Shown piece by piece: positions 1 to 64,000 of a stretch of DNA of 64,000 bases. A model generated the notes under the pieces. The model was not told where the DNA came from, ran no database searches, and saw only the letters and a list, made by a program, of their open reading frames with translations. Numbering within the stretch: position 1 is the stretch's first letter; every line of letters begins with the position of its first letter. The stretch spans positions 1 through 64,000 of the forward strand of contig NZ_CAKASL010000003.1 of NCBI RefSeq assembly GCF_916858655.1. Direction: 5' to 3'. Origin of the DNA: Aeromicrobium sp. Leaf350 (GTDB lineage Bacteria > Actinomycetota > Actinomycetes > Propionibacteriales > Nocardioidaceae). Made by a program: the position numbers and the translations under genes.

Positions 1-2909
1 TTGGCCGGCTCGTCCGTGTCGGGCTGGGCCGACGGGGCGGACTCGGCGTCGGGGTCGGTGGTGTCGCCCGGCTCTGCGGCGACCTCCGGCTCCTCGACGT
101 CGTCGGCGGGCTTGCCCTCGGTGGAGGCGGGGCCGGAGTCCTCGGAGCTCTCGGCGGCCGGGGCGTCGGGGAGCAGGTCGGTGTTGACCGCTCCGACGTT
201 GGCCCAGGCGCCCTCCTCCTTCTCGGAGGCGTCGCGGTCGTCGGTCTCCGTGGAGTCCTCGGACTCGGCAGGCTCCTCGGCCTTCGTCTCGGGCTCCTGC
301 TTCTCGGCCGTCTCCGACCCGGCGGCGTCGGACGTGTCGTCGTCGGCCTCCTTCGCGTCGGCCTCGTCCTCGACCACGCCGCTGTCGCCGGCACGGTCGC
401 CGGGCTCGCCCTCGGGCTGCTCGAGCGTCTCGCCGCCCTCGTCGTCGGCCGCCTTGTCGCGGACGTCGGCGTTGCGCGGCTCCTCCGGGAGCGGCGACTC
501 GTCGGCGTGCCCGTCGCCCTCATCGTCGGTCTTGATGTTGTTCTGCGCGGCGGCAGCCTTGTCGGAGGTCTCCTCGTTGGCCGGGTCGGGCTCGTCGAGC
601 TTCTTGTCCTCGACGACCTTCTCCGCGGACTTCGTGCCCTCGTCGCCCTCGCCGGCGTCAGCGTCCTTCTCGGCGACGGCGCCGGCCGTGGCGGCCTCCG
701 CCTCGGCGACGACCTCGGCCTCCTCCTCGGGGGCCGGGGCACGCTTCACGGCGGCGAGCAGCATCTGCGCGACGTCGATGACCTCGACCTCCTCGCGGGC
801 CTCGCCCTCGGACTGCTTGAGGGTCAGGCCGTCGGAGAGCATGACGCGGCAGAACGGGCAGCCGGTGGCGATCTTGTCGGCGCCGGTCGCGACGGCCTCG
901 ACCGTGCGGTTCACGTTGATGCGCGAGCCGATGGTCTCCTCCATCCACATGCGGGCACCGCCGGCGCCGCAGCAGAAGGACTGCTCCTTGTTGCGCGGCA
1001 TCTCGGTGAACGTGGCGCCGGGGATGATCTCGAGCAGCTCGCGCGGCGCCTCGTAGACCTGGTTGTGACGGCCCAGGAAGCAGGGGTCGTGGTACGTGAT
1101 GTTCGTGCCCGCGACGCTGCCCTCGGACGCCGCCACCGGGGTCAGCTTCTTCTCGCGCACGAGGCGGTTGAGCAGCTGCGTGTGGTGCACGACCTCGAGC
1201 TCGATGCCGAACTCGGCGTACTCGTTCTTGAGCGTGTTGAAGCAGTGCGCGCAGGTCGAGACGACCTTCTTGACCTTCATCTCCTTGAAGGTCTCGACGT
1301 TCTGCATCGCGAGCTGCTGGAACACGATCTCGTTGCCCGAGCGGCGGGCGGAGTCACCCGTGCAGGTCTCGCCGTCGCCCAGCACCGCGAACGTCACGCC
1401 CGCCATGTCGAGCAGCTCGGCCACGGCCTGCGTGGTCTTCTTCGCGCGGTCCTCGTAGGCGCCGGCGCAACCGACCCAGAAGAGCCACTCGACCTCGTCG
1501 AGGTCCTCGACGTCGACGCCGACCTGCTTGACCTCGAAGTCGAGCCCGTCGGTCCACTTCAGGCGGTCGCGCGGGTTCATGTTCCAGGGATTGCCCTTGC
1601 GCTCCAGGCCCTTGAAGATGTTGTTCAGCTCGGCCGGGAAGTTCGACTCCACGAGCACCTGGTAGCGGCGCATGTTGTCGATGTGGTCGACGTGCTCGAT
1701 GTCGACGGGGCACTGCTGCACGCAGGCGCCGCAGTTGGTGCACGACCACAGGACGTCGGGGTCGATGACGCCGTAGACGTCGGCGTCGCCGATCAGCGGG
1801 CGCTCGAGCTCGAGCACCTGCGCCTCGGTGCGCTCGTCCTCGGGGATGTCGAGGAGCGGGATCTTGGCGTACGCGTGCTCACGCAGGCCCATCATCAGCA
1901 GCTTGGGCGAGAGGGGCTTCTCGGTGTTCCAGGCGGGGCACTGGCTCTGGCAACGACCGCACTCGGTGCAGGTCGTGAAGTCGAGCAGGCCCTTCCAGCT
2001 GAAGTCCTCGACCTTGCCGACGCCCAGCTTGTTGAAGTCGTCCTCGTCGAGGTCCTCCATCTTCTCCAGGTCGAGCGGCTCTCCGTTGACGTAGAGCGGC
2101 ACGAGGCCGCCGAGGGCCGTGCCGCCGTCGGACTCACGCTTGAAGAAGATGTTGAACCACGCGGTGAAGCGGTGCCAGGCGACGCCCATCGTGATGTTGC
2201 GCGCGATGACGATCAGCCAGATCATCGCCGTCGAGATCTTGAACATCGCGATGATGAAGATGATGTTCTCGAGCGTGCCGATCGAGTCCGGACCCGTCGG
2301 CCAGAGGTTGCCGAAGAACTGCGAGATCGGGAAGTGCAGGCCCGTGGCGTGGTCGGCGTGCTCGCCGCCGTGCGCCTGCAGGAGGTTGTACTCGGCCCCG
2401 CGGATGAACAGGATCGCGGCGCTCTCGAAGAGCACCATCGCCTCGACGAAGAACGCCTGCCACATCGTGGAGCCGAAGAAGCGGCTGTCGCGGCCCTTCT
2501 TCGAGGGCAGGTTGCGCAGGCGGTAGACGAACAGCGGGATGATGGCCAGCGCGCCGAGGAGGCCGAGGCTCTCCGCGATCCACTCGTAGACGAACCACTC
2601 GCCGATGAGGGGCCAGACGAACTCGGGGTCGAAGAGCTGGAAGTAGGCCTGGGCGACCGCGGTCGACAGGATCATGAACGCGGCGAACGCGAACCAGTGC
2701 AGGATGCCGACCCAGGTCCACTGGAGCATGCGGGTGTGGAGCGCGGTCTCCTTCAGCACCACGAGGGCGCGGTTGACCGGCTTGTCCGTGCGGCCGTGGG
2801 CCGGCTGACCTGCGCGAATGACGCGCAGCATCTTCACGACCGTGAGGGTGACCATCGGCACGGCGACGGCCGTCAGGCCGAGCGAGACGATGATGGCGAT
2901 GACCTGCAT
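1..2909 (-). CDS. Membrane-bound (Fe-S)-binding oxidoreductase, heterodisulfide-reductase type (3' end outside window)
   Basis: Open on the minus strand from an ATG at 2909 (upstream AGGGG ribosome site) to the window edge, at least 969 codons. The N-terminus has a membrane segment (MQVIAIIVSLGLTAVAVP) and further membrane helices follow. Two 4-Cys ferredoxin motifs then appear: CTNCGACVQQCP (codons near nt 1742) and CTECGRCQSQCP (near nt 1960). A CCG-type cysteine motif (FCCGAGGARMW, near nt 974) and a second Cys pair (GCPFC) are typical of the HdrD/GlpC-like domain. The architecture matches actinobacterial iron-sulfur reductases such as mycobacterial Rv0338c, which are thought to pass electrons between membrane and cytoplasmic carriers; the substrate is unknown. 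The last 240 or more codons form an acidic Ala/Glu/Asp/Pro-rich low-complexity tail. Two GCTGACA heptamers (2928-2934, 2940-2946) lie upstream and could be regulatory. The gene has its own promoter region, because a terminator precedes it at 3054-3082. Confidence 0.9.
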   Translation of the reverse strand, partial: MQVIAIIVSLGLTAVAVPMVTLTVVKMLRVIRAGQPAHGRTDKPVNRALVVLKETALHTRMLQWTWVGILHWFAFAAFMILSTAVAQAYFQLFDPEFVWPLIGEWFVYEWIAESLGLLGALAIIPLFVYRLRNLPSKKGRDSRFFGSTMWQAFFVEAMVLFESAAILFIRGAEYNLLQAHGGEHADHATGLHFPISQFFGNLWPTGPDSIGTLENIIFIIAMFKISTAMIWLIVIARNITMGVAWHRFTAWFNIFFKRESDGGTALGGLVPLYVNGEPLDLEKMEDLDEDDFNKLGVGKVEDFSWKGLLDFTTCTECGRCQSQCPAWNTEKPLSPKLLMMGLREHAYAKIPLLDIPEDERTEAQVLELERPLIGDADVYGVIDPDVLWSCTNCGACVQQCPVDIEHVDHIDNMRRYQVLVESNFPAELNNIFKGLERKGNPWNMNPRDRLKWTDGLDFEVKQVGVDVEDLDEVEWLFWVGCAGAYEDRAKKTTQAVAELLDMAGVTFAVLGDGETCTGDSARRSGNEIVFQQLAMQNVETFKEMKVKKVVSTCAHCFNTLKNEYAEFGIELEVVHHTQLLNRLVREKKLTPVAASEGSVAGTNITYHDPCFLGRHNQVYEAPRELLEIIPGATFTEMPRNKEQSFCCGAGGARMWMEETIGSRINVNRTVEAVATGADKIATGCPFCRVMLSDGLTLKQSEGEAREEVEVIDVAQMLLAAVKRAPAPEEEAEVVAEAEAATAGAVAEKDADAGEGDEGTKSAEKVVEDKKLDEPDPANEETSDKAAAAQNNIKTDDEGDGHADESPLPEEPRNADVRDKAADDEGGETLEQPEGEPGDRAGDSGVVEDEADAKEADDDTSDAAGSETAEKQEPETKAEEPAESEDSTETDDRDASEKEEGAWANVGAVNTDLLPDAPAAESSEDSGPASTEGKPADDVEEPEVAAEPGDTTDPDAESAPSAQPDTDEPA

Positions 2910-3053
2910 GTCGGCCCCTAACTCCACGCTGACAGTTGGGCTGACATTAACTCGTGAGTAGGGTCGCCGCGCAGTAAGGCAAGCCATACCCCCCGCGCAC
3001 GTGATCGATGCCACGCGGACATGACCCAGGCGGCGGGGCGACAGCACGGCGAA

Positions 3054-3082
3054 GCCCCCGCCACCGGGTCGGTGGCGGGGGC
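3054..3082 (-). terminator. Hairpin terminator after the Pro-rich secreted protein gene
   Basis: GCCCCCGCCACC (3054-3065) pairs perfectly with GGTGGCGGGGGC (3071-3082) around a 5-nt loop, 12 nt beyond the stop of the Pro-rich gene on the minus strand. There is no U-tract, as is usual in actinobacteria. It separates the sigma/sortase regulon from the Fe-S oxidoreductase gene. Confidence 0.75.
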
Positions 3083-3094
3083 TCTCGGCGTCGC

Positions 3095-3682
3095 TCAGGC
3101 GTGACGGCCGATCAGCCGACGTGCGCCGTAGGCGGCGCCCGACAGGCCGACCGCGCTGCCGCTCAGCAGCAGCCAGGCGAGACCGTTGCCGTCGTCGACC
3201 GGACCGAGGCCCGCATCGACACGCGTGGGGGTCGCGACCTCCGGCACCTCCTGCGCCGTCTCGGTCTCGACCGTCTCGACCGTGCCCGGGTCGACGGTCG
3301 TCGGCGTGCCGGCGCTCAGGTCCGACGGGCCCTGCTGGGGGCCGGTGCCACCGCAGCCTCCGTGGGTCGGGCACGGGGCGGGGTTGGTGATGTCGCCGGG
3401 ACCCTGCGGCACGTCCGGGTTCACGACCGGGCCGGGCTCGGGCTGGGCGATGTCGCCGGGACCCTGGGGGACGTTCGGCTCGACCGGACCGGGCTGCGGC
3501 TGGGCGATGTCGCCGGGGCCGGGCTGGACCGGGCCGGGCTGCGGCTGCCCGAGGGTCGTGGGGCCGAAGGGGATCGGGTCGGCCGAGGCCGCTCCCGCGC
3601 CGAGGGCGAGTCCGCCGACGGTGAGGGCGGCGGCGAGGACCAGGCCCCGGATGGCGGTGGCGGCGGTGGTGGTGTTCTTCAT
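3095..3682 (-). CDS. Secreted Pro-rich repeat protein with C-terminal membrane anchor
   Basis: 195 aa from ATG 3682, chosen because AAGGAG lies 8 nt upstream and a classic signal peptide follows at once (positive start, hydrophobic core about 10-29, cleavage near ASA-DP). The mature part (35-100) contains imperfect repeats of PGDI-(A/T)-(Q/N)-P-x-PGPV. A Cys pair (C104, C110) sits in a Gly-rich stretch, and a Thr/Val/Glu-rich spacer follows. The end has a membrane helix (about 167-186) and a basic tail (RR..GR), like a sorting signal, but there is no LPxTG or LAxTG before the helix. The gene lies next to a class F sortase gene and shares its promoter element, so it is a plausible substrate or partner; this is inference. 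No known family was recognised. Confidence 0.85.
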   Translation of the reverse strand: MKNTTTAATAIRGLVLAAALTVGGLALGAGAASADPIPFGPTTLGQPQPGPVQPGPGDIAQPQPGPVEPNVPQGPGDIAQPEPGPVVNPDVPQGPGDITNPAPCPTHGGCGGTGPQQGPSDLSAGTPTTVDPGTVETVETETAQEVPEVATPTRVDAGLGPVDDGNGLAWLLLSGSAVGLSGAAYGARRLIGRHA

Positions 3683-3740
3683 GGTGGTGCTCCTTCGTGG
3701 TGGTGGTGCTGAACGGGGTGGGTCGTGCGTGTCTGTCGGA

Positions 3741-3771
3741 GGTAGGAGCAGGGGCCGAAGGATCTCTTGCA
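3741..3771 (-). promoter_or_regulatory. Putative ECF-sigma promoter, copy A (Pro-rich protein gene)
   Basis: Read on the minus strand this is TGCAAGA, 15 nt, GCTCCTACC. The same two blocks with identical 15-nt spacing occur at 4456-4486 and 6199-6229, each upstream of a gene in the same direction. A CGAAAA tract lies just upstream, as in copy C. The -10-like block ends 58 nt before the start codon. The two-block form with fixed spacing is what an ECF sigma factor promoter looks like, and the neighbouring fused sigma factor is the obvious candidate to read it. Confidence 0.8.
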
Positions 3772-3808
3772 CTTTTCGCGAGAGGTTTTTTCGGCGCCGC
3801 TCTCGGCC

Positions 3809-4426
3809 CTAGACCAGGTGCGCGTAGACGACGGTGTTGTCGGGATAGCGGCCGGTCTGCGGGCTACGGGTGCCCCCGCAGGTGATGAGGCGCAGGAGAG
3901 GCCGCCGCGTGTCTCCCCAGATGCGCTCGACCGGCAGCGCTTCCTTCGGGGTCTGCGTCACGTGGTCGACGACGAACGTCGAGGTGCCGGCGGTGTGCTG
4001 CACCGACACGACGTCCCCCGGTCGCAGCTCGCCGAGCCGCCAGAAGACGTCAGGTCCGCCTCGGCCGGCGACGTGGGCCACCAGCACGGCACCGCCGCGC
4101 TCGCCGGGACGCGGGCCGGGCGAGTACCACGCGGCGTGACCGGTGGCGGGGGTCTGCATCGCACCGTCGGGCTTCAGGCCGACCGCGCCGAGCGGCACGT
4201 CCACCCCGATCGCGTCGATGCGGACCGCCAGCGGATCGCCGCCGGGCAGCGGATCGGCGAGGCCCGGCTTCGGCTCGGGCATGTCGACCGGGGCCGGCGC
4301 CGCGATCGGCGGCGTGGCCGGCACGTCGGCGCCGAGGTCGTCGACCCCGAGAGACGCCAGCGCGGTGAGGGCCAGGGTGAGGAGCAGGTGACGGCGCAGT
4401 GAGGGGCGGGTCGAGGACACGGACAT
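3809..4426 (-). CDS. Class F sortase
   Basis: 205 aa. The start is ATG 4426, with GGAGG 7 nt upstream. A short N-terminal membrane/signal segment (about 11-27) is followed by a Pro-rich linker and the sortase domain (about 65-205). Catalytic residues are visible: H118 in LVAHVAG, C183 in LITCGG and R193 in TGRYPDN. The compact size and the VRIDAIGV..PLGAVGL entry strand fit class F (actinobacterial) sortases, transpeptidases that attach secreted proteins to the cell wall. It shares the TGCAAGA-N15-GCTCCTACC promoter element with both neighbours, so it is probably induced with the secreted Pro-rich protein. The natural sorting signal cannot be read from this locus; the only canonical LPxTG-type protein in the window is 28 kb away. 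Confidence 0.93.
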   Translation of the reverse strand: MSVSSTRPSLRRHLLLTLALTALASLGVDDLGADVPATPPIAAPAPVDMPEPKPGLADPLPGGDPLAVRIDAIGVDVPLGAVGLKPDGAMQTPATGHAAWYSPGPRPGERGGAVLVAHVAGRGGPDVFWRLGELRPGDVVSVQHTAGTSTFVVDHVTQTPKEALPVERIWGDTRRPLLRLITCGGTRSPQTGRYPDNTVVYAHLV

Positions 4427-4455
4427 GGTGGAACCTCCGGTGGTGGGTGATCACC

Positions 4456-4486
4456 GGTAGGAGCACCGAGGCGCTCAGGTCTTGCA
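4456..4486 (-). promoter_or_regulatory. Putative ECF-sigma promoter, copy B (class F sortase gene)
   Basis: TGCAAGA, 15 nt, GCTCCTACC on the minus strand, identical in both blocks and in spacing to copies at 3741 and 6199. It is preceded by GCAAAC rather than CGAAAA. The -10-like block ends 29 nt before the sortase ATG, which leaves a short leader carrying the GGAGG ribosome site. Confidence 0.8.
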
Positions 4487-4504
4487 GTTTGCGTGCGGGA
4501 CGGA

Positions 4505-6127
4505 TCAGCCGGGGCAGGGGAGCACGTCGATGCTCGACGCGGGGCCGGTGGTCGTGCTGCCGCTCGCGTCCACGGCCGTCGCGCGGAAGGTCACGGTGCC
4601 GCCGACCGGGAACGGACCCATCGAGCCGGACCAGGTGGTGCCGGATCGCGACAGGGTCGTCGACCCGGATCCGCTGGGACCGCTCCAGTCCAGCCGCACC
4701 GAGGCGGTGTCGGTGTCGTCGACACCGACGCTCACCGGCACGGGTGCGTTGCAGGCACCGAAGACCGCCGTGGGTGCGCCGACGACGGGTGGTCGGTCCT
4801 GCTCGAGAGTGACACGCACCGACGCCGAGCCCTCCGCCCACCTCACCGAGACGTCGGCGGTGGAGACGCCCTCGGCGACCCCGCTGCGGTCGACCTGCAC
4901 CGAGACCTCCCGTGACGAGCCTGCCGGGACCCGGACCGGCCGCGTCACCGTCAGCCACGGGGCGTTCTCGGAGAGGGTGACGTCGACGGCGGCGTCACCG
5001 TCGTTGATCAAGCGGAACGACCCGGTGGAGGCGCCCTGTCCCAGGTCGACGCCGGTGGTCGAGAGCGTGATCCCCCCAGCGGCGACCACGACGTCGGTCG
5101 GCGTCGCGCTCGGCGCCGTCGCGGTCGGGTCCGGGGCCGGGGCGACGCTGGTCGGCGCTGCGGTCGGGGCCGGGTCGTCGGCGCCGCCCTCCTCGGCACC
5201 GCCGGGCCACACCAGGGCCACGACGATCGCGACCGCCGCGAGCAGGCCCGCGCCGATCAGCACCCGGGGCGTGGTGACGGGCCGGGACGGGACGGCGAGC
5301 CCCTCGCTCGCCCCTCCCAGCGTCTGTACCGGCACGTCAGCGGCGACCAGGTGGGTCTCGGTGACGCGGTCGCGCAGCGCGACGGGCGCCGCGAGCAGCG
5401 GCACACCCGCGAGGAGAGCCCACGGGCTGGCCACGATGCGGCGGCGCTCGCCGCAGACGTCGCACTGGTCGACGTGGCGGGCGACGCGCTTGCGGATCAG
5501 GGGCGAGAAGCGGCCGTCCCACTCGACCAGCAGGGTGTCGAGCTCGTCGCAGTCGTCGCGGCCGAGGCGCGCGACCAGCAGGGCGCCGAGGGACCGCTCG
5601 ACCTGGTCGCGCAGACGGCTCAGGAGGACGTAGGCCTGCGACGTGCTGACTCCCATCGCCTCGCCGAGCTCGGCCCCCTCCAGGCCGTGGCGCAGGTGCA
5701 GGTTCAAGATGCTCTGGTCACGCTCGGCCAGGCCGGCGGAGGCGGCCCACACGAGCTCCTGCAGCGAGCTCAGCTCGGCCGCCTGCTCGGGTGTCCGGTC
5801 GCCGTCAGCCATCTCGACCAGCTGCTCGTCGCCGCCGAAGGCGACCCGTTTCCGGGAGCGAAGGCGGCGCAGGCACTCGCTGCGCACGACGGCGTACAGC
5901 CAGGGGCGGAGACGTTCGGGGTCGCGCAGCTGGCCGAGCCGTTCCGCGACCAGGACGAACGAGTCCGCGACGGCGTCCTCCGCCTCCTCGCGGTGCCGCA
6001 GCATCGAGTGCGCGTAGTCGTAGAGGCGGTCGCCGTAGCGGTCGTAGACACCGGCGAACGCGACCTTGTCGCCGGCCAGGATGCCGGCGACGAGCTCGGG
6101 GTCCGAGGGTCCGTCGACCGCGGTCAT
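4505..6127 (-). CDS. ECF sigma factor fused to zinc finger, transmembrane helix and extracellular Ig-like domains
   Basis: 540 aa in one uninterrupted frame. Residues 20-95 are sigma region 2 and 117-180 are region 4 with its helix-turn-helix (ELGEAMGVSTSQAYVLLSRL). A short linker leads to an anti-sigma-type zinc motif H218-x3-C222-x2-C225. A single membrane helix follows (about 289-308), then an Ala/Pro/Thr-rich stalk (310-345) and two beta-rich Ig/BACON-like modules (about 346-440 and 447-540). The DNA-binding half would be cytoplasmic and the Ig half outside, so the sigma factor is membrane-tethered and would need proteolytic release or local action. ECF groups with fused C-terminal anti-sigma-like and membrane parts are known in actinobacteria. 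Two start regions are visible: a leaderless-type TAGGAT 6 nt before ATG, and the shared element at 6199-6229, implying autoregulation. Confidence 0.93.
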   Translation of the reverse strand: MTAVDGPSDPELVAGILAGDKVAFAGVYDRYGDRLYDYAHSMLRHREEAEDAVADSFVLVAERLGQLRDPERLRPWLYAVVRSECLRRLRSRKRVAFGGDEQLVEMADGDRTPEQAAELSSLQELVWAASAGLAERDQSILNLHLRHGLEGAELGEAMGVSTSQAYVLLSRLRDQVERSLGALLVARLGRDDCDELDTLLVEWDGRFSPLIRKRVARHVDQCDVCGERRRIVASPWALLAGVPLLAAPVALRDRVTETHLVAADVPVQTLGGASEGLAVPSRPVTTPRVLIGAGLLAAVAIVVALVWPGGAEEGGADDPAPTAAPTSVAPAPDPTATAPSATPTDVVVAAGGITLSTTGVDLGQGASTGSFRLINDGDAAVDVTLSENAPWLTVTRPVRVPAGSSREVSVQVDRSGVAEGVSTADVSVRWAEGSASVRVTLEQDRPPVVGAPTAVFGACNAPVPVSVGVDDTDTASVRLDWSGPSGSGSTTLSRSGTTWSGSMGPFPVGGTVTFRATAVDASGSTTTGPASSIDVLPCPG

Positions 6128-6133
6128 GGCCGG

Positions 6134-6139
6134 ATCCTA
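6134..6139 (-). promoter_or_regulatory. Leaderless-type -10 element of the fused sigma factor gene
   Basis: TAGGAT on the minus strand ends exactly 6 nt before the ATG at 6127, so transcription would start at or next to the A of the start codon. No Shine-Dalgarno motif is visible in this position. It may supply basal expression, with the stronger element further upstream used for autoinduction. Confidence 0.5.
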
Positions 6140-6198
6140 GGGCCGCACGGGCGTCCGTGGTCCACATCGCGCATCTCCGCTCCTCGTCCGTCGTCGGA

Positions 6199-6229
6199 GG
6201 TAGGAGCCGGGAGGCGCGCGGATCTTGCA
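6199..6229 (-). promoter_or_regulatory. Putative ECF-sigma promoter, copy C (autoregulation of the fused sigma gene)
   Basis: TGCAAGA, 15 nt, GCTCCTACC on the minus strand, preceded by CGAAAAC. It is the third copy of the element and lies 71 nt upstream of the sigma factor start codon, between that gene and the MFS gene end at 6239. A self-recognised promoter is typical of ECF sigma factors. Confidence 0.8.
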
Positions 6230-6238
6230 GGTTTTCGC

Positions 6239-7453
6239 TCAGGTCCTCTCGGAGGCGAGCGCGGTCGGCGCCGGGTCCCGGGGGATCAACGGGATCGCGA
6301 GCAGGGGGAGCACGGCCACGGCGGCGAAGGTCCAGGCGTAGCCGTACCCCGTCACCAGCAGGCCGACGACGGGCGGCACGGCGGCGCTCACCAGGTACTG
6401 GCCGGTGTTCTGCCACCCCATGGCCTTGCCGGCCCAGTACGGCCCGCCGATCTCGGCCACGGCGGTGAAGGCGAGTCCGTTGTCGGCCACCGTCACGCCC
6501 GTGGCCACCACGATGACCACGATCGCGACCCAGGTCGACTCGACCACGCCGAGCAGCAGCATGACGAGCGCCGCGGCCACCGCGACCTGACGCATGGGGC
6601 GCAGACGACTTCCGACGTGGTCGGACCACCACCCCACGCCGATGCGCGCCGCGCCGCCGACGAGCTGGGACGCCGCGACCAGGCCGCCCGCTGCACCCGC
6701 GCTCAGGTCCTTCGTCTCGATGAGCCACACGAGCATGAAGCCCCAGACCGTGAACTGAGGAACGACGAGCAACGTCGAGGCCAGGTGGATCCGCACCAGC
6801 CGTGTGTCGCGTCGGTACGGGTTGTCGAGCTGTCCGGTCGAGGCGGCCTCGACCCGGTCAGGTCGGGGCGGGTCCACCACGAGGAGCGCGCACCCGGTCG
6901 TGGCGACGGCGGCGATCCCTGCCACCACCAGCATCGTGACGCCGATGCCCTCGGCGCTCGCGAGCGGCGGCACGAGCAGGGCGGTCGCCCCCACCCCGAG
7001 CGGCAGGCCGGTCTGACGGATGCCCATCGCGGTGCCGCGGCGGTGCGCGGGGAACCAGCCCACCACCAGCCGACCGCTGGCGGAGTTCGTCGACCCGGCG
7101 AACAGTCCGGTCACGAAGAAGCACGCACCGAGGGCGACGTAGCCGTCGACCAGGCCCGCGGCGAGGGCGCCCGCAGTCACCCCGGCGAGCCCCAGCGTCA
7201 TCGCGAGACGCTCGCCCAGCCGGTCGACCAGGATGCCCCACGGGACGAGGGAGATCGTGGTGCCGACCGCAGGGGTCGCGGCGATCAGACCGGCCTGCGT
7301 CAGGGTGAGCCCCTGCTCGAGGTACAGGTACGGGATCAGGAACAGCGGCGCGTTCGCGGCGATCGTGCCGGCGATCTGCGCGACCATGCCGACGACGAGC
7401 ATGAACCACGGGCTCGGGGCCCGGGTCGTGTCGCTCGCTGCACCCCGGGTCAC
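6239..7453 (-). CDS. MFS transporter
   Basis: 404 aa with 12 predicted hydrophobic segments arranged in two halves of six, the normal size for a major facilitator. The loop after helix 2 carries GILVDRLGERLAM, a version of the MFS GxxxDRxGRR motif. The start is GTG 7453; a later in-frame start before the first helix cannot be excluded. The nearest relatives by pattern are nitrate/nitrite or oxalate/formate-like and cyanate-type MFS permeases, but nothing here fixes the substrate. It ends 10 nt before promoter copy C and may be unrelated to the sigma regulon. Confidence 0.85.
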   Translation of the reverse strand: MTRGAASDTTRAPSPWFMLVVGMVAQIAGTIAANAPLFLIPYLYLEQGLTLTQAGLIAATPAVGTTISLVPWGILVDRLGERLAMTLGLAGVTAGALAAGLVDGYVALGACFFVTGLFAGSTNSASGRLVVGWFPAHRRGTAMGIRQTGLPLGVGATALLVPPLASAEGIGVTMLVVAGIAAVATTGCALLVVDPPRPDRVEAASTGQLDNPYRRDTRLVRIHLASTLLVVPQFTVWGFMLVWLIETKDLSAGAAGGLVAASQLVGGAARIGVGWWSDHVGSRLRPMRQVAVAAALVMLLLGVVESTWVAIVVIVVATGVTVADNGLAFTAVAEIGGPYWAGKAMGWQNTGQYLVSAAVPPVVGLLVTGYGYAWTFAAVAVLPLLAIPLIPRDPAPTALASERT

Positions 7454-7497
7454 GCCCCTCAGTGTCCGCCTGTGGCGGGCGTCACCCGGGCCTGGGG

Positions 7498-7962
7498 TCA
7501 GGTGAGGTACTTCTTCATCCCCACGTGGCTCGCGGTGAAGCCCAGGCGCTCGTAGAACCGGTGGGCGTCGGTGCGGGTCGCGTTGCTGGTGAGCTGGATA
7601 CGCACAGCCTCACGGGAGCGGGCGAGCTTCTCGACGTGGGCCATGAGCGCCGTGCCCAGGCCACGGCCGCGCACGGCGCTGTCCGTCCGCACGTTCTCGA
7701 CCTGGCAGTAGAGCCCCCCATCGGCCGAGAGCACCCGCAGCCAGCTCACGTGGGCGGTCGCGACGACGACGCCGCCCAGCTCGCCGACCAGCAGGTCCTC
7801 CCGCGGGTCGGCGGAGATCTCGTCGAAGGCGGCGAGCAGCCGAGCACTCGGCTCGGTCGTGGCGGGTGTCGTCGGTCCGATCCCGTCCTGCTGCATGAGG
7901 CGCAGGACGTCCGGGACGTCGTCGGGCGCAGCTGCTCGGAAGGAGACGGCGGGACCGGTCAC
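7498..7962 (-). CDS. GNAT family N-acetyltransferase
   Basis: 154 aa, GTG start at 7962 only 4 nt after the stop of the upstream NUDIX-like gene, so probably co-transcribed with it. The acetyl-CoA loop is visible as VRGRGLGTALM (Q/RxxGxG/A type), preceded by the beta-4 strand CQVENVRTDSAV and followed by the typical C-terminal NATRTDAHRFYERLGF segment. The family acetylates small molecules or protein N-termini; the substrate is unknown. Confidence 0.88.
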   Translation of the reverse strand: MTGPAVSFRAAAPDDVPDVLRLMQQDGIGPTTPATTEPSARLLAAFDEISADPREDLLVGELGGVVVATAHVSWLRVLSADGGLYCQVENVRTDSAVRGRGLGTALMAHVEKLARSREAVRIQLTSNATRTDAHRFYERLGFTASHVGMKKYLT

Positions 7963-7966
7963 GCGG

Positions 7967-8518
7967 TCAGCCGAGGGCGCCGAGGTGCGCGAGCGCCTGC
8001 TTCACGAGGGCCCCTCGGCCGCCTTCGAGGTCGGCGAGCACGGCGGGGCTCAGGACCTCCTCGGGCGTCAGCCACGACAGCTCGAGCGCGTCCTGGCGCG
8101 GGTTGCACTCACCCGTGACCGGCACGACGTAGACCAGCGCGACGGCGTGCTGGCGCGGGTCGTGCAGCGGTGTGACGCCCGGCAGCGGGAAGTACTCGGC
8201 CACGGTGAACGGGGCGAGGCTGGTGGGCAGCTGCGGGAACGCCGTCGGTCCGAGGTCCTTCTCGAGGTTGCGCAGCAGCGCGTCCCGCACCGACTCGCCG
8301 TGCATGACGCGACCCGACACGATCGTGCGGGTCATGACGCCGGTCGTGACGGAGCCGCCGAGCAGCAGGCCGACGTGCTCGACCGCCCCCAGGGCGTCGA
8401 CGCGCACGGGCACGGCCTCGACGTAGAGGATCGGCACGCGCGAGCGCGTCTCGTCCAGGGCGATCTCCGAGAGCCAGCCGGGATTGGGGTCGGGGGTGCG
8501 CACGGTCATGTCGGCCAT
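7967..8518 (-). CDS. NUDIX-like hydrolase family protein (DUF4916)
   Basis: 183 aa. The fold pattern is NUDIX-like: GLLLGG, ESVRDALLRNLEKDLG in place of the usual GX5EX7REUXEEXGU box, and a C-terminal LSWLTPEEVLS strand. The NUDIX box is degenerate (REUXEE replaced by RNLEKD), which is characteristic of the actinobacterial DUF4916 group, so pyrophosphohydrolase activity is uncertain. ATG 8518 and an in-frame ATG three codons later are both possible starts; no strong ribosome site is visible. It forms a tight pair with the downstream GNAT gene. Confidence 0.75.
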   Translation of the reverse strand: MADMTVRTPDPNPGWLSEIALDETRSRVPILYVEAVPVRVDALGAVEHVGLLLGGSVTTGVMTRTIVSGRVMHGESVRDALLRNLEKDLGPTAFPQLPTSLAPFTVAEYFPLPGVTPLHDPRQHAVALVYVVPVTGECNPRQDALELSWLTPEEVLSPAVLADLEGGRGALVKQALAHLGALG

Positions 8519-8552
8519 TCTGGCCCACGGGCGGCTGCCGGTCGTGAGCAGA

Positions 8553-9218
8553 TCAGGACGATCCCGCCACGACCCCGCCGATGACGGCCGTCACGAGCAG
8601 CGTCGTCTGGGTGGCCTCGATGGCCTGTCGCACGCCCTCGCTGGCCCAGTCGGCGGAGCTCACGTCGCGGGCCCGGGCCTTCGCGGCCTTGACCTCGCTG
8701 CGGTGCACGACGATGGGCAACGAGCCGGACGCGGCGAGCAGACCCACGAGCGGACCCGTCTCCGCGTTCGCCGGGTGCCCGCCGAGGAGCACAGCACGGA
8801 CCCGCTCGACCAGCTGCTCCCGCCGGGCCGGGTCGGTGTCGTCGTAGCGGTGCAGGCGCACCAGCCCGGCCAGGTGGCGCTGCTCGCGCCGGCGCAGGCG
8901 GCCGGTGTCGACGAGCCGATCCAGCACGAGGTCGAGCCCCTTCTTCCCGAGTCGCCCGACGGCGGTGCTCGGGGCGAGCCGTCCGTGGGAGCGGATGCGG
9001 GCGAAGGCCTGCTGCAGGATCGGGTCCTCCACCGGGGTGGGGTCGACCACGACGACCTTGCCCTTCTTCGTGGGGGGCTCGACGGTGGTGCGGCCGGCCA
9101 TGGCGAGGTCGAGCAGGAACGCGCCTCCGAGCAGTGCGTCGCGCTGCAGGGACCCGATGCGCACCTTGCCCGTGCCGGGGTCGGTCGCCACGAGCACGAG
9201 GTTCTCGGCAGTACCCAT
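8553..9218 (-). CDS. GPP34 family (Golgi phosphoprotein 3-like) protein
   Basis: 221 aa. The GPP34 pattern is clear: an N-terminal MGTAENLVLVATDPGTGK, then GALLGGAFLLDLAMAGR-like helices (LQRDALLGGAFLLDLAM) and the RLGKKGLDLVLDRLVDTG and LRRREQRHLAG segments. In eukaryotes the fold binds phosphatidylinositol-4-phosphate; in actinobacteria it is common and of unknown function. The start at 9218 is fixed by a TACCGT element (9225-9230) exactly 6 nt upstream, which points to a leaderless message. It is divergent from the lipoprotein gene at 9336. Confidence 0.88.
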   Translation of the reverse strand: MGTAENLVLVATDPGTGKVRIGSLQRDALLGGAFLLDLAMAGRTTVEPPTKKGKVVVVDPTPVEDPILQQAFARIRSHGRLAPSTAVGRLGKKGLDLVLDRLVDTGRLRRREQRHLAGLVRLHRYDDTDPARREQLVERVRAVLLGGHPANAETGPLVGLLAASGSLPIVVHRSEVKAAKARARDVSSADWASEGVRQAIEATQTTLLVTAVIGGVVAGSS

Positions 9219-9335
9219 GGATCCACGGTAGGCAGCAGCGAGCGGATCGGCACCAGGACGCAACCGACAGGTGCCGTTAGGACGCGTCGCTACCGTGAAG
9301 AGGTTCCTCCCACCTCGCTTGCGGAAGGCAGTCGC

Positions 9336-9770
9336 GTGCTCCGTCAGACCGTCGTGGCCGTCGCCGTGCTGGCGTCCGCCGTCGCCCAGAGCGGCTGCTC
9401 TCCCGAGGAGGAGCAGGACACGCAGGGTGGCGACGTCGTGGTGCAGCCGCAGAGCGGCGGTGACCACCTGCCGGCGATCCCCGAGCTGCCCGGCGCCGAG
9501 GGCGCCGTCACCGACGCGACCTTCGGCGAGTGCGAGGCCGACGCGGGCCCGCAGTCGGTGCAGGCGAAGCTCAAGAACTCCACGGGTCACGAGGTGCGGT
9601 ATCTCGTGGCCGTCAGCTGGATCGACGACGAGGCCGAGGTGCTGATGCGCGGCGTGACCGAGGTCGACGACGTCGGGAGCGGGCGGACCGTCGAGGTCGA
9701 GGTCCGGGCCGAGGTGCCGGCCGGCGCCAGCTCCTGCACGTTCTACGTGCTGCGCGCACCCGCCGCCTAG
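9336..9770 (+). CDS. Small lipoprotein of unknown function
   Basis: 144 aa from GTG 9336, preceded by GGAAG and with a TACCGT -10 candidate at 9291-9296. The N-terminus is a lipoprotein signal (VLRQTVVAVAVLASAVAQSGC; lipobox QSGC). The mature part has an acidic/Gln linker and a beta-rich domain starting TFGECEADAG, with a second Cys in SSCTFYVLRAP. This resembles the FxLD/FxAE-type single-domain lipoproteins of actinobacteria that carry one disulfide. It lies directly before the TPP riboswitch and reads in the same direction, but no link to thiamine is shown. Confidence 0.75.
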   Translation: MLRQTVVAVAVLASAVAQSGCSPEEEQDTQGGDVVVQPQSGGDHLPAIPELPGAEGAVTDATFGECEADAGPQSVQAKLKNSTGHEVRYLVAVSWIDDEAEVLMRGVTEVDDVGSGRTVEVEVRAEVPAGASSCTFYVLRAPAA

Positions 9771-9803
9771 GGGCACCCGGGAGCGGCTAGTCTGGGCAGA
9801 CCA

Positions 9804-9911
9804 GACAGGGGAGCGCCGGGCCCGAGGGCAGGGGCGCTGAGAGTGCGGGCCAGATTCCTGGCGCAGCCGCAGACCCTCCGAACCTGCCCCGGTTAGCACC
9901 GGCGAAGGGAG
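9804..9911 (+). ncRNA. TPP riboswitch (THI element)
   Basis: The conserved blocks of the thiamine pyrophosphate aptamer occur in order: AGGGGAGC (P1/P2 side), GCTGAGAGTGCGG, GCAGACCCT, GAACCTG, and CCGGTTAGCACCGGCGAAGGGA. The last block ends 7 nt before the ykoE start codon and carries the GGGAG ribosome site, so ligand binding probably controls translation initiation by masking that site. Downstream genes are a thiamine-precursor ECF transporter, in agreement with the ligand. Confidence 0.95.
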
Positions 9912-9917
9912 TCAGAG

Positions 9918-10556
9918 ATGAGCTCTGCCACCGTCCGGGAGGACTCCACCTCCATCACCGGCCTCGTGCGCTACCGCACGATCGACCTCGTCACGATCGC
10001 GACCTTGGCGGTCGCGCTCGGCGTCACGTTCTGGGCGTGGGGGAAGGCCTACGCGGGCCTGAGCGCCCTCGCGGCCTTCTCGTACCTGCCGAGCGTCGGA
10101 CTGCTGAGTGGCCCCTGGCTGCTCGCGGGCGTGCTCGGCGGCCTGATCATCCGCCGTCCCGGCGCCGCGCTCGCCACCGAGATCGCCGCCGCGGCGGTCT
10201 CGGGCCTGGTGCCGGGCGGCACCGAGTGGGGCATGAGCGTGCTCGTGTCCGGCTTCTGGCAGGGGCTCGGCGCCGAGCTGGTCGTCGCGGTGCTGCTGTA
10301 CCGCCGCTTCGGTCTTCCCGTGGCCGTCCTCATGGGCGCCGTGGCCGGCGCGGTCGAGTCGGTGTACGAGTGGTTCGCCTACTACGAGGGGGTCTTCGAC
10401 ACCGGAGACCGCCTCGCGCACCTGGGCTTCTTCGCGCTGTCGGGCGCCGTGGTCGCCGGTGCGGGCGGGTGGCTGCTCACCCGCGCCCTGGCCCGTGCGG
10501 GGGTGCTCGACGCCTTCGGTCCGGGTCGCGAGCACCTCGCCCGGCACGAGGTCTGA
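9918..10556 (+). CDS. ykoE: Thiamine-precursor ECF transporter, substrate-binding S component
   Basis: 212 aa integral membrane protein, ATG 9918 right after the TPP aptamer. About six hydrophobic helices and the YkoE signature region are seen: RTIDLVTIATLAVALGV at the start, AALATEIAAA, VPGGTEWGMSVLVSGFWQGL and ESVYEWFAYYEG. YkoE is the membrane subunit that captures hydroxymethylpyrimidine/thiamine-like substrates in group I energy-coupling-factor transporters; here its partners YkoD and YkoC follow directly. Expression should fall when TPP is abundant. Confidence 0.92.
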   Translation: MSSATVREDSTSITGLVRYRTIDLVTIATLAVALGVTFWAWGKAYAGLSALAAFSYLPSVGLLSGPWLLAGVLGGLIIRRPGAALATEIAAAAVSGLVPGGTEWGMSVLVSGFWQGLGAELVVAVLLYRRFGLPVAVLMGAVAGAVESVYEWFAYYEGVFDTGDRLAHLGFFALSGAVVAGAGGWLLTRALARAGVLDAFGPGREHLARHEV

Positions 10557-10566
10557 GGCTGCTCGC

Positions 10567-11988
10567 ATGAGCGGCGGGGTCCGGGTCGAGGGCCTCACCT
10601 GGCGGCCCCTCGGTCGGCGCGCTCCCGTCGTCGTGGGCCTGGACCTGCACCTCCAGCCGGGGGAGCGGGTCCTGCTCGCGGGGCCCAGCGGGGCCGGCAA
10701 GTCAACCCTGCTCCACGCGCTCGTCGGCGCCCTCGGCACGACGCTCGCTGGTGAGCTGGGCGGCACGGTGGAGGTCGACGGCCGGGTGGGACTCGTGCCC
10801 CAGCAGCCCGGTGACGCCGTGGTGGCCGAGCGCATCGGCCGCGACGTCGCGTTCGGGCCGGAGAACGCGCGGCTCGGACGGGAGGAGACCTGGCGGCGGG
10901 TCGACGCGGCACTCGCCGCGGTGGGGCTGCCGTACGGGCGCGACCACCTCACGTCGGCGCTGTCGGGCGGCGAGCAGCAACGACTGGCGCTGGCGGGAGT
11001 GCTCGCGCTCGAGCCCGACGTCGTCCTGCTCGACGAACCGACGTCGATGCTCGGCCCGGAGCACGCGCGGGCCGTGCGGGAGGCGGTCGGTCGGACCGTG
11101 GGGCGAGGTCGGTCGACGCTCGTGGTGGTGGAGCACCACCTCGAGCCCTGGCTCGACCTGGTCGACCGGGTGGTCGTGCTCGGTCCCGACGGCGCGGTCG
11201 TGGCCGACACGACCCCGGACGCGTTCGCGCGCGAGCACCGCGAACGGCTCGGTGAGCTGGGCGTGTGGATGCCGGGTCTCCCGGCGCCCGAGCCGGTGGC
11301 GGTCGATCCCGCGCTGCTGCGCCCGGCGCACCCGCTGCCGCCCCTGTCGGCGGTCGACCTGACGGTCCGGCTGCGCTCGCGCTCGCTCCGGGGGTCCACG
11401 GAGACGACGGCACTGGCGGGTGTCGACGCCACGGTGCAGCCCGGCCACCTGACGGCGCTGACGGGTCCGAGCGGGGCGGGGAAGTCGACGCTGCTGGCCG
11501 CCCTCGGTGGCCTGGTGGCCCCGGACGGCGGCACCGTGCGGGGCGTGGAGCCTCCGCTGGCGCGTCGGCGGTCGCGGGACCTCGCCGGAGTCGTGGGGTG
11601 GTCGCCGCAGGTGCCCGAGCACGGGTTCCTCGCGGCCACCGTGGCCGACGAGGTGCGGCTGACAGCCATGCGCCTCGGGCGTCCGACGGACGCCGACGCG
11701 TGGCTGGCGCTCGTGGGACTCGAGCACCTCGCGGGCGCCCACCCCTACCGCCTCTCCGGGGGGGAGCAGCGTCGTCTGTCGGTCCTCACGGCCGTGGCAC
11801 ACCGGCCGGGTCTGCTGCTGCTCGACGAGCCGACCGTGGGCCAGGACCGACGCACGTGGGCGGCCGTCGCGGGCATCGCCCGTGCCGCCGCAGCGGCGGG
11901 GGTCGTGGCCGTGACCGCGACCCACGACCCGCTGCTCGTCGCGTGCGCCGACCACTCGGTGGCCCTCGAGCGGCGGGCGGTCGCGTGA
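10567..11988 (+). CDS. ykoD: Energy-coupling factor ATPase, tandem ABC domains
   Basis: 473 aa from ATG 10567, 10 nt after ykoE. Two complete ABC ATPase domains are fused: Walker A GPSGAGKST in each (nt 10681 and 11464), signature LSGGEQQRLAL in the first and LSGGEQRRLSV in the second, and Walker B VVLLDEPTSM and LLLLDEPTVG. This fused two-in-one layout is typical of YkoD. It powers YkoE-mediated uptake through YkoC. Its stop overlaps the GTG start of ykoC by GTGA, so the two are translationally coupled. Confidence 0.93.
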   Translation: MSGGVRVEGLTWRPLGRRAPVVVGLDLHLQPGERVLLAGPSGAGKSTLLHALVGALGTTLAGELGGTVEVDGRVGLVPQQPGDAVVAERIGRDVAFGPENARLGREETWRRVDAALAAVGLPYGRDHLTSALSGGEQQRLALAGVLALEPDVVLLDEPTSMLGPEHARAVREAVGRTVGRGRSTLVVVEHHLEPWLDLVDRVVVLGPDGAVVADTTPDAFAREHRERLGELGVWMPGLPAPEPVAVDPALLRPAHPLPPLSAVDLTVRLRSRSLRGSTETTALAGVDATVQPGHLTALTGPSGAGKSTLLAALGGLVAPDGGTVRGVEPPLARRRSRDLAGVVGWSPQVPEHGFLAATVADEVRLTAMRLGRPTDADAWLALVGLEHLAGAHPYRLSGGEQRRLSVLTAVAHRPGLLLLDEPTVGQDRRTWAAVAGIARAAAAAGVVAVTATHDPLLVACADHSVALERRAVA

Positions 11989-12677
11989 GGACCCTGGTGC
12001 TGCGCCTCAACCCGCTCGTGCTCCTCTCCTTCGGGTTCGCCTCGCTCGCGGGATCGTTCTTCGTGCGCGACCTGACCACGGCCGTCGTGGCCGCCGGCGC
12101 CTACGCCGTGGCGGGCGTGCTGTTCCTGCCGACGTGGCGGTACCCGCTGGCGTGCCTCGCGCTGTGCGGGATCTCCGCGGGACTGATCGGGTTCTCGGCC
12201 TGGAGGCTCGGCAACGGCGACCACGCACCGGTCGCGGCGCTGCGGATCCTGGTGCTCGCCTGGCCCGGCGCCGTCGTCGTGGGCTTCGTCGACCCGTCCC
12301 GTCTCGGCGACCACGTCGCCCAGCGCCTGCACGCCCCCGGCCGGCCCGTCGCGGCGTTCGTCGCGTCGTTGCAGCGGGTGTCAGGACTGGCGACGGCGTG
12401 GCAGCAGCTCGCCCGGGCGCGCCGCGTGCGTGGCGAGGGCCCGACCCGCAACCCCGTCGTGGCGGCGCGGTACGTGGGGTCGATGACGTTCGCGATGCTG
12501 GCGGACGCGCTGCGGGGCGCGAGCCGGATGTCGGTCGCGATGGACGCTCGGGGCTTCGCCACCACGACGCACCGGACGTGGGCCGAGCCGGCGCTCTGGG
12601 CGCGGGCCGACACCGTGGGCCTGGCGCTCGCCGTCGCCCTCGGGGCGGTCGCCCCCGTCACGCTCCTGCTGACCTGA
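11985..12677 (+). CDS. ykoC: Energy-coupling factor transmembrane protein EcfT/CbiQ-type
   Basis: 230 aa from GTG 11985, overlapping the ykoD stop (GTGA). Hydrophobic helices at both ends flank two cytoplasmic coupling helices; the EcfT-type ARG motif appears as MDARGF and a second basic motif as LARARRVRGEG. The family links the ATPase pair to the S component. Third gene of the riboswitch-controlled thiamine-precursor transporter. Confidence 0.9.
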   Translation: MRTLVLRLNPLVLLSFGFASLAGSFFVRDLTTAVVAAGAYAVAGVLFLPTWRYPLACLALCGISAGLIGFSAWRLGNGDHAPVAALRILVLAWPGAVVVGFVDPSRLGDHVAQRLHAPGRPVAAFVASLQRVSGLATAWQQLARARRVRGEGPTRNPVVAARYVGSMTFAMLADALRGASRMSVAMDARGFATTTHRTWAEPALWARADTVGLALAVALGAVAPVTLLLT

Positions 12678-12732
12678 CCCGCTCTGACCTGCGGGGGTGG
12701 CCAGGAGTGGCGTGGGCCACTATGGTGCGAAC

Positions 12733-12748
12733 TAAGCAAGCGCTTACC
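12733..12748. promoter_or_regulatory. Palindromic operator candidate before the MaoC/acyl-CoA dehydrogenase operon
   Basis: TAAGCAAGCGCTTACC contains the perfect 8-bp palindrome AAGCGCTT (12738-12745) within a wider partial dyad. A -10-like TATGGT lies at 12721-12726, so the site would sit on the expected transcription start, a good place for a repressor. TetR-family regulators of actinobacterial fatty-acid genes often bind dyads of this size; which regulator acts here is not shown. Confidence 0.45.
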
Positions 12749-12792
12749 TCGTGGGCGCTGACCTCGAAACCACCGCTTCCCGGGAGGAACCC

Positions 12793-13251
12793 ATGCCCCG
12801 CGTCTACTCCAACCTCGACGAGTTCAAGGCAGCCGTCGGCACCGAGCTCGGCACGAGTGACTGGGTCACCGTCACCCAGGAGCAGATCAACACCTTCGCC
12901 GACGCGACCGGCGACCACCAGTGGATCCACGTCGACCCGGAGGCGGCCGCCAAGGGTCCGTTCGGCACGACGATCGCGCACGGCTACCTCACGCTGAGCC
13001 TGCTGCCGGTCTTCGCCGCGGAGATCTACGAGGTCCACAACCTCGCGTTCGGCGTCAACTACGGCGCCAACAAGGTCCGCTTCCCGAACCCCGTGCCGGT
13101 GGACTCGCGCCTGCGCGCCACGGCCACCCTCAAGGAGGTCGCGGACATCCCGATCGGCACCCAGGCCACGATCTCGTTCGTGGTCGAGCGCGAGGGCGCC
13201 GAGAAGCCGGCGGTCGTCGCCGAGGTCGTCTACGTCTTCGCGGGAGCCTGA
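12793..13251 (+). CDS. MaoC family dehydratase (R-specific enoyl-CoA hydratase-like)
   Basis: 152 aa, ATG 12793 with GGGAGGA 7 nt upstream. Single hot-dog domain with the hydratase-2 motif: D and H in the [13 protein letters not shown] stretch, followed by [16 protein letters not shown]. The family adds water to trans-2-enoyl-CoA. It starts a three-gene operon with an acyl-CoA dehydrogenase (1-nt gap) and an SDR oxidoreductase, together resembling a beta-oxidation-like degradation unit. Confidence 0.9.
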
Positions 13252-13252
13252 C

Positions 13253-14476
13253 ATGCACTTCGGATTCGACGAGAAGACCACTGGCCTGCTGGAGCAGGTC
13301 TCGGGTTTCATGGACGAGCACGTCTACCCCGCGGAGGCCGCGCTCAAGGAGCAGCTCGAGCGACGCGAGCGCGAGGACGACTGGTCGATCCCCGAGGCCA
13401 TCGCCGAGGTGCGGGAGAAGGGCAAGGCCGCCGGTCTCTGGAACTTCTTCCTGCCCGGCGAGCACGCCGAGTACAACGGCGCCGGCCTGACCAACCTGCA
13501 GTACGCGCCGATCGCCGAGCTGACGGGCCGCAGCATCCAGCTGGCCCCGCAGGCGTTCAACTGCGCCGCGCCCGACACGGGCAACATGGAGGTCCTCCAC
13601 ATGTTCGGCACGCCCGAGCAGAAGGAGCGCTACCTCGGCCCGCTGCTCGAGGGCGAGATCCGCTCCGCCTTCGCGATGACCGAGCCCGACGTCGCGTCGT
13701 CCGACGCCACGAACGTCGAGACCTCGATCGTGAGCGACGGCAGCGACTACGTGATCAACGGCCGCAAGTTCTACATCACCGGCGCGATGAACCCGAACTG
13801 TCAGGTCTTCATCGTGATGGGCAAGACCGATCCGGAGGCTGACCGGCACCGCCAGCAGTCGATGATCCTCGTCGACCGCGACACCCCGGGCGTCGAGGTC
13901 GTGCGCGGCATGCACGTGTTCGGCTACCACGACCGCGACCACGGCGGCCACGCCGAGGTGCGGTTCCACGACGTGCGCGTGCCGGCCTCGAACCTGATCG
14001 GCGAGGAGGGTCAGGGCTTCGCCGTGGCCCAGGCGCGCCTCGGGCCCGGACGCATCCACCACTGCATGCGCTCGATCGGCGTCGCGGAGCGAGCACTGGA
14101 GCTCATGTGCGTTCGGGTCAAGGAGCGCACCGCGTTCGGTCGCCCGCTCGCCAACCAGGGCGTCATCCGCGACTGGATCGCGGAGTCGCGCGTGCGCATC
14201 GAGCAGCTGCGCCTGCTCGTGCTCAAGACCGCGTGGCTGATGGACACCGTGGGCAACCGCGGCGCCCACACCGAGATCCAGGCCATCAAGATCGCGACCC
14301 CCGAGACGGTCAACTGGATCATCGACAAGGCCATCCAGGCGCACGGCGGTGCGGGCGTCAGCCAGGACACGCCGCTCGCCGAGATGTGGGCGGGCATCCG
14401 CACGCTGCGTCTGGCCGACGGTCCGGACGAGGTGCACAAGAACTCCCTCGCCAAGGCCGAGCTCGGGAAGCACTGA
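13253..14476 (+). CDS. Acyl-CoA dehydrogenase
   Basis: 407 aa, ATG 13253 one base after the MaoC stop. N-terminal helical domain, a middle FAD/substrate strand with [16 protein letters not shown], then [10 protein letters not shown] and the C-terminal helical bundle with [30 protein letters not shown] and the ending [16 protein letters not shown]. This pattern matches the ACAD10/11-like long/branched-chain group. It oxidises acyl-CoA to enoyl-CoA with FAD, feeding the hydratase encoded upstream. The exact chain length cannot be told. Confidence 0.92.
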
Positions 14477-14477
14477 C

Positions 14478-15314
14478 GTGGTCGACGCCGGTCCGGTGGA
14501 GCTGGAGGGCGCCAACGCGGTCGTCACCGGCGCCGCGGGTGGCATCGGTGCGGCCTTCGCCCGGGTGCTGCTCGAGCGAGGCGCCCACGTCGTGCTGGGC
14601 GACCTCGACGAGGAGCGGCTCACCGCGACCGCTGACGGCCTGCGGGGCGAGTTCGGCGACCGCGTGCGCCAGCGGGTCGGCGACTCGAGCACCGATCTCG
14701 GCGTGACGGAGCTGCTCGCCGTCGCCCCCGGGCCGGTCGACCTGTTCGTCGCCAACGCGGGCGTCTTCCGCGGCTTCGGCCTCGAGGCGACCGACCAGGA
14801 CTGGGCGCTGTCGTGGGAGGTCAACGTGCTCGCGCACGTCGCCGCGGCGCGCGCCCTCGTGCCCGGCTGGCTGGCCTCGGCCGCCGCCGGCGGCGCGGGC
14901 GGTGCCTTCGTCAGCGTCGCGTCGGCCGCCGGTCTGCTGACCCAGCTCGGGTCGCCGACCTACTCGGCCACCAAGCACGCAGCGCTGGGCTTCGCGGAGT
15001 GGCTCGCCGCGACATACGGCGACCAGGGCGTGCAGGTCACGGCGGTGTGCCCCATGGGGGTGCGCACGGCGATGCTCGAGGAGGGCGAGACGAGCGAGCA
15101 GCCCGACGCCCGCCTCGGGATGCGGTCGGTCGTCTCCGCCGGGGAGCCGATCGACGCGCGCGAGGTCGCCGAGGTCGCGCTCGCAGCGCTGGCCTCCGGC
15201 CGGTTCCTTGCGCTGCCCCACCCGGAGGTCGACCGCATGCAGCAGCAGAAGGCCGCCGACCGCGACCGCTGGATCACCGGGATGCAGCGCTTCCGCACGA
15301 GCCTGGAGTCCTGA
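14478..15314 (+). CDS. Short-chain dehydrogenase/reductase
   Basis: 278 aa from GTG 14478, just after the acyl-CoA dehydrogenase stop. Cofactor motif TGAAGGIG, D at the end of beta-3 (GDLDE), NAG motif (VANAGVF), and catalytic Ser in SVASAAG with YSATK (Tyr-x3-Lys). Classical SDR, probably NAD(H)-linked because an Asp follows the second strand. In this operon it could oxidise a hydroxyacyl intermediate. Its last five codons and stop lie inside the 94-bp direct repeat (15297-15390) that recurs at 16633, which marks the left edge of an insertion. Confidence 0.9.
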   Translation: MVDAGPVELEGANAVVTGAAGGIGAAFARVLLERGAHVVLGDLDEERLTATADGLRGEFGDRVRQRVGDSSTDLGVTELLAVAPGPVDLFVANAGVFRGFGLEATDQDWALSWEVNVLAHVAAARALVPGWLASAAAGGAGGAFVSVASAAGLLTQLGSPTYSATKHAALGFAEWLAATYGDQGVQVTAVCPMGVRTAMLEEGETSEQPDARLGMRSVVSAGEPIDAREVAEVALAALASGRFLALPHPEVDRMQQQKAADRDRWITGMQRFRTSLES

Positions 15315-15390
15315 CCGACCCAGATTTGCTCCCGAATCCACCGTTCCGGCCCGCGCTTTCGGTGGATTCGCCAGCAAATCTGGGTACGGG
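15297..15390 (+). repeat. 94-bp direct repeat, left copy, spanning the SDR stop codon and a palindrome
   Basis: Starts ACGAGCCTGGAGTCCTGACC, that is the codons T-S-L-E-S-stop of the SDR gene, and continues through a large dyad: ACCCAGATTTGCT (15318-15330) with AGCAAATCTGGGT (15373-15385), and inside it GAATCCACCG (15334-15343) with CGGTGGATTC (15360-15369). The right copy at 16633-16726 differs at only two bases. The dyad probably served as a bidirectional terminator between the SDR gene and the convergent lipoprotein gene before the island arrived. Confidence 0.95.
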
Positions 15391-16632
15391 CGGCGGTCAG
15401 CGTCTCGGTTCTACGGCGACTCCGAAAAATCTCGGTGCAAGAACCGGCGCACGGTGGTGAGTACTGGTTGCAGGAAGCGCCTGCGCCGGTCCCACGCACG
15501 GCGGTCCGGCTCCAGAAGATGGAGCTACTCAGCATGAATTACACCTCATGGTGTGGCGGACGCATCGCCGCGACCGCGACCTGTCTCGGTCTGTCTTGTG
15601 TCCTGGTCCTTGGTGCAACTCCGGGCCAGGCCGTCGAAGATCAGCCGGCCGAGGTTGCTGCAATCGACCATGCTCTCGAGATGGTGGGTGCCGAGCGGGC
15701 AGCGGCGAACGTCAACGTCGAGCTTCCCGAGGAGGCCAGCGCCCCCGCCACGCTGCGCACGAACGCCGGTGATCTCGCAGTGACCCTTCCTGCTGAGGGT
15801 CGCGAAGCCTTCTCCGACGATTCCCAACGTCTGTTCAATGGCTCGGCGGATGGCTCGGCCATTGCCGTCCAGTCGACGGAGATGGGCTTCGTGCCCTGAT
15901 CCACATCGATTCCTCGGATGCGCCGGAGCGATATGAGTTTCAGATCTCCGGCGACGTCGCGTCACTTGAGATGGCTCCGGACGGCAGCGCTCAGGCCTAC
16001 AACGGTCAAGGCGATCTCATCAGCATCGCAGCAACGCCTTGGGCGGTAGACGCCGCCGGACGTCCGGTTCCGACGCATTTCGAGATCAATGGTCTGAGCC
16101 TGACTCAGGTGGTCGAGCATCGCAGCGCCGAGTTCGCGTATGGCATTGTCGCCGACCCGTGGTGGAACCCCTTCTCGTGGCCGTGGGGCAAGTGGGTCAG
16201 CCGGTCGAAGAAGGTCGTCGGGAACGCGCTCAAGAAGTGCGGCCAGGGCGCGCTGGTCGGCACGATCGGTCTCGGAGTCGGCACAGGCACGACCAACGTT
16301 CTGATCGAGAAGTACGGCAATAACCTCGCCAAGCTCAAGGTCGGAGGCTGGCGGGGATATCTGGGCGCTGCGGCTGCCGGCTGTGTCATCAACAACCTCT
16401 AAGTTGAGGAGAGCGCCATGAAGAAGACGTGGGAGATGCTCGGACTCGGGCCGGGCGAGAGTGGCCCACCGGCCGGCATCGTCATCATTCCCATGGTGCT
16501 GGCGCTCGCTGCCTGCGCCATCAGGGACGTCAGCCTTCCCGTGACGCTTGTCATCGTTGCTGGGGCCTCGGTGCTGTCCGGTGTCGTCTGGTTCCTGGGT
16601 CACACCTTCCTGAGGCGGCGACCCGAACGCTG
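15391..16632. other. Accessory island between the 94-bp direct repeats
   Basis: The island holds a broken secreted-protein gene and a two-TM protein gene, both in + orientation. G+C is visibly lower (60 percent by hand count in 15901-15960) and codon choice looser than in the flanks. No integrase, transposase or terminal inverted repeat was found. Removing one repeat unit (1,336 bp) would restore a simple convergent SDR/lipoprotein arrangement. Confidence 0.8.
15534..16402 (+). pseudogene. Secreted protein gene of the VADPWWNPFSW family, split by a single-base frameshift
   Basis: ATG 15534 with GGAG nearby opens a 121-codon frame: signal peptide (TATCLGLSCVLVLGATPGQA) and a mature start EDQPAEVAAIDHAL. 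It stops at TGA 15897. The -1 frame continues without a gap: LIHIDSSDAPERYEF, then TPWAVDAAGRPVPTHFEI, VADPWWNPFSWPWGKW and a Gly-rich hydrophobic tail ending GGCVINNL-like (AAAAGCVINNL) at 16402. The two halves together read as one typical actinobacterial secreted protein of this kind, so the CCC run at 15894-15896 most likely lost one C. A sequencing error or a programmed shift are alternatives. The C-terminal Gly/Ala-rich membrane-active-looking region followed by a small membrane protein suggests a bacteriocin-like role, but this is speculation. Confidence 0.75.
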
Positions 16633-16633
16633 A
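16418..16633 (+). CDS. Small two-helix membrane protein in the island (possible partner or immunity protein)
   Basis: 71 aa, ATG 16418 with GAGGAG 6 nt upstream, 15 nt after the secreted-protein frame. Two hydrophobic helices (about 19-35 and 42-61) are separated by a short charged turn, and the tail is basic (RRRPER). Its TGA (16631-16633) overlaps the first base of the right direct repeat. Small two-TM proteins often follow genes of the secreted family upstream; an immunity-like function is a guess from size and position. Confidence 0.7.
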   Translation: MKKTWEMLGLGPGESGPPAGIVIIPMVLALAACAIRDVSLPVTLVIVAGASVLSGVVWFLGHTFLRRRPER

Positions 16634-16726
16634 CGAGCCTGGAGTCCTGACCGACCCAGATTTGCTCCCGAATCCACCGTTCCGGCCCGTGCTTTCGGTG
16701 GATTCGCCAGCAAATCTGGGCACGGG
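16633..16726 (+). repeat. 94-bp direct repeat, right copy
   Basis: Same sequence as 15297-15390 except for two substitutions (T for C in the loop, C for T after the outer arm). It repeats the last 15 coding bases and stop of the SDR gene outside any SDR frame, so this copy is the derived one. It ends 2 nt before the stop of the convergent lipoprotein gene at 16729. Confidence 0.95.
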
Positions 16727-16728
16727 GG

Positions 16729-17433
16729 TCAGGTGCGGGCGTCCTCGAGGCGCTCGATGGCGGTCGCGACGATCTCCTCGAGCTCGTCGGTCGCGAACTG
16801 CTCCTGGTCGACGTAGTGGGTCGCCGTGAGGATCATCAGGTGCGGTCCGATCGCGATGAACACCGTCGTCGAGCCGCCGAAGAGGTGGTTCGTGCCGTCG
16901 GAACGGGTGATGCCGCGCTCGATCGTGACCGACCGGTCGCCCACCTCGGGAAAGATGGTCTGGTGGAACTCGACCGCGGTCCGGTGCCCGTCGGGCTCCT
17001 CGGTCGTGTACGACGGGCAGGCCTCGGTCGCGGTCGCCATGCGGTCGAGCTCGGCGGTGACCGTGGCCTCGTCCGCCGCGATCACGTGCTGGTGGAGGAA
17101 CGGGCCGAGGTCGGTCTTGAAGAACAGGGCTTCCACGTCGTCGAGGTCGGCGTACCGCTCGGCCTGCGTCGCCCCCCACAGGTCCTCGCACGCGTCGGAG
17201 GCCGCCACGATGAACGTGCCGGCCGGCGAGGTCTCGACCCCCTCCGTGAACGCGCCCTCGAATCCCTCCGACAGGTTCGCGGGCCTCAGCATGGCGTCCT
17301 CGATCTCCTGCACCGAGAGCGTCCGGTCAGGGTCCGGCTCCGCGCTGCGGGACTCCCGCGGAACGTCCTCGTCACCTCCCGAGCAGCCAGTGACGAGCAG
17401 GACAGCGACCACGAGTCCACACAGCAAGCGCAT
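16729..17433 (-). CDS. Lipoprotein of unknown function
   Basis: 234 aa. Lipoprotein signal peptide with lipobox VTGC (C17), an acidic/Ser linker, then a globular domain with QEIEDAMLRPANLSEGF and two Cys (in DACEDLW and TEACPSY) that could form a disulfide. The pattern (PxNLPxGF-like start, sensor-like beta domain) resembles actinobacterial lipoproteins with a PknH/LpqN-type extracellular fold, but I cannot place it firmly. TAGGCT (17440-17445) lies exactly 6 nt before the ATG, indicating a leaderless start. Confidence 0.75.
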   Translation of the reverse strand: MRLLCGLVVAVLLVTGCSGGDEDVPRESRSAEPDPDRTLSVQEIEDAMLRPANLSEGFEGAFTEGVETSPAGTFIVAASDACEDLWGATQAERYADLDDVEALFFKTDLGPFLHQHVIAADEATVTAELDRMATATEACPSYTTEEPDGHRTAVEFHQTIFPEVGDRSVTIERGITRSDGTNHLFGGSTTVFIAIGPHLMILTATHYVDQEQFATDELEEIVATAIERLEDART

Positions 17434-17509
17434 GGCTAGAGCCTAGGTTCTTCTGCTGACCCGGGGAGGGGGACCTCTCCCCGGTGGCCCCGCGGCTAGG
17501 GTTCGGCGC

Positions 17510-17887
17510 ATGGGTACCGGTGCGCGCAGTCGTGTCCTCGTGGTGGCGCTGCTCGTCGTGGCCGTCGGCTTTCTCCTCGACCAGGTCCTCGAGATCGACT
17601 GGCCGGAGGGAGCCCTCTGGCCGATCCGCATCGTCCTGCTCGTCGCGGCGGTGGCGGTGGCCGGCATCGCGTACGCCGGGTGGAGCAGCGGTGAGCCCGC
17701 AGCTCCGCGGCCGCTCGTCGCGATGATCACCTCCCTGATCGGCGGTGCGTGCCTGGCCTCGGCGGTGACCTCGGCCGAGGACGGCACGGTCTTCGGATCG
17801 GGTGCACTCGGTGCCGTGGCGGTCGTGGCGATCGCCTTCGGCGTCATCGTGTTCAACCTGGAGGCTCGCGAGACCCGCGGTCGCTAG
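17510..17887 (+). CDS. Four-helix membrane protein of unknown function
   Basis: 125 aa with four hydrophobic segments (about 8-24, 37-56, 68-87, 96-116) and a short basic end. No family was recognised. The start ATG 17510 has no Shine-Dalgarno but a TAGGGT element ends 7 nt upstream, so it is probably leaderless. Divergent from the lipoprotein gene at 17433. Confidence 0.65.
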   Translation: MGTGARSRVLVVALLVVAVGFLLDQVLEIDWPEGALWPIRIVLLVAAVAVAGIAYAGWSSGEPAAPRPLVAMITSLIGGACLASAVTSAEDGTVFGSGALGAVAVVAIAFGVIVFNLEARETRGR

Positions 17888-17926
17888 GCCGCGGCCTCGA
17901 CCGACCGCGGAGCAGAGCCGGCGCCG

Positions 17927-18592
17927 TCAGCGGCGGTCGACCGCCTCGGCCATGATCTCGGCCATCGCCGCGTAGCCGGCGTCGTTGGGGTGGAACCGAT
18001 CCGCCGCCAGGCGGCCGGACCACGACCTCAGGCGCGGGTCGCGGAACTCGGCGAGCCGGAACCGCCCGGTGCCCACGACCGCGGCGTTGAAGGCGCGCGC
18101 GGCACGGCGCGGCTGCGGCAGTGACGCGACGACGGCGCCGTCAGGCAGCACGTCGACGAGCTCGGCGGCGTGGGCCTCGACGAGGCGGCTCTGCCGGCGG
18201 TTGAACAGGTCGTTGCTCCCGATCATCACGGTCACCAGGTCCGGGACGACCTCCAGCGATCGCAGGGCGGGCAGCTGGCGATCGACGACATCGCGGATCA
18301 GGCCGCCGGAGACCGACAGGTTCACGACGCGGTGCGGCAGTCGGGTGCGGAGGGCACCCACCCAGCCTCGATCCGGCGCGGACGCCCCGATGCCCTGGGA
18401 CATCGAGTCGCCCAGCACGACCCAGAGCGGGCCGTCGGCTGCCAGGGCGGCGCGGTTCTGCTGCTCCCACCAGGCGGCGTACGGGGCGACCTGGCCCTGC
18501 ACGTCGCGCACGCCGCGGGACACCAGGCCGGCGGTGCGCAGGAACAACCCGGGCGGGCGTCCGCTCAGGTTGGAGTAGTCGAACGACGTCAC
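17927..18592 (-). CDS. SGNH/GDSL hydrolase
   Basis: 221 aa from GTG 18592; this start was chosen because longer frames would run into the promoter of the divergent map gene at 18657. Motifs: block I WVVLGDSMSQGIGA (Ser nucleophile), block II NLSVSGG, block III MIGSNDLF, and block V DRFHPNDAGY (Asp-His). The family contains esterases, lipases and carbohydrate deacetylases. No signal peptide is evident, so it probably acts in the cytoplasm. Confidence 0.88.
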   Translation of the reverse strand: MTSFDYSNLSGRPPGLFLRTAGLVSRGVRDVQGQVAPYAAWWEQQNRAALAADGPLWVVLGDSMSQGIGASAPDRGWVGALRTRLPHRVVNLSVSGGLIRDVVDRQLPALRSLEVVPDLVTVMIGSNDLFNRRQSRLVEAHAAELVDVLPDGAVVASLPQPRRAARAFNAAVVGTGRFRLAEFRDPRLRSWSGRLAADRFHPNDAGYAAMAEIMAEAVDRR

Positions 18593-18656
18593 CAGGCCAT
18601 CCAACCCGACGCCACCCGATCCGGCCCGGGGTGCGCGGCCGTAGGCTGGTCGCACT

Positions 18657-19427
18657 ATGGCGATCGAGCTCCTGACCCCGACCCAGGTCGACGAGATGCG
18701 GCCGGCGGGCCGCTTCGTCGGCGAGGTGCTGACCGCGCTCCAGGAGGCGGCGGACGTCGGCGTCAACCTGCTCGACCTCGACGCCCTCGCGCACCGCATG
18801 ATCAAGGACCGCGGCGCCGAGTCGTGCTACATCGACTACGCGCCCTCGTTCGGCCGGGGGCCCTTCGGCAAGGTGCTGTGCACGTCGGTCAACGACGCCG
18901 TGCTGCACGGCCTCCCGCACGACTACGTGCTGCGCGACGGCGACCTGGCGAGCTTCGACTTCGCGGTCAGCGTCGACGGCTGGGTGTGCGACTCGGCGGT
19001 CAGCGTCGTCGTGGGTGAGCCGCGCGAGGAGGACCTGCGCCTCATCGAGGTGACGCAGCAGGCGCTCGACGCCGCCATCGCCGTCGCCCGCTCGGGCAAC
19101 AAGGTGGGCGACATCAGCCGCGCCATCGGCGACGTCGCGCGCGCGAACGGCCTCAAGGTCAACCTGCAGTTCGGCGGGCACAGCGTCGGTCGCACGATGC
19201 ACGGCGAGCTGCACATCGCCAACGACGGACGGCCCGGTCGGGGGTTCCCGCTCAAGCCGGGCCTGGTCATCGCGATCGAGCCGTGGTTCCTGCACACGAC
19301 CGACGAGATCGTGATGGACCCGGACGGCTGGACGATCCGCAGTGCCGACGGCTCCCGCGGTGCCCACGTCGAGCACACGATCGCGATCACCGAGGGCGAC
19401 CCGATCATCATGACCGCCCGCAGCTAG
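18657..19427 (+). CDS. map: Type I methionine aminopeptidase
   Basis: 256 aa. The pita-bread fold motifs with five metal ligands are present: D in SFDFAVSVDGW, D in WVCDSAVS, H in GGHSVGRTMH, E in VIAIEPWF and E in HVEHTIAIT. It removes the initiator Met from nascent proteins. There is no N-terminal SH3-binding extension. TAGGCT at 18642-18647 precedes the ATG by 9 nt, so the leader is at most a few bases. The 3' end overlaps the convergent amidase gene by 4 bp. Actinobacteria often carry two map genes; this may be one of a pair. Confidence 0.93.
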   Translation: MAIELLTPTQVDEMRPAGRFVGEVLTALQEAADVGVNLLDLDALAHRMIKDRGAESCYIDYAPSFGRGPFGKVLCTSVNDAVLHGLPHDYVLRDGDLASFDFAVSVDGWVCDSAVSVVVGEPREEDLRLIEVTQQALDAAIAVARSGNKVGDISRAIGDVARANGLKVNLQFGGHSVGRTMHGELHIANDGRPGRGFPLKPGLVIAIEPWFLHTTDEIVMDPDGWTIRSADGSRGAHVEHTIAITEGDPIIMTARS

Positions 19428-20827
19428 CGTCGCGGATCGATCGGACGGTTCGACCAGGCCTCGGCGGCCTCGAGCTGACTCGCGAGCGAGAGCAGTGTCC
19501 GGTCGCGGCCCTGGTGGCTGCCCAGCATCAGGCCGACGGGCAGCCCGTCGGCCTGGCCGAACGGCACGCTGACGGCCGGGATGCCGGCCATGTTGTAGAG
19601 CGCCGTGAAGGGCGTGAACAGGAGCTCGCGGTGGTGCGACTCGACCGGGTCGACCTCGGTGAACCATCGGTGCGGCTGGGGCAGGCGCGCCAGGGTGGGG
19701 GTCAGGAAGACGTCGTACGCGGCGAGGCCGGTCAGCACCTGGCGCGTCGTGCCCTCGAGGTACTGCATGGCCGCGGCGAGCTCGGCGGCACTGTGCCGTG
19801 AGCCCCGCTCGCGCCAGTAGCGGGTGGTCGGCCGCAGCACGGGGAGGGCCTCGTCGGGGATGGGCGCGGCTGCCATGCCGCTGCTCCACACGACGTTGAA
19901 CTGCGGCTCGAGCTCCGGCGGGAACGGGTTCGCGACGACCTCGACGTCGTGACCCAGCGCCTCGAGCCGCCGCACGCCCGCCTCCCAGACGGCGCGCACC
20001 CGGGGATCGGTCTCGATGTCCGGCAGGTACGGATCGACCCACGCGGCGATCCGGAGACGCCCGGGGTCCCGTCCGGCGGCCTCGGCGAAGCCGGCGCCGT
20101 CGCCGACGAAGCGTGAGTCGCCGACCTGGGGCACGGCCAGGACGTCGAGCAGCGCGGCGGCGTCGCGCACGCTGCGCGCGAGCGGCCCGTCGCTCGCGAG
20201 CCCGCTCCAGTCGCTGCCGAGCGGTCCGGGGCTGACGCGGCCCCGCGTCGGCTTGACGCCGACCAGGCCGCAGCAGCTCGCGGGGATGCGGATCGAGCCG
20301 CCGCCGTCGCTGCCGAGAGCCCAGGGCACGAACCCCGCAGCGACCGCCGCGGCCGCTCCGCCGCTGGAGCCACCGGCGTTGAGCCCGATCTGCCACGGGG
20401 TCGACGTGGCACCGAGCAGGTCGTTGTCGGTGAAGGAGGAGAGGCCGAGCTCGGGGGTGTTGGTCTTGCCGAGGCTCACGAGGCCGGCCTCCCGCACGAG
20501 GCTCACGACGTGGGCGTCGACGTCGGGCACGGAGTCGGCCATCAGCGCCGAGCCGAGCGTCGTGCGCACCCCCGCGGTGGAGGTCAGGTCCTTGATCGCC
20601 GTCGGCACGCCCACGAAGCCGGCCCCGCCGCCACCGGTACCGGCTGCGTCGACCTCTGCAGCAGCGGCCCGAGCCGCCTCGAAGGTGCGGGTCATGAAGG
20701 CGCGCAGGTCGGTGTCGTGCTGCTCGATCCGCGCGGCCAGGTGGTCGACGACCTCGAGCGCCGACACCTCCCGTGCGCGGAGTCGTGCGGCGAGGTCGTG
20801 GGCGTCCAGCTCGTGCAGCTCGGCCAT
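19424..20827 (-). CDS. Amidase signature family enzyme
   Basis: 467 aa. Amidase signature: catalytic Lys in AIKDLTSTAG, the cis-Ser/Ser pair in GGSSGGAAAAVAAGFVPWAL and GSDGGGSIRIPAS, followed by GLVGVKPTRGRVS. The C-terminal half has the usual PVGLMLGSHQGRD region. It hydrolyses amide bonds; it is not in a gat operon and lacks GatB/GatC neighbours, so a role as Glu-tRNA amidotransferase subunit is unlikely. TAGGCT lies 6 nt before the ATG (leaderless type). Confidence 0.92.
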   Translation of the reverse strand: MAELHELDAHDLAARLRAREVSALEVVDHLAARIEQHDTDLRAFMTRTFEAARAAAAEVDAAGTGGGGAGFVGVPTAIKDLTSTAGVRTTLGSALMADSVPDVDAHVVSLVREAGLVSLGKTNTPELGLSSFTDNDLLGATSTPWQIGLNAGGSSGGAAAAVAAGFVPWALGSDGGGSIRIPASCCGLVGVKPTRGRVSPGPLGSDWSGLASDGPLARSVRDAAALLDVLAVPQVGDSRFVGDGAGFAEAAGRDPGRLRIAAWVDPYLPDIETDPRVRAVWEAGVRRLEALGHDVEVVANPFPPELEPQFNVVWSSGMAAAPIPDEALPVLRPTTRYWRERGSRHSAAELAAAMQYLEGTTRQVLTGLAAYDVFLTPTLARLPQPHRWFTEVDPVESHHRELLFTPFTALYNMAGIPAVSVPFGQADGLPVGLMLGSHQGRDRTLLSLASQLEAAEAWSNRPIDPRR

Positions 20828-20862
20828 GCCTCGAGCCTAGGCCGGTGCCTGCCTCAGGCGGC

Positions 20863-21459
20863 TCAGGACTCCCAGCGCCACGAGTCGATGATCTGCTCGC
20901 TGACCTCGACGGTCTCGGCCTCCGACGCGCTCGGCGCGAACGAGATCGTGATGATGTAGTAGGCGCCCTCGTACTGCGCGTAGTACTGACGGGTCTGGTA
21001 GCTGACGCCCTCCACGACCGCGTCGGCCCGGACGACCGGCGACTCCACGCCGTCGACCTCGTAGGGGTCGTCGGCGGCGACGCCCGTGAAGCCCTCGCCC
21101 TCGAGCTCCGAGATCGCCAGCTCCTCGAACCTGCTGATCGACATCTTGTCGCCGGGGGTCCGGATGATGTTGATGTTGGTGCGGAAGTTGTCGACGACCT
21201 CGGAGGAGATGTACGCGATCTCAGCGTTCGGCAGCGCAGTGCTGTTGTCGGTCCAGCCCTCGGGGATCGCGAAGGTGAAGTCGTCGGTGCCGGCGCGCTC
21301 ACCGTCGTCCGTGGACTCCTCGTCCTCGTCGGCCTCGCGCCCCGAGCCGCGCTCGGAGGAGTTGCTGGTGTCGGACGGCTCGGGGTCGTCGGAGCCGCAG
21401 CCCACCAGGAGCGCGGCGATCAGCAGCAGGGGAAGGACGAGGAGGCGTCGCGACGTCAT
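20863..21459 (-). CDS. Lipoprotein with acidic linker and PsbP/LpqN-like domain
   Basis: 198 aa. Lipobox LLVGC (C21), then a long Ser/Glu/Asp-rich linker (about 24-58), then a beta-rich domain starting DDFTFAIPEGWTDN. This start and the later ISRFEELAISELEGEGF and IIDSWRWES segments are typical of PsbP/LpqN-like lipid-anchored domains (DUF1795-type). Function unknown. TAGAAT (21466-21471) ends 6 nt before the ATG, a leaderless arrangement. Confidence 0.8.
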   Translation of the reverse strand: MTSRRLLVLPLLLIAALLVGCGSDDPEPSDTSNSSERGSGREADEDEESTDDGERAGTDDFTFAIPEGWTDNSTALPNAEIAYISSEVVDNFRTNINIIRTPGDKMSISRFEELAISELEGEGFTGVAADDPYEVDGVESPVVRADAVVEGVSYQTRQYYAQYEGAYYIITISFAPSASEAETVEVSEQIIDSWRWES

Positions 21460-21628
21460 GACGGGATTCTAGGCGCTAGCGATGACGACGCCTCAGGAAG
21501 CGTCCGGCCGATGGGGTCACACCGGCGTCTCACCGGAGGCGGTGCGTGCCGCGCGCCCGCCGCCGCGCTCTACGCTGGACCGGCTGGAGACAGGCGCTCC
21601 GGTGCCGCGAGGAGCTGAAGGAGGCACG

Positions 21629-22813
21629 GTGGTCACGTCGTCACCGCGCTGGACCTACCCGGCGCTGCTCGGCCTGCTGATGGTCTCGCTCGGCATCTCC
21701 GCCGCCCCGTCGCCCCTGTACGGCATCTACGCCGAGGAGTGGGGCTTCGCGCCGATCACCACGACGGTCGTGTTCGCCGCCTACGCGATCGCCGCGCTGG
21801 TGAGCGTGCTCGTGTCGGGGTCGATCTCCGACCGGTACGGACGCCGCCCGATCCTGCTGGTCGCGGCAGCCGGCCTCGTCGTCGGACTCGTGCTGTTCAT
21901 GGTGGCCGGATCGGTGCCCGTGCTGATCGCCGCGCGGGTGCTGCACGGACTGTCGGTCGGCGCCATCGTCGTCGTCGCGACCGCGGCGCTGCTCGACCTC
22001 CGCCCGGACGAGGGCGCCTCGACCGGGCGCCGCACCGGCATCGCCTTCAACCTCGGCATCTTCATCGCCATCCTGGGCACGGCCGCAGACGCGCAGTACG
22101 GACCGGCGCCGCTCGTCGTGCCCTACGCCGTGCTGGCGGCGTTGGCCGCCGCGGGATTCGTGGCCGTGCTGCTGATGCGCGAGACCCACACCGTCGACCG
22201 AGCGGTGGCCCTGAACATCGCCCGACCGCGCGTGCCCGCCGAGATCTCCGGCGACTTCACCTTCGCGGCGCTCGGGGTCATGGCGTCGTGGTCGGTCCTG
22301 GGCGTCTTCCTCTCGCTGTTCCCGACCATCGCGACCGTGGCGGTCGGCACCGACAACCTCGTGTTCGGCGGTCTGGTGGTCGGAGGTTCCGCCCTGGCCG
22401 CGGCCGCCAGCCAGCAGGTCGCGAGCGGATGGGACGCGCGCACGGCCGCCGTGATCGGCGACGTCGGCACGGCCGTCAGCCTCGGCGCGTGCGTGCTCAC
22501 GGTCCACATCGGCAACGGCTGGCTCCTCGCGGCCGCCTCGGTGGTGCTCGGGTTCTTCTTCGGGCTCGCGTTCGGCAGCTCGTTGCGGCACCTCGGCCAG
22601 GTCGTGCCGCCGTCCCACCGCGGCGAGGTCATGTCGGCGTTCTACCTGCTCGCCTACGGGGCGATGGCGGTGCCGACGATCATCGCCGGCGCCGCCGCCA
22701 CCCGGTGGGGCGTCGACGCGGTCTTCGCGCCGTTCATGGCCTGTGTCGCCGCGGCCTGCCTGGCCGCCGGGGCCCTCGGCGCGCGGGTGCGCGGCGTGCA
22801 GCCCGACGCCTGA
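21629..22813 (+). CDS. MFS transporter
   Basis: 394 aa from GTG 21629, chosen because AAGGAGG sits 6 nt upstream and the first helix follows soon; a TACGCT -10 candidate is at 21569-21574. Twelve hydrophobic segments; the loop 2-3 motif is SISDRYGRRP (canonical GxxxDRxGRR type) and the second half has GWDAR at the matching position. Similar to drug/sugar efflux MFS proteins, substrate unknown. It reads toward the glycosyltransferase gene 64 nt downstream. Confidence 0.87.
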   Translation: MVTSSPRWTYPALLGLLMVSLGISAAPSPLYGIYAEEWGFAPITTTVVFAAYAIAALVSVLVSGSISDRYGRRPILLVAAAGLVVGLVLFMVAGSVPVLIAARVLHGLSVGAIVVVATAALLDLRPDEGASTGRRTGIAFNLGIFIAILGTAADAQYGPAPLVVPYAVLAALAAAGFVAVLLMRETHTVDRAVALNIARPRVPAEISGDFTFAALGVMASWSVLGVFLSLFPTIATVAVGTDNLVFGGLVVGGSALAAAASQQVASGWDARTAAVIGDVGTAVSLGACVLTVHIGNGWLLAAASVVLGFFFGLAFGSSLRHLGQVVPPSHRGEVMSAFYLLAYGAMAVPTIIAGAAATRWGVDAVFAPFMACVAAACLAAGALGARVRGVQPDA

Positions 22814-22877
22814 GCGTCGGAGCCGGGCCACGGGCCCGTCGTCGCGGGTTCATCACGGAGCGGCAGCGTGGTGCGAC

Positions 22878-23996
22878 GTGCGCATCGTGCAGCTCGCGAA
22901 CTTCGTCGGTCCGACCTCGGGCGGCATGAAGACGGCGGTCGAGGCGATCGGCGCCGGCTACGTCCGACACGGCGTCGAGCGGCTGCTGGTCGTGCCGGGT
23001 GCTCGCGACGACCGGTGGTCGACCGAGCACGGGGACGTGGTGCAGGTCCGAGCCCCTCGCGTCGGCGACCACTACCGGCTCATCGTCGAGCCGTGGCGCG
23101 TGCTCGACGTGCTCGAGTCGTTCGGGCCGACCTCGGTCGAGGTCCACGACAAGACGACCCTGCTCCCCGTGGCCCGCTGGGCGCGACGCCGGCAGGTCGG
23201 TGCCGTGCTGTTCTCGCACGAGCGGATGAGCGACATGATGGCGATGCGGACGCGCCGCGACGCGAGCGCGAAGGTCTCGATCGCCCTGCTCAACCGCGTG
23301 CTCGTGCGCTCCTTCGACCAGGTCGTCGTGACCTCCGACTTCGCGCGGGAGGAGCTCGCGCCCGCCGCAGGTGCTGCGGGATGCCCCGTGGTCACCGTGC
23401 CGCTCGGTGTCGACCTGGAGCGTTTCCGTGCGCGCGGCCACCGTCGCCCGGGTGGTCCCGTCCGACTCGTGCTGGCGGGCAGGCTGTCGCGCGAGAAGTC
23501 GCCGCACCTGGCCGTCGCGACCGCCGTCGAGCTGCACCGCCGCGGTGTCGACGTGCGCCTCGACGTCTACGGCACCGGACCCCATCTGGACGAGCTGCAG
23601 GCGCTCGCCGGGTCGGCACCCGTGACGTTCCACGGGCACGTGGCCGGGCGTGACGAGCTCGCCGCGCGGCTGGCCGCGGCGGACGTCGCGCTGTCGGTGT
23701 GCCCGAGCGAGACCTTCGGGCTGGCGGTGCTGGAGGCCCTGGCCTGCGGGACGCCCGTCGTGACGGCCGACGTCGGCGGCGCTCGTGAGCTCGTCCACGA
23801 GTCGTGCGGCGCCTGGGCCGCCCCCGATCCGGTCGCGCTGGCCGACGCCGTGCAGCGGGTCGTCGCGGTGCCGGTCCGCACGCGCCGCCGGGCGGCGCGG
23901 CAGCGAGCTGAGCGCTACCCCTGGTCGACCACGGTCGACCAGATGCTCTCGGTCCACCGCGCGTGGGCGCGCCCACGCCTGACCACGGCGGGCTGA
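22878..23996 (+). CDS. Group 1 (GT4) glycosyltransferase
   Basis: 372 aa from GTG 22878, the first in-frame start before the N-terminal strand RIVQLANFVGPTSGGM. The two Rossmann-like halves are visible: SREKSPHLAVATAVEL and DVYGTGPHLDELQAL, then the GT4 donor-site motif SETFGLAVLEALACGTPVV (E-x7-E). The enzyme transfers an activated sugar to an unknown acceptor, perhaps a membrane lipid given that mannosyltransferases of this form build phosphatidylinositol mannosides. No other envelope-sugar genes lie nearby. Confidence 0.88.
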   Translation: MRIVQLANFVGPTSGGMKTAVEAIGAGYVRHGVERLLVVPGARDDRWSTEHGDVVQVRAPRVGDHYRLIVEPWRVLDVLESFGPTSVEVHDKTTLLPVARWARRRQVGAVLFSHERMSDMMAMRTRRDASAKVSIALLNRVLVRSFDQVVVTSDFAREELAPAAGAAGCPVVTVPLGVDLERFRARGHRRPGGPVRLVLAGRLSREKSPHLAVATAVELHRRGVDVRLDVYGTGPHLDELQALAGSAPVTFHGHVAGRDELAARLAAADVALSVCPSETFGLAVLEALACGTPVVTADVGGARELVHESCGAWAAPDPVALADAVQRVVAVPVRTRRRAARQRAERYPWSTTVDQMLSVHRAWARPRLTTAG

Positions 23997-24034
23997 TCCG
24001 TCGTCGGCGTGATCGGCGGGTGCAGACTGGCGAC

Positions 24035-24936
<902 letters not shown>

Positions 24937-24940
<4 letters not shown>

Positions 24941-26514
24941 CGTCGACGGCCTGGGCCGGCACCGGCGCGCTCTGTCGGCTCGCGTTCGCGACCGAGCGAC
25001 GGTGGATCCTCGGCACGTTCGTGGTCTTCCTCGGGACGTACGTCGCGACCGCCGCGCAGATCCGCCAGATCGCGCCGACGGTGGGCGACCGCGTCGGTCT
25101 GCAGGGCACGATCGCGCAGACGCCGGGATTCCGGGTGCTCCTCGGCCCGTTCGAGCACACGGCCGAGATCGGCGGCGCGACGCTCTGGCGGGTCGGCGTG
25201 TTCATGCTGGCGGTCGCCGGGATGCTGGCAGCCGCGTGCGTGGTGCGGCAGACGCGTCGCGCGGAGGAGCAGGGTCAGGCCGAGCTCGTCGGCGCGACGG
25301 CCGTGGGGCGTCTCGCACCGCTGGCCGCGGGCCTGGTGACGGCCGCCGCCCTCACGGTCGCTGCGGCCCTCGGTGTGGCCGGGGGCCTCGTGCTGGGGGC
25401 GGGCTCGGGTGCGACCGACGCCGCTGCGGCAGGGGCGCAGGTCGTCGTGGTGGGACTTGCCACGGCCGGCCTGGCCGCGGTGGCGGCGCAGCTGGCCCAG
25501 GCCGCGCGGTCGGCCCTCGGCATGACGGCCGGCGTGCTGCTGGCCGCGTACGCGGTCCGCGGCGCGGCCGACGTGCGGCACAGCGACGCGGTGCAGTGGC
25601 TCACGCCGTTCGGATGGGCGGCGCAGGTCGACCCGTTCGGTGAGGACCGGTGGTACCCGCTCGGGGTGGCGGCCCTCGCGACGGCCTCGCTGGTCGCGCT
25701 CGCCGTGGTGCTGCGGGGACGTCGCGACGTCGGCGCGGGTCTGATCGCTCCTGGTCCGGGTCGGCCCGACGGTCCCCGCCTCGGGGCGCCGATCCCGCTG
25801 ACGCTGCGACTCGAGCGGCGCGCCGGCGTGGTCTGGCTGGTCGGGCTGGCCGCGTTCGGCGTCTTCGTCGGGAGTCTCGTGCCGACGGTGGTCCGGCTCG
25901 GCTCGGCCGAGGGTGGTCTGGCGGAGGCGCTGCGCCGGCTGGGTGGTGCCGGCGCGCTGACCGACGTGTTCGTCTCGGCGATGGCGTCGATCGGGGCGCT
26001 CGTCGTCACGTCCTGGGGTGTCGCGGTCGTGACGCGCCACCACGCCGACGAGGCCGGAGGGCGGCTCGAGCAGCTGCTCGCGGCGGCCGTCTCGCGCCGC
26101 GCCGTGCTGCTCGCGCCGGCCGTCGTGGCGGTGGCCGGCGTGCTGCCGGCCCTGGCGGTGACGGGCCTCGCGATCGGACTGAGCGGCGGCGACCTGGGGG
26201 ACGCCCTGGCGGCGTCGGTGGTGCAGGCCCCGGCGGTCTGGGTCGTCATCGCGATCGCGGTGCTGGGGCAGGCGTTGGGTGGCCGGTGGACCGCGATGGC
26301 GTGGGGTGGCGTCGTCGTGGCGACGGCGGTCGGTCAGATCGGTGCGGCCGTGGGCCTCCCGGAGTGGGCACAGCAGGCCTCGCCGTTCACGCACGTCCCC
26401 GGCGTGCCGGCCGACCCCTTCACGCTCGCGCCGGAGCTGGTGCTGTCGGCCGTGGCTGCCCTGCTCCTGGTCGCCTCGGTGCTGGTGGTGCACCGTCGCG
26501 ACGTGCCCCGCTGA
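24937..26514 (+). CDS. ABC exporter permease (polyketide-antibiotic exporter type)
   Basis: 525 aa, ATG 24937 overlapping the ATPase stop. About twelve hydrophobic segments in two similar halves, each half starting with a polar segment and containing RRAEEQGQAELVGATAVGR or DEAGGRLEQLLAAAVSRR. This repeated EQGxxELLxxxPVxR-like coupling helix is a hallmark of the fused tetronasin/TetAB-like permeases. It works with the upstream ATPase. Confidence 0.88.
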
Positions 26515-26559
26515 CCTGTGAGGCCCGAACTGTCCGCGCGCAGTGGCATGCTGCGGAGC

Positions 26560-26958
26560 ATGACGTCGGGCACCCACACCACCAACTACCTCGACACGTT
26601 CATCGCCGTCGCGCCCGACACCCGGGCCGTCACGGCCAGCGAGCCGCCGCCCAAGGACACGCCCACCGTGGCCCGGATCCAGTTCGAGATGCTCGTCGAC
26701 GCTCCGTACGTGCACACCTCCGACGACGTCGTGCACGCCTCCCAGGGGGCGCGCCGAGGCATCTCGCGCGAGGAGTTCTTCGCCAAGGGCCAGCCGTGCC
26801 TGCGCACGTCGCCGCTGGTCAAGACCTACGGCTGGGGCGTGCACTCCGACGCCGAGGGGCGCGTGGCGCTCTACGCGGTCGAGTCCGCCGAGTACCGCGA
26901 GCTCGCCGCCCGCGACGACCTCAAGCAGCTCCAGGGCATGCGGTCCTCCAGAGCCTGA
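26560..26958 (+). CDS. DUF6157 family protein
   Basis: 132 aa. The start at ATG 26560 matches the family start (short polar lead then TNYLDTFI). Conserved-looking segments: APDTRAVTASEPP, FEMLVDAPYVHTSDDVV, FFAKGQPCLRTSPLVKTYGWG and the end YRELAARDDLKQLQGMRSSR. This is a small cytoplasmic protein family of unknown function, common in many phyla. A CATGCT element lies 7 nt upstream. Two hairpins follow the gene. Confidence 0.8.
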   Translation: MTSGTHTTNYLDTFIAVAPDTRAVTASEPPPKDTPTVARIQFEMLVDAPYVHTSDDVVHASQGARRGISREEFFAKGQPCLRTSPLVKTYGWGVHSDAEGRVALYAVESAEYRELAARDDLKQLQGMRSSRA

Positions 26959-26971
26959 TGGTGACGGTCCC

Positions 26972-27001
26972 CCCTTCGAGGAACGAGTGAGCCTCGAAGG
27001 G
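26972..27001 (+). terminator. Hairpin after the DUF6157 gene
   Basis: CCCTTCGAG (26972-26980) pairs with CTCGAAGGG (26993-27001) around a 12-nt loop. It lies 14 nt after the stop and is the first of two hairpins in the convergent interval. Confidence 0.6.
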
Positions 27002-27017
27002 TGCACCTGCACCCACG

Positions 27018-27057
27018 ACGAAGGGCCCGCCACGCCGGAGCGTGACGGGCCCTTCGT
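27018..27057. terminator. Strong bidirectional terminator between convergent genes
   Basis: ACGAAGGGCCCG and CGGGCCCTTCGT form the outer 12-bp stem, continued by CACGC/GCGTG with a single mismatch, around a 4-nt loop. Placed between the DUF6157 gene (+) and the DUF3068 gene (-), it can stop transcription from both sides. Confidence 0.85.
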
Positions 27058-27070
27058 CAGTGCTGGGTGA

Positions 27071-28144
27071 TCAGCGACCGGAGCCGACGAGCTCGCGGTC
27101 GTCGACCGGGGCGCCGGACTTCGGCCGGGGCCGGGCCACGACGGCACCCACGCCGAGCAGGATGATGCCGAGCACCGCGAGACCGATCGGCAGGTACGTC
27201 TGCACCAGGCTGATCTTCGACGCGTTCGACGCCGCCGTGTCGGCGAGGCGGGCGACCGAGTCGTCGTCGGCCATGAGCTGGACGTTGTTGAGGTCCAGCA
27301 GCGGGTAGGGCTGGTCGCCGAAGTCGGCGTACAGCGTGATGGTCTGGTCCTGACCCGTCTTCAGCGGGGAGCCGAGCTCGGAGTCGATCCAGATCTTCGT
27401 GGTGTTGGTCGAGATGAACGTGGCCGGGACCTCCGGGCCCGCGGCGGCGACGTCGGCACGGAGCTGGTCGCCCTCGCTGCCGGCGATCTGGGCCACGAAG
27501 CTGGCGACGGTCGCGTTCGGCAGGACCGTGCCGTCGGTGTTCATGCTCCGGCCGACCGTGGCCTGCAGCGTCTCGAGCGTGCCCGCGGCCTTCACGGGCG
27601 CGATCGTGGTGCCCTCGAAGTAGTACGCCGTGCGGCCCTCGATCGTCTCGGTGCGCACGTACTCGACCTTCTGGGCCGAGTCGGTCGTGCCGTCGTAGGT
27701 CGTGAACGCGTCCTTGCTGGGGTGGCGCACGTGCGACAGCACGACGCCGCCGGACTGGTTGTCGACGTCATCGACACCCTCGACCTGGCCGTAGTCGGTG
27801 CGGTCGATCGCGAACGTCTTGTCGGTGACCGAGTCGCCCGACGGCAGCTCGGCGGTCGAGACGCTGTGGACGATCGCGGTGGACCCGTCGGTGCTCTCGA
27901 CCTCGACGACGCGGTTGGCGTCGATGGGCTCGGACTCGCCGAGCTCGAGCGTCGCGGGGTCGAGCTGGGCGCTCGAGCCGTCGTACGTCACCGTGCTCTC
28001 GAAGTCGCCCGGCAGCATCGTGAGCCGCGGCGCGATGATGAAGACGGTGAGCGCGGCGAGTGCGACGAGCACCAGTCCGCTGATGGTGAATCCGGTGCCT
28101 CGACCCTTGCGGTTCGCGGTCGGCTCGGTGTGGCTCTTGGCCAT
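27071..28144 (-). CDS. DUF3068 (PorA-like) membrane-anchored protein
   Basis: 357 aa, ATG 28144 with GAGGGAG 7 nt upstream. An N-terminal basic segment and membrane helix (about 24-46), a large extracellular beta-rich domain, and a C-terminal helix (about 320-340, TYLPIGLAVLGIILLGVGAVV) with a basic tail. Segments such as GEVEGVDDVDNQSGGVVLSHV-like (YGQVEGVDDVDNQSGGVVL), EGRTAYYFEGTT and KIWIDSELGSPLKTGQDQ are typical of DUF3068, called porin PorA family in actinobacteria. The two anchors and soluble outside domain argue against a simple porin. Divergent from dnaK, sharing a 237-nt regulatory interval. Confidence 0.85.
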   Translation of the reverse strand: MAKSHTEPTANRKGRGTGFTISGLVLVALAALTVFIIAPRLTMLPGDFESTVTYDGSSAQLDPATLELGESEPIDANRVVEVESTDGSTAIVHSVSTAELPSGDSVTDKTFAIDRTDYGQVEGVDDVDNQSGGVVLSHVRHPSKDAFTTYDGTTDSAQKVEYVRTETIEGRTAYYFEGTTIAPVKAAGTLETLQATVGRSMNTDGTVLPNATVASFVAQIAGSEGDQLRADVAAAGPEVPATFISTNTTKIWIDSELGSPLKTGQDQTITLYADFGDQPYPLLDLNNVQLMADDDSVARLADTAASNASKISLVQTYLPIGLAVLGIILLGVGAVVARPRPKSGAPVDDRELVGSGR

Positions 28145-28191
28145 GGTGGAACTCCCTCGTGACATGCGTCGCCCGGGGGGCTGACGCATTG

Positions 28192-28218
28192 AAGTCACTC
28201 GTCCCTCCCGAGTGACTT
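28192..28218. promoter_or_regulatory. 10-7-10 inverted repeat between the DUF3068 gene and dnaK
   Basis: AAGTCACTCG (28192-28201), 7 nt, CGAGTGACTT (28209-28218), perfect arms. It lies 48 nt upstream of the DUF3068 start codon and could be that gene's operator or a leader hairpin. It does not match the HspR consensus. Confidence 0.45.
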
Positions 28219-28260
28219 GGGTCACGGTACCCCTCGGCCGGGTCAGAACCAAGTTCGAGG

Positions 28261-28286
28261 GGAATGTTCGGCGCCTTGATGAAGTT
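28261..28286 (+). promoter_or_regulatory. SigR/SigH-type stress promoter of the dnaK operon
   Basis: GGAAT (28261-28265, within GGGGAATG), 18 nt, GTT (28284-28286). This matches the known GGAAT-N18-GTT form read by the thiol/heat stress sigma factors SigR (Streptomyces) and SigH (mycobacteria). The GTT is at the same time the first half of the HspR site. Confidence 0.7.
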
Positions 28287-28304
28287 GATACGATCAGACT
28301 CAAG
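28284..28304 (+). promoter_or_regulatory. HspR operator (HAIR element)
   Basis: GTTGATA, 7 nt (CGATCAG), ACTCAAG. The known HAIR consensus is CTTGAGT-N7-ACTCAAG: the right half matches in full, the left half at the core TTGA. Placement 78 nt before the dnaK start and on top of the -10 region fits repression by HspR, encoded as the last gene of this operon. Confidence 0.8.
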
Positions 28305-28381
28305 TCATCTGACTGTCGAACCTCAATCACCACACCCGGTGCTGAACGCACCCGGAAACCCCGATCCCAGGAGGACCACCC

Positions 28382-30219
<1,838 letters not shown>

Positions 30220-30223
<4 letters not shown>

Positions 30224-30834
30224 CGCAGGGCCCCGAGAACACTCAGCCGGACGCCGGCACGGGGCCCGAGGTCGACGACGTCTCCACCGAGGGCGAGGTG
30301 CCGCAGGAGGATGCTCCCGCGGCACCCGCCCCGGAGGAGCCGGCCGGGCCCACGGCCGAGCAGCAGCTCGCCGAGCGCACGGCCGACCTCCAGCGCCTGC
30401 AGGCCGAGTACGTCAACTACAAGCGGCGGGTCGACCGCGACCGCGAGCTCGTGCGGTCGCAGGGTGAGGCGAAGGTCCTCGAGTCGCTGCTGACGGTGCT
30501 GGACGACATCGCGCGGGCCGGTCAGCACGGCGAGCTCGAGGGCGGCTTCAAGGCCGTCGCCGACTCGCTGCAGACCGCGGTTACCAAGCACGGTCTCGAG
30601 ACGTTCGGCGCCACCGGCGACCCGTTCGACCCGGCGCTGCACGAGGCCGTCACGCACGCGGGGGAGTCCCCGGACGTCGACGTCACCTCCGTCGCGCTCG
30701 TCATGCGCACGGGCTTCCGCGTCGGCGACCGCGTGCTCCGCACGGCGATCGTCGGTGTGGTCGACCCGGCCGCTCCGACGGCCGAGACGCCCGAGGCCGA
30801 GCCGGCCGCCGACCAGCCCGACACCGACGCCTGA
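30220..30834 (+). CDS. grpE: Nucleotide exchange factor GrpE
   Basis: 204 aa from GTG 30220, overlapping the dnaK stop by GTGA. Acidic, Pro-rich N-terminal extension (1-45), long coiled coil (about 46-100, [20 protein letters not shown]), then the four-helix/beta domain with ALHEAV and the C-terminal [16 protein letters not shown] strand. It releases ADP from DnaK. The extended acidic tail after residue 185 is typical of actinobacterial forms. Confidence 0.95.
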
Positions 30835-30887
30835 GCGTCGACCGCACCCATCCAGCACGACCGACATGAGCGAGGGGAGGTGGCTAC

Positions 30888-32003
30888 GTGAGCGCCACTG
30901 ACTGGTCCGGCAAGGACTTCTACGGGGTCCTGGGCGTCACCAAGGACGCGACGGCCGACGACATCAAGAAGGCCTATCGCAAGCTCGCGCGGGAGAACCA
31001 TCCCGACGCGAATCCCAACAACAAGGCGGCCGAGGAGCGGTTCAAGTCCGTCTCCGAGGCGTATGCGGTGCTCTCGGACGCCACCAAGCGCAAGCAGTAC
31101 GACGACCAGAAGTCGATGTTCGGGCAGTTCCGCAGCCAGGGAGGCCCGGGCGGCGGCACGCAGTCCGACTTCGACCTCAGCGACATCCTCGGCGGGATGT
31201 TCGGCGGTGGTGGCGGTCGTCGCCGTCGCCAGACCACGGCCCGCCGCGGCGACGACCTCGAGTCGGAGGCCACGATCGGCTTCGCCGAGGCCGTCGACGG
31301 TGTCACGATCGGGCTGCGGCTGCCCAGCGACGAGGCGTGCGGCACGTGCCACGGCACGGGCGCCCGCCCCGGCACGGCCCCCACGGTCTGCGCGAAGTGC
31401 CAGGGCAGCGGCATGCAGACGAGCGCCAACGGCGGCGTCTTCGCGATGACCGAGCCGTGCCAGAACTGCCGTGGTCGCGGCATGGTCGTGGAGCACCCCT
31501 GCGCGACCTGCTCGGGCTCCGGTCGCTCGCCGTCGAGCCGCACCCTGCAGGTGCGGGTCCCTGCCGGCGTGCAGGACGGGCAGCGCATCCGGCTCAAGGG
31601 CAAGGGCGCCCCGGGCGCGGGCGGCGGTCCCGCCGGCGACCTGATGCTGCTGGTGCACGTCGACTCGCACCCCGTCTTCGGACGCAAGGGCGAGCACCTG
31701 ACGATCTCCGTCCCGGTCGCGTACGACGAGGCCGCGCTCGGCGCGGACGTCGCGGTCCCGACCATCGAGGGCAGCTCCGTGACGCTCCGCATCCCCGCGG
31801 GCACGCCCCACGGGCGCACGCTCCGGGTGCGCGGCAAGGGCGGCGTGGCTCGCTCCGGTCGTCGGGGCGACCTGCTCGTCACGGTCGAGGTGTCCGTCCC
31901 GGCCACCCTGACCGACGCCGAACGTTCGGCCGTCGAGGCCTTGCGCGAGGCCCGGGGCGCCAGCGATCCTCGAGAAGACCTCTTCAAGGCGGTGCAGAAG
32001 TGA
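30888..32003 (+). CDS. dnaJ: Chaperone protein DnaJ
   Basis: 371 aa from GTG 30888 with GAGGGGAGG upstream. J domain (about 10-75) with the HPD motif (ENHPDAN), a Gly-rich region (87-110), four CxxCxGxG zinc repeats ([32 protein letters not shown]; about 148-210), and the C-terminal client domains. Full type I DnaJ. It stimulates DnaK ATPase and passes clients to it. Followed by hspR with a TGATG-type overlap. Confidence 0.96.
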
Positions 32004-32392
32004 TGAGCGAGAATCCGTTCGTCCCCCCGGGACCCGAGGCGAAGGTCTTCGTCATCAGCGTGGCCGCCGAGCTCTCGGGGCTGCACCCGCAGACCCTGCG
32101 CACGTACGACCGGCTGGGTCTGGTCGAGCCGGGCCGCACGGGTGGTGGTGGCCGGCGGTACTCGCTGGCCGACATCGAGATGCTGCGGCGCATCGCCGAC
32201 CTGACGGCTGAGGGCCTCGGCCTCGAGGGCGTCAAGCGCGTCATCGACCTCGAGCACCGTGTGGCGGCACTGACGCTGCGCGTCTCGGAGCTGGAGAACG
32301 AGCTCGTCACCGCGCACCAGGCGCTCGGCACCGTGCCCAACCTGCCGGTCCGCGCGAGCGCCGCTCACGTCACCCTCTACCGCCGCCGCTGA
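32003..32392 (+). CDS. hspR: Heat-shock repressor HspR (MerR family)
   Basis: 129 aa from ATG 32003, sharing one base with the dnaJ stop. MerR-type helix-turn-helix at about 17-55 (SVAAELSGLHPQTLRTYDRLGL, then the wing GGGGRRYSLADIEMLRRI), coiled coil (about 80-105), and the basic tail VTLYRRR. HspR binds the HAIR site at 28284-28304 and keeps the operon off until heat shock titrates DnaK away, closing an autoregulatory loop. Confidence 0.95.
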   Translation: MSENPFVPPGPEAKVFVISVAAELSGLHPQTLRTYDRLGLVEPGRTGGGGRRYSLADIEMLRRIADLTAEGLGLEGVKRVIDLEHRVAALTLRVSELENELVTAHQALGTVPNLPVRASAAHVTLYRRR

Positions 32393-32443
32393 CCCCGCGG
32401 GCGCTGAGCTCACCGCCCGACCGGGGGAGGGGCGTCGGCTGGC

Positions 32444-32465
32444 GGTCACCTGTCGTTTGCCTGTG
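32444..32465 (+). promoter_or_regulatory. PHO box (PhoP-type direct repeats) before the metallophosphoesterase
   Basis: Two adjacent 11-nt units, GGTCACCTGTC and GTTTGCCTGTG, resemble the Streptomyces PhoP consensus G(G/T)TCAYYYR(G/C)G. Two weaker units follow in phase: the block CTGTCGTT recurs exactly 22 nt further on (32450 and 32472). A TAGCGT -10 candidate lies at 32493-32498. Confidence 0.55.
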
Positions 32466-32551
32466 TAGGGGCTGTCGTTCTTCGGGGCTGGTTAGCGTCC
32501 GGGCCGCGAGGGGGCCCGATCGGGGGTGCACCCTCCCGACGGAAGACGCTC

Positions 32552-35500
32552 ATGACCCTGGCTGCCTCGCCCCTGCCCACGTCGACCCGCCCTGCGCGCG
32601 CGCTGCTGCACGTGCTGCTCGGCACCGCGATGCTCGCGGCGACCCTGGTGGCGGGCCTCGCGGCACCCGCGGCGGCCGCCACCCCGCCGCCGCTGTTCGT
32701 GTCGGAGATCCTGGCGAACCCCACCGGCGTCGACGAGTTCGAGTACGTCGAGGTGACCAACCCGGGCACCGCGCCGGTCGCGCTGGACGGGTTCACGTTC
32801 GCCTACACCTACGTCGACTCCACCGACACCACGCGCGACGTCCGGCTCACGGTCGACGGCACGGCGACGGTCGCGCCGAAGGGGTCGGTCGTGCTGTGGC
32901 TGAGCTACACGGCCACCGGGCTCGACTCCTTCGCCCGCACCGTCGACCAGTTCCGCGCCGCGACGGGCACCCCCGCGTCGACGCAGGTCCTGCGCCTCAC
33001 GGGCCAGCCGGGCATGGCCAACGGCGGCGACCGCGGCATCCGCATCAGTGACGCCACGGGCATCGTGACGTGGTCGCACTACCCGAGCGGCTCCCAGGCG
33101 ATCGATCTCGGCACCGACTTCTCGGTCCCCTCCGCGCGTGGCCAGGCCGCACCCGTGCTGGCGACGCTCTCGCCCATGACGCCGGGCACCGTCCGGCCCG
33201 AGGCACTCGTGCCGGTCGTGCCCGTCGACCCCGAGCCGGAGGTGCCCGACGACATCGGCACGCTCGACCCCGACCCGGCCCTCGTGGCCGCTCCGCTGCA
33301 GATCACCGAGATGGTCCCGGACACCGCCAACGTCGGTGCCTCGGACGGCTACGAGTTCATCGAGGTCTTCAACGCCACCGACCGCGACGTCGACTTCGCC
33401 GACTACGCGCTCACCTACCTCTACCCGCAGGACACGACGACGAACACCAACGAGGCCGCCTGGCCCGCGGTGCCGTCCGACGTCGTGATCGGCTCGGGCG
33501 AGGCGCTGACGTTCTGGATCAAGAACGGCGCCAACGACGACCTGACCGACGCCGACTTCAACGCGCACCACGGCAGCGACCTGACGCTCGGCGAGGACCT
33601 GGTCGAGATCTCGTCGGCCGGCCTGGCCAACGGCTCGCCGCGCGGCATCGCGATCCGCACGAACACGGGCTTCCCGGTCAACCGGGCGTACTACAACATG
33701 GCCGGCGCCGATGACGTCGACGCCGACGTCGCGATCGCCTACGGACGCACCGACGACATCGGGCTGCAGACCATCGTCGCCCGCCGCGACGCCTCCCCGG
33801 GTCGCGTCCAGGTCGACCAGGTGGCCGCGGGCCTCGTCGTGGTGCCTGACGACACGAGCGCCCCGGTCGTCGCCGACCGCACCGCCGACACGATCGACCC
33901 GACCGCCGGGTTCCTCCTCGACCTGCAGGTCAGCGACGACGTGCAGGTGCGCACCGTCACCGTCGAGGTCAGCAACGACGTCGACACCGACCCGCGCACC
34001 GTCAACCTCGTCCGCTCCACCGCGGACCCGTTGGCCTACGGAACGGTCGTCAACGCCGCCGACGTCGTCGGCAAGCAGTGGTTCGAGTACACCGTGACCG
34101 CCTCCGACGGCTCGAACGTCACGCGCACCGAGACCCGTCGCGTCGCGGTCGACGGCGCCAGCTCCGACCCGGTGCGCCTCAACGTGAAGGACGGCGACTT
34201 CGTCGGCGGCACCACGACGATCTCGGCCGCGGGCGAGAGCTACCCGCCGAGCCTCGAGCTGAGCATCGACGGCTCCCCGGTCGAGACCCGCGCCTCCCTG
34301 GAGTCGACGCCGTACTTCGTGTTCGAGACGTCGCAGACCGACTTCTACTTCCGCAACGGCGTGCGCATCGGCGAGGACGTCCTGCACATCTTCGACGAGG
34401 GCACCTACGAGCGGACCGAGACGATCGCCGTGCCCGTGCCGCTGTCGTACGTGACGCAGGGCGAGCCGCTCTCGGTCGACGTCTGGGCCGGCACGAAGGC
34501 CGGGCCGTGGATCGACGAGGCCGAGAACAACGACGACTTCGTGATCTCCGGGATGCGCCTGATCCTCCCTGACGGTCGCACCCTCCGACCGGCCGGCTAT
34601 GACGACCCGACCCGCCTCGTGCAGATGGGCGACAGCGCCGGGAAGAACGACTTCTACGCGTCGGTGTTCGACCTCGGTGACGACGCGTTCACGGCGGCGG
34701 CCCACGACTGGGACACCACGGTCGTCGCCGACGGCCCGCACCAGGTGCTCGCGACCGAGGGCGCCGACAGCGCGTCGGCCGAGGTGCTCGTCGACAACAC
34801 CGCGCCGACCGTCACGCCGAGCGTGGAGGACGGCCGCGTCTACCAGGGCGAGATCCTGCTGGACGCCGTCATCGAGGACGGCAGCGGCTCGGGCGTCACG
34901 GACACCGTGGCGACCCTCGACGGCGAGCCCGTCGTGCTGCCGTTCGCGACCTCGTCGGTGGTGCTCGCCGCGGGCGACCACGTGCTCGCGATCACCGCGA
35001 CCGACGCGGTGGGCAACACGACCGAGTCGTCCGTGACCTTCACGGTGCCCGAGGAGCAGCCGGGCGCCGACGGCGTCGCGCCCGCCGAGGGTGCGGAGGT
35101 CGAGGCGGGCGACGTGATCCTCCAGGCCCTCGTGCAGGACCCGACCGACGACCCGCTCGACGTCTCCTTCCGCCGCGGCGAGCGCTTCGTCCTGGGCGAC
35201 GAGGAGGTCGCTGCGAGCAGCGGCACGACCCACGACGCGCGGTCGCTGGAGCGCGAGGGCACCCCCGCCGCGCCGGAGTCGCCGTCCCCGGCGCGCCAGC
35301 TCGCGGCGCAGCAGCTCGTGACGCAGGCGGGTCTCGCGCCGGTCACGGCGACCGACGCGCTTCCGTACTACACGTTCGACGTCGCGGTGCCGGCCGACTC
35401 CGGCGCCGACGCGACGGCGCGCCTGACCTGGGACGGCACGGCCGACCGTGACTCGCAGGTCATCCTCTACGCGCTGGCGGCGGACGGATCGCGCTGGATC

Positions 35501-37015
35501 GAGCTGGCCCGACACCGCACCACCGCCGACGGCGAGGCCTTCACTCTGCAGGGCTCCGCGGTCGTCGGCGACACCGTGCGCGATGGCTCGATCACGGTGC
35601 TGGTGCAGCACTCCGAGGGCTTCGCGGGCGCGGACCTCAGCTCGCGCGACTCCGCCGTGACCCCGGCCCACCCGCTGGACACGCCCCGCTCGGAGTACGA
35701 CTTCACGATCGCGTGGGAGTCGGACACGCAGTACTACAACGAGGAGTTCCTGCAGCACCAGACGGCGATCCACGACTACGTGCTGGGGCAGCGCGAGAAC
35801 CAGAACATCCAGTACCTGATCCACACCGGCGACATCATCGACGACTGGGACCAGCCGTACCAGTGGGCCAACGCCGACGGTGAGTACGCGCGCCTCGACG
35901 CGGCCGGACTCCCGTACGGCGTGCTCGCCGGCAACCACGACGTCGGCAGCCAGCTGTCGAACTACTCGGAGTTCTGGAAGTTCTTCGGCGAGGCCCGGTA
36001 CGCCGACAACCCCTGGTACGGCGGTTCGTACCAGGACAACCGCGGCCACTACGACCTGATCTCCGCCGGCGGCATCGACTTCGTGATGCTCTACATGGGC
36101 TGGGACCCGCAGGTCGACTCGATCGCGTGGATGAACGAGGTCCTGGCGCAGTACCCCGAGCGGGTCGCCGTCATCAACCTGCACGAGTTCATGCTCACGA
36201 CCGGGGGCCTCGGCCCGGTGCCGCAGCAGATCCTCGACGAGGTCGTCGCGACCAACCCGAACGTGCGGATGGTGCTCTCGGGGCACTACCACGACGCCTT
36301 CACGCGGATCGACCAGTTCGACGACGACGGCGACGGTGCGGTCGACCGTGACGTCTACTCGATGCTGTTCGACTACCAGGGTCTTCCGGAGGGCGGCCAA
36401 GGCTTCTTGCGCCTGCTGCAGTTCGACAACGAGGGCCAGTCGATGCGGGTGCGCACGTACTCGCCGTCGCTCGCGACGTACAACTCCGACGACCCGTCGC
36501 TGCTGGAGCCCGGGCCGGACCCGTACCGGTACCAGGACTTCGAGATCGGCTACGACGCGCTGCTCATCACGCCGAGCGACAAGACGCTGACGACGTCCGG
36601 CTTCACCGCCGAGATCCTGACGACGGACGAGGTCGGCGCGCTGCAGGACGTGCCGAGCGGCACCGTCGCGGCGATCACGTGGCCGCTCACGGCGCTCGGC
36701 GCCCACGGCTGGTACGTGCACACGGCGGACCCGTTCGGGGCCACGCACGCGACCCCGGTCTACACCTTCACCCTGGTGGCAGCAGCGCCCGGACCGGGCG
36801 GCGGAGGCACGAACCCGGGCACCGGCACCGACCCCGGAGGCTCGGGGGGCGCGGGTGGCACGGGCACGGACGCGACCGGGACGACCCGTCCCGCCGGGGT
36901 CGACCGTGACCTGCCCGGCACCGGCCTGCCGGTCGATCCGCTCCTGCTCCTGCTGGCCGCTGGCCTGGTCGGCCTCGGCGGGTGGCTCCTCCGCCACCGC
37001 CGGGCGGTGAGCTAG
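32552..37015 (+). CDS. Cell-wall-anchored lamin-tail/metallophosphoesterase protein
   Basis: 1487 aa, ATG 32552. Signal peptide (about 15-42, ending AAPAAAA). Two lamin-tail domains follow: VSEILANPTGVDEFEYVEV (about 50-160) and ITEMVPDTANVGASDGYEF (about 250-410). A long stretch of Ig-like and DUF-type beta modules reaches about 1040. The calcineurin-like domain (about 1048-1290) has HTGDIIDDW, GNHD, NLHEF and SGHYHD metal-binding motifs. The end is a Gly/Thr linker, LPGTG (1454-1458), a hydrophobic helix and RHRRAVS, a standard sortase signal. It probably dephosphorylates extracellular organic phosphate at the wall. The upstream PHO-type repeats and the pst operon in the window agree with phosphate control. 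Its stop codon lies inside a duplicated palindrome. Confidence 0.92.
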   Translation: MTLAASPLPTSTRPARALLHVLLGTAMLAATLVAGLAAPAAAATPPPLFVSEILANPTGVDEFEYVEVTNPGTAPVALDGFTFAYTYVDSTDTTRDVRLTVDGTATVAPKGSVVLWLSYTATGLDSFARTVDQFRAATGTPASTQVLRLTGQPGMANGGDRGIRISDATGIVTWSHYPSGSQAIDLGTDFSVPSARGQAAPVLATLSPMTPGTVRPEALVPVVPVDPEPEVPDDIGTLDPDPALVAAPLQITEMVPDTANVGASDGYEFIEVFNATDRDVDFADYALTYLYPQDTTTNTNEAAWPAVPSDVVIGSGEALTFWIKNGANDDLTDADFNAHHGSDLTLGEDLVEISSAGLANGSPRGIAIRTNTGFPVNRAYYNMAGADDVDADVAIAYGRTDDIGLQTIVARRDASPGRVQVDQVAAGLVVVPDDTSAPVVADRTADTIDPTAGFLLDLQVSDDVQVRTVTVEVSNDVDTDPRTVNLVRSTADPLAYGTVVNAADVVGKQWFEYTVTASDGSNVTRTETRRVAVDGASSDPVRLNVKDGDFVGGTTTISAAGESYPPSLELSIDGSPVETRASLESTPYFVFETSQTDFYFRNGVRIGEDVLHIFDEGTYERTETIAVPVPLSYVTQGEPLSVDVWAGTKAGPWIDEAENNDDFVISGMRLILPDGRTLRPAGYDDPTRLVQMGDSAGKNDFYASVFDLGDDAFTAAAHDWDTTVVADGPHQVLATEGADSASAEVLVDNTAPTVTPSVEDGRVYQGEILLDAVIEDGSGSGVTDTVATLDGEPVVLPFATSSVVLAAGDHVLAITATDAVGNTTESSVTFTVPEEQPGADGVAPAEGAEVEAGDVILQALVQDPTDDPLDVSFRRGERFVLGDEEVAASSGTTHDARSLEREGTPAAPESPSPARQLAAQQLVTQAGLAPVTATDALPYYTFDVAVPADSGADATARLTWDGTADRDSQVILYALAADGSRWIELARHRTTADGEAFTLQGSAVVGDTVRDGSITVLVQHSEGFAGADLSSRDSAVTPAHPLDTPRSEYDFTIAWESDTQYYNEEFLQHQTAIHDYVLGQRENQNIQYLIHTGDIIDDWDQPYQWANADGEYARLDAAGLPYGVLAGNHDVGSQLSNYSEFWKFFGEARYADNPWYGGSYQDNRGHYDLISAGGIDFVMLYMGWDPQVDSIAWMNEVLAQYPERVAVINLHEFMLTTGGLGPVPQQILDEVVATNPNVRMVLSGHYHDAFTRIDQFDDDGDGAVDRDVYSMLFDYQGLPEGGQGFLRLLQFDNEGQSMRVRTYSPSLATYNSDDPSLLEPGPDPYRYQDFEIGYDALLITPSDKTLTTSGFTAEILTTDEVGALQDVPSGTVAAITWPLTALGAHGWYVHTADPFGATHATPVYTFTLVAAAPGPGGGGTNPGTGTDPGGSGGAGGTGTDATGTTRPAGVDRDLPGTGLPVDPLLLLLAAGLVGLGGWLLRHRRAVS

Positions 37016-37120
37016 GGACGAGTCCGACCACCGGGCGGTGAGCTAGGGACGAGTCCGAGGTCGCGACACGTCCCTATCTCACCGCCCAGTGCGGTGACAC
37101 GTCCCTAGCTCACCGCCCGG
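37000..37120. repeat. Nested palindrome with tandemly duplicated arms, spanning the stop codon of the 1487-aa gene
   Basis: A 28-bp unit starting CCGGGCGGTGAGCTAGGGAC occurs at 37000 and again at 37031 (31-bp period). The reverse complement of its core occurs twice on the right with the same period: CGTCCCTATCTCACCGCCC (37069-37087) and CGTCCCTAGCTCACCGCCC (37100-37118). The outer pair (37002-37020 with 37100-37118) is perfect. The first unit includes the gene's final codons GCGGTGAGC and stop TAG. It probably acts as a terminator; the duplication is unusual. Confidence 0.9.
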
Positions 37121-37174
37121 GCTCTCGCTGCGTGCGCCGGGCATGCCGTGGACGGCGGGAGTAGCGTCGGTGTC

Positions 37175-38560
37175 GTGACTGCCCCGTCCCCCACGACCGT
37201 CGGCCAGCTGCGCGCCTCGGGCCATGTGCACAAGCCGCTGCGCGTCGAGATCCGCGACAACCTGCTGGCCGCCCTCGCCGAGGGCCGCGACCCCTGGCCG
37301 GGCCTGCACGGCTTCGAGCACACCGTCGTCCCGCAGCTCGAGCGTGCGCTCATCGCCGGGCACGACATCGTGCTGCTGGGCGAGCGTGGCCAGGGCAAGA
37401 CGCGCCTGTTGCGCACGCTCGTGGGCCTGCTCGACGAGTGGACGCCCGTCATCGAGGGTTCCGAGCTCGGCGAGCACCCGTACGCGCCCATCACCGTGGC
37501 CAGCATCCGTCGCGCCGAGGAGCTCGGTGACGACCTGCCGGTCGTGTGGCGCCACCGCGACTCGCGCTACGCCGAGAAGCTGGCCACGCCCGACACGAGC
37601 GTCGCCGACCTGATCGGCGACGTCGACCCGATGAAGGTCGCCGAGGGTCGCAGCCTGGGCGACCCGGAGACGATCCACTTCGGACTGATCCCGCGCAGCC
37701 ACGGCGGCATCGTGGCCATCAACGAGCTGCCCGACCTCGCCGAGCGCATCCAGGTCGCGATGCTCAACGTGATGGAGGAGCGCGACATCCAGATCCGCGG
37801 CTACGTGCTCCGACTGCCGCTCGACGTCCTCGTCGTCGCCAGCGCCAACCCCGAGGACTACACCAACCGCGGGCGCATCATCACGCCGCTGAAGGACAGG
37901 TTCGGGGCCGAGATCCGCACGCACTACCCGCTCGCGCTCGTCGACGAGATCGCGGTCGTCCGCCAGGAGGCCCAGCTGGTCGCCGAGGTGCCCGACCAGC
38001 TCATCGAGGTGCTGGCACGGTTCACCCGCGCCCTGCGCGAGTCGTCGGCCGTCGACCAGCGCAGCGGCGTCAGCGCCCGGTTCGCGATCGCCGGAGCCGA
38101 GACCATCGCGGCGGCAGCACTGCACCGTGCGACGCGCCGGGGCGAGGAGCGGGCGGTGGCGCGCCCCGTCGACCTGGAGACGGCGGTCGACGTGCTCGGC
38201 GGCAAGATCGAGTTCGAGTCGGGCGAGGAGGGTCGCGAGGACCTCGTGCTCGACCACCTGCTGCGCACCGCCACGGCCGAGACGGTGCAGGGGCTCTTCG
38301 CGGGGATCGACTTCGGGCTGGTGGTCGAGGCGCTCGAGGGGGGCGACCTGGTCAGCACCGGCGAGCAGGTCAGCGCCCGGGACTTCCTCGCCGGGCTCCC
38401 CGTGCTGGGCGAGTCCGATCTCTACGACCAGGTCGCCGATCGCGTCGGGGCCGGCGACGACGGAGAGCGGGCCAGCGTGATCGAGCTGGCGCTCGAGGGC
38501 CTGTTCCTGGCTCGCCGCATCGCCAAGGACTCAGCCGGCGGCGAGACGGTGTACGGCTGA
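37175..38560 (+). CDS. AAA+ ATPase, magnesium-chelatase/MoxR-like, partner of a VWA protein
   Basis: 461 aa. GTG 37175 is preferred over the in-frame GTG 37148 because TAGCGT ends 7 nt before it (leaderless type). Walker A is GERGQGKT; the Walker B region reads GGIVAINELPDL, with Asn in place of the usual Asp before the Glu. Sensor-1 is VVASANPED and the arginine-rich region is LKDRFGAEIRT. The C-terminal lid helix region ends about residue 440. Size, order and pairing match mycobacterial Rv0958/Rv0959-type AAA-VWA pairs, thought to be chaperone-like remodelers; the client is unknown. The VWA gene follows after 16 nt. Confidence 0.88.
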   Translation: MTAPSPTTVGQLRASGHVHKPLRVEIRDNLLAALAEGRDPWPGLHGFEHTVVPQLERALIAGHDIVLLGERGQGKTRLLRTLVGLLDEWTPVIEGSELGEHPYAPITVASIRRAEELGDDLPVVWRHRDSRYAEKLATPDTSVADLIGDVDPMKVAEGRSLGDPETIHFGLIPRSHGGIVAINELPDLAERIQVAMLNVMEERDIQIRGYVLRLPLDVLVVASANPEDYTNRGRIITPLKDRFGAEIRTHYPLALVDEIAVVRQEAQLVAEVPDQLIEVLARFTRALRESSAVDQRSGVSARFAIAGAETIAAAALHRATRRGEERAVARPVDLETAVDVLGGKIEFESGEEGREDLVLDHLLRTATAETVQGLFAGIDFGLVVEALEGGDLVSTGEQVSARDFLAGLPVLGESDLYDQVADRVGAGDDGERASVIELALEGLFLARRIAKDSAGGETVYG

Positions 38561-38576
38561 GGGTGGGAGTCGATCG

Positions 38577-40664
38577 ATGAGCCGTCAGAACCGACGCCTG
38601 ACCCGCGGGTCGCGCTACGGCCGGTACGCCGGCGGACCCGATCCGCTCGCGCCGCCGGTCGACCTCAGCGAGGCGCTCGACGCGATCGGTGAGGACGTCA
38701 TGGCGGGGTACTCGCCCGAGCGCGCCCTGCGCGAGTTCCTCCGTCGCGGCGGCTCCGACCAGAGAGGGCTGGACGAGCTGGCGCGCCGTGTCGCCGAGAA
38801 GCGCCGTGACCTGATGCAGCAGCACAAGCTCGACGGCACCCTGGCGGAGGTCAAGGAGCTGCTCGACCGGGCCGTGCTGGCCGAGCGCGGCCAGCTCGCT
38901 CGCGACGTCGACCTCGACGACGGCGAGCGCGCCCTCGCCGAGCTGCAGCTCGATGCGCTGCCCGGCTCGCCGGCCGCCGCGGTCCGCGAGCTCTCGACCT
39001 ACCAGTGGAAGAGCACGCAGGCGCGCGAGGACTACGAACGCATCAAGGACCTGCTGGGGCGCGAGCTGCTCGACCAGCGCTTCGCCGGCATGAAGGACGC
39101 GCTCGAGAACGCCACGGATGCCGACCGTGCGGCCGTCAACCAGATGCTCGACGACCTCAACGACCTGCTCGACAAGCGCCGCGAGGGCACCGACACGCAG
39201 GCCGACTTCGACGCCTTCATGAACGAGCACGGCGACTACTTCCGGTCCGAGGACGGCTCGATGCCGCAGGACCTCGACGAGCTGCTCGACGAGATGGCGC
39301 GACGGTCGGCTGCGGCCCAGCGCATGATGAACTCGATGACGCCCGAGCAGCGTCAGGAGCTGGCGCAGCTCTCGGCGCAGGCGTTCGGCTCGCCCCAGCT
39401 GAACGACGCGCTCGGGCGGCTGGACGCGAGCCTGCAGTCGTTGCGTCCCGGCGAGGACTGGGGTGGCTCCACCTCGATGGACGGTGACCAGGGTGTCGGT
39501 CTCGGCGACGGCACCGGCGTGTTCCAGGACCTGGCCGATCTCGACGCGCTGGCCGAGCAGCTCGCGCAGTCGTATCGCGGCGCCAACCTCGACGACGTCG
39601 ATCTCGAGGCACTGTCGCGACAGCTGGGCGACGAGGGCGTCGTCGATCTGTCGACCCTGAAGGATCTCGAACGTGCCCTGCGCGAGTCGGGGGCCGTGCA
39701 GCGCGGCACCGACGGGCAGCTCCGACTCACGCCGAAGGCGATGCGCCAGCTGGGCAAGGCGCTGCTCCGCGACGTGGCTCAGGCGATGTCGGGGCGCCGG
39801 GGTCAGCGCGAGACGAGGCGTGCCGGCGCCGCCGGCGAACGCTCCGGCGCCACCCGCGAGTGGGCGTTCGGCGACACCGAGCCGTGGGACGTCACCCGCA
39901 CCGTGACCAACGCGATCCAGCGCACCGTGGGCGAGGGTGGCACGCCCGCGTCGATGGCCCGCGACGGTGTGCGGCTGCAGATCGGCGACGTCGAGGTGCA
40001 GGAGACCGAGGACCGCACGCAGGCCTGCGTGGCGCTGCTCGTCGACACCTCGTTCTCGATGGCGATGGACGGGCGGTGGGTGCCGATGAAGCGCACGGCG
40101 CTCGCGCTGCACACGCTCATCAGCACGCGGTTCCGCGGCGACGCGCTGCAGCTCGTCGCGTTCGGGCGCCACGCCGAGACGATGGAGATCGAGCGGCTGA
40201 CCGCTCTGGAGCCCGAGTACGCCAAGGGCACCAACCTGCATCACGCCCTGTTGCTCGCGAACCGGCACTTCCGCCGGCACCCGAACGCCCAGCCGGTGCT
40301 GCTGATCGTGACCGACGGCGAACCCACCTCGCACCTGGAGGGGAGCGGCGACGTCTGGTTCAGCTATCCGCCGCACCCGGTCACGATCGCGGTGTCGGTG
40401 CGTGAGCTGGAGGCCTCGATGCGTCTGGGCGCGCAGACCACCTTCTTCCGCCTCGGGGAGGACCCGGGGCTGGCGCGCTTCATCGACCAGATGGCTCGCC
40501 GCGTGGGCGGATCGGTCGTCTCGCCCGAGCTCGACGACCTCGGCGTCGCGGTCGTGGAGTCCTATCTCGGGTCGCGACGCGGCGGCGGTTCTGGGGGGTC
40601 CGGCGGGGGATCCGACGGGGGCGGCTGGGGCGGTTGGCCCGGCCGTGGCTTCTGGGCCGGCTGA
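38577..40664 (+). CDS. VWA domain protein paired with the AAA+ ATPase
   Basis: 695 aa, ATG 38577 with GGGAG upstream. The N-terminal two-thirds is alpha-helical and highly charged (QQHKLDGTLAEVKELLDRA and similar). The von Willebrand A domain (about 480-660) has a complete MIDAS site: DTSFSM, a Thr in GTNLHHAL and TDGEPT. The end is Gly/Trp-rich (GGSGGSGGG..WGGWPGRGFW). It probably binds a Mg-dependent ligand and is remodelled by the ATPase encoded just upstream. Confidence 0.88.
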   Translation: MSRQNRRLTRGSRYGRYAGGPDPLAPPVDLSEALDAIGEDVMAGYSPERALREFLRRGGSDQRGLDELARRVAEKRRDLMQQHKLDGTLAEVKELLDRAVLAERGQLARDVDLDDGERALAELQLDALPGSPAAAVRELSTYQWKSTQAREDYERIKDLLGRELLDQRFAGMKDALENATDADRAAVNQMLDDLNDLLDKRREGTDTQADFDAFMNEHGDYFRSEDGSMPQDLDELLDEMARRSAAAQRMMNSMTPEQRQELAQLSAQAFGSPQLNDALGRLDASLQSLRPGEDWGGSTSMDGDQGVGLGDGTGVFQDLADLDALAEQLAQSYRGANLDDVDLEALSRQLGDEGVVDLSTLKDLERALRESGAVQRGTDGQLRLTPKAMRQLGKALLRDVAQAMSGRRGQRETRRAGAAGERSGATREWAFGDTEPWDVTRTVTNAIQRTVGEGGTPASMARDGVRLQIGDVEVQETEDRTQACVALLVDTSFSMAMDGRWVPMKRTALALHTLISTRFRGDALQLVAFGRHAETMEIERLTALEPEYAKGTNLHHALLLANRHFRRHPNAQPVLLIVTDGEPTSHLEGSGDVWFSYPPHPVTIAVSVRELEASMRLGAQTTFFRLGEDPGLARFIDQMARRVGGSVVSPELDDLGVAVVESYLGSRRGGGSGGSGGGSDGGGWGGWPGRGFWAG

Positions 40665-40686
40665 CCTGGCCGCTACGGTCGAGGCC

Positions 40687-41208
40687 GTGCCGCAGACCAT
40701 CGAGCTGACTCTCGACGACGAGCTCGACTCCGCCGTCCGTGCGGAGTGGGACGTGCTCGCCTCCGCCGGCCTGCCGAGCCAGGCGCTGCACCTGGGCATC
40801 ACGAACGCACCGCACGTCACGCTCGGCGTCGCGTCGGCACTCGATGCGGGGGCGACCGGCCGCATCGCCGCCGTGACCCTCCCCGACCAGATCCGACTCG
40901 GCGGGCTCCTGGTGTTCCGCGGGAGGCGGTCGTCGGTGGTGTCGCGCGCGGTGATCCCGAGCGCCGCATTGCTCGCCACCCACGCCGCGGTCGACGAGGC
41001 GATGGCCGGCGCGCCGGGACGGCCCGACCTCACGCTGCCGGGCCGCTGGACCCCGCACGTCACGCTCGCCCGGCGCCTCGACGACGCCGGTCTCTCGCAG
41101 GCGCTCGACCTCCTCGCCGATGTCCCGCGCGAGCTGGTCGGCGCCCCGGTCGAGCTGCGTCACTGGGACTCGGACGCCAAGGCCGTCCACGTCCTCCGCA
41201 CCCGCTGA
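40687..41208 (+). CDS. 2H phosphoesterase (2'-5' RNA ligase family)
   Basis: 173 aa from GTG 40687, with TACGGT ending 7 nt before it (leaderless type). Two catalytic His-x-Thr motifs, APHVTLG (H43) and TPHVTLARR (H122), define the 2H superfamily. These enzymes act on cyclic nucleotide or 2'-5' linked phosphates; the substrate is unknown. It follows the VWA gene by 22 nt. Confidence 0.88.
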   Translation: MPQTIELTLDDELDSAVRAEWDVLASAGLPSQALHLGITNAPHVTLGVASALDAGATGRIAAVTLPDQIRLGGLLVFRGRRSSVVSRAVIPSAALLATHAAVDEAMAGAPGRPDLTLPGRWTPHVTLARRLDDAGLSQALDLLADVPRELVGAPVELRHWDSDAKAVHVLRTR

Positions 41209-41315
41209 TGTGACCTGCGCCACGTCGCAGGCGGTCACATGGCGGACCGGATTTCCCGCGAGTTGCCAGGCCGCTTTAGGCTTGCCTTCGTCGTCGTCAT
41301 CCCAGGAGTGCTCTC

Positions 41316-42689
41316 ATGACCAGGAAGCTGCGCGTCGGCATCGTCGGTGCCGGCCCCGCCGGTGTCTACGCTGCTGACATCCTCACGAAGTCGGATTCGC
41401 CGGAAGGCTTCGACGGCGTCGCCGTCGACATCCTCGACCGTGACCCCACGCCGTTCGGCCTGATCCGCTACGGCGTCGCGCCGGACCACCCGCGGATCAA
41501 GGAGATCATCAAGGCGCTCAAGCGCGTCATGAGCAACCCCGACATCCGCTTCTTCGGCAACGTGAACTTCGGCGCCGACGTGAAGCTCGAGGAGCTTCAG
41601 CAGTTCTACGACGCGGTCGTCTTCGCGACCGGCGCCCGCCGTGACCGCGACCTCCAGATGCCGGGCATCGACCTCGAGGGCTCGTTCGGCGCTGCCGACT
41701 TCGTCTACTGGTACGACGGCCACCCCGACGCCCCGCGCGAGTGGGACTTCCAGCCGCACGCGGAGTCGATCGCCGTCCTCGGTGTCGGCAACGTGGGCCT
41801 CGACGTCGCGCGCGTGCTGGCCAAGACGGCCGACGAGCTGCTCGTGACCGAGATCCCCGACAACGTGTACGAGGGCCTGAAGAAGAACGTCGCCAAGGAC
41901 GTCCACGTGTTCGCGCGTCGCGGCCCGGCGCAGGTCAAGTTCACGCCGATGGAGCTGCGCGAGCTGTCGCACTCGCCCACGATCGACGTCATCGTGCACC
42001 CCGAGGGCTTCGAGTTCGACGAGGGCTCGATGGACGCGATCCGCGCGGCCAAGAGCCAGAAGCTCGTCGTCGACGTGCTGCAGAACTACCTCGCGAAGGA
42101 GCCCTCGGGCGCCCCGCACCGCATCCACATCCACTTCTGCCAGAACCCGGTCGAGATCCTGGGCGAGGACGGTCAGGTCGTGGGTCTGCGCACCGAGATC
42201 ACCGAGCTCGACGGCACGGGCAACGTCCGCGGCACCGGCGAGTTCAAGGACTGGCCCGTCCAGGCCGTCTACCGGGCGATCGGGTACTACTCCGACAACC
42301 TGCCCGGCCTGCCCTTCGACGCCAACGCGGGAGTCGTGCCGAACGACGGCGGCCACGTCATCGACATCGACGGCACGCCCATCCCCGGCGTCTACGCGAC
42401 CGGCTGGATCAAGCGCGGCCCGGTCGGCCTGATCGGCCACACCAAGTCCGACGCGGCCGAGACGATCGGCATGCTGGTGGCCGACGCCCCGTCGCTCGCG
42501 CAGGCCGAGCAGCCCGAGCCCGCCGCCTTCGACAAGTACCTCGACGGCCGCGGCATCGAGTACACGACGTGGGAGGGCTGGGAGAAGCTCGACGCTCACG
42601 AGGTCGAGCTCGGCGCGAACGACACGCACGTGCGCGAGCGCAAGAAGGTCGTCGCGCGCGACGAGATGGTGGGCATCTCCCGCTCCTGA
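41316..42689 (+). CDS. fprA: Ferredoxin/adrenodoxin-type NADP+ reductase
   Basis: 457 aa, ATG 41316 with AGGAG 9 nt upstream. The FAD-binding motif GIVGAGPAGVYAADIL lies at the N-terminus, followed by PFGLIRYGVAPDHPRIK, typical of FprA. The NADP site is GVGNVGLDVARVL, and the C-terminal FAD contact GYATGWIKRGPVGLIGHTKSD-like segment reads TGWIKRGPVGLIGHTKSDA. The enzyme moves electrons between NADPH and ferredoxin, for example to P450s. Close to M. tuberculosis Rv3106 in layout. Confidence 0.95.
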   Translation: MTRKLRVGIVGAGPAGVYAADILTKSDSPEGFDGVAVDILDRDPTPFGLIRYGVAPDHPRIKEIIKALKRVMSNPDIRFFGNVNFGADVKLEELQQFYDAVVFATGARRDRDLQMPGIDLEGSFGAADFVYWYDGHPDAPREWDFQPHAESIAVLGVGNVGLDVARVLAKTADELLVTEIPDNVYEGLKKNVAKDVHVFARRGPAQVKFTPMELRELSHSPTIDVIVHPEGFEFDEGSMDAIRAAKSQKLVVDVLQNYLAKEPSGAPHRIHIHFCQNPVEILGEDGQVVGLRTEITELDGTGNVRGTGEFKDWPVQAVYRAIGYYSDNLPGLPFDANAGVVPNDGGHVIDIDGTPIPGVYATGWIKRGPVGLIGHTKSDAAETIGMLVADAPSLAQAEQPEPAAFDKYLDGRGIEYTTWEGWEKLDAHEVELGANDTHVRERKKVVARDEMVGISRS

Positions 42690-42772
42690 TCGCTGGGGCG
42701 TGACATGGGGACCTCTCCCCATTTCCGCTCGAGGTGATGACGTCGGTCGTCCCCGGTCCTACCGTGAGAATC

Positions 42773-43180
42773 ATGGTGATCGGGGGCGATCCGACCGAGG
42801 TGCGTGAGCACGCGCGCCGCGTGCGTGCCTGGGCCGACCAGGTCGACGGCGTCGCGGGCGAGGTGCTGCAGGCGGACTCCGTCGCCTGGGTGAGCGACGC
42901 GGCGTCGCGCTTCCGTGACGAGCTCGCGGCGCGTCAGGTCGAGGTCCAGGCGATCGCCGAGCGCTATCGCGAGGCGGCCGACCGGCTCGACGCGCTCGCT
43001 GCGGCGCTGGAGGAGCGCCAGCAGGTGCTGGCGGGTCTGCTCGCCGCCGCAGGGCGCACGTTCGAGGAGCTGGCCGGTGCCGTGAGCGACGGTGTCGGCG
43101 ACGTCGTCGACGTGGCGCAGGGGTGGGCGAACGACCTGGCCGAGACCGGTCGTGACGTCCTGGACTGGGCGGGCCTGTGA
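42773..43180 (+). CDS. WXG100-like small helical protein, first gene of a hydrolase effector-type operon
   Basis: 135 aa, ATG 42773; TACCGT ends 7 nt before it (leaderless type). Almost entirely alpha-helical: VREHARRVRAWADQVDGV, then RFRDELAARQVEVQAIAERY and DRLDALAAALEERQQVLAG, with one Trp in the first turn region (SVAWVSDAASRF). The helix-turn (VAW) -helix pattern is like WXG100/ESX-type proteins, though the exact WxG is absent. The stop overlaps the next start by GTGA. It is probably a partner of the secreted-looking hydrolase two genes downstream. Confidence 0.7.
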   Translation: MVIGGDPTEVREHARRVRAWADQVDGVAGEVLQADSVAWVSDAASRFRDELAARQVEVQAIAERYREAADRLDALAAALEERQQVLAGLLAAAGRTFEELAGAVSDGVGDVVDVAQGWANDLAETGRDVLDWAGL

Positions 43181-43941
43181 GGAGCGGGCTCGACGAGTCG
43201 ACCTGGGCGGCCGTCGTCGCGGAGACCGGGTTGGACGTCGCGTCGTCGCCGCTCCGCCCGCTCGGGGAGCACGCTGCACCCACCGCTGCACCGGCCACTG
43301 CACCGGAGTCGACGCTCGTCGAGGCCGCCGCGCTGGCGCTCGGCCGGGCCGACGTCGGCATCTCGCTGCTGGCCGGCACGAACCGCAGTGGCGTGATGGC
43401 GCAGCTCGGGGCCGACACGACGGTGCTCGGGGTCGCGCTGCGCGCGGTGCTCTCCGGCGTCGGTGGCGCCGAGGGCCCCGTGGCGGTGCCGGGAGTCGAG
43501 CTGGGAGCCGGCCGCGCGGGCGGGATGGTCGAGGAGGTCATGCGACTCGTGCCGCCGGGCGGGGAGGTCCGCGACCTGCCGGACGGGTCAGTGGGGCTCG
43601 AGCGGGAGGACGCGCTGGTCATGGCGCGCACCGCCGTCGCCGACGAGCCCGTGGCCGCCGCGGCCGCGCGCCGGGCGGGGCTCGACGAGGTCCCGGAGGT
43701 GATCCGTGCGATCGCCCGCGGGACGACGGCGAGCGTCACGCTGACGATCTCGACCAGCGCCGCGCGCCTCCACGCCGTGCGGCAGTGGCTGCTGACCGAC
43801 GCGGGCTGGGTCAGCCTGACGATGCTGGGCCGTCGCGTGGTCCACGCGCCGCGCAGCCGTGACGAGCTCGCGGCGGAGCTGACGGCGCTGATGGCGGGGG
43901 CGTGGGACTCGGCCCTCGCGGCGAGAGGGCGGGTCTCGTGA
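43177..43941 (+). CDS. Unknown protein, possible type VII secretion chaperone-like (EspG-like)
   Basis: 254 aa from GTG 43177, overlapping both neighbours by GTGA. It has no signal peptide or membrane helix. It reads as an alternating alpha/beta protein with a late segment SVTLTISTSAARLHAVRQWLL followed by GWVSLTMLGRRVVHAP and DELAAELTAL. That order recalls the C-terminal half of EspG-type chaperones that escort ESX substrates, but the similarity is weak and by eye only. Its place between a WXG100-like gene and a large hydrolase gene supports a helper role. Confidence 0.6.
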   Translation: MRSGLDESTWAAVVAETGLDVASSPLRPLGEHAAPTAAPATAPESTLVEAAALALGRADVGISLLAGTNRSGVMAQLGADTTVLGVALRAVLSGVGGAEGPVAVPGVELGAGRAGGMVEEVMRLVPPGGEVRDLPDGSVGLEREDALVMARTAVADEPVAAAAARRAGLDEVPEVIRAIARGTTASVTLTISTSAARLHAVRQWLLTDAGWVSLTMLGRRVVHAPRSRDELAAELTALMAGAWDSALAARGRVS

Positions 43942-45383
43942 GCGGCGAGCTGCAGGTCGGGGGCGGCGCCGGCGGGGTCGCGGCGAGCTACGAGGACATG
44001 CTCTCCCAGGCCGACGTGCTCGACCTGGCCGGCGACGACCTGCGTCAGGTCGGCACGAATCTCGCGGGGATGATCGGGGAGGGCGACCTCTGGCAGGCCT
44101 CCCTGCTCTGCCCGGGCGAGGTCGCGGCGGTGCAGGTGTCGATCGTGTCGGCCTCGAGCGGCCCCGACGGTGCGCTCTGGGCCGGCGGCGAGGTCGAGGT
44201 GACCGCTCGCTACCTCCGGGTCGCGGTCGACGTCTACCAGCTCGCCGACGCGACGCTGGCGGGTGCGGAGGAGGCGTTCTGGACCGCGGGCGGCTGGACG
44301 TTCGGCGCCGTGCTGCCGGTCGCCGCGGTCGGTGCTGCGGGAGTGCTCGTCACGAGCCCCGGCCTGCTGGCGATGCTGCTGCTCGCCGACAAGGACGACG
44401 CGCTGAACGAGGTGCAGAACCTGATCTACGACGACCCGTGGCTGCTGGAGGCGCTGACCCGCATGGCGCCGGGCGCCGTGCAGGGGACGTCGTTCACGCT
44501 GGCCGCGCTGCTCCCGGCCGGGCCGCTGATCCTGTCGGGCCTCACCGGGGGTCGCTGGCCCGCGGGCGACTACACGACCTCGGTCGCCGGACTCGCCGCG
44601 CTGCTGCGCCAGGCCGGGCACCTCCAGGACACCGGCAGCTTCTCGGTCAGCCCGGCCGACGACCCGCCGCAGGCGGTCTCGCTCGACGCCGACCACGCGG
44701 TGCAGACGATCTTCGAGCAGCAGGGTGCCCTCGGCACCCAGGACGGTCGCGTGCAGATCATCACGGTCGACGGCCCCGACGGGCCGTCCTACGTCGTGCA
44801 GGTACCGGGCACGCAGGACTGGTCGACGCAGCGCGGCGACAACCCGGTCGACCTCACGACCAACGTCGCCCTGATGGCGGGCGACGACACGGTCATGGCG
44901 GACCTGGTGGCCGACGCGATGCGCGAGGCCGGCATCCCGCCGGGCGCCCCGGTCATGCTGACCGGGCACAGCCAGGGCGGGATCACGGCGATGACGATGG
45001 CGGCCGACCCGGACCTGCGAGCCGAGTTCAACGTCACGAGCGTCGTGACCGGCGGTTCGCCGGTCGGCCGGATCGACGTGCCCGACGGCGTCACGGTGCT
45101 GTCGCTGGAGCACACGCAGGACGTCGTGCCGATGCTGGACGGCGCCGACAACCCGGACCGGCCGGAGTGGACCACGGTGCGGCGCGAGCTGAGCGACGCC
45201 GAGGGCTCGGTCGACGGCCAGCGCGGCCCGGCCGGTGCCCACTCGGTCCCGAACTACGCCTCGACGGGCGCGCTCGTCGACGGCTCCGACGACTCCTCGA
45301 TCGAGCGGTGGCGCGAGGACAACCAGCAGTTCTTCGGCTCGGGGCAAGCGCAGCAGTACCAGATCGCCGCGCAGGCCGGCTGA
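43938..45383 (+). CDS. Alpha/beta-hydrolase (lipase-like), possible type VII-type effector
   Basis: 481 aa from GTG 43938, coupled to the preceding gene. Residues 1-130 are helical, with an ESX-like N-terminus and no signal peptide. Two hydrophobic segments follow (about 118-150 and 178-200). The hydrolase domain (about 250-450) has the nucleophile elbow GHSQGG (S345), ITAMTMAADP after it, the acid region SLEHTQDVVPMLDG and a His in AGAHSVPNYAS. The membrane-associated helical N-terminal part with a C-terminal lipase domain is the layout seen in several WXG/LXG-type secreted proteins. The substrate is unknown, perhaps lipid. Confidence 0.8.
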   Translation: MSGELQVGGGAGGVAASYEDMLSQADVLDLAGDDLRQVGTNLAGMIGEGDLWQASLLCPGEVAAVQVSIVSASSGPDGALWAGGEVEVTARYLRVAVDVYQLADATLAGAEEAFWTAGGWTFGAVLPVAAVGAAGVLVTSPGLLAMLLLADKDDALNEVQNLIYDDPWLLEALTRMAPGAVQGTSFTLAALLPAGPLILSGLTGGRWPAGDYTTSVAGLAALLRQAGHLQDTGSFSVSPADDPPQAVSLDADHAVQTIFEQQGALGTQDGRVQIITVDGPDGPSYVVQVPGTQDWSTQRGDNPVDLTTNVALMAGDDTVMADLVADAMREAGIPPGAPVMLTGHSQGGITAMTMAADPDLRAEFNVTSVVTGGSPVGRIDVPDGVTVLSLEHTQDVVPMLDGADNPDRPEWTTVRRELSDAEGSVDGQRGPAGAHSVPNYASTGALVDGSDDSSIERWREDNQQFFGSGQAQQYQIAAQAG

Positions 45384-45395
45384 GGCTGCGGCCGG

Positions 45396-45764
45396 TCAGG
45401 CGCGGTCGTGGAGCGTGATCCGGTAGCCGTCCGGGTCGGCGAAGGTGAAGGTGCGGCCGAAGGGTCCGTCGATCGGCTCGGCGACGATCGTGTGGCCGTC
45501 GGCTGCGAGCGCGTCGTGGATGTCCTGGACGTCGGTCGCGTGGAGCCAGATCGCCGCGCCGGTGCCGGGGTGGGGTGCGGCGTCGAGGTCGGTGCCCGGG
45601 ACGACGTCGCGCAGGGCGAAGGCGATCGGCGTCGTCTCGAACACGACGGCGTGCGGCGGGCCCGCGGGTAAGCGGACGAGTCCCAGGTACTGCTCGTAGA
45701 ACGCCTGCGAGGCGTCGAGGTCGCGCGCCTGGAGGGAGATGAAGTCGGGGCCGGTGACGGGCAT
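45396..45764 (-). CDS. VOC family (glyoxalase/bleomycin-resistance fold) protein
   Basis: 122 aa. One VOC module: FISLQARDLDASQAFYEQYLGL at the start, WLHATDVQDIHDALAADG in the middle and GRTFTFADPDGYRITLHD at the end. Metal-dependent enzymes and antibiotic-binding proteins share the fold; the substrate is unknown. It is divergent from a marR gene across two operator-like palindromes, so it is probably the regulated target. Confidence 0.88.
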   Translation of the reverse strand: MPVTGPDFISLQARDLDASQAFYEQYLGLVRLPAGPPHAVVFETTPIAFALRDVVPGTDLDAAPHPGTGAAIWLHATDVQDIHDALAADGHTIVAEPIDGPFGRTFTFADPDGYRITLHDRA

Positions 45765-45781
45765 GAAGTGCTCCTTGAGTC

Positions 45782-45801
45782 TGTGTCAGTTTACTGACAC
45801 A
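45782..45801. promoter_or_regulatory. MarR operator candidate 1
   Basis: TGTGTCAGT-TT-ACTGACACA, perfect 9-bp arms. It lies 17 nt upstream of the VOC start codon and shares the GTCAG/CTGAC core with the second palindrome at 45811-45828. Size and placement fit MarR dimer binding. Confidence 0.7.
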
Positions 45802-45810
45802 TACGAATGT

Positions 45811-45828
45811 ATGTCAGACTACTGACAT
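45811..45828. promoter_or_regulatory. MarR operator candidate 2, overlapping the marR start codon
   Basis: ATGTCAG-ACTA-CTGACAT, 7-bp arms with the same TGTCAG core as the first palindrome. It covers the -10-like CAGACT (45815-45820) and reaches into the ATG at 45827, so binding would block the regulator's own leaderless promoter. Confidence 0.7.
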
Positions 45829-46285
45829 GAGTCAAGGTGAGTCCGGCATCCACCTGGAGACGTCGTTGGGGTACCTGCTGAAGGAGGCCTCGAGCGCGCT
45901 CCGGACCGCGATGGAGGACGTCCTGCGCCCGCTCGGGATGACGATCACGCACTACTCGTGCCTCGAGCTCCTGGCACAGCGCCCCGGACTCTCCAGCTCG
46001 GAGCTCGCCCGCGGGGCGTTCGTGACCCGGCAGTCGATGCACGTGCTGCTGCAGCACCTCGAGCGCGAGGGGCAGGTCGCCCGCCCCAGCGAGGCGCCGG
46101 TCGGCAAGGTGCTCCCGGCGCGCCTGACGCCCCGGGGCCGGCGTGCCCTGGCGAAGGCCAGCGCGGCGGTGCGATCGGTCGAGGTGAGGATGCTCGCCGG
46201 CATGAGCGACGCCGAGCAGGCGGCCGCCTTCCGCGCGCTCCAGAGCATGGTGCGCTCCCTCCGCGACGACCCCGCCACCCCCTAG
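45827..46285 (+). CDS. MarR family transcriptional regulator
   Basis: 152 aa, ATG 45827 without a Shine-Dalgarno; CAGACT ends 6 nt before it (leaderless type). Winged helix at about 45-105: ITHYSCLELLAQRPGLSSSELAR, then RQSMHVLLQHLEREGQV and the wing RPSEAPVGKVLPARLTPRG. It probably represses itself and the divergent VOC gene through the two palindromes between them. The ligand is unknown. Confidence 0.93.
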   Translation: MSQGESGIHLETSLGYLLKEASSALRTAMEDVLRPLGMTITHYSCLELLAQRPGLSSSELARGAFVTRQSMHVLLQHLEREGQVARPSEAPVGKVLPARLTPRGRRALAKASAAVRSVEVRMLAGMSDAEQAAAFRALQSMVRSLRDDPATP

Positions 46286-46294
46286 CCCCGGCGC

Positions 46295-46382
46295 GGTTTC
46301 CCACGAGACCGTCGGAATCCCGCATCGAGCGCACGAAACTTCGTGCGCTCGACGCGGGAATCGAGCGGTCTCGTGGGAAACC
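46295..46382. repeat. Three-tier intergenic palindrome between convergent genes
   Basis: Outer arms GGTTTCCCACGAGACCG (46295-46311) and CGGTCTCGTGGGAAACC (46366-46382) are perfect. Middle arms GAATCCCGC and GCGGGAATC have one mismatch. Inner arms GAGCGCACGAA (46327-46337) and TTCGTGCGCTC (46340-46350) are perfect. It fills the gap between the marR and lipoprotein stops and is probably a bidirectional terminator. Confidence 0.9.
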
Positions 46383-46386
46383 GGGG

Positions 46387-46797
46387 TCAGGGGAGGGCGC
46401 GCAGGACGCGCACGTGGCACTCGTTCGGATCACCCTGGGCCGTGACGCCCGCGATCTGCACCGGCGTCGACTCGCCGGCCTGCACGTTCTCGACCGCCGC
46501 CCGGTTCGCCGGGCGCTCCTGCCCGTCGGCAGGACCGACGTAGACGTCCACGGTGTACGACGCGGGAGCGTCGGTGTCGTTCGAGATCGTCCCGGTCGCG
46601 GTCCACAGACCGTCGGCCCCGGCCACGCAGCTGAACCCCGAGAGCGCCTCGGGCGCGGGCGCCGCGGTGGCCGCCGCACTCGGGGTGCTCGACGCGTCGG
46701 AACCACCCGAGCCCGACGACCCGGAGCACGCGCCCAGGGCCAGCACGCCCGCCAGCACCACCGTCAGGGCCGGCACGGAGAGCACGGGTCGACGCAT
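46387..46797 (-). CDS. Small lipoprotein of unknown function (FxLYD-like)
   Basis: 136 aa. Lipobox LGAC (C24) after a clear signal peptide, then a Ser/Ala/Pro linker and one beta-rich domain with ATGTISNDTDAPASYTVDVYVG, typical of small FxLYD/CARDB-like lipid-anchored domains, and two Cys (FSCVAG, ECHVRV) that may pair. Similar in layout to the lipoprotein at 9336. Function unknown. Confidence 0.75.
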   Translation of the reverse strand: MRRPVLSVPALTVVLAGVLALGACSGSSGSGGSDASSTPSAAATAAPAPEALSGFSCVAGADGLWTATGTISNDTDAPASYTVDVYVGPADGQERPANRAAVENVQAGESTPVQIAGVTAQGDPNECHVRVLRALP

Positions 46798-46866
46798 GGG
46801 TCCATCCCATCACGGCGCACGCGCGATCCGGGGTGTGCCGCGGGGTGTCGCCCGCCCGTGAGAACA

Positions 46867-46880
46867 TGAGGTAAACCTCA
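46867..46880. promoter_or_regulatory. Palindrome before the 3-hydroxyacyl-CoA dehydrogenase gene
   Basis: TGAGGT-AA-ACCTCA, perfect 6-bp arms, 16 nt upstream of the start codon at 46897. It is a candidate operator for a fatty-acid regulator; it does not match the dyad at 12733-12748. Confidence 0.4.
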
Positions 46881-46896
46881 GAATCAGGGAGTGAGC

Positions 46897-47754
46897 ATGA
46901 CGATCGAGCGCGTGGGTGTGATCGGTGGCGGGCTGATGGGCTCGGGGATCGTGGAGGTCAACGCTCGCGCGGGGATCGACGTCGTGCTGGTCGAGGTCTC
47001 GGCCGAGGCCTCGAAGGCGGCGCAGGAGCGCGTAACCTCGTCGCTGGAGCGCGCGCTGGGTCGAGGCAAGATCTCGCAGGAGGACTTCGACGCGACGGTC
47101 GAGCGCATCACCTTCACCGACGACCTCGAGCGCCTGGCCGACCGCCACCTCGTGATCGAGGCGGCCAGCGAGCGCGAGGACATCAAGCTCGACCTGTTCC
47201 GCCGCCTCGGCCAGATCGTGACCGACGAGTCCGCGATCCTCGCCTCCAACACGTCCTCCATCCCGATCGTGAAGCTCGGCGCCGTCTCGGGCCGCGCCGA
47301 CCGCGTGATGGGCGTGCACTTCTTCAACCCGGCGCCGGTCATGAAGCTCGTCGAGCTCATCCCGTCGCTGACCTCCAGCCCCGAGACGCTCGACCGCATG
47401 CGCGGCTACGTCACCGACGGCCTGGGCAAGGACCCGATCGAGGCCACCGACCGCGCCGGCTTCGTCGTCAACAGCCTGCTCGTGCCGTACCTGCTCTCGG
47501 CGATCCGCATGTACGAGGCGGGCTACGCCTCCGCGGCCGACATCGACCAGGGCATGGTCCTGGGCTGCGGCCACCCGATGGGTCCGCTGGCCCTGTCGGA
47601 CCTGATCGGCCTCGACACGATCCGCGCGATCGGCCAGTCGATGTACCAGGAGTTCAAGGAGCCGCTCTACTCGCCGCCGCCGCTGCTCGACCGCATGGTC
47701 GACGCCGGCCTGCTCGGCAAGAAGTCCGGCCACGGGTTCTACCCGTACGGCTGA
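46897..47754 (+). CDS. fadB2: 3-hydroxybutyryl-CoA (3-hydroxyacyl-CoA) dehydrogenase
   Basis: 285 aa from ATG 46897 (AGGGAG upstream; an in-frame GTG two codons earlier is possible). NAD-binding motif GVIGGGLMGSGI, catalytic residues in SNTSSIPI and MGVHFFNPAPVMKLVE (His), and the C-terminal helical domain with DRAGFVVNSLLVPYL and GHPMGPLALSDLIGLD. It oxidises 3-hydroxyacyl-CoA to 3-ketoacyl-CoA, used in beta-oxidation or butyrate/PHB metabolism. It stands alone, with a terminator just after it. Confidence 0.93.
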   Translation: MTIERVGVIGGGLMGSGIVEVNARAGIDVVLVEVSAEASKAAQERVTSSLERALGRGKISQEDFDATVERITFTDDLERLADRHLVIEAASEREDIKLDLFRRLGQIVTDESAILASNTSSIPIVKLGAVSGRADRVMGVHFFNPAPVMKLVELIPSLTSSPETLDRMRGYVTDGLGKDPIEATDRAGFVVNSLLVPYLLSAIRMYEAGYASAADIDQGMVLGCGHPMGPLALSDLIGLDTIRAIGQSMYQEFKEPLYSPPPLLDRMVDAGLLGKKSGHGFYPYG

Positions 47755-47762
47755 ACCCACCC

Positions 47763-47804
47763 CGGCGTCCGACGGCGTCCGACGGCCCACGCCGTCGGAC
47801 GCCG
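47763..47804 (+). terminator. Terminator after fadB2
   Basis: CGGCGTCCGACGGC (47763-47776) and GCCGTCGGACGCCG (47791-47804) form a perfect 14-bp stem with a 14-nt loop, 9 nt after the stop codon. The stem half is partly repeated in the loop (GTCCGACGGC), so alternative pairings exist. Confidence 0.85.
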
Positions 47805-47975
47805 TCGTCGTCTCCGGCACGGACCTTCGGCCTCGGGCCACCGGTCCGAACCGACGGTGCCGAGGTGCTACCGATGCCTCACCCGACGACCCGCGACCGG
47901 GCCATGAGGGACCATCCGAAAGAACCATTTCTGCCTGCGATGCCCGGAAATTTCTCGCGCCGAGGATGAACGGTG

Positions 47976-47997
47976 GTTCACCTGGCGGAAGCCTGGT
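47976..47997 (+). promoter_or_regulatory. PHO-like direct repeat, distal
   Basis: GTTCACCTGGC followed by GGAAGCCTGGT, two 11-nt units, the first a near-perfect PhoP half-site and the second weak. It may be a secondary binding site far upstream of pstC. Confidence 0.45.
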
Positions 47998-48137
47998 CGT
48001 CGAGTCGACGAACGCCGGTCCTCCCCGTGATTCCAGCAGGTCGAGCGGTGGCCTGGCCGACTCGGCGCTCCCCGTGGATCGGGCTGGCCAAGGAGCCTAG
48101 AGCCCGGCCCCCGCCCCGGGAACCGCTCCACGGATTG

Positions 48138-48159
48138 CTTCACCGAGCGTTCACCGACC
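48138..48159 (+). promoter_or_regulatory. PHO box of the pst operon
   Basis: CTTCACCGAGC and GTTCACCGACC, two 11-nt direct repeats sharing TTCACCGA in register. This fits the PhoP binding form known from Streptomyces (tandem GTTCACC-like units). It predicts induction of the downstream operon under phosphate limitation. Confidence 0.75.
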
Positions 48160-48197
48160 AGGCGCTCGGCAGACGCCACGCGACGCCTGCTCGTCGG

Positions 48198-48226
48198 TTG
48201 TTCCGTCCCAGGGGCGTTCCTACTGT
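48198..48226 (+). promoter_or_regulatory. Promoter candidate of the pst operon
   Basis: TTGTTC (48198-48203), 17 nt, TACTGT (48221-48226). Start about 48233, leaving an untranslated leader of roughly 88 nt before pstC. The PHO box lies about 40 nt upstream of the -35, further than in the best-studied cases, so a second start nearer the box is possible. Confidence 0.5.
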
Positions 48227-48320
48227 GAGCGCGGGTCACGACACGGAGGCGGCGGGCGCAAGCGCGTCTGCAGGTCCTCGTGCCCTCCCCGACACCGTCC
48301 GCCCCTGATCGAAGAGCACC

Positions 48321-49334
48321 ATGCCCACTGAAGTGATCGAGCACCGCGAGGCTGCCTCGGCGACTCCGCGCAAGCTCTCCACCGTCCGTGGCCGGCAGGA
48401 CGTGCTGTTCCGCGCAGCGGCGCGCAGCGGCGGCACGACGGTGCTCCTGATCATGACGCTGGTCGGCGTCTTCCTGTTCGTGCGCGGCTTCGACGCGATC
48501 ACCGACGCCGGCACCGCCTTCATCACGACCGAGGCCTGGTCGCCCAACGAGGGCAACTTCGGCATCGCCGCGGTCCTGTTCGGCACCGTCACGATCGCGA
48601 CGATCGCGATCGTCCTCGCCGTCCCGCTGTCGATCGGCACGGCGCTCTACATCTCGGAGTTCGCGCCCCGCGGCCTCAAGCGCTCGCTCATCACGATCGT
48701 CGACCTGATGGCGGCCGTGCCCAGCGTGGTCTACGGCCTCTGGGGCTTCCTGTGGCTGACCGACGCGATCCTGCCGATCGCGGAGTGGATCTCGACCCAC
48801 TTCGGCTGGATCCCGATCTTCGACGTCGACGGCTTCGAGCCGGGCGACCCGCTGTCGACCACGACGGTCTTCACCGCCTCGGCCTTCATCGCCGGCATCG
48901 TCGTCGGCCTGATGGTCACGCCGATCGCCTCCTCGATCATGCGGGAGGCGTTCAGCCAGGCGCCGGTCGGTGAGCGCGAGGGTGCGCTGGCGCTCGGCGC
49001 GACGCGCTGGGGCATGGTCACGTCGGTCGTGCTGCCGTTCGGTCGCGGCGGCATCATCGGCGGCACGATGCTGGGCCTGGGCCGGGCCCTCGGCGAGACG
49101 ATCGCGGTGTACCTGGTGATCTCGCCGGTCTTCGTGATCCAGCCGAACATCCTGCAGACGGGCACCAACTCGATCTCGTCGCTCGTCGCACTCCGCTTCA
49201 ACGAGGCGAGCGAGTTCGAGCTCTCCGCGCTGATGGCCGCCGGCCTGGCGCTGTTCCTGATGACCCTGGTCATCAACTTCGGCGCGTCGATGGTGATCGC
49301 CCGGTCGCGCTCCGGCGCCGAGAGCGAGGGATGA
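48321..49334 (+). CDS. pstC: Phosphate ABC transporter permease PstC
   Basis: 337 aa. Six main membrane helices preceded by a cytoplasmic lead of about 45 residues. The inner-membrane permease motif is seen as REAFSQAPVGEREGALALGATRWGM (EAA-type coupling loop), and the PstC feature AVPSVVYGLWGFL lies in the second third. It forms the high-affinity phosphate channel with PstA. Its stop overlaps the pstA start. Operon order here is pstC-pstA-pstS, with pstB placed seven genes further on, unlike the usual pstSCAB. Confidence 0.95.
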   Translation: MPTEVIEHREAASATPRKLSTVRGRQDVLFRAAARSGGTTVLLIMTLVGVFLFVRGFDAITDAGTAFITTEAWSPNEGNFGIAAVLFGTVTIATIAIVLAVPLSIGTALYISEFAPRGLKRSLITIVDLMAAVPSVVYGLWGFLWLTDAILPIAEWISTHFGWIPIFDVDGFEPGDPLSTTTVFTASAFIAGIVVGLMVTPIASSIMREAFSQAPVGEREGALALGATRWGMVTSVVLPFGRGGIIGGTMLGLGRALGETIAVYLVISPVFVIQPNILQTGTNSISSLVALRFNEASEFELSALMAAGLALFLMTLVINFGASMVIARSRSGAESEG

Positions 49335-50590
49335 TGACCGAGCTCCTGGAGCGTCCGGACGAGCCGACGCTGTTCAGCACGCACCTGCCCGGCCGCGACG
49401 GCGAGGCGCCGGGTGCGACCAAGCCCCCGCAGACGCGGCGCAACCTCTCCACGCTGCACCGCGACGACGTCATCCGCCTGCTCGGTGCGCTGGCCGCCGG
49501 CATCTGCACCGCTGCCTGGCTGTTCACGCAGGTCATGCCGCTGCGCGGCGCGGTCGGCTTCGTCGCGATCTCGTTCGTCCTGTTCCTGCTCTACTACGTC
49601 GTGCTGGTCGCGATGGACGACGGCGGCCCGGCGATGAAGGACAAGGTCGCGAGCGTCTTCGCCCATGCGATCGCGATGCTGCTGTTCGCCGCGCTGGCGT
49701 GCGTCATCATCTTCACCTTCGCCCGCGCCTTCGACGCCCTGGTGAACCTGAACTTCTGGACGACCGACCTGTCGGCCGCGGGCCCCATCGACCCGCTCGA
49801 CAAGGGCGGCATCCTGCACGCGATGGTCGGCACGCTCATCATGATCACGATCGCCCTGGCGATCTCGATCCCGCTGGGCGTCCTCACGGCGGTGTTCCTC
49901 AGCGAGGTGCCCGGTCCGTTCGCCCGTCTCGTGCGGACCGTGGTCGAGGCCATGACCGCGCTGCCGTCGATCGTGGCCGGCCTGTTCATCTACGCGACCT
50001 GGATCGTGGCGTTCGGCATGGGCCAGTCGGGCTTCGCGGCCAGCCTGGCGATGACGATCATGATGCTGCCGATCATCATCCGCGCGGCCGACGTCGTGCT
50101 GCGCCTCGTGCCCGGCAACCTCAAGGAGGCCGCCCTCGCGATGGGGGCGAGCCAGTGGCGCACGGTCTGGCACGTCGTGCTGCCGACGACGCGGTCCGGC
50201 CTGACGACCGCGATCATCCTCGGCACCGCCCGTGGCATCGGCGAGACCAGCCCGGTGCTGCTGACCGCCGGCTACACGACCTACATGAACCACAACCCGT
50301 TCGAGGGACCGATGGTCTCGCTGCCGCTGGCGACCTTCAACCTGGTTCGGAGCCCCGAGCCCAACCAGGTCGCGCGCGGGTTCGGCGCCGCCGCGGTGCT
50401 GATGCTGCTGGTGCTGTTCCTGTTCGTCGTCGCCCGCGTCATCGGCGGCCGCGGCCCGGGCCAGCTCTCGCCCCGCCAGGCCGCTCGCCGTCAGCGCCAG
50501 TCGCGCAGCGACGTCATCCGCTTCGCGGCGCGCGAGGGCCACGTGCTCCTCGACCCGCGGGCCCACCGCTCGACCAGGAGACGACGATGA
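49331..50590 (+). CDS. pstA: Phosphate ABC transporter permease PstA
   Basis: 419 aa, ATG 49331 (a second ATG follows directly), overlapping pstC. It is longer than most PstA proteins because of an N-terminal cytoplasmic extension of about 45 residues, two extra N-terminal helices and a C-terminal basic tail of about 50 residues. PstA core: ALPSIVAGLFIYATW, and the coupling loop VPGNLKEAALAMGASQWRT followed by RGIGETSPVLLTAG. It pairs with PstC. The stop overlaps the pstS start by ATGA. Confidence 0.95.
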   Translation: MMTELLERPDEPTLFSTHLPGRDGEAPGATKPPQTRRNLSTLHRDDVIRLLGALAAGICTAAWLFTQVMPLRGAVGFVAISFVLFLLYYVVLVAMDDGGPAMKDKVASVFAHAIAMLLFAALACVIIFTFARAFDALVNLNFWTTDLSAAGPIDPLDKGGILHAMVGTLIMITIALAISIPLGVLTAVFLSEVPGPFARLVRTVVEAMTALPSIVAGLFIYATWIVAFGMGQSGFAASLAMTIMMLPIIIRAADVVLRLVPGNLKEAALAMGASQWRTVWHVVLPTTRSGLTTAIILGTARGIGETSPVLLTAGYTTYMNHNPFEGPMVSLPLATFNLVRSPEPNQVARGFGAAAVLMLLVLFLFVVARVIGGRGPGQLSPRQAARRQRQSRSDVIRFAAREGHVLLDPRAHRSTRRRR

Positions 50591-52194
50591 CCCGCCACTC
50601 GACCACCCGTCAGGTCGCGGCGGCACTGGGCATCGTCCTGGTGCTCGTCGGCGTGATCCAGGGGGCGACGGTCCGTCCGGCCGAGGCCGCCGCGGCACAC
50701 GCCCCGATCTCGGGCGCCGGCTCCACGTGGTCGTCGAACGCGCTCGACCAGTGGATCCGCAACGTCTTCTCGAACTACCAGTGGAAGATCAGCTTCGGCG
50801 CCAACGGGTCCTCCGCCGGACGCCAGGAGTTCGCCAACGGGACCAAGGACTTCGCCGTCTCGGAGATCCCCTACGACCTGGCCGGCAGCGACGCGGCCGA
50901 CCCACGACCCTCGCGTCCGCTGGCCTACATGCCGATCGTCGCCGGCGGCACGGCCTTCATGTACAACCTGCAGATCGGCGGTCGTCGGGTCACGAACCTG
51001 CGGCTCTCGGGCGAGGTCGTGGCGAAGATCTTCGCGAACCAGATCACGGTCTGGAACGACCCGGCGATCGCGGCCGACAACCCGGGGCTCAAGCTGCCCG
51101 CGATCCCGATCGTGCCGGTCGTCCGCTCCGACGGATCGGGCACGACCGCCCAGTTCACGACCTGGATGCGCCAGCAGCACCCGAACGTGTGGAACAAGTT
51201 CTGCCAGGACGCCGGGCGCGGCTCGAGCTGCGGCATCACCTCGAACTTCCCGATCGTCGCCGGCTCGCGCGCGATCGGCCAGAGCGGCTCGAACTCGGTG
51301 GCGGGCTACGTCGCCAACCCCCAGCGCGTCGGCTCGATCACCTACGTCGAGTACTCCTACGCCCTCAACGCCCGCTACCCGGTCGCGAAGGTGCTGAACG
51401 CCGGCGGGTACTACACCGAGCCGACCGCCTCGAACGTCGCCGTGGCGCTCCTGGGCTCGCGCATCAACGAGGACCCGAGCTCGCGCGACTACCTGACCCA
51501 GAACCTCACGGGCGTGTACAACTCGGCCGATCCGCGCACCTACCCGCTGTCGTCGTACTCGTACATGATCGTGCCGACCACGGCCGACTACGGCTTCTCG
51601 GCCGGCAAGGGACGCACCCTGGCCGACTTCGCGTCGTACTTCCTGTGCGAGGGCCAGCAGCAGGCCGAGACGCTGGGCTACTCCCCGCTGCCGATCAACC
51701 TGGTGCAGGCCGGGCAGGCGCAGATGCTGAAGATCCCGGGCGGTGACCCGCAGGTCAAGGGCATCAACCAGTGCAACAACCCGACGTTCAGCCCGGACGG
51801 CTCCAACCGCCTGGCGAACACCGCACCGATGCCGGCCGACTGCGACAAGGTCGGTCCGGTCCAGTGCACCAAGGGCACGGGGGGTGCGCAGGACACCGAG
51901 ACGGCGACGTCGAACGGTGCCGCCGGCGGCGACGACGCCGCGGCGGGTGGTCCGGGCGGTGCTGCCGGACCGGGCGGCGAGGCCGCCGCCGGTGACGGCT
52001 CGACCATCGGTGCCGACGGCGAGGTGCAGCTCGCCTATGCCGAGCCGCAGTCGCTGCCCGCGAAAGGCCTCGGCATCCCGCTGACGGTCCTGATGGTCAC
52101 GATCGGCCTGGCCCTGCTGGTCTTCGCGATGGTGCCGCCGCTAGCGGGAACCCGTCGGCGGGCCCGCCGCTCGGGGGTGCCTCCGCCGTGGTGA
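50587..52194 (+). CDS. pstS: Phosphate-binding protein PstS with C-terminal membrane anchor
   Basis: 535 aa, ATG 50587. Signal peptide (about 8-36, ending AEAAAA), then the type-II binding fold: SGAGSTWSSNALDQW, GSSAGRQEFANGTKDFAVSE, GEVVAKIFANQITVW and RSDGSGTTAQFTTW (phosphate-binding Ser/Asp/Arg/Gly residues). Unusually it is not a lipoprotein; it continues into a Gly/Ala-rich linker (about 440-480), a hydrophobic helix (about 495-515) and an Arg-rich tail. LPAKG just before the helix recalls a degenerate sorting motif. So it is anchored by its C-terminus, unlike the lipid-anchored PstS of most Gram-positives. Confidence 0.93.
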   Translation: MTRHSTTRQVAAALGIVLVLVGVIQGATVRPAEAAAAHAPISGAGSTWSSNALDQWIRNVFSNYQWKISFGANGSSAGRQEFANGTKDFAVSEIPYDLAGSDAADPRPSRPLAYMPIVAGGTAFMYNLQIGGRRVTNLRLSGEVVAKIFANQITVWNDPAIAADNPGLKLPAIPIVPVVRSDGSGTTAQFTTWMRQQHPNVWNKFCQDAGRGSSCGITSNFPIVAGSRAIGQSGSNSVAGYVANPQRVGSITYVEYSYALNARYPVAKVLNAGGYYTEPTASNVAVALLGSRINEDPSSRDYLTQNLTGVYNSADPRTYPLSSYSYMIVPTTADYGFSAGKGRTLADFASYFLCEGQQQAETLGYSPLPINLVQAGQAQMLKIPGGDPQVKGINQCNNPTFSPDGSNRLANTAPMPADCDKVGPVQCTKGTGGAQDTETATSNGAAGGDDAAAGGPGGAAGPGGEAAAGDGSTIGADGEVQLAYAEPQSLPAKGLGIPLTVLMVTIGLALLVFAMVPPLAGTRRRARRSGVPPPW

Positions 52195-54860
52195 TCACCG
52201 ATCGTGAGCTGGGCTGGACGGGCCGCCTCGGCACCGTCGTGGCCGCGCTGTCGGCCCTCGGCCTCGTGGCGATGATGATCGCCGCTGCGCCGGGGGCGGA
52301 CGCCGCGGGCGAGAGCGGCAGCGCCATCACGATCAGCTGGAACGGCGACACGAGTGACGCCGCGGCCCTCCAGCCGCAGCGTGATCCCGCGAGCATCCAC
52401 TTCAGCGACTTCGACGACGTCAAGGTCACGGTCTCCAAGACCGAGAACCTGACCGACGAGGTCGTCGGCGTCACGGTCACGGGCATGCCGGGGCCGACGC
52501 GCCAGCTCAACCTCGGCACCGGCCCGGTCACGGTCGGCGCCAACTTCGTCCAGGCGATGCAGTGCTGGGGTGACCCGGCGTCCGCCGAGTTCTACGAGAA
52601 CTGCCAGTTCGGGGCCGCGGGCTACGCCGCCTCCCCGCAGCAGGCCTCGACCTTCACGCAGCTCGGGCCGGCCGGGTCGCCCGTGACCCGCGGCGGCACC
52701 GAGGTCGACGTCCCGTTCCGCTCCGCCGACGGCACCGCGTACTCCTCCCTGCCGATCGGCCTGGGGCAGGCGCCGGCCGGCGTGACCCGCGTCGACCAGC
52801 TCTTCGCCCCGACGACCTCGAACGAGCAGCTCGGTCTCGTCGGCAACGACGGCACGACGAGCTTCGGCTTCGAGACGCAGTCGGCGGCCACCGCTCCGCA
52901 CCTCGGCTGCGGCGGCGCGCCCGACCCCACGAGGGCCTGCTACCTCGTGATCGTGCCCCGCGGCGAGCACGCCAGCGTCGAGCGGCCGAACTGCCAGCTG
53001 CCCGGCCTCGGGATCCCGGAGGAGCAGGTCGCCCAGCTCGGCTCGCCGGTCAACCCGGCCTGCGACTACTGGGCCAACCGGATCGTCGTGCCGCTGGACT
53101 TCCAGCCCGTGCGGAGCGCGTGCGCGGCCGGCAGCCAGGAGGTCCGCCTGGTCGGCACCGAGCTCGCGGCATCCGCGATGTCGTCGTGGCAGCGCCAGCT
53201 CTGCTCGACGGCCGGCACGGCCTTCACCCTCAACACGGTCGCCGACGCCACGGCTCGCGACCAGCTCGTCGCGGGTCAGTCGACCTTCGTCATGACGAAC
53301 CGTCCGGTCACCGCCGAAGGACTCGACGAGGAGGGCGCCCAGCAGCTGCGCGACGCCGCGCTCGTCTACGCGCCGACAACGGTCTCGGCCGTCTCGATCG
53401 CCTTCATCGCGTCGAAGGAACGGCAGGTCGTGACCGACATCAGGCTGAGCCCCCGCCTGATCGCCAAGATGCTGACGCAGTCCTACGGTGCCCTCGGTGG
53501 CGGGGCCTTCTACCGCAACATCGACCCCGTGCCGGGCTGGAACACCAACCCGCTGTACCTGAGCCGTGACCCGGAGTTCACGGCCCTCAACCCGAACGTC
53601 CCGGCCAACATGGACCAGGGCCAGCTCATCGTCACGGGTCCGTCCGGATCGGACGCGATCAGCCAGGTCTGGGCGTACCTGCAGGCCGACGACGCCGCGC
53701 GGGCCTTCCTGGCCGGGGAGCCCGACAACGTGCTGCCCGGCGACGAGGGCAACTCCGGCATGCGGATCAACCCGTACTTCCTGCCCCAGGGATCGGCCAA
53801 CGCCCAGGTCCCGACGATGCGGGAGAACACGAGCCCGGACCGGCTCTCCACGAGCCTCGACCCCGTGCCGGGCGCGTTCACGAAGGTCGGCCTCGTCAAG
53901 CCCGACGGGACGCCGATGTGCCTGTGCGACACGCCCCTCGACACGATCGGCAAGTCCGACGACACCAAGATGCCGCGCGTCATCCAGCTGCAGCTCAACC
54001 AGACGCTGCGCTACGACTCGTTGCAGGCCTGGCCGTACGCCGAGAACTACCACCAGGCCGCGTCGCTGGTCTTCCGCGCCGATACCGGGTCCAAGACCGA
54101 GTGGGACGGGTCCTACTTCAACGGGCCCAACGTGACCCCGGGCCGCTACCGGGCGAACGGCCTCAGCTTCCCGTGGGACACCTACCTGAATGGCCTCATC
54201 GACTCGCCGACCGCCCTGCACTACCAGCTCAACCAGGCCCAGCTGCAGCTGCCGAACAAGCGGGGCGTCTTCGCGAGTCCCGACGCGAGCGGCATGACCC
54301 AGGCCGTCGCCGCCGCCGTCGCGACCGGCACGCCGGGCGTCTCGGTCGTCGACCCGGCCAAGGTCGGTGCGGGCGCCTACCCGCTGACCCTGATCACGTA
54401 CTCGGCGGTCAACCTGAAGGCCAGCACGCCCGAGCTCCGCGCCTCGTACGCCAACTTCCTGGAGTACGTGGCCACGAGCGGCCAGGTGTCCGGGACGGGC
54501 GTCGGCGAGCTCCCGCCCGGCTACCTGCCGCTCGACGCCGCGGCGATCGAGCGCACCAAGGCCATCGCCCAGACCGTGCGCACGTACGTGCCTCCGCCGG
54601 TCGCCGGCGAGGACGACCTGGAGAGCTTCGTCGACGACGGCAGCTTCGACGAGTCCTTCGGGGACGTCGCGGACGTCCCCGTCCTCGCCGATCCGGGAAC
54701 GGCGCCGGAGACGGTCATGGCGCTGACGGACGTCGAGGCCGGCGGGAAGACCGAGAACGTCGGCAACCCGGTCGCGCTGGCCCTCGGGTTCACGCTCCTG
54801 CTCGGTCTGACGGGCTCCCTCGGGTCGCCCGTCCTCATGCGACGGAGGGCCGTGCTGTGA
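52188..54860 (+). CDS. Large membrane-anchored PstS-like binding protein
   Basis: 890 aa; GTG 52188 and GTG 52191 are both possible starts, overlapping pstS. Signal peptide (about 12-40). The body contains periplasmic-binding-like segments: GSDAISQVWAYLQADDAARAF, LSPRLIAKMLTQSYGALGG and FVMTNRPVTAEGLDEEGA, the last two resembling the PstS hinge regions (iaki..geitnW and dfaGsdapl). Several Cys pairs (CWGDPASAEFYENC, CGGAPDPTRAC, CLCDTPL) suggest disulfides. The end has an acidic stretch, one membrane helix (about 863-882) and RRRAVL. Specificity may be phosphate or a phosphate-containing polymer; no characterised relative was recognised. Confidence 0.85.
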   Translation: MVITDRELGWTGRLGTVVAALSALGLVAMMIAAAPGADAAGESGSAITISWNGDTSDAAALQPQRDPASIHFSDFDDVKVTVSKTENLTDEVVGVTVTGMPGPTRQLNLGTGPVTVGANFVQAMQCWGDPASAEFYENCQFGAAGYAASPQQASTFTQLGPAGSPVTRGGTEVDVPFRSADGTAYSSLPIGLGQAPAGVTRVDQLFAPTTSNEQLGLVGNDGTTSFGFETQSAATAPHLGCGGAPDPTRACYLVIVPRGEHASVERPNCQLPGLGIPEEQVAQLGSPVNPACDYWANRIVVPLDFQPVRSACAAGSQEVRLVGTELAASAMSSWQRQLCSTAGTAFTLNTVADATARDQLVAGQSTFVMTNRPVTAEGLDEEGAQQLRDAALVYAPTTVSAVSIAFIASKERQVVTDIRLSPRLIAKMLTQSYGALGGGAFYRNIDPVPGWNTNPLYLSRDPEFTALNPNVPANMDQGQLIVTGPSGSDAISQVWAYLQADDAARAFLAGEPDNVLPGDEGNSGMRINPYFLPQGSANAQVPTMRENTSPDRLSTSLDPVPGAFTKVGLVKPDGTPMCLCDTPLDTIGKSDDTKMPRVIQLQLNQTLRYDSLQAWPYAENYHQAASLVFRADTGSKTEWDGSYFNGPNVTPGRYRANGLSFPWDTYLNGLIDSPTALHYQLNQAQLQLPNKRGVFASPDASGMTQAVAAAVATGTPGVSVVDPAKVGAGAYPLTLITYSAVNLKASTPELRASYANFLEYVATSGQVSGTGVGELPPGYLPLDAAAIERTKAIAQTVRTYVPPPVAGEDDLESFVDDGSFDESFGDVADVPVLADPGTAPETVMALTDVEAGGKTENVGNPVALALGFTLLLGLTGSLGSPVLMRRRAVL

Positions 54861-55048
54861 GCGGTCGACGTCGCCCTTCCCTCGCGGGAACCCCCGATCT
54901 CGTCGTCGGTCTCGGGCCCGACAACGACGACACCCGTGCTCGGCTGATCAGTGGAATGAATCAGTGGCCGAGCACGGGCGTCAACCGCTCGCCCGCCGGG
55001 CGAGTTCGTGAAGTCATCAGTGTAACGAGTGAGGTCACCACACCATGA
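54857..55048 (+). CDS. Possible 63-aa coupled ORF between two binding-protein genes
   Basis: GTG 54857 overlaps the upstream stop by GTGA, and its own TGA overlaps the next ATG (ATGA at 55045). Such overlaps on both sides are typical of coupled genes in this operon. However, the predicted peptide (VSGRRRPSLAGTPDLVVGLG onward) has no recognisable feature and a 12-bp hairpin lies inside it, so the frame may instead be part of an intergenic regulatory RNA. Confidence 0.3.
   Translation: MSGRRRPSLAGTPDLVVGLGPDNDDTRARLISGMNQWPSTGVNRSPAGRVREVISVTSEVTTP
54933..54978 (+). terminator. Internal hairpin in the pst operon (attenuator or processing site)
   Basis: CCCGTGCTCGGC (54933-54944) pairs with GCCGAGCACGGG (54967-54978); TGAT and ATCA inside can extend the stem. 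It lies between the 890-aa gene and the small PstS-like gene. It could reduce read-through or protect the downstream mRNA end so that the following secreted proteins are made in different amounts. Confidence 0.6.
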
Positions 55049-56106
55049 AGCTCCTTCGTCCGGCGGTGCTGCTCGGCACCATCGGAGCCCTCTGCGCCAC
55101 CCTCGCGCTCGCCGCGGGTCCGGCCTCGGCCGACCCGAGCACGCCGACCGACTACCGGCAGCTCGTCGGTACCGGCAGCGACACGACCCAGGGCGTCCTG
55201 AACAGCTACGGGAACACCCTGCGTGACGGTTCCCTGAACCGGGTCATCGCGTCGTACGACGCGACCGGCTCGGCCACGATCAAGGCCTCCGCCTCGGGTC
55301 CGACGTTCAACCGTCCCAACGGCTCGACCAACGGCGTCAAGGCGCTGACGGCCTCGATCAACCCCACCAACACCTACCTCTGGGGCGGCGTCAACATCGC
55401 CGGCCAGCTCGACTTCGCGCGCTCGTCGAGCGCCCCGTCGTCCAGCGCCCCCGGCACCCAGCTGACCTACATCCCGTTCGCACGGGACGCCGTCTCCTTC
55501 GCCTACGCCGACCTCGGCAACCAGTCGATCCCGTCCAACCTGACCACGGCGCAGATCGCCGCGATCTACAAGGGCGAGGTCACGTCGTTCACCGCCGCCT
55601 CGGGCGCGACGCACCCCTACAAGCCGATCCTGCCCCAGGCGGGATCGGGCACGCGCACCTTCTTCCTGTCCTCCATCGGTGTCACCGAGGCCCAGCTGAT
55701 CCCGGGCCTGCCGACGCTGCAGGAGAACGACGGCAGCCAGATCGACGCCGTCGGCGAGATCGTGCCGTTCTCGGTCGCGGCCTGGATCGCCCAGGACAAC
55801 GCCGTCGTCCCCAACACGATCGACGCGCACTCGGTCACGCTCGGCTCGGTCGGTGGCATCTCGCCGCTCACGCCGCAGTTCAAGCTGAACCCGAGCTTCA
55901 CGATGACCCGTCTGGTCTTCAACGTCGTCGAGACCGCTCGCCTGACCGCGAACGGTCCGAAGGACACGCTCCTGCGTGACTTCTTCGTCGGCACCGACTC
56001 CGAGATCTGCGCCGTGCCCGCCGTCCTCTCGCTCTACGGCTTCGGCGCGATCGGCAACCTCTGCGGCAACACCACCACCTACAAGAGCGGTTACGTCGCG
56101 CCCTGA
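55045..56106 (+). CDS. Secreted PstS-like substrate-binding protein
   Basis: 353 aa, ATG 55045. Signal peptide (1-30, cleavage near ASA-DP); no lipobox and no C-terminal helix, so it is released or held only by other proteins. PstS-like motifs: VGTGSDTTQGVLNSYGN near the start, FARDAVSFAYAD, TTAQIAAIYKGEVTSF and PQAGSGTRTFFLSS, the last corresponding to the RsdGSGT phosphate loop. A C-terminal Cys pair (EICAVPAVL, GNLCGN) may form a disulfide. It is the first of two freely secreted proteins placed between the two operon hairpins. Confidence 0.88.
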   Translation: MKLLRPAVLLGTIGALCATLALAAGPASADPSTPTDYRQLVGTGSDTTQGVLNSYGNTLRDGSLNRVIASYDATGSATIKASASGPTFNRPNGSTNGVKALTASINPTNTYLWGGVNIAGQLDFARSSSAPSSSAPGTQLTYIPFARDAVSFAYADLGNQSIPSNLTTAQIAAIYKGEVTSFTAASGATHPYKPILPQAGSGTRTFFLSSIGVTEAQLIPGLPTLQENDGSQIDAVGEIVPFSVAAWIAQDNAVVPNTIDAHSVTLGSVGGISPLTPQFKLNPSFTMTRLVFNVVETARLTANGPKDTLLRDFFVGTDSEICAVPAVLSLYGFGAIGNLCGNTTTYKSGYVAP

Positions 56107-56143
56107 GGCCCGACGTCCACACTCCACCGAAGGAACCCAGAAC

Positions 56144-57511
56144 ATGTCCAAGCGACTTCCTCGCATCGTCGCCGCCCTGAGCATCGCGCTCCTCGGCAGC
56201 GTCCTCGCCGTCGGAACCCCGGCCCAGGCCGACACGTCCGACCCCAACCGCCTCGGCGACCTGATCCTCGACAAGACCAGCGGCACGTCCCTCACGGTCG
56301 AGTCGCAGCAGTGGACCACCGTCGACACCGCCGCCGGGGCCATCTGCCCCGCCGGCTTCCGCCAGCGCTCGGGCCTGACCGCCACGAACACGGCGGGTGT
56401 CGTCCAGCAGGTCGGCGCGCGTGCCCGTGCGACCGACACGCTGGCCGCCGGTGCCACGCTGGGTCTCAGCGCCACCGACACCAAGATCCACCGCACGGCC
56501 GAGTACGCCTGGTCGCCGGGCTGGCAGTTCACCGTCGCCGACGCCACGCAGCTCCCGGCCGGTGTCTGGGAGATCAAGCACACGTGCCAGGCCACGGACA
56601 CCTACGCGCCCGCGACCGACAAGTACTACTCGGTCTGGATCCAGATCAACGCGGACCGCTCGTGGGCCAAGATCGCCAACGTCGGCCCCGTCGCCCCGGC
56701 CAAGACCACGCCGACCGTCGCGTTCAGCGGCAGCACGGCCAACGCCGACGGCAGCGTGACCCTCACGGCGACCGTCAAGAAGGCTGACGGCTCCACGGCC
56801 ACCGACGCGACCGGCCAGGTCGCGTTCCAGGGCACCGCCGCCGGTGTCCCGACCGTGAGCCAGAACGTCACGCCCACTAACGGCGTGGCGACCTGGACCA
56901 CGGGCGTCCTGTCCGCGGGCAAGCAGTACACGTTCACGGCCGGCTTCGTCGGGGGCAGCGACCCGCTGTACAACGACTCGACCGCGAACGCCTCGACGAC
57001 GGTCACGACCGTCGCCCAGCCGGTCACGCCGCAGACGGGCGAGACCGACATCACCGTCACGATCCCGGCCTCGCCGGGTGGCCTGACGCTGACGACGACG
57101 CCCGGCACGGTCGCGCTGAGCACCCCGCTGCTCGAGGGCACCGACTGGGTCGCCACGGGCGACCTGGGCCAGGTCACGGTCGCCGACTACCGGTCGAACC
57201 GTGTGGGCTGGAACCTCAACGGCAAGGTGACGAACTTCGTCCAGACCGAGGACTCCAGCAAGACGATCGCCAAGTCGAACCTCGGCTGGGCGCCGCAGCT
57301 CGTCGGTGCCACCGGCACCAACGCGGGCACCGCCGGCAACCCGGTCCTGGCCGGCACCGGCCTGACCGACGCCGGCAGCACGCTGGCCTCGGCGGCTCCC
57401 GGTGTCGCGGGGACCGAGACCAAGGTCAAGGCCGGCCTGACGCTGAAGGCTCCGTCGTCCTCGACGGCCGCCGGTGCGTACAAGGCGACCCTGACGCTGA
57501 CGCTCATCTGA
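56144..57511 (+). CDS. WxL-domain-like secreted protein with Ig-like repeat
   Basis: 455 aa, ATG 56144 with AAGGAAC upstream. Signal peptide (1-29, ending AQA-D). N-terminal unknown domain (30-185) with two Cys; an Ig-like module (187-292); then a C-terminal domain (300-455) of the WxL type, seen from TDITVTIPASPGGLTLTT, the motif GWNLNGKVTNF (WNL, 356-358) and the closing strand GAYKATLTLTLI. The second WxL motif at the end is degenerate (Trp replaced by Leu). WxL domains bind peptidoglycan and pair with DUF916 proteins, one of which is encoded next. Confidence 0.8.
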   Translation: MSKRLPRIVAALSIALLGSVLAVGTPAQADTSDPNRLGDLILDKTSGTSLTVESQQWTTVDTAAGAICPAGFRQRSGLTATNTAGVVQQVGARARATDTLAAGATLGLSATDTKIHRTAEYAWSPGWQFTVADATQLPAGVWEIKHTCQATDTYAPATDKYYSVWIQINADRSWAKIANVGPVAPAKTTPTVAFSGSTANADGSVTLTATVKKADGSTATDATGQVAFQGTAAGVPTVSQNVTPTNGVATWTTGVLSAGKQYTFTAGFVGGSDPLYNDSTANASTTVTTVAQPVTPQTGETDITVTIPASPGGLTLTTTPGTVALSTPLLEGTDWVATGDLGQVTVADYRSNRVGWNLNGKVTNFVQTEDSSKTIAKSNLGWAPQLVGATGTNAGTAGNPVLAGTGLTDAGSTLASAAPGVAGTETKVKAGLTLKAPSSSTAAGAYKATLTLTLI

Positions 57512-57540
57512 TCGACCGCTCCACCGCACCACCACTGGGG

Positions 57541-57575
57541 GCCGGGTCCGGCACGCAGCTCGTGCCGGGCCCGGC
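57541..57575 (+). terminator. Strong internal hairpin between the WxL gene and the DUF916 gene
   Basis: GCCGGGTCCGGCACG (57541-57555) pairs with CGTGCCGGGCCCGGC (57561-57575): 15 bp with one G-U pair and a 5-nt loop, about 30 nt after the WxL stop. It would attenuate transcription or define an mRNA end, making the WxL protein more abundant than the membrane proteins encoded after it. Confidence 0.75.
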
Positions 57576-57614
57576 GCCCGCCCCCGTTCCACCCCCCCTG
57601 TCCAGGAGACCCCG

Positions 57615-58745
57615 ATGTCGCACCTCCGCCCGTTCCGCCTGATCGCGGCGCTCGGCCTCGCCCTGATCGTCTCGGCGACCGTCGCCACCGCTGCGCCCGT
57701 CTCCCGTGAGGGCGAGGCCCCGGTCGCGGAGTGGAGCATCCAGCCGTCGACCTCCGCCGGCCCCGACGGACGGCCGCGCTACGAGTACGCCGTCGCCCCG
57801 GGCACGACCATCAGCGACTGGGTCTCGATCAGCAACTACTCCGACCAGGAGCTGACCTTCCGGGTCCACGCCGCCGACGCGATGACCGAGTACGACACCG
57901 GCAACTTCACCCTGATCGACGCCGACCAGGCCTCGACGGACCTGGGTGCCTGGACGAGCGTCGACTCCGGTGCCGCCCTGTGCGCCGACACCGACGACCA
58001 GGCCGAGCGCGACTGCGCCCTGACGCTCGGCGTCATGGTGACGATCCCGGCCGGGCAGCGCGCGGACCTGCCCTTCACGATCACGATCCCGGCTGACGCG
58101 ACGCCGGGCGACCACGGCGCGGGCATCGTCGCGTCGCTCGAGTCGAGCAGCGACGAGCAGACCTCGCAGGTCAACCTCGCCCAGCGCGTCGGCAGCCGCA
58201 TCTACGTGCGCGTCGACGGCGAGCTGAACCCCGGCGTCACGGTGAAGGGCGACGTCGCGAGCTACGACGGGCGCGTCAACCCGACCGTCGCGGGCTCCAC
58301 CGAGGTCGGCTTCGACGTGGAGAACACCGGCAACACCCGGGTCTCGGTCGAGTCGACCGTCACGGTCTCCGGACCCTTCGGGCTGAAGCTCGGGACCTTG
58401 AACCCCGACCCGGTCTCCAACCTGCTGCCGGGCGAGACGGCCCACGTCGTCGTCGACGTGCCCGACACCTGGCCCACGTTCCTGCAGTTCGCGAGCATCG
58501 AGGTCACTCCCGTGGCCGCGGACGGCCTCGAGAGCGACCCGCTCCCCGAGGCGACCTCGGCCAGCGCGATCGCCTGGGCCGTGCCGTGGCCCGTCGTCCT
58601 GGTGCTGCTCGCAGGAGGGGGCTTCGTCGTGTGGCGCCGCATCCGTCGTCGTCGCGACGACGAGCTGATGGCGGCCGAGCTGACGGCGTACGCCGACCAG
58701 GTCCGCGCCGCCGCGCTCGCCGGTCAGACCGGGGAGCAGCGATGA
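57615..58745 (+). CDS. DUF916 WxL-interacting protein (WIP)
   Basis: 376 aa, ATG 57615 with AGGAGA upstream. Signal peptide (1-27), then a DUF916-type domain (about 38-190: EWSIQPS, PGTTISDWVSISNYSDQELTF, DATPGDHGAGIVASL), a second beta domain (about 205-310, DUF3324-like: EVGFDVENTGNTRVSVESTV), a membrane helix (about 320-341) and a basic cytoplasmic tail of 35 residues. In Firmicutes such proteins bind WxL partners and peptidoglycan at the surface. The stop overlaps the next start (ATGA). Confidence 0.88.
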   Translation: MSHLRPFRLIAALGLALIVSATVATAAPVSREGEAPVAEWSIQPSTSAGPDGRPRYEYAVAPGTTISDWVSISNYSDQELTFRVHAADAMTEYDTGNFTLIDADQASTDLGAWTSVDSGAALCADTDDQAERDCALTLGVMVTIPAGQRADLPFTITIPADATPGDHGAGIVASLESSSDEQTSQVNLAQRVGSRIYVRVDGELNPGVTVKGDVASYDGRVNPTVAGSTEVGFDVENTGNTRVSVESTVTVSGPFGLKLGTLNPDPVSNLLPGETAHVVVDVPDTWPTFLQFASIEVTPVAADGLESDPLPEATSASAIAWAVPWPVVLVLLAGGGFVVWRRIRRRRDDELMAAELTAYADQVRAAALAGQTGEQR

Positions 58746-59479
58746 CCGCGCGTCGCAGCAGCGGGGTGGTCGCCGTCCTCCTCGCGGTCGCCGTCGCGGC
58801 GGGCCTCACGGTCTCGCCCGCACTGGCGCAGAACGGCGACACCGACGTCTCCGTCACGATCCCGCCGGCGCCGACGTCGTCGCCGACCACGCCGCCACTG
58901 CCCGCCGCGCCCGTCGTGCCGACGCCGCCGGGCGGGTCTGACACCGGTGGCGGCTTCAGCGGCGGCTCGGGCTCCGGCAGCGGCTCGGCCGCCGTGCCGG
59001 ACGCTCCCGTGGCCCCCGAGCCCGCCTCGGGCGAGCCCGCGATCGGCAGCAAGCCCGGTCGGGGCGACACGCTCGTCCTCGACCGCGACTTCGTGATGCC
59101 CGGCGAGACCGTCGTCGCGCGGGCGACCGGCCTGACCGCGGGCGAGATGGCGCAGATGGTCCTCTTCTCCGACCCCGTGCTGCTCAGCAACGAGGCGGTC
59201 GACGCCGAGGGCTCCTACCGGGCCGAGATCGTGATCCCGGAGGACACCGAGCCCGGGCGCCACACCCTGCAGCTCACCGGCTGGTCGAGCAGCAAGATCT
59301 TCGTCGGCGTCCTCGTCGTCGGTGATCCGGCGTCCGACGAGGACGAGGCCGGGGGCGGGTTCCCGCTCTGGATCTGGTGGATCGTCGCCGCGCTGCTGAT
59401 CCTCGGTCTCGCCGGGATCGGCATCCGTGCCGCGATCTCGGTCCGCCGCAACGCCCTGCCGACGGGAGCGCACCCGTGA
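58742..59479 (+). CDS. Single-pass surface protein of the Pst-WxL operon
   Basis: 245 aa, ATG 58742 overlapping the DUF916 stop. Signal peptide (about 6-30, ending ALA-QN), a Pro/Gly/Ser-rich stalk (40-105), one compact beta domain (about 110-190: [40 protein letters not shown]), a membrane helix (about 207-229) and a short basic tail. The beta domain resembles the Ig-like repeats of cell-wall proteins. It is probably a structural part of the same surface complex. No named family was recognised. Confidence 0.8.
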
Positions 59480-60468
59480 CGCTGATCGACGACCCGCGGT
59501 CCGACGCGCCCACGCAGGCCGTCCCGCCGGCGGCGCCCGGAACGGTGCCGCCGGTCATGCCGCCGATCCCGCCGCGCCTGCGCGGACGACGTCCCGGTCG
59601 CCCGCCGGTGACCCGCGCCCCACGGGCCGGTCGCTGGTGGGGCGGCGCCGCGCTGCTGTCGCTGTCGCTCCTGCTGCTGGGCTTCATCACCCACGTCACG
59701 GTCTTCAGCTCGATCCAGCACGACCGAGCCCAGTCGCTGCAGTACCAGGAGCTCCGCTCGAGCCTGGCCAAGGCCGAGACGCCGGTGGGCCAGCTCGACC
59801 TCGACAAGAAGCTCGTCGGGGCCGGGACCCCCGTGGCGCTGCTGCAGATCCCGCGGCTCGGCATCGAGGAGGTCGTGGGCGAGGGGACGACCTCCGACCT
59901 GCTGCGGTCCGGTCCCGGCCACCAGCGCTCCAGCGTCATGCCGGGCCAGAACGGCACGGCGGTCATCCTGGGTCGACAGACGACCTACGGCGCCCCCTTC
60001 GCCGACCTCGAGCGGCTCGTCCCGGGCGACACGATCACCGTGGTCACGGGCCAGGGCACGCACACCTTCACGGTCTCCGGCCTCCGGCGAGACGGCGACG
60101 ACAAGCTGCCGATCCCCGGCGACGGCGAGGGGCGGCTCGAGCTCGTCACGGCCGACGGCCTGCCCCTGTTCCCCAGCGGCGCCCTGCACGTCGACGCCGA
60201 GCTGACCTCCCCGACGGTCGACACCCCGACCCGCGTGATGTCGGTCGAGGCGCTCCCGCCCGAGGAGCGCGCGATGGGTCACGACGGCTCTGCCTGGTTC
60301 ACGGCCTTCTTCGCCGGCACGTTCCTGCTGGCGGCGATCGCCGGCATGGCCGCGCTGTGGCTGCGGTGGCGGCGTGGTCCGGCCTGGATCATCGGCGTCC
60401 CGGTCGTGGTCGCCCTCGCCGCCGTGACGGCCGACTCCGTCATGAACGCCCTGCCGAATCTCCTGTGA
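59476..60468 (+). CDS. Sortase-fold membrane protein lacking catalytic His, Cys and Arg
   Basis: 330 aa from GTG 59476, overlapping the previous stop. N-terminal Pro/Arg-rich cytoplasmic part, a membrane helix (54-76), the sortase-like domain (about 115-245) and two C-terminal helices (about 272-297 and 303-322). The domain aligns by eye with class E sortases: [37 protein letters not shown], then [16 protein letters not shown] where active enzymes have [18 protein letters not shown] where active enzymes have a TC pair; and PSGALHV where an Arg is expected. There is no Cys anywhere in the protein. So it cannot be a transpeptidase and is probably a scaffold or binding module of the WxL/Pst complex. 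Confidence 0.85.
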
Positions 60469-60497
60469 TGTCCTCCCTCCGACCGACCGAGGTACCC

Positions 60498-61499
60498 ATG
60501 TCCGTCCCGAACTCCGTCCCGGCCCCCCAGCCCCTGGACTCCCTCTTCCCCGCTCCGGCGCAGGGCCAGCACGCCTCGGGCGTCCACGCTCCGCCGCCGG
60601 CCGCCGCGGTGGCCTCGGGTCCGCCGACCGCGGGTTCATTCGCCGCGGCCGACGCCGTCGGGACCACCGCGGTCGACCCGTTCGTCCCGCCGCCGGCGGC
60701 CGGCGTCCCGCAGCCGCAGGCGCCGCTGTCGAGCCTCGTCGCCCAGGACATCTCCGCCTGGTTCGGCACCCACCAGGTGCTCGACCGGGTCTCGCTCGAG
60801 ATGGCGGCCGGTGAGGTCACCGCCCTGATCGGTCCCTCAGGCTGCGGCAAGTCGACCTTCCTGCGCATCCTCAACCGCATGCACGAGCTCGTCCCGTCGG
60901 CCGGGCTGGCCGGCGAGGTCCGGCTCGACGGCGACGACATCTACGAGCGCAGCCGCAAGCTGGTCGACGCCCGCAAGGACATCGGCATGGTCTTCCAGAA
61001 GCCGAACCCGTTCCCGGCGATGAGCATCTACGACAACGTCGTCGCGGGGCTCAAGCTCACCGGCGTGAAGGCCAGCAAGGAGTCGAAGGACGAGCTCGTC
61101 CAGCGCTGCCTGACGAGCGCAGGCCTGTGGAACGAGGTGAAGGACCGCCTGCGCTCGCCCGGCGGGGGCCTGTCGGGCGGCCAGCAGCAGCGTCTCTGCA
61201 TCGCGCGCTCGCTGGCGGTCCGTCCGCGCGTCCTGCTGATGGACGAGCCGTGCTCCGCGCTCGACCCGACGTCGACCCGCGTGATCGAGGAGACCATCAA
61301 GGAGCTCCGCCAGGAGGTCACGATCGTCATCGTCACCCACAACATGCAGCAGGCTGCGCGCGTCTCGCAGCGCTGCGCGTTCTTCCTGGCGAGCCAGGGC
61401 ACGCCCGGCGTGATCGTCGAGCACGGCGACACCGACGCGATGTTCGGCGAGCCGCGCGACCAGCGCACGCACGACTACGTGAACGGGCGGTTCGGCTGA
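60498..61499 (+). CDS. pstB: Phosphate ABC transporter ATP-binding protein PstB
   Basis: 333 aa from ATG 60498 (GAGG 6 nt upstream); an in-frame ATG at 60468 overlapping the previous stop would add 10 residues. Residues 1-80 are a Pro/Ala-rich extension not found in ordinary PstB. The ATPase follows: Walker [11 protein letters not shown]-loop [17 protein letters not shown] (typical of PstB), signature [16 protein letters not shown], Walker [14 protein letters not shown] and H-loop [12 protein letters not shown]. It powers PstC/PstA. Its distance from pstCA with surface-protein genes between them ties those proteins to phosphate uptake. Confidence 0.95.
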
Positions 61500-61502
61500 G
61501 TC

Positions 61503-63083
61503 ATGTCCACCGACGGCTGGTCCGGGCCCCTGCTCGGAGAGCGCTTCGAGGTTGGCGAGCTGCTGGGGGTGGGCGGCTCGGCGGCCGTGTTCGTCGCGCT
61601 CGACCGCCTCACGGGCGAGCGGGTCGCGGTCAAGATCGGCCACGCCCACGTGGGGGCGGAGCTGCGCTCGGACGTCGCCCGGGAGGCCGAGGTCGCCGAG
61701 CGTCTCGACCACCCGAACGTCGCCCGTGTGCACGCGCACGGATGGCACGACAGCGCGGGCCTGGTCCAGCCGTGGCTCGCGATGGACCTGGTGCCGGGGC
61801 CCAGCCTGGCCGCGTGGGTCGCGGAGCACGGAGCGCTGTCGCCGCGCGCGGCGGCGACCGCGATCGCGCAGGTGCTCGACGCCCTCGGAGCGGCGCACGC
61901 GATCGGGCTCGTGCACCGCGACGTCGCACCCGACAACGTGCTGCTCGACGCCGAGGGTCGCCTGCGCCTCGTGGACTTCGGCCTGGCGTCCGCCTTCGGT
62001 GCCGCCGGGATCCACGCGGGCTCGGGCAAGGTCGTCGGGCACGTGCACTACATGTCGCCCGAGCAGGCCCGTGGTCAGCCGGCCGGTCCGGCCGGCGACC
62101 TGTACCAGGCGGGGGCACTGCTGCACTTCCTGCTGACGGGGGAGCCGCCCTTCGTGCGCGACCGGGTCGAGGACGTGCTGCGGGCTCACGTGGAGGCACC
62201 CGTTCCGGTCCCGTCGGCCCGCGACCCGCGCAACCGGCCCCTGGACACGGTCGTGGCGACGGCGCTGGCCAAGTCGCCCGAACGCCGCTTCGCCTCGGCC
62301 GTCGCGATGCGTGACGCCGTCGCCCGCCTCCTCGGTGCCGACGACGTTCCCGCGGACGCTGCGGCCACGCAGGCGGTCGCGGCGGCGGGGCGCACGACGA
62401 CCGTCGCCGCGTGGACCCCGGCGGCGAACGCGACGGCGGCGGGCCCGACGTACGACGAGGACTTCCGCGAGAGCCGGTTCGGCGGCATCGGCTGGCTCCT
62501 CGGAGCGGCGCTCGTGCTGATCGTGGCCATGGTGTGGGGCCTGGCGGGGGGAGACTCCACGACGGCGCTCGCCACCAGCACGCCCACGCCGTCCGCCACC
62601 CCGACCCCGGAGCCCGTGGTGACGACCCCCGTCGCGGCGGTCGACGAACCGGTCGACGACTCGGTCGCGGTGCCGGTGCTGGTCGGCTCGCTCCCCGAGA
62701 TCGAGTCCCGGCTGCGAGCTGCCGGGCTGACGGTCGGCGCCGTCCGTCGCGTGTCGTCGCCGGAGGTGTCGGGGACCGTGCTGGGCGGGTCGTCCGCCTC
62801 CGGCACCAGGGTCCCGCCGGGCTCGGCGGTCGACCTCGACGTCGCGTCCGGGTCGAACGTGGTCCCGAGCGTGGCCGGGACGTCGGTCGGCGAGGCGCGC
62901 GCGCTGCTCGAGGCGGCAGGCTTCGTCCCTGTCGTGGTCGAGTCGACGAGCGCCAGCGTCACGGGGACGTCCGTCGTCGGCACGCAGCCGGGGAGTGGCA
63001 CCGTGCTGAGGCTCGGGGTCAGTGTCACGGTCGAGGTCGTCGGGCCTCCGGCGCAGGAGGTGCCGGATGCACCCGCCGCTTGA
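61503..63083 (+). CDS. PASTA-domain Ser/Thr protein kinase
   Basis: 526 aa, ATG 61503, 3 nt after pstB. Kinase domain (about 14-275): Gly loop GVGGSAAVF, Lys in VAVKIG (K44), HRDVAPDN (D140) and DFG (158-160). The usual catalytic-loop Lys (HRDxKPxN) is Ala here, so activity may be reduced or changed. A linker, one membrane helix (about 328-347), a Thr/Pro stalk and two PASTA repeats outside (about 388-450 and 455-520) follow. PASTA modules sense peptidoglycan fragments. The position suggests it monitors or controls the wall-bound complex. The end overlaps the next gene by 17 bp. Confidence 0.9.
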   Translation: MSTDGWSGPLLGERFEVGELLGVGGSAAVFVALDRLTGERVAVKIGHAHVGAELRSDVAREAEVAERLDHPNVARVHAHGWHDSAGLVQPWLAMDLVPGPSLAAWVAEHGALSPRAAATAIAQVLDALGAAHAIGLVHRDVAPDNVLLDAEGRLRLVDFGLASAFGAAGIHAGSGKVVGHVHYMSPEQARGQPAGPAGDLYQAGALLHFLLTGEPPFVRDRVEDVLRAHVEAPVPVPSARDPRNRPLDTVVATALAKSPERRFASAVAMRDAVARLLGADDVPADAAATQAVAAAGRTTTVAAWTPAANATAAGPTYDEDFRESRFGGIGWLLGAALVLIVAMVWGLAGGDSTTALATSTPTPSATPTPEPVVTTPVAAVDEPVDDSVAVPVLVGSLPEIESRLRAAGLTVGAVRRVSSPEVSGTVLGGSSASGTRVPPGSAVDLDVASGSNVVPSVAGTSVGEARALLEAAGFVPVVVESTSASVTGTSVVGTQPGSGTVLRLGVSVTVEVVGPPAQEVPDAPAA

Positions 63084-63840
63084 GGTCCGGCCCGTCAGCC
63101 GGCTCGCGTCCGTGGCTTCCGTGGTCAGTGGGCTCGCCGCCCTCGCGCTGCTCGCGGTGACGGTCGTGGTGGCGGTCCAGCTGCTCCGGGTCGAGGCGGT
63201 GGCGACGGGAGACGTCCCGGTCGTGTCGTCCGCCGACGTCGTCACCACCACGGGGGCGTCGACGGCCTCGGGCCCGGTGCGCGGCATCGATCCCGCGTGG
63301 CTCGCGAGCACGGCCGCGGCGACCGGCATCCCGCCCCGGGCGCTCGCCGCCTACGCGTCGGCCTCGCTCGTCGCGGCCGACGAGTCGCCGCAGTGTGGCC
63401 TCGGCTGGAACACCGTGGCCGCGATCGGGGCGATCGAGACCGGGCACGGCACCCACGGCGACAGTGCGATCGACCCCGACGGCTGGGCCCGTCCCGCGAT
63501 TCTCGGACCCCGTCTCGACGGCCAGGGCTTCGCCGCCATCAGGGACACGGACGGCGGCCTGCTCGACGGCGACACCACGTGGGACCGCGCCGTCGGGCCG
63601 TTGCAGTTCATCCCCTCGACCTGGGCGCGGTGGGGCGCCGACGGCAACGGCGACGGCGTCGCCGACCCGCACCAGATCGACGACGCCGCTCTCGCGGCCG
63701 TGCGGTACCTGTGCCACGGCGGGTCGACGACGACGCCGGCCGAGTGGCGACGGGCCGTGTTCAGCTACAACCACTCCGACGCCTACGTCGACCAGGTCGC
63801 CGCGCGGGCGAACACGTACGCGGGAGCCGTCGGTGGCTGA
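63067..63840 (+). CDS. Lytic transglycosylase-like protein, membrane-anchored
   Basis: 257 aa, ATG 63067 (GGAG 8 nt upstream) inside the kinase 3' end. N-terminal membrane anchor (about 17-40), then an SLT-like domain: catalytic Glu in AAIGAIETGHGTHG (E124), AVGPLQFIPSTWARWGADGNGD and DDAALAAVRYLCHGG with FSYNHSDAYVDQV. This matches actinobacterial lytic murein transglycosylases (MltB/SLT-like). It cuts glycan strands of peptidoglycan and may open the wall for the surface complex. Confidence 0.9.
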   Translation: MHPPLEVRPVSRLASVASVVSGLAALALLAVTVVVAVQLLRVEAVATGDVPVVSSADVVTTTGASTASGPVRGIDPAWLASTAAATGIPPRALAAYASASLVAADESPQCGLGWNTVAAIGAIETGHGTHGDSAIDPDGWARPAILGPRLDGQGFAAIRDTDGGLLDGDTTWDRAVGPLQFIPSTWARWGADGNGDGVADPHQIDDAALAAVRYLCHGGSTTTPAEWRRAVFSYNHSDAYVDQVAARANTYAGAVGG

Positions 63841-64000
63841 CGTGCGGCACGTCGCGCCCTCGCAGTGCCGTGTCGAGCTCCTCGACACGGTCGAGGACCT
63901 GCGTGGTGCGGCGCGCGGCCGGCTGCGGCAGCGGGTGCTCTCGATGACGCCGGAGGACCTGGGGGCGCCAGCCGTGGCCCTGGCACCGGCCCTGCGCTCG
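63833..64000 (+). CDS. Start of an unidentified gene (3' end outside window)
   Basis: 56 codons from GTG 63833 (overlapping the transglycosylase stop) to the window edge; GTG 63842 in the same frame is an alternative start. Third positions are almost all G or C, as in a true gene. The peptide (VADVRHVAPSQCRVELLDTV onward) shows a charged helix with many Arg. Too short to identify. Confidence 0.55.
   Translation, partial: MADVRHVAPSQCRVELLDTVEDLRGAARGRLRQRVLSMTPEDLGAPAVALAPALRS

Follow-up and report, generated by a model that had tools for sequence, protein, structure and literature searches.

Three promoter-like sites in a 64,000-nt stretch of DNA from Aeromicrobium sp. Leaf350 (hereafter the window) are, very probably, promoters of the adjoining sigma factor and drive a surface-display regulon that comprises the sigma gene, a class F-like sortase and a secreted Pro-rich protein (Table 1). 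The sequences show directly that the sites are identical, unique, conserved and oriented alike, that they co-occur with the sigma gene, and in which order the domains of its product lie; that the fused sigma factor itself reads the sites is what we infer from them.

Table 1. Features of the locus; positions are those of the window, and distances from site to start were measured from the last base of the pattern, i.e. the end of CTCCTAC
Feature	Position	Strand	Remark
Promoter-like site 1, TGCAAGA-N15-GCTCCTACC	6199..6229	-	72 nt before sigma ATG at 6127
Promoter-like site 2	4456..4486	-	30 nt before sortase ATG at 4426
Promoter-like site 3	3741..3771	-	59 nt before Pro-rich ATG at 3682
ECF sigma factor, 540 aa	4505..6127	-	ECF regions 2 and 4 (about residues 1-180)
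Class F-like sortase, 205 aa	3809..4426	-	H118, C183, N197
Secreted Pro-rich protein, 195 aa	3095..3682	-	proposed sortase substrate

The pattern search returned exactly three matches to TGCAAGA-N15-GCTCCTACC in the window, all on the minus strand and without mismatch, each upstream of a minus-strand gene (sigma factor, class F-like sortase and secreted Pro-rich protein), just as the first-pass annotation had described them. The mechanical list of open reading frames starts the Pro-rich gene at a GTG at 3772, a start that would overlap the motif, and the gene was taken as 3682..3095 instead. The claim that such sites cannot be chance was also borne out: 100 shuffles of the window gave a mean of 0.25 matches at up to three mismatches (maximum 2), and the base composition of the window predicts 7.5e-4 exact copies per genome. 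The annotation had further proposed a search of the complete genome (3,501,460 bases, three contigs), where the 24 matches comprised the three exact copies, none with one or two mismatches and 21 with three, against 143 for a backward control pattern in the same search. The relaxed N16 pattern described below had a sole one-mismatch match in this genome, at position 18440 of contig C3, which was rejected as a further regulon member, being antisense to an SGNH hydrolase-like gene (by eye).

Comparison within the genus showed that the conserved unit is longer than first described, reading AAAA[GA][TC]TG[CT]AAG[AG]-N15/16-[GA]CTCC[TC]AC in majority letters, with a spacer of 15 or 16 at the relatives' sites. 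Profile searches for the sigma factor (E<=1e-20) and for the Pro-rich family (E<=0.001) both matched 14 of 49 Aeromicrobium genomes, and these were the identical 14. At zero mismatches the relaxed pattern had 42 matches in the 49 genomes (28 with N15 and 14 with N16), of which 41 fell in the 14 sigma-bearing genomes and 38 preceded sigma, sortase or Pro-rich genes; the lone match among the other 35 genomes lies inside a coding frame (by eye), and matches preceding genes were found only where the sigma gene is present. The relaxed consensus was itself derived from loci in 11 of these genomes, which makes the zero-mismatch counts there partly circular; this affects G063, G067 and G069 less, as it does the distant sites and those outside the genus. 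In G067 and G069 the motif match came first, and the adjoining sigma gene was identified afterwards. Four of the 42 matches do not precede family genes: those in G067 and G064 were dismissed as promoters, lying within a frame that resembles glutamate synthase (by eye), while those in G020 and G026, both without the A-rich block, precede genes for a secreted SGNH-hydrolase-like protein and a secreted repeat protein, respectively.

All family genes checked in the 14 sigma genomes carried a site at up to two mismatches (48/48, that is, 46 in the main tabulation, 38 of them with zero mismatches, and two scored separately), whereas random windows of 260 nt, drawn from these loci at a distance from any site, yielded 2/600 at two mismatches and 0/600 at fewer. 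Among the 46 tabulated genes, site and gene share a strand, and the site lies 30-171 nt ahead of the start. The sigma gene itself is preceded by a site at up to two mismatches in 14/14 sigma-bearing genomes of the genus, the start in G063 being estimated; the G063 site is weak, with two mismatches and the A-rich block entirely missing. In addition, distant sites precede Pro-rich paralogues in six relatives (G020, G023, G024 with two, G026, G035 and G069), and the G013 locus holds two Pro-rich genes, both with sites. A weak Pro-rich match in G069 (C2:518724), with LPNTG at its end and without a site (4 mismatches at best), was excluded from the 48.

Beyond the genus, the signature was also found in Nocardioides, Pseudolysinimonas and Actinophytocola and, in an altered form, near some mycobacterial relatives. 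At 8 of 42 extra-genus loci (seven nearer relatives and one Frankiaceae MAG) the sigma gene had an upstream site that beat each of 200 mononucleotide shuffles, and no such site was found at the other 34; autoregulation is therefore not universal, and a universal autoregulatory site was discarded on this test. The altered form (e.g. AAAAGTGTCCG...CTCCTAC) occurred 10 times, spread over 8 of 38 distant loci, and none of 20 control shuffles gave more than one. Spacers and flanks vary, but the blocks of the site are retained, even across families and orders of Actinomycetes. Pseudolysinimonas and Actinophytocola have the sigma factor as well as a Pro-rich protein that lies behind a site, and neither RIDAG nor a sortase was detected at those loci. 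Uniqueness in the own genome, the shared set of 14 genomes, the sites at all checked genes, the distant paralogue sites and the conservation outside the genus together support the core of the annotation's reading, an autoregulated regulon of a tethered sigma factor, a sortase and a surface protein; its suggestion of envelope stress is not supported.

The domain order of the sigma factor runs from the ECF domain through a ZAS-type motif, a hydrophobic segment (231-251), a transmembrane segment at about 284-307 (hydropathy peak 2.76 at 289-307) and a Pro/Thr-rich linker to an external part with conserved Cys459 and Cys538. The protein scored above the curated cut-off of TIGR02937 (75.8 vs. 42.9 bits) and the cut-off of Pfam Sigma70_r2 (43.6 vs. 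24 bits) and below that of Sigma70_r4_2 (18.1 vs. 25.7 bits), whose match was placed as expected, at 125-173; by sequence, the sigma part matched only ECF sigma factors in the PDB. The HxxxCxxC after the sigma domain (H218, C222, C225), invariant in 16/16 aligned sequences, we take to be a ZAS-type zinc motif, and no Pfam zinc-finger model matched it at E<=1. The external part matched no family above the Pfam cut-off, with weak matches only to BACON_2 and an OAA-type lectin (SBD). Mycobacterial relatives share 44-50% identity in the best segment, and in eight large genomes of the class (seven of one genus) the sigma matches were distant, at 28-36% across a portion of the sigma domain, with a single exception at 40% (G273).

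Fusions of ECF sigma factors with zinc-finger and transmembrane segments have already been described as ECF48, ECF52 and ECF53 (PMC8999054; PMC5826349). Hence the annotation's statement that no named system has this composition stands for the regulon, which is undescribed in the literature found, and fails for the fused sigma factor. A close likeness by published description, rather than by sequence, is ECF52 SCO4117 of Streptomyces coelicolor, which carries an ECF domain, a zinc finger, a transmembrane segment and a Pro-rich C-terminal extension on one chain and for which positive autoregulation has been proposed (PMC5826349). Unlike the present protein, SCO4117 has a carbohydrate-binding module at its end, and it influences development and antibiotics; the motif proposed for it, CSGYN-17-SRHA, bears no resemblance by eye to the present site, and the main text on SCO4117 does not mention a sortase (PMC5826349). 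No Pfam match to such a module above the cut-off was found in the C-terminal part of the present sigma factor. ECF48, with an example from Mycolicibacterium, and ECF53 were likened to the present protein by description, and the accessible part of the source gives no promoter or targets for them (PMC8999054). IutY of Pseudomonas putida (ECF243) likewise joins a sigma factor to an anti-sigma part in the membrane and is released by regulated proteolysis with the proteases Prc and RseP, but it serves iron-starvation surface signalling in a Gram-negative bacterium (PMC8999054).

The sortase resembles class F sortases (NF033748) in having the catalytic His and Cys and an Asn (N197) in place of the Arg of other classes (aligned by eye), a replacement reported for actinobacterial class F sortases (PMC6998099). 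It differs from them in its score, 149.4 bits (E 5.8e-44) against a curated cut-off of 166, in its own clade and in its placement in a sigma regulon. Class F was the best sortase model by far (class E, 21.6 bits), and the PDB gave no match by sequence at E<=0.01. The sigma-linked sortases form a single clade with support 100/100 in a tree where they fill 15 rows, two of which (L114 and L142) are the same gene. Two papers, as far as their accessible text goes, describe what class F sortases do physiologically as unknown (PMC6998099, 2020; PMC13251363, 2026). A literature search of titles and abstract starts found nothing on a sigma-controlled class F sortase and no description of the present regulon or the RIDAG variant, and GVDTG was absent among the matches listed.

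The Pro-rich protein consists of a signal-peptide-like start, a Pro-rich body, PTRVDAG (RVDAG from residue 154), a C-terminal hydrophobic stretch, which lies below the 1.6 hydropathy threshold and was read from the 19-row alignment A1, and a basic tail. R[IV]DAG is present in 16/19 rows of A1 and the hydrophobic stretch in 19/19, and these proteins have the general layout of sorting signals (motif, hydrophobic stretch, basic tail). Their tail (PxR[IV]DAG, transmembrane stretch, basic end) looks like a variant GVDTG sorting signal. It resembles GVDTG_CTERM (NCBIfam NF058571), which has this layout on proteins beside class F sortases, yet the RIDAG variant goes unrecognised by that model: at E<=1 it matched 0/19 proteins of A1, one of which matched SCO1860_LAETG (6.3e-5) and another the LPXTG anchor model (0.048). 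Because NCBIfam already has GVDTG_CTERM, a general class F sorting motif was dropped as a novelty. Strict GVDTG-type signals occurred in 19/24 tailed ORFs beside class F sortases (30 loci across the phylum), the remaining five being near forms. The control for this motif is imperfect: at 132 loci 10/34 tailed ORFs matched, nine of them Aeromicrobium RIDAG proteins and one an antisense frame, and a second control of 17 loci held zero tailed ORFs. At 29 class F loci of the genus 14/19 tailed ORFs matched, with L142 antisense, L155 doubtful and several from the sigma locus.

RIDAG and the sortase tend to go together. Each of the 12 sigma genomes with a sigma-linked sortase encodes at least one RIDAG Pro-rich protein, and none of the four Pro-rich proteins in the two without (G021, 88% complete, and G024) has the motif. 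The association is consistent, and it draws on no more than two losses (Fisher 0.011 with kinship ignored); the sigma tree, whose support is modest, does not place G021 and G024 as sisters. In G069, the Pro-rich protein at L131 has a perfect site and no RIDAG, although the genome has the sortase. At L154, in a genome without the sigma gene, a protein different from the Pro-rich family carries VPRRIDAG and adjoins another class F-like sortase, which lies apart from the main RIDAG clade in the sortase tree; neither this protein nor L249, of similar look, matched GVDTG_CTERM.

Several other explanations can be weighed against these data. The presence of three identical blocks in a single 2.5-kb stretch could suggest chance, or an intergenic repeat that was recently copied and pasted, readings for which we see practically no room, as the blocks persist while spacers and flanks diverge over Actinomycetes families and orders and exact copies are expected so rarely; chance in particular was ruled out by the shuffles, the genome search, the expected count and the random windows. 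The sites might instead be operators of another regulator, or promoters of another sigma factor, with the fused sigma factor merely one target. That view gains from the sigma gene having no site at most distant relatives tested (34/42 extra-genus loci) and from a link between site and sigma factor that rests on sequence comparison. Yet the site is asymmetric and two-block, keeps its strand and distance to the start, has a spacer that fits -35/-10 geometry, and precedes genes without mismatch only in sigma genomes, so that a separate regulator would need the same distribution; we regard this view as quite improbable, and the comparison across genomes supports a promoter read by the fused sigma factor.

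The Pro-rich protein could also be a tail-anchored membrane protein rather than a sortase substrate, RIDAG being an ancestral trace and the sortase serving others. Regulated Pro-rich proteins without RIDAG (G021, G024, L131) retain the hydrophobic stretch and the basic tail, and the Pseudolysinimonas and Actinophytocola loci speak in the same direction. Against this stand the distribution of RIDAG between sortase-bearing and sortase-less sigma genomes, the phylum-wide GVDTG-type signals beside class F sortases and the different L154 protein next to another class F-like sortase, and we hold tail anchoring to be rather unlikely.

With the fused sigma factor as reader of the sites, the protein would be made as a membrane protein, with its DNA-reading domains inside the cell, held by the fused ZAS-type segment, and its C-terminal part outside. 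By analogy with known fused ECF/anti-sigma proteins, an outside signal would probably lead to proteolytic release of the sigma domain, and the freed sigma factor would raise its own gene, the class F-like sortase and the secreted Pro-rich protein. The sortase would cut the Pro-rich protein at PxR[IV]DAG and join the product to the cell wall; this cleavage point and the role of a coat are what we infer from the sequences. More tentatively, and with somewhat less than even confidence, the system may be a transmembrane sigma switch made of a single protein, which has a promoter class of its own over several actinobacterial orders and a Pro-rich surface coat as core output, and for which the Aeromicrobium/Nocardioides lineage enlisted a dedicated class F-like sortase that has PxR[IV]DAG as its particular sorting signal.

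If so, the switch, the coat and the enzyme that attaches the coat would make up a single self-amplifying module, and the anchored coat may in turn be what the sigma factor monitors with its external part. The locus gives a candidate promoter for fused sigma factors of this kind, for which the accessible literature has few or disputed target sites, and the two sortase-less relatives (G021 and G024) serve as natural controls. In a soil-type Aeromicrobium, three neighbouring genes offer a candidate regulator, substrate and recognition motif for class F sortases.

All three copies of the two-block site that the first-pass annotation had described are exact, lie on the minus strand and precede minus-strand genes for an ECF sigma factor, a class F-like sortase and a Pro-rich protein. 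A pattern search of the whole genome found no further copy at 0, 1 or 2 mismatches, and the 21 further matches at 3 mismatches were fewer than those of the backward control, the same pattern reversed. Since the sites lie 72, 30 and 59 nt from the start codons (sigma, sortase and Pro-rich gene, respectively) and neighbouring genes are separated by 78 and 126 nt, a separate promoter seems to serve each of the three.

Coordinates of the features (nt, in the window; aa, in the sigma protein)
Feature	Position	Strand
Site before sigma gene	6199-6229 nt	minus
Site before sortase gene	4456-4486 nt	minus
Site before Pro-rich gene	3741-3771 nt	minus
ECF sigma factor gene	4505-6127 nt	minus
Class F-like sortase gene	3809-4426 nt	minus
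Pro-rich protein gene	3095-3682 nt	minus
HxxxCxxC motif	218-225 aa	
Hydrophobic stretch	231-251 aa	
Strong TM	~284-307 aa	
Sortase-like gene	59377-60468 nt	plus

Across the genus, all 46 family genes (14 sigma, 10 sortase and 22 Pro-rich genes) had the site inside the 260 nt upstream with no more than 2 mismatches, and 38 of them had it with zero mismatches; as a control, 600 windows of 260 nt drawn at random from the same loci, clear of known sites, included two with 2 mismatches and none with fewer. The sites of the sortase genes of genomes G013 and G063, which are outside this set and have uncertain start codons, show 2 and 1 mismatches, respectively. Across the 46 genes, the left block never varies at its G and AG, nor the right block at its CTC and AC; A-rich sequence lies immediately upstream, YGA is frequent a few bases downstream, and the spacer is 15 (28 genes) or 16 (18 genes). 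Site asymmetry, orientation, distance and one-base spacer variation are as would be expected of a sigma promoter, and the blocks may correspond to -35 and -10 elements. Remote sites, far from the sigma locus, precede Pro-rich paralogues in G020 (A. ginsengisoli), G023, G026, G035 and G069 (A. terrae), one each, and at two places in G024. In G013, the fetched locus itself contains two Pro-rich genes with sites. The regulon thus seems to expand through duplicates of the same surface protein. Separately, the relaxed pattern is matched perfectly, but with the A-rich block missing, near 5332 (minus strand) of the G026 locus L126, 55 nt before a gene for a secreted 236-aa protein resembling a calcium-binding repeat protein, a possible additional target in one genome.

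Within Aeromicrobium, the sigma and Pro-rich profiles each matched 14 of 49 genomes, and the two sets were identical (1 in 6.8e11 under independence of genomes, which are not independent). Scans with the relaxed pattern, a loosened consensus with N15 or N16, gave 42 zero-mismatch matches in the 49 genomes, 41 of them in the 14 sigma genomes and 38 preceding sigma, sortase or Pro-rich genes; these counts are partly circular, because the pattern was relaxed on loci of 11 of the same 14 genomes. In G067 (A. stalagmiti) and G069, the motif was located first and the sigma genes were recognised afterwards. In G063, the N16 form had only two one-mismatch matches, one before the Pro-rich gene and one between the sigma and sortase genes.

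Domain model searches detected ECF regions 2 and 4 in the 540-aa sigma protein, region 4 scoring under the Pfam cut-off. Its external part gave only sub-threshold BACON-like and lectin-like Pfam matches, and among 16 aligned sequences Cys459 is present in nearly all and Cys538 in all. Class F is the nearest model for the sortase, yet the score is under that model's cut-off. The Pro-rich protein comprises a signal-peptide-like start, Pro-rich body, PTRVDAG, C-terminal hydrophobic stretch and basic tail. Elsewhere in the window, a sortase-like protein has LVTAD where TLxTC is expected and lacks the catalytic Cys, and may have the sortase fold but no transpeptidase activity; its gene directly precedes one resembling, by eye, a pstB-like phosphate ABC ATPase.

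Outside the genus, sigma-upstream sites beat all 200 mononucleotide shuffles in Nocardioides marmoriginsengisoli, N. marmorisolisilvae, Pseudolysinimonas yzui, Actinophytocola oryzae and Nocardioides, Nocardioidaceae and Propionibacteriales MAGs, as did a weaker site in a Frankiaceae MAG; the remaining 34 of 42 loci had no such site. The Propionibacteriales MAG holds the full three-gene set; every gene has a site, and the tail of the Pro-rich protein contains TPTRVDAG. In Pseudolysinimonas and Actinophytocola, the sigma factor is accompanied by a Pro-rich protein behind a site; this protein lacks RIDAG (the PxR[IV]DAG tail motif), and no sortase was found within the locus. N. marmorisolisilvae and the Nocardioidaceae MAG showed neither a sortase nor a Pro-rich gene next to the sigma gene. 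The core of the system thus seems to be the sigma factor and Pro-rich protein, with the sortase an extra. An altered site form was found at 10 places, 4 of them already known when the pattern was drawn up; the 10 fall in 8 of the 38 distant loci scanned, every one of these 8 being mycobacterial. In at least four loci (L184, L191, L196, L203) the altered form lies upstream of a gene for a Pro-rich protein ~1 kb from the sigma gene. In L196 (Mycobacterium sp. OAS707), two fused sigma genes are adjacent and the altered site occurs three times within ~6 kb. The sigma relatives of L190 (Micromonospora) and L195 (Plantactinospora) lie in the C-terminal part of 1600- and 1681-aa open frames with ambiguous start codons.

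At seven Aeromicrobium loci, at least one of HIT, pgsA and a diiron-type gene (our own names, like thrS, from short sequence patterns) adjoins the sigma gene; outside the genus, HIT occurs at L171, L173 and L179, with thrS in two of the three. These patterns gave no match in the initial 20 kb of the window or at five other genus loci (L111-L114, L122). The arrangement suggests descent from a common ancestor, with losses.

A sigma-linked sortase is present in 12 of the 14 sigma genomes, each with a RIDAG Pro-rich protein. The other two, G021 and G024, have no sortase at the sigma locus and only weak class F model matches elsewhere (best 3.4e-8 and 3.6e-6), and none of their four Pro-rich proteins carries RIDAG; they are not sisters in the sigma tree, where support is modest. 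As a counterexample, G069 has the sortase yet encodes one additional Pro-rich protein with no RIDAG. The sigma-linked sortases form a single, fully supported clade, and the sortase of L154, which adjoins another RIDAG protein and belongs to a genome lacking the sigma gene, is placed elsewhere in the tree. Among 30 class F loci across the phylum, 24 tailed neighbours were found; under a strict pattern 19 carry a motif of the kind P-x-G-x-[VIA]-x-[TAG]-G, and five have near forms; 7 of 10 tested proteins matched GVDTG_CTERM (NF058571), the NCBIfam model of this tail type, at E<=0.5, two above the cut-off, and RIDAG proteins did not match it. At the sigma locus L183 (Gordonia desulfuricans), an ORF tail near the GVDTG type has VRFDTGGG, a hydrophobic stretch and RRRR.

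Taken together, the three-gene regulon proposed in the first-pass annotation is well supported by comparison, the sites being those probably read by this sigma factor, and the Aeromicrobium system is of the fused sigma/anti-sigma kind, in a new form. A study of Actinoplanes, which has four class F sortases, describes two neighbour proteins with a signal peptide, TM and basic tail and no known pentapeptide (PMC13251363); tail motifs such as RIDAG and the GVDTG type could fill this gap.
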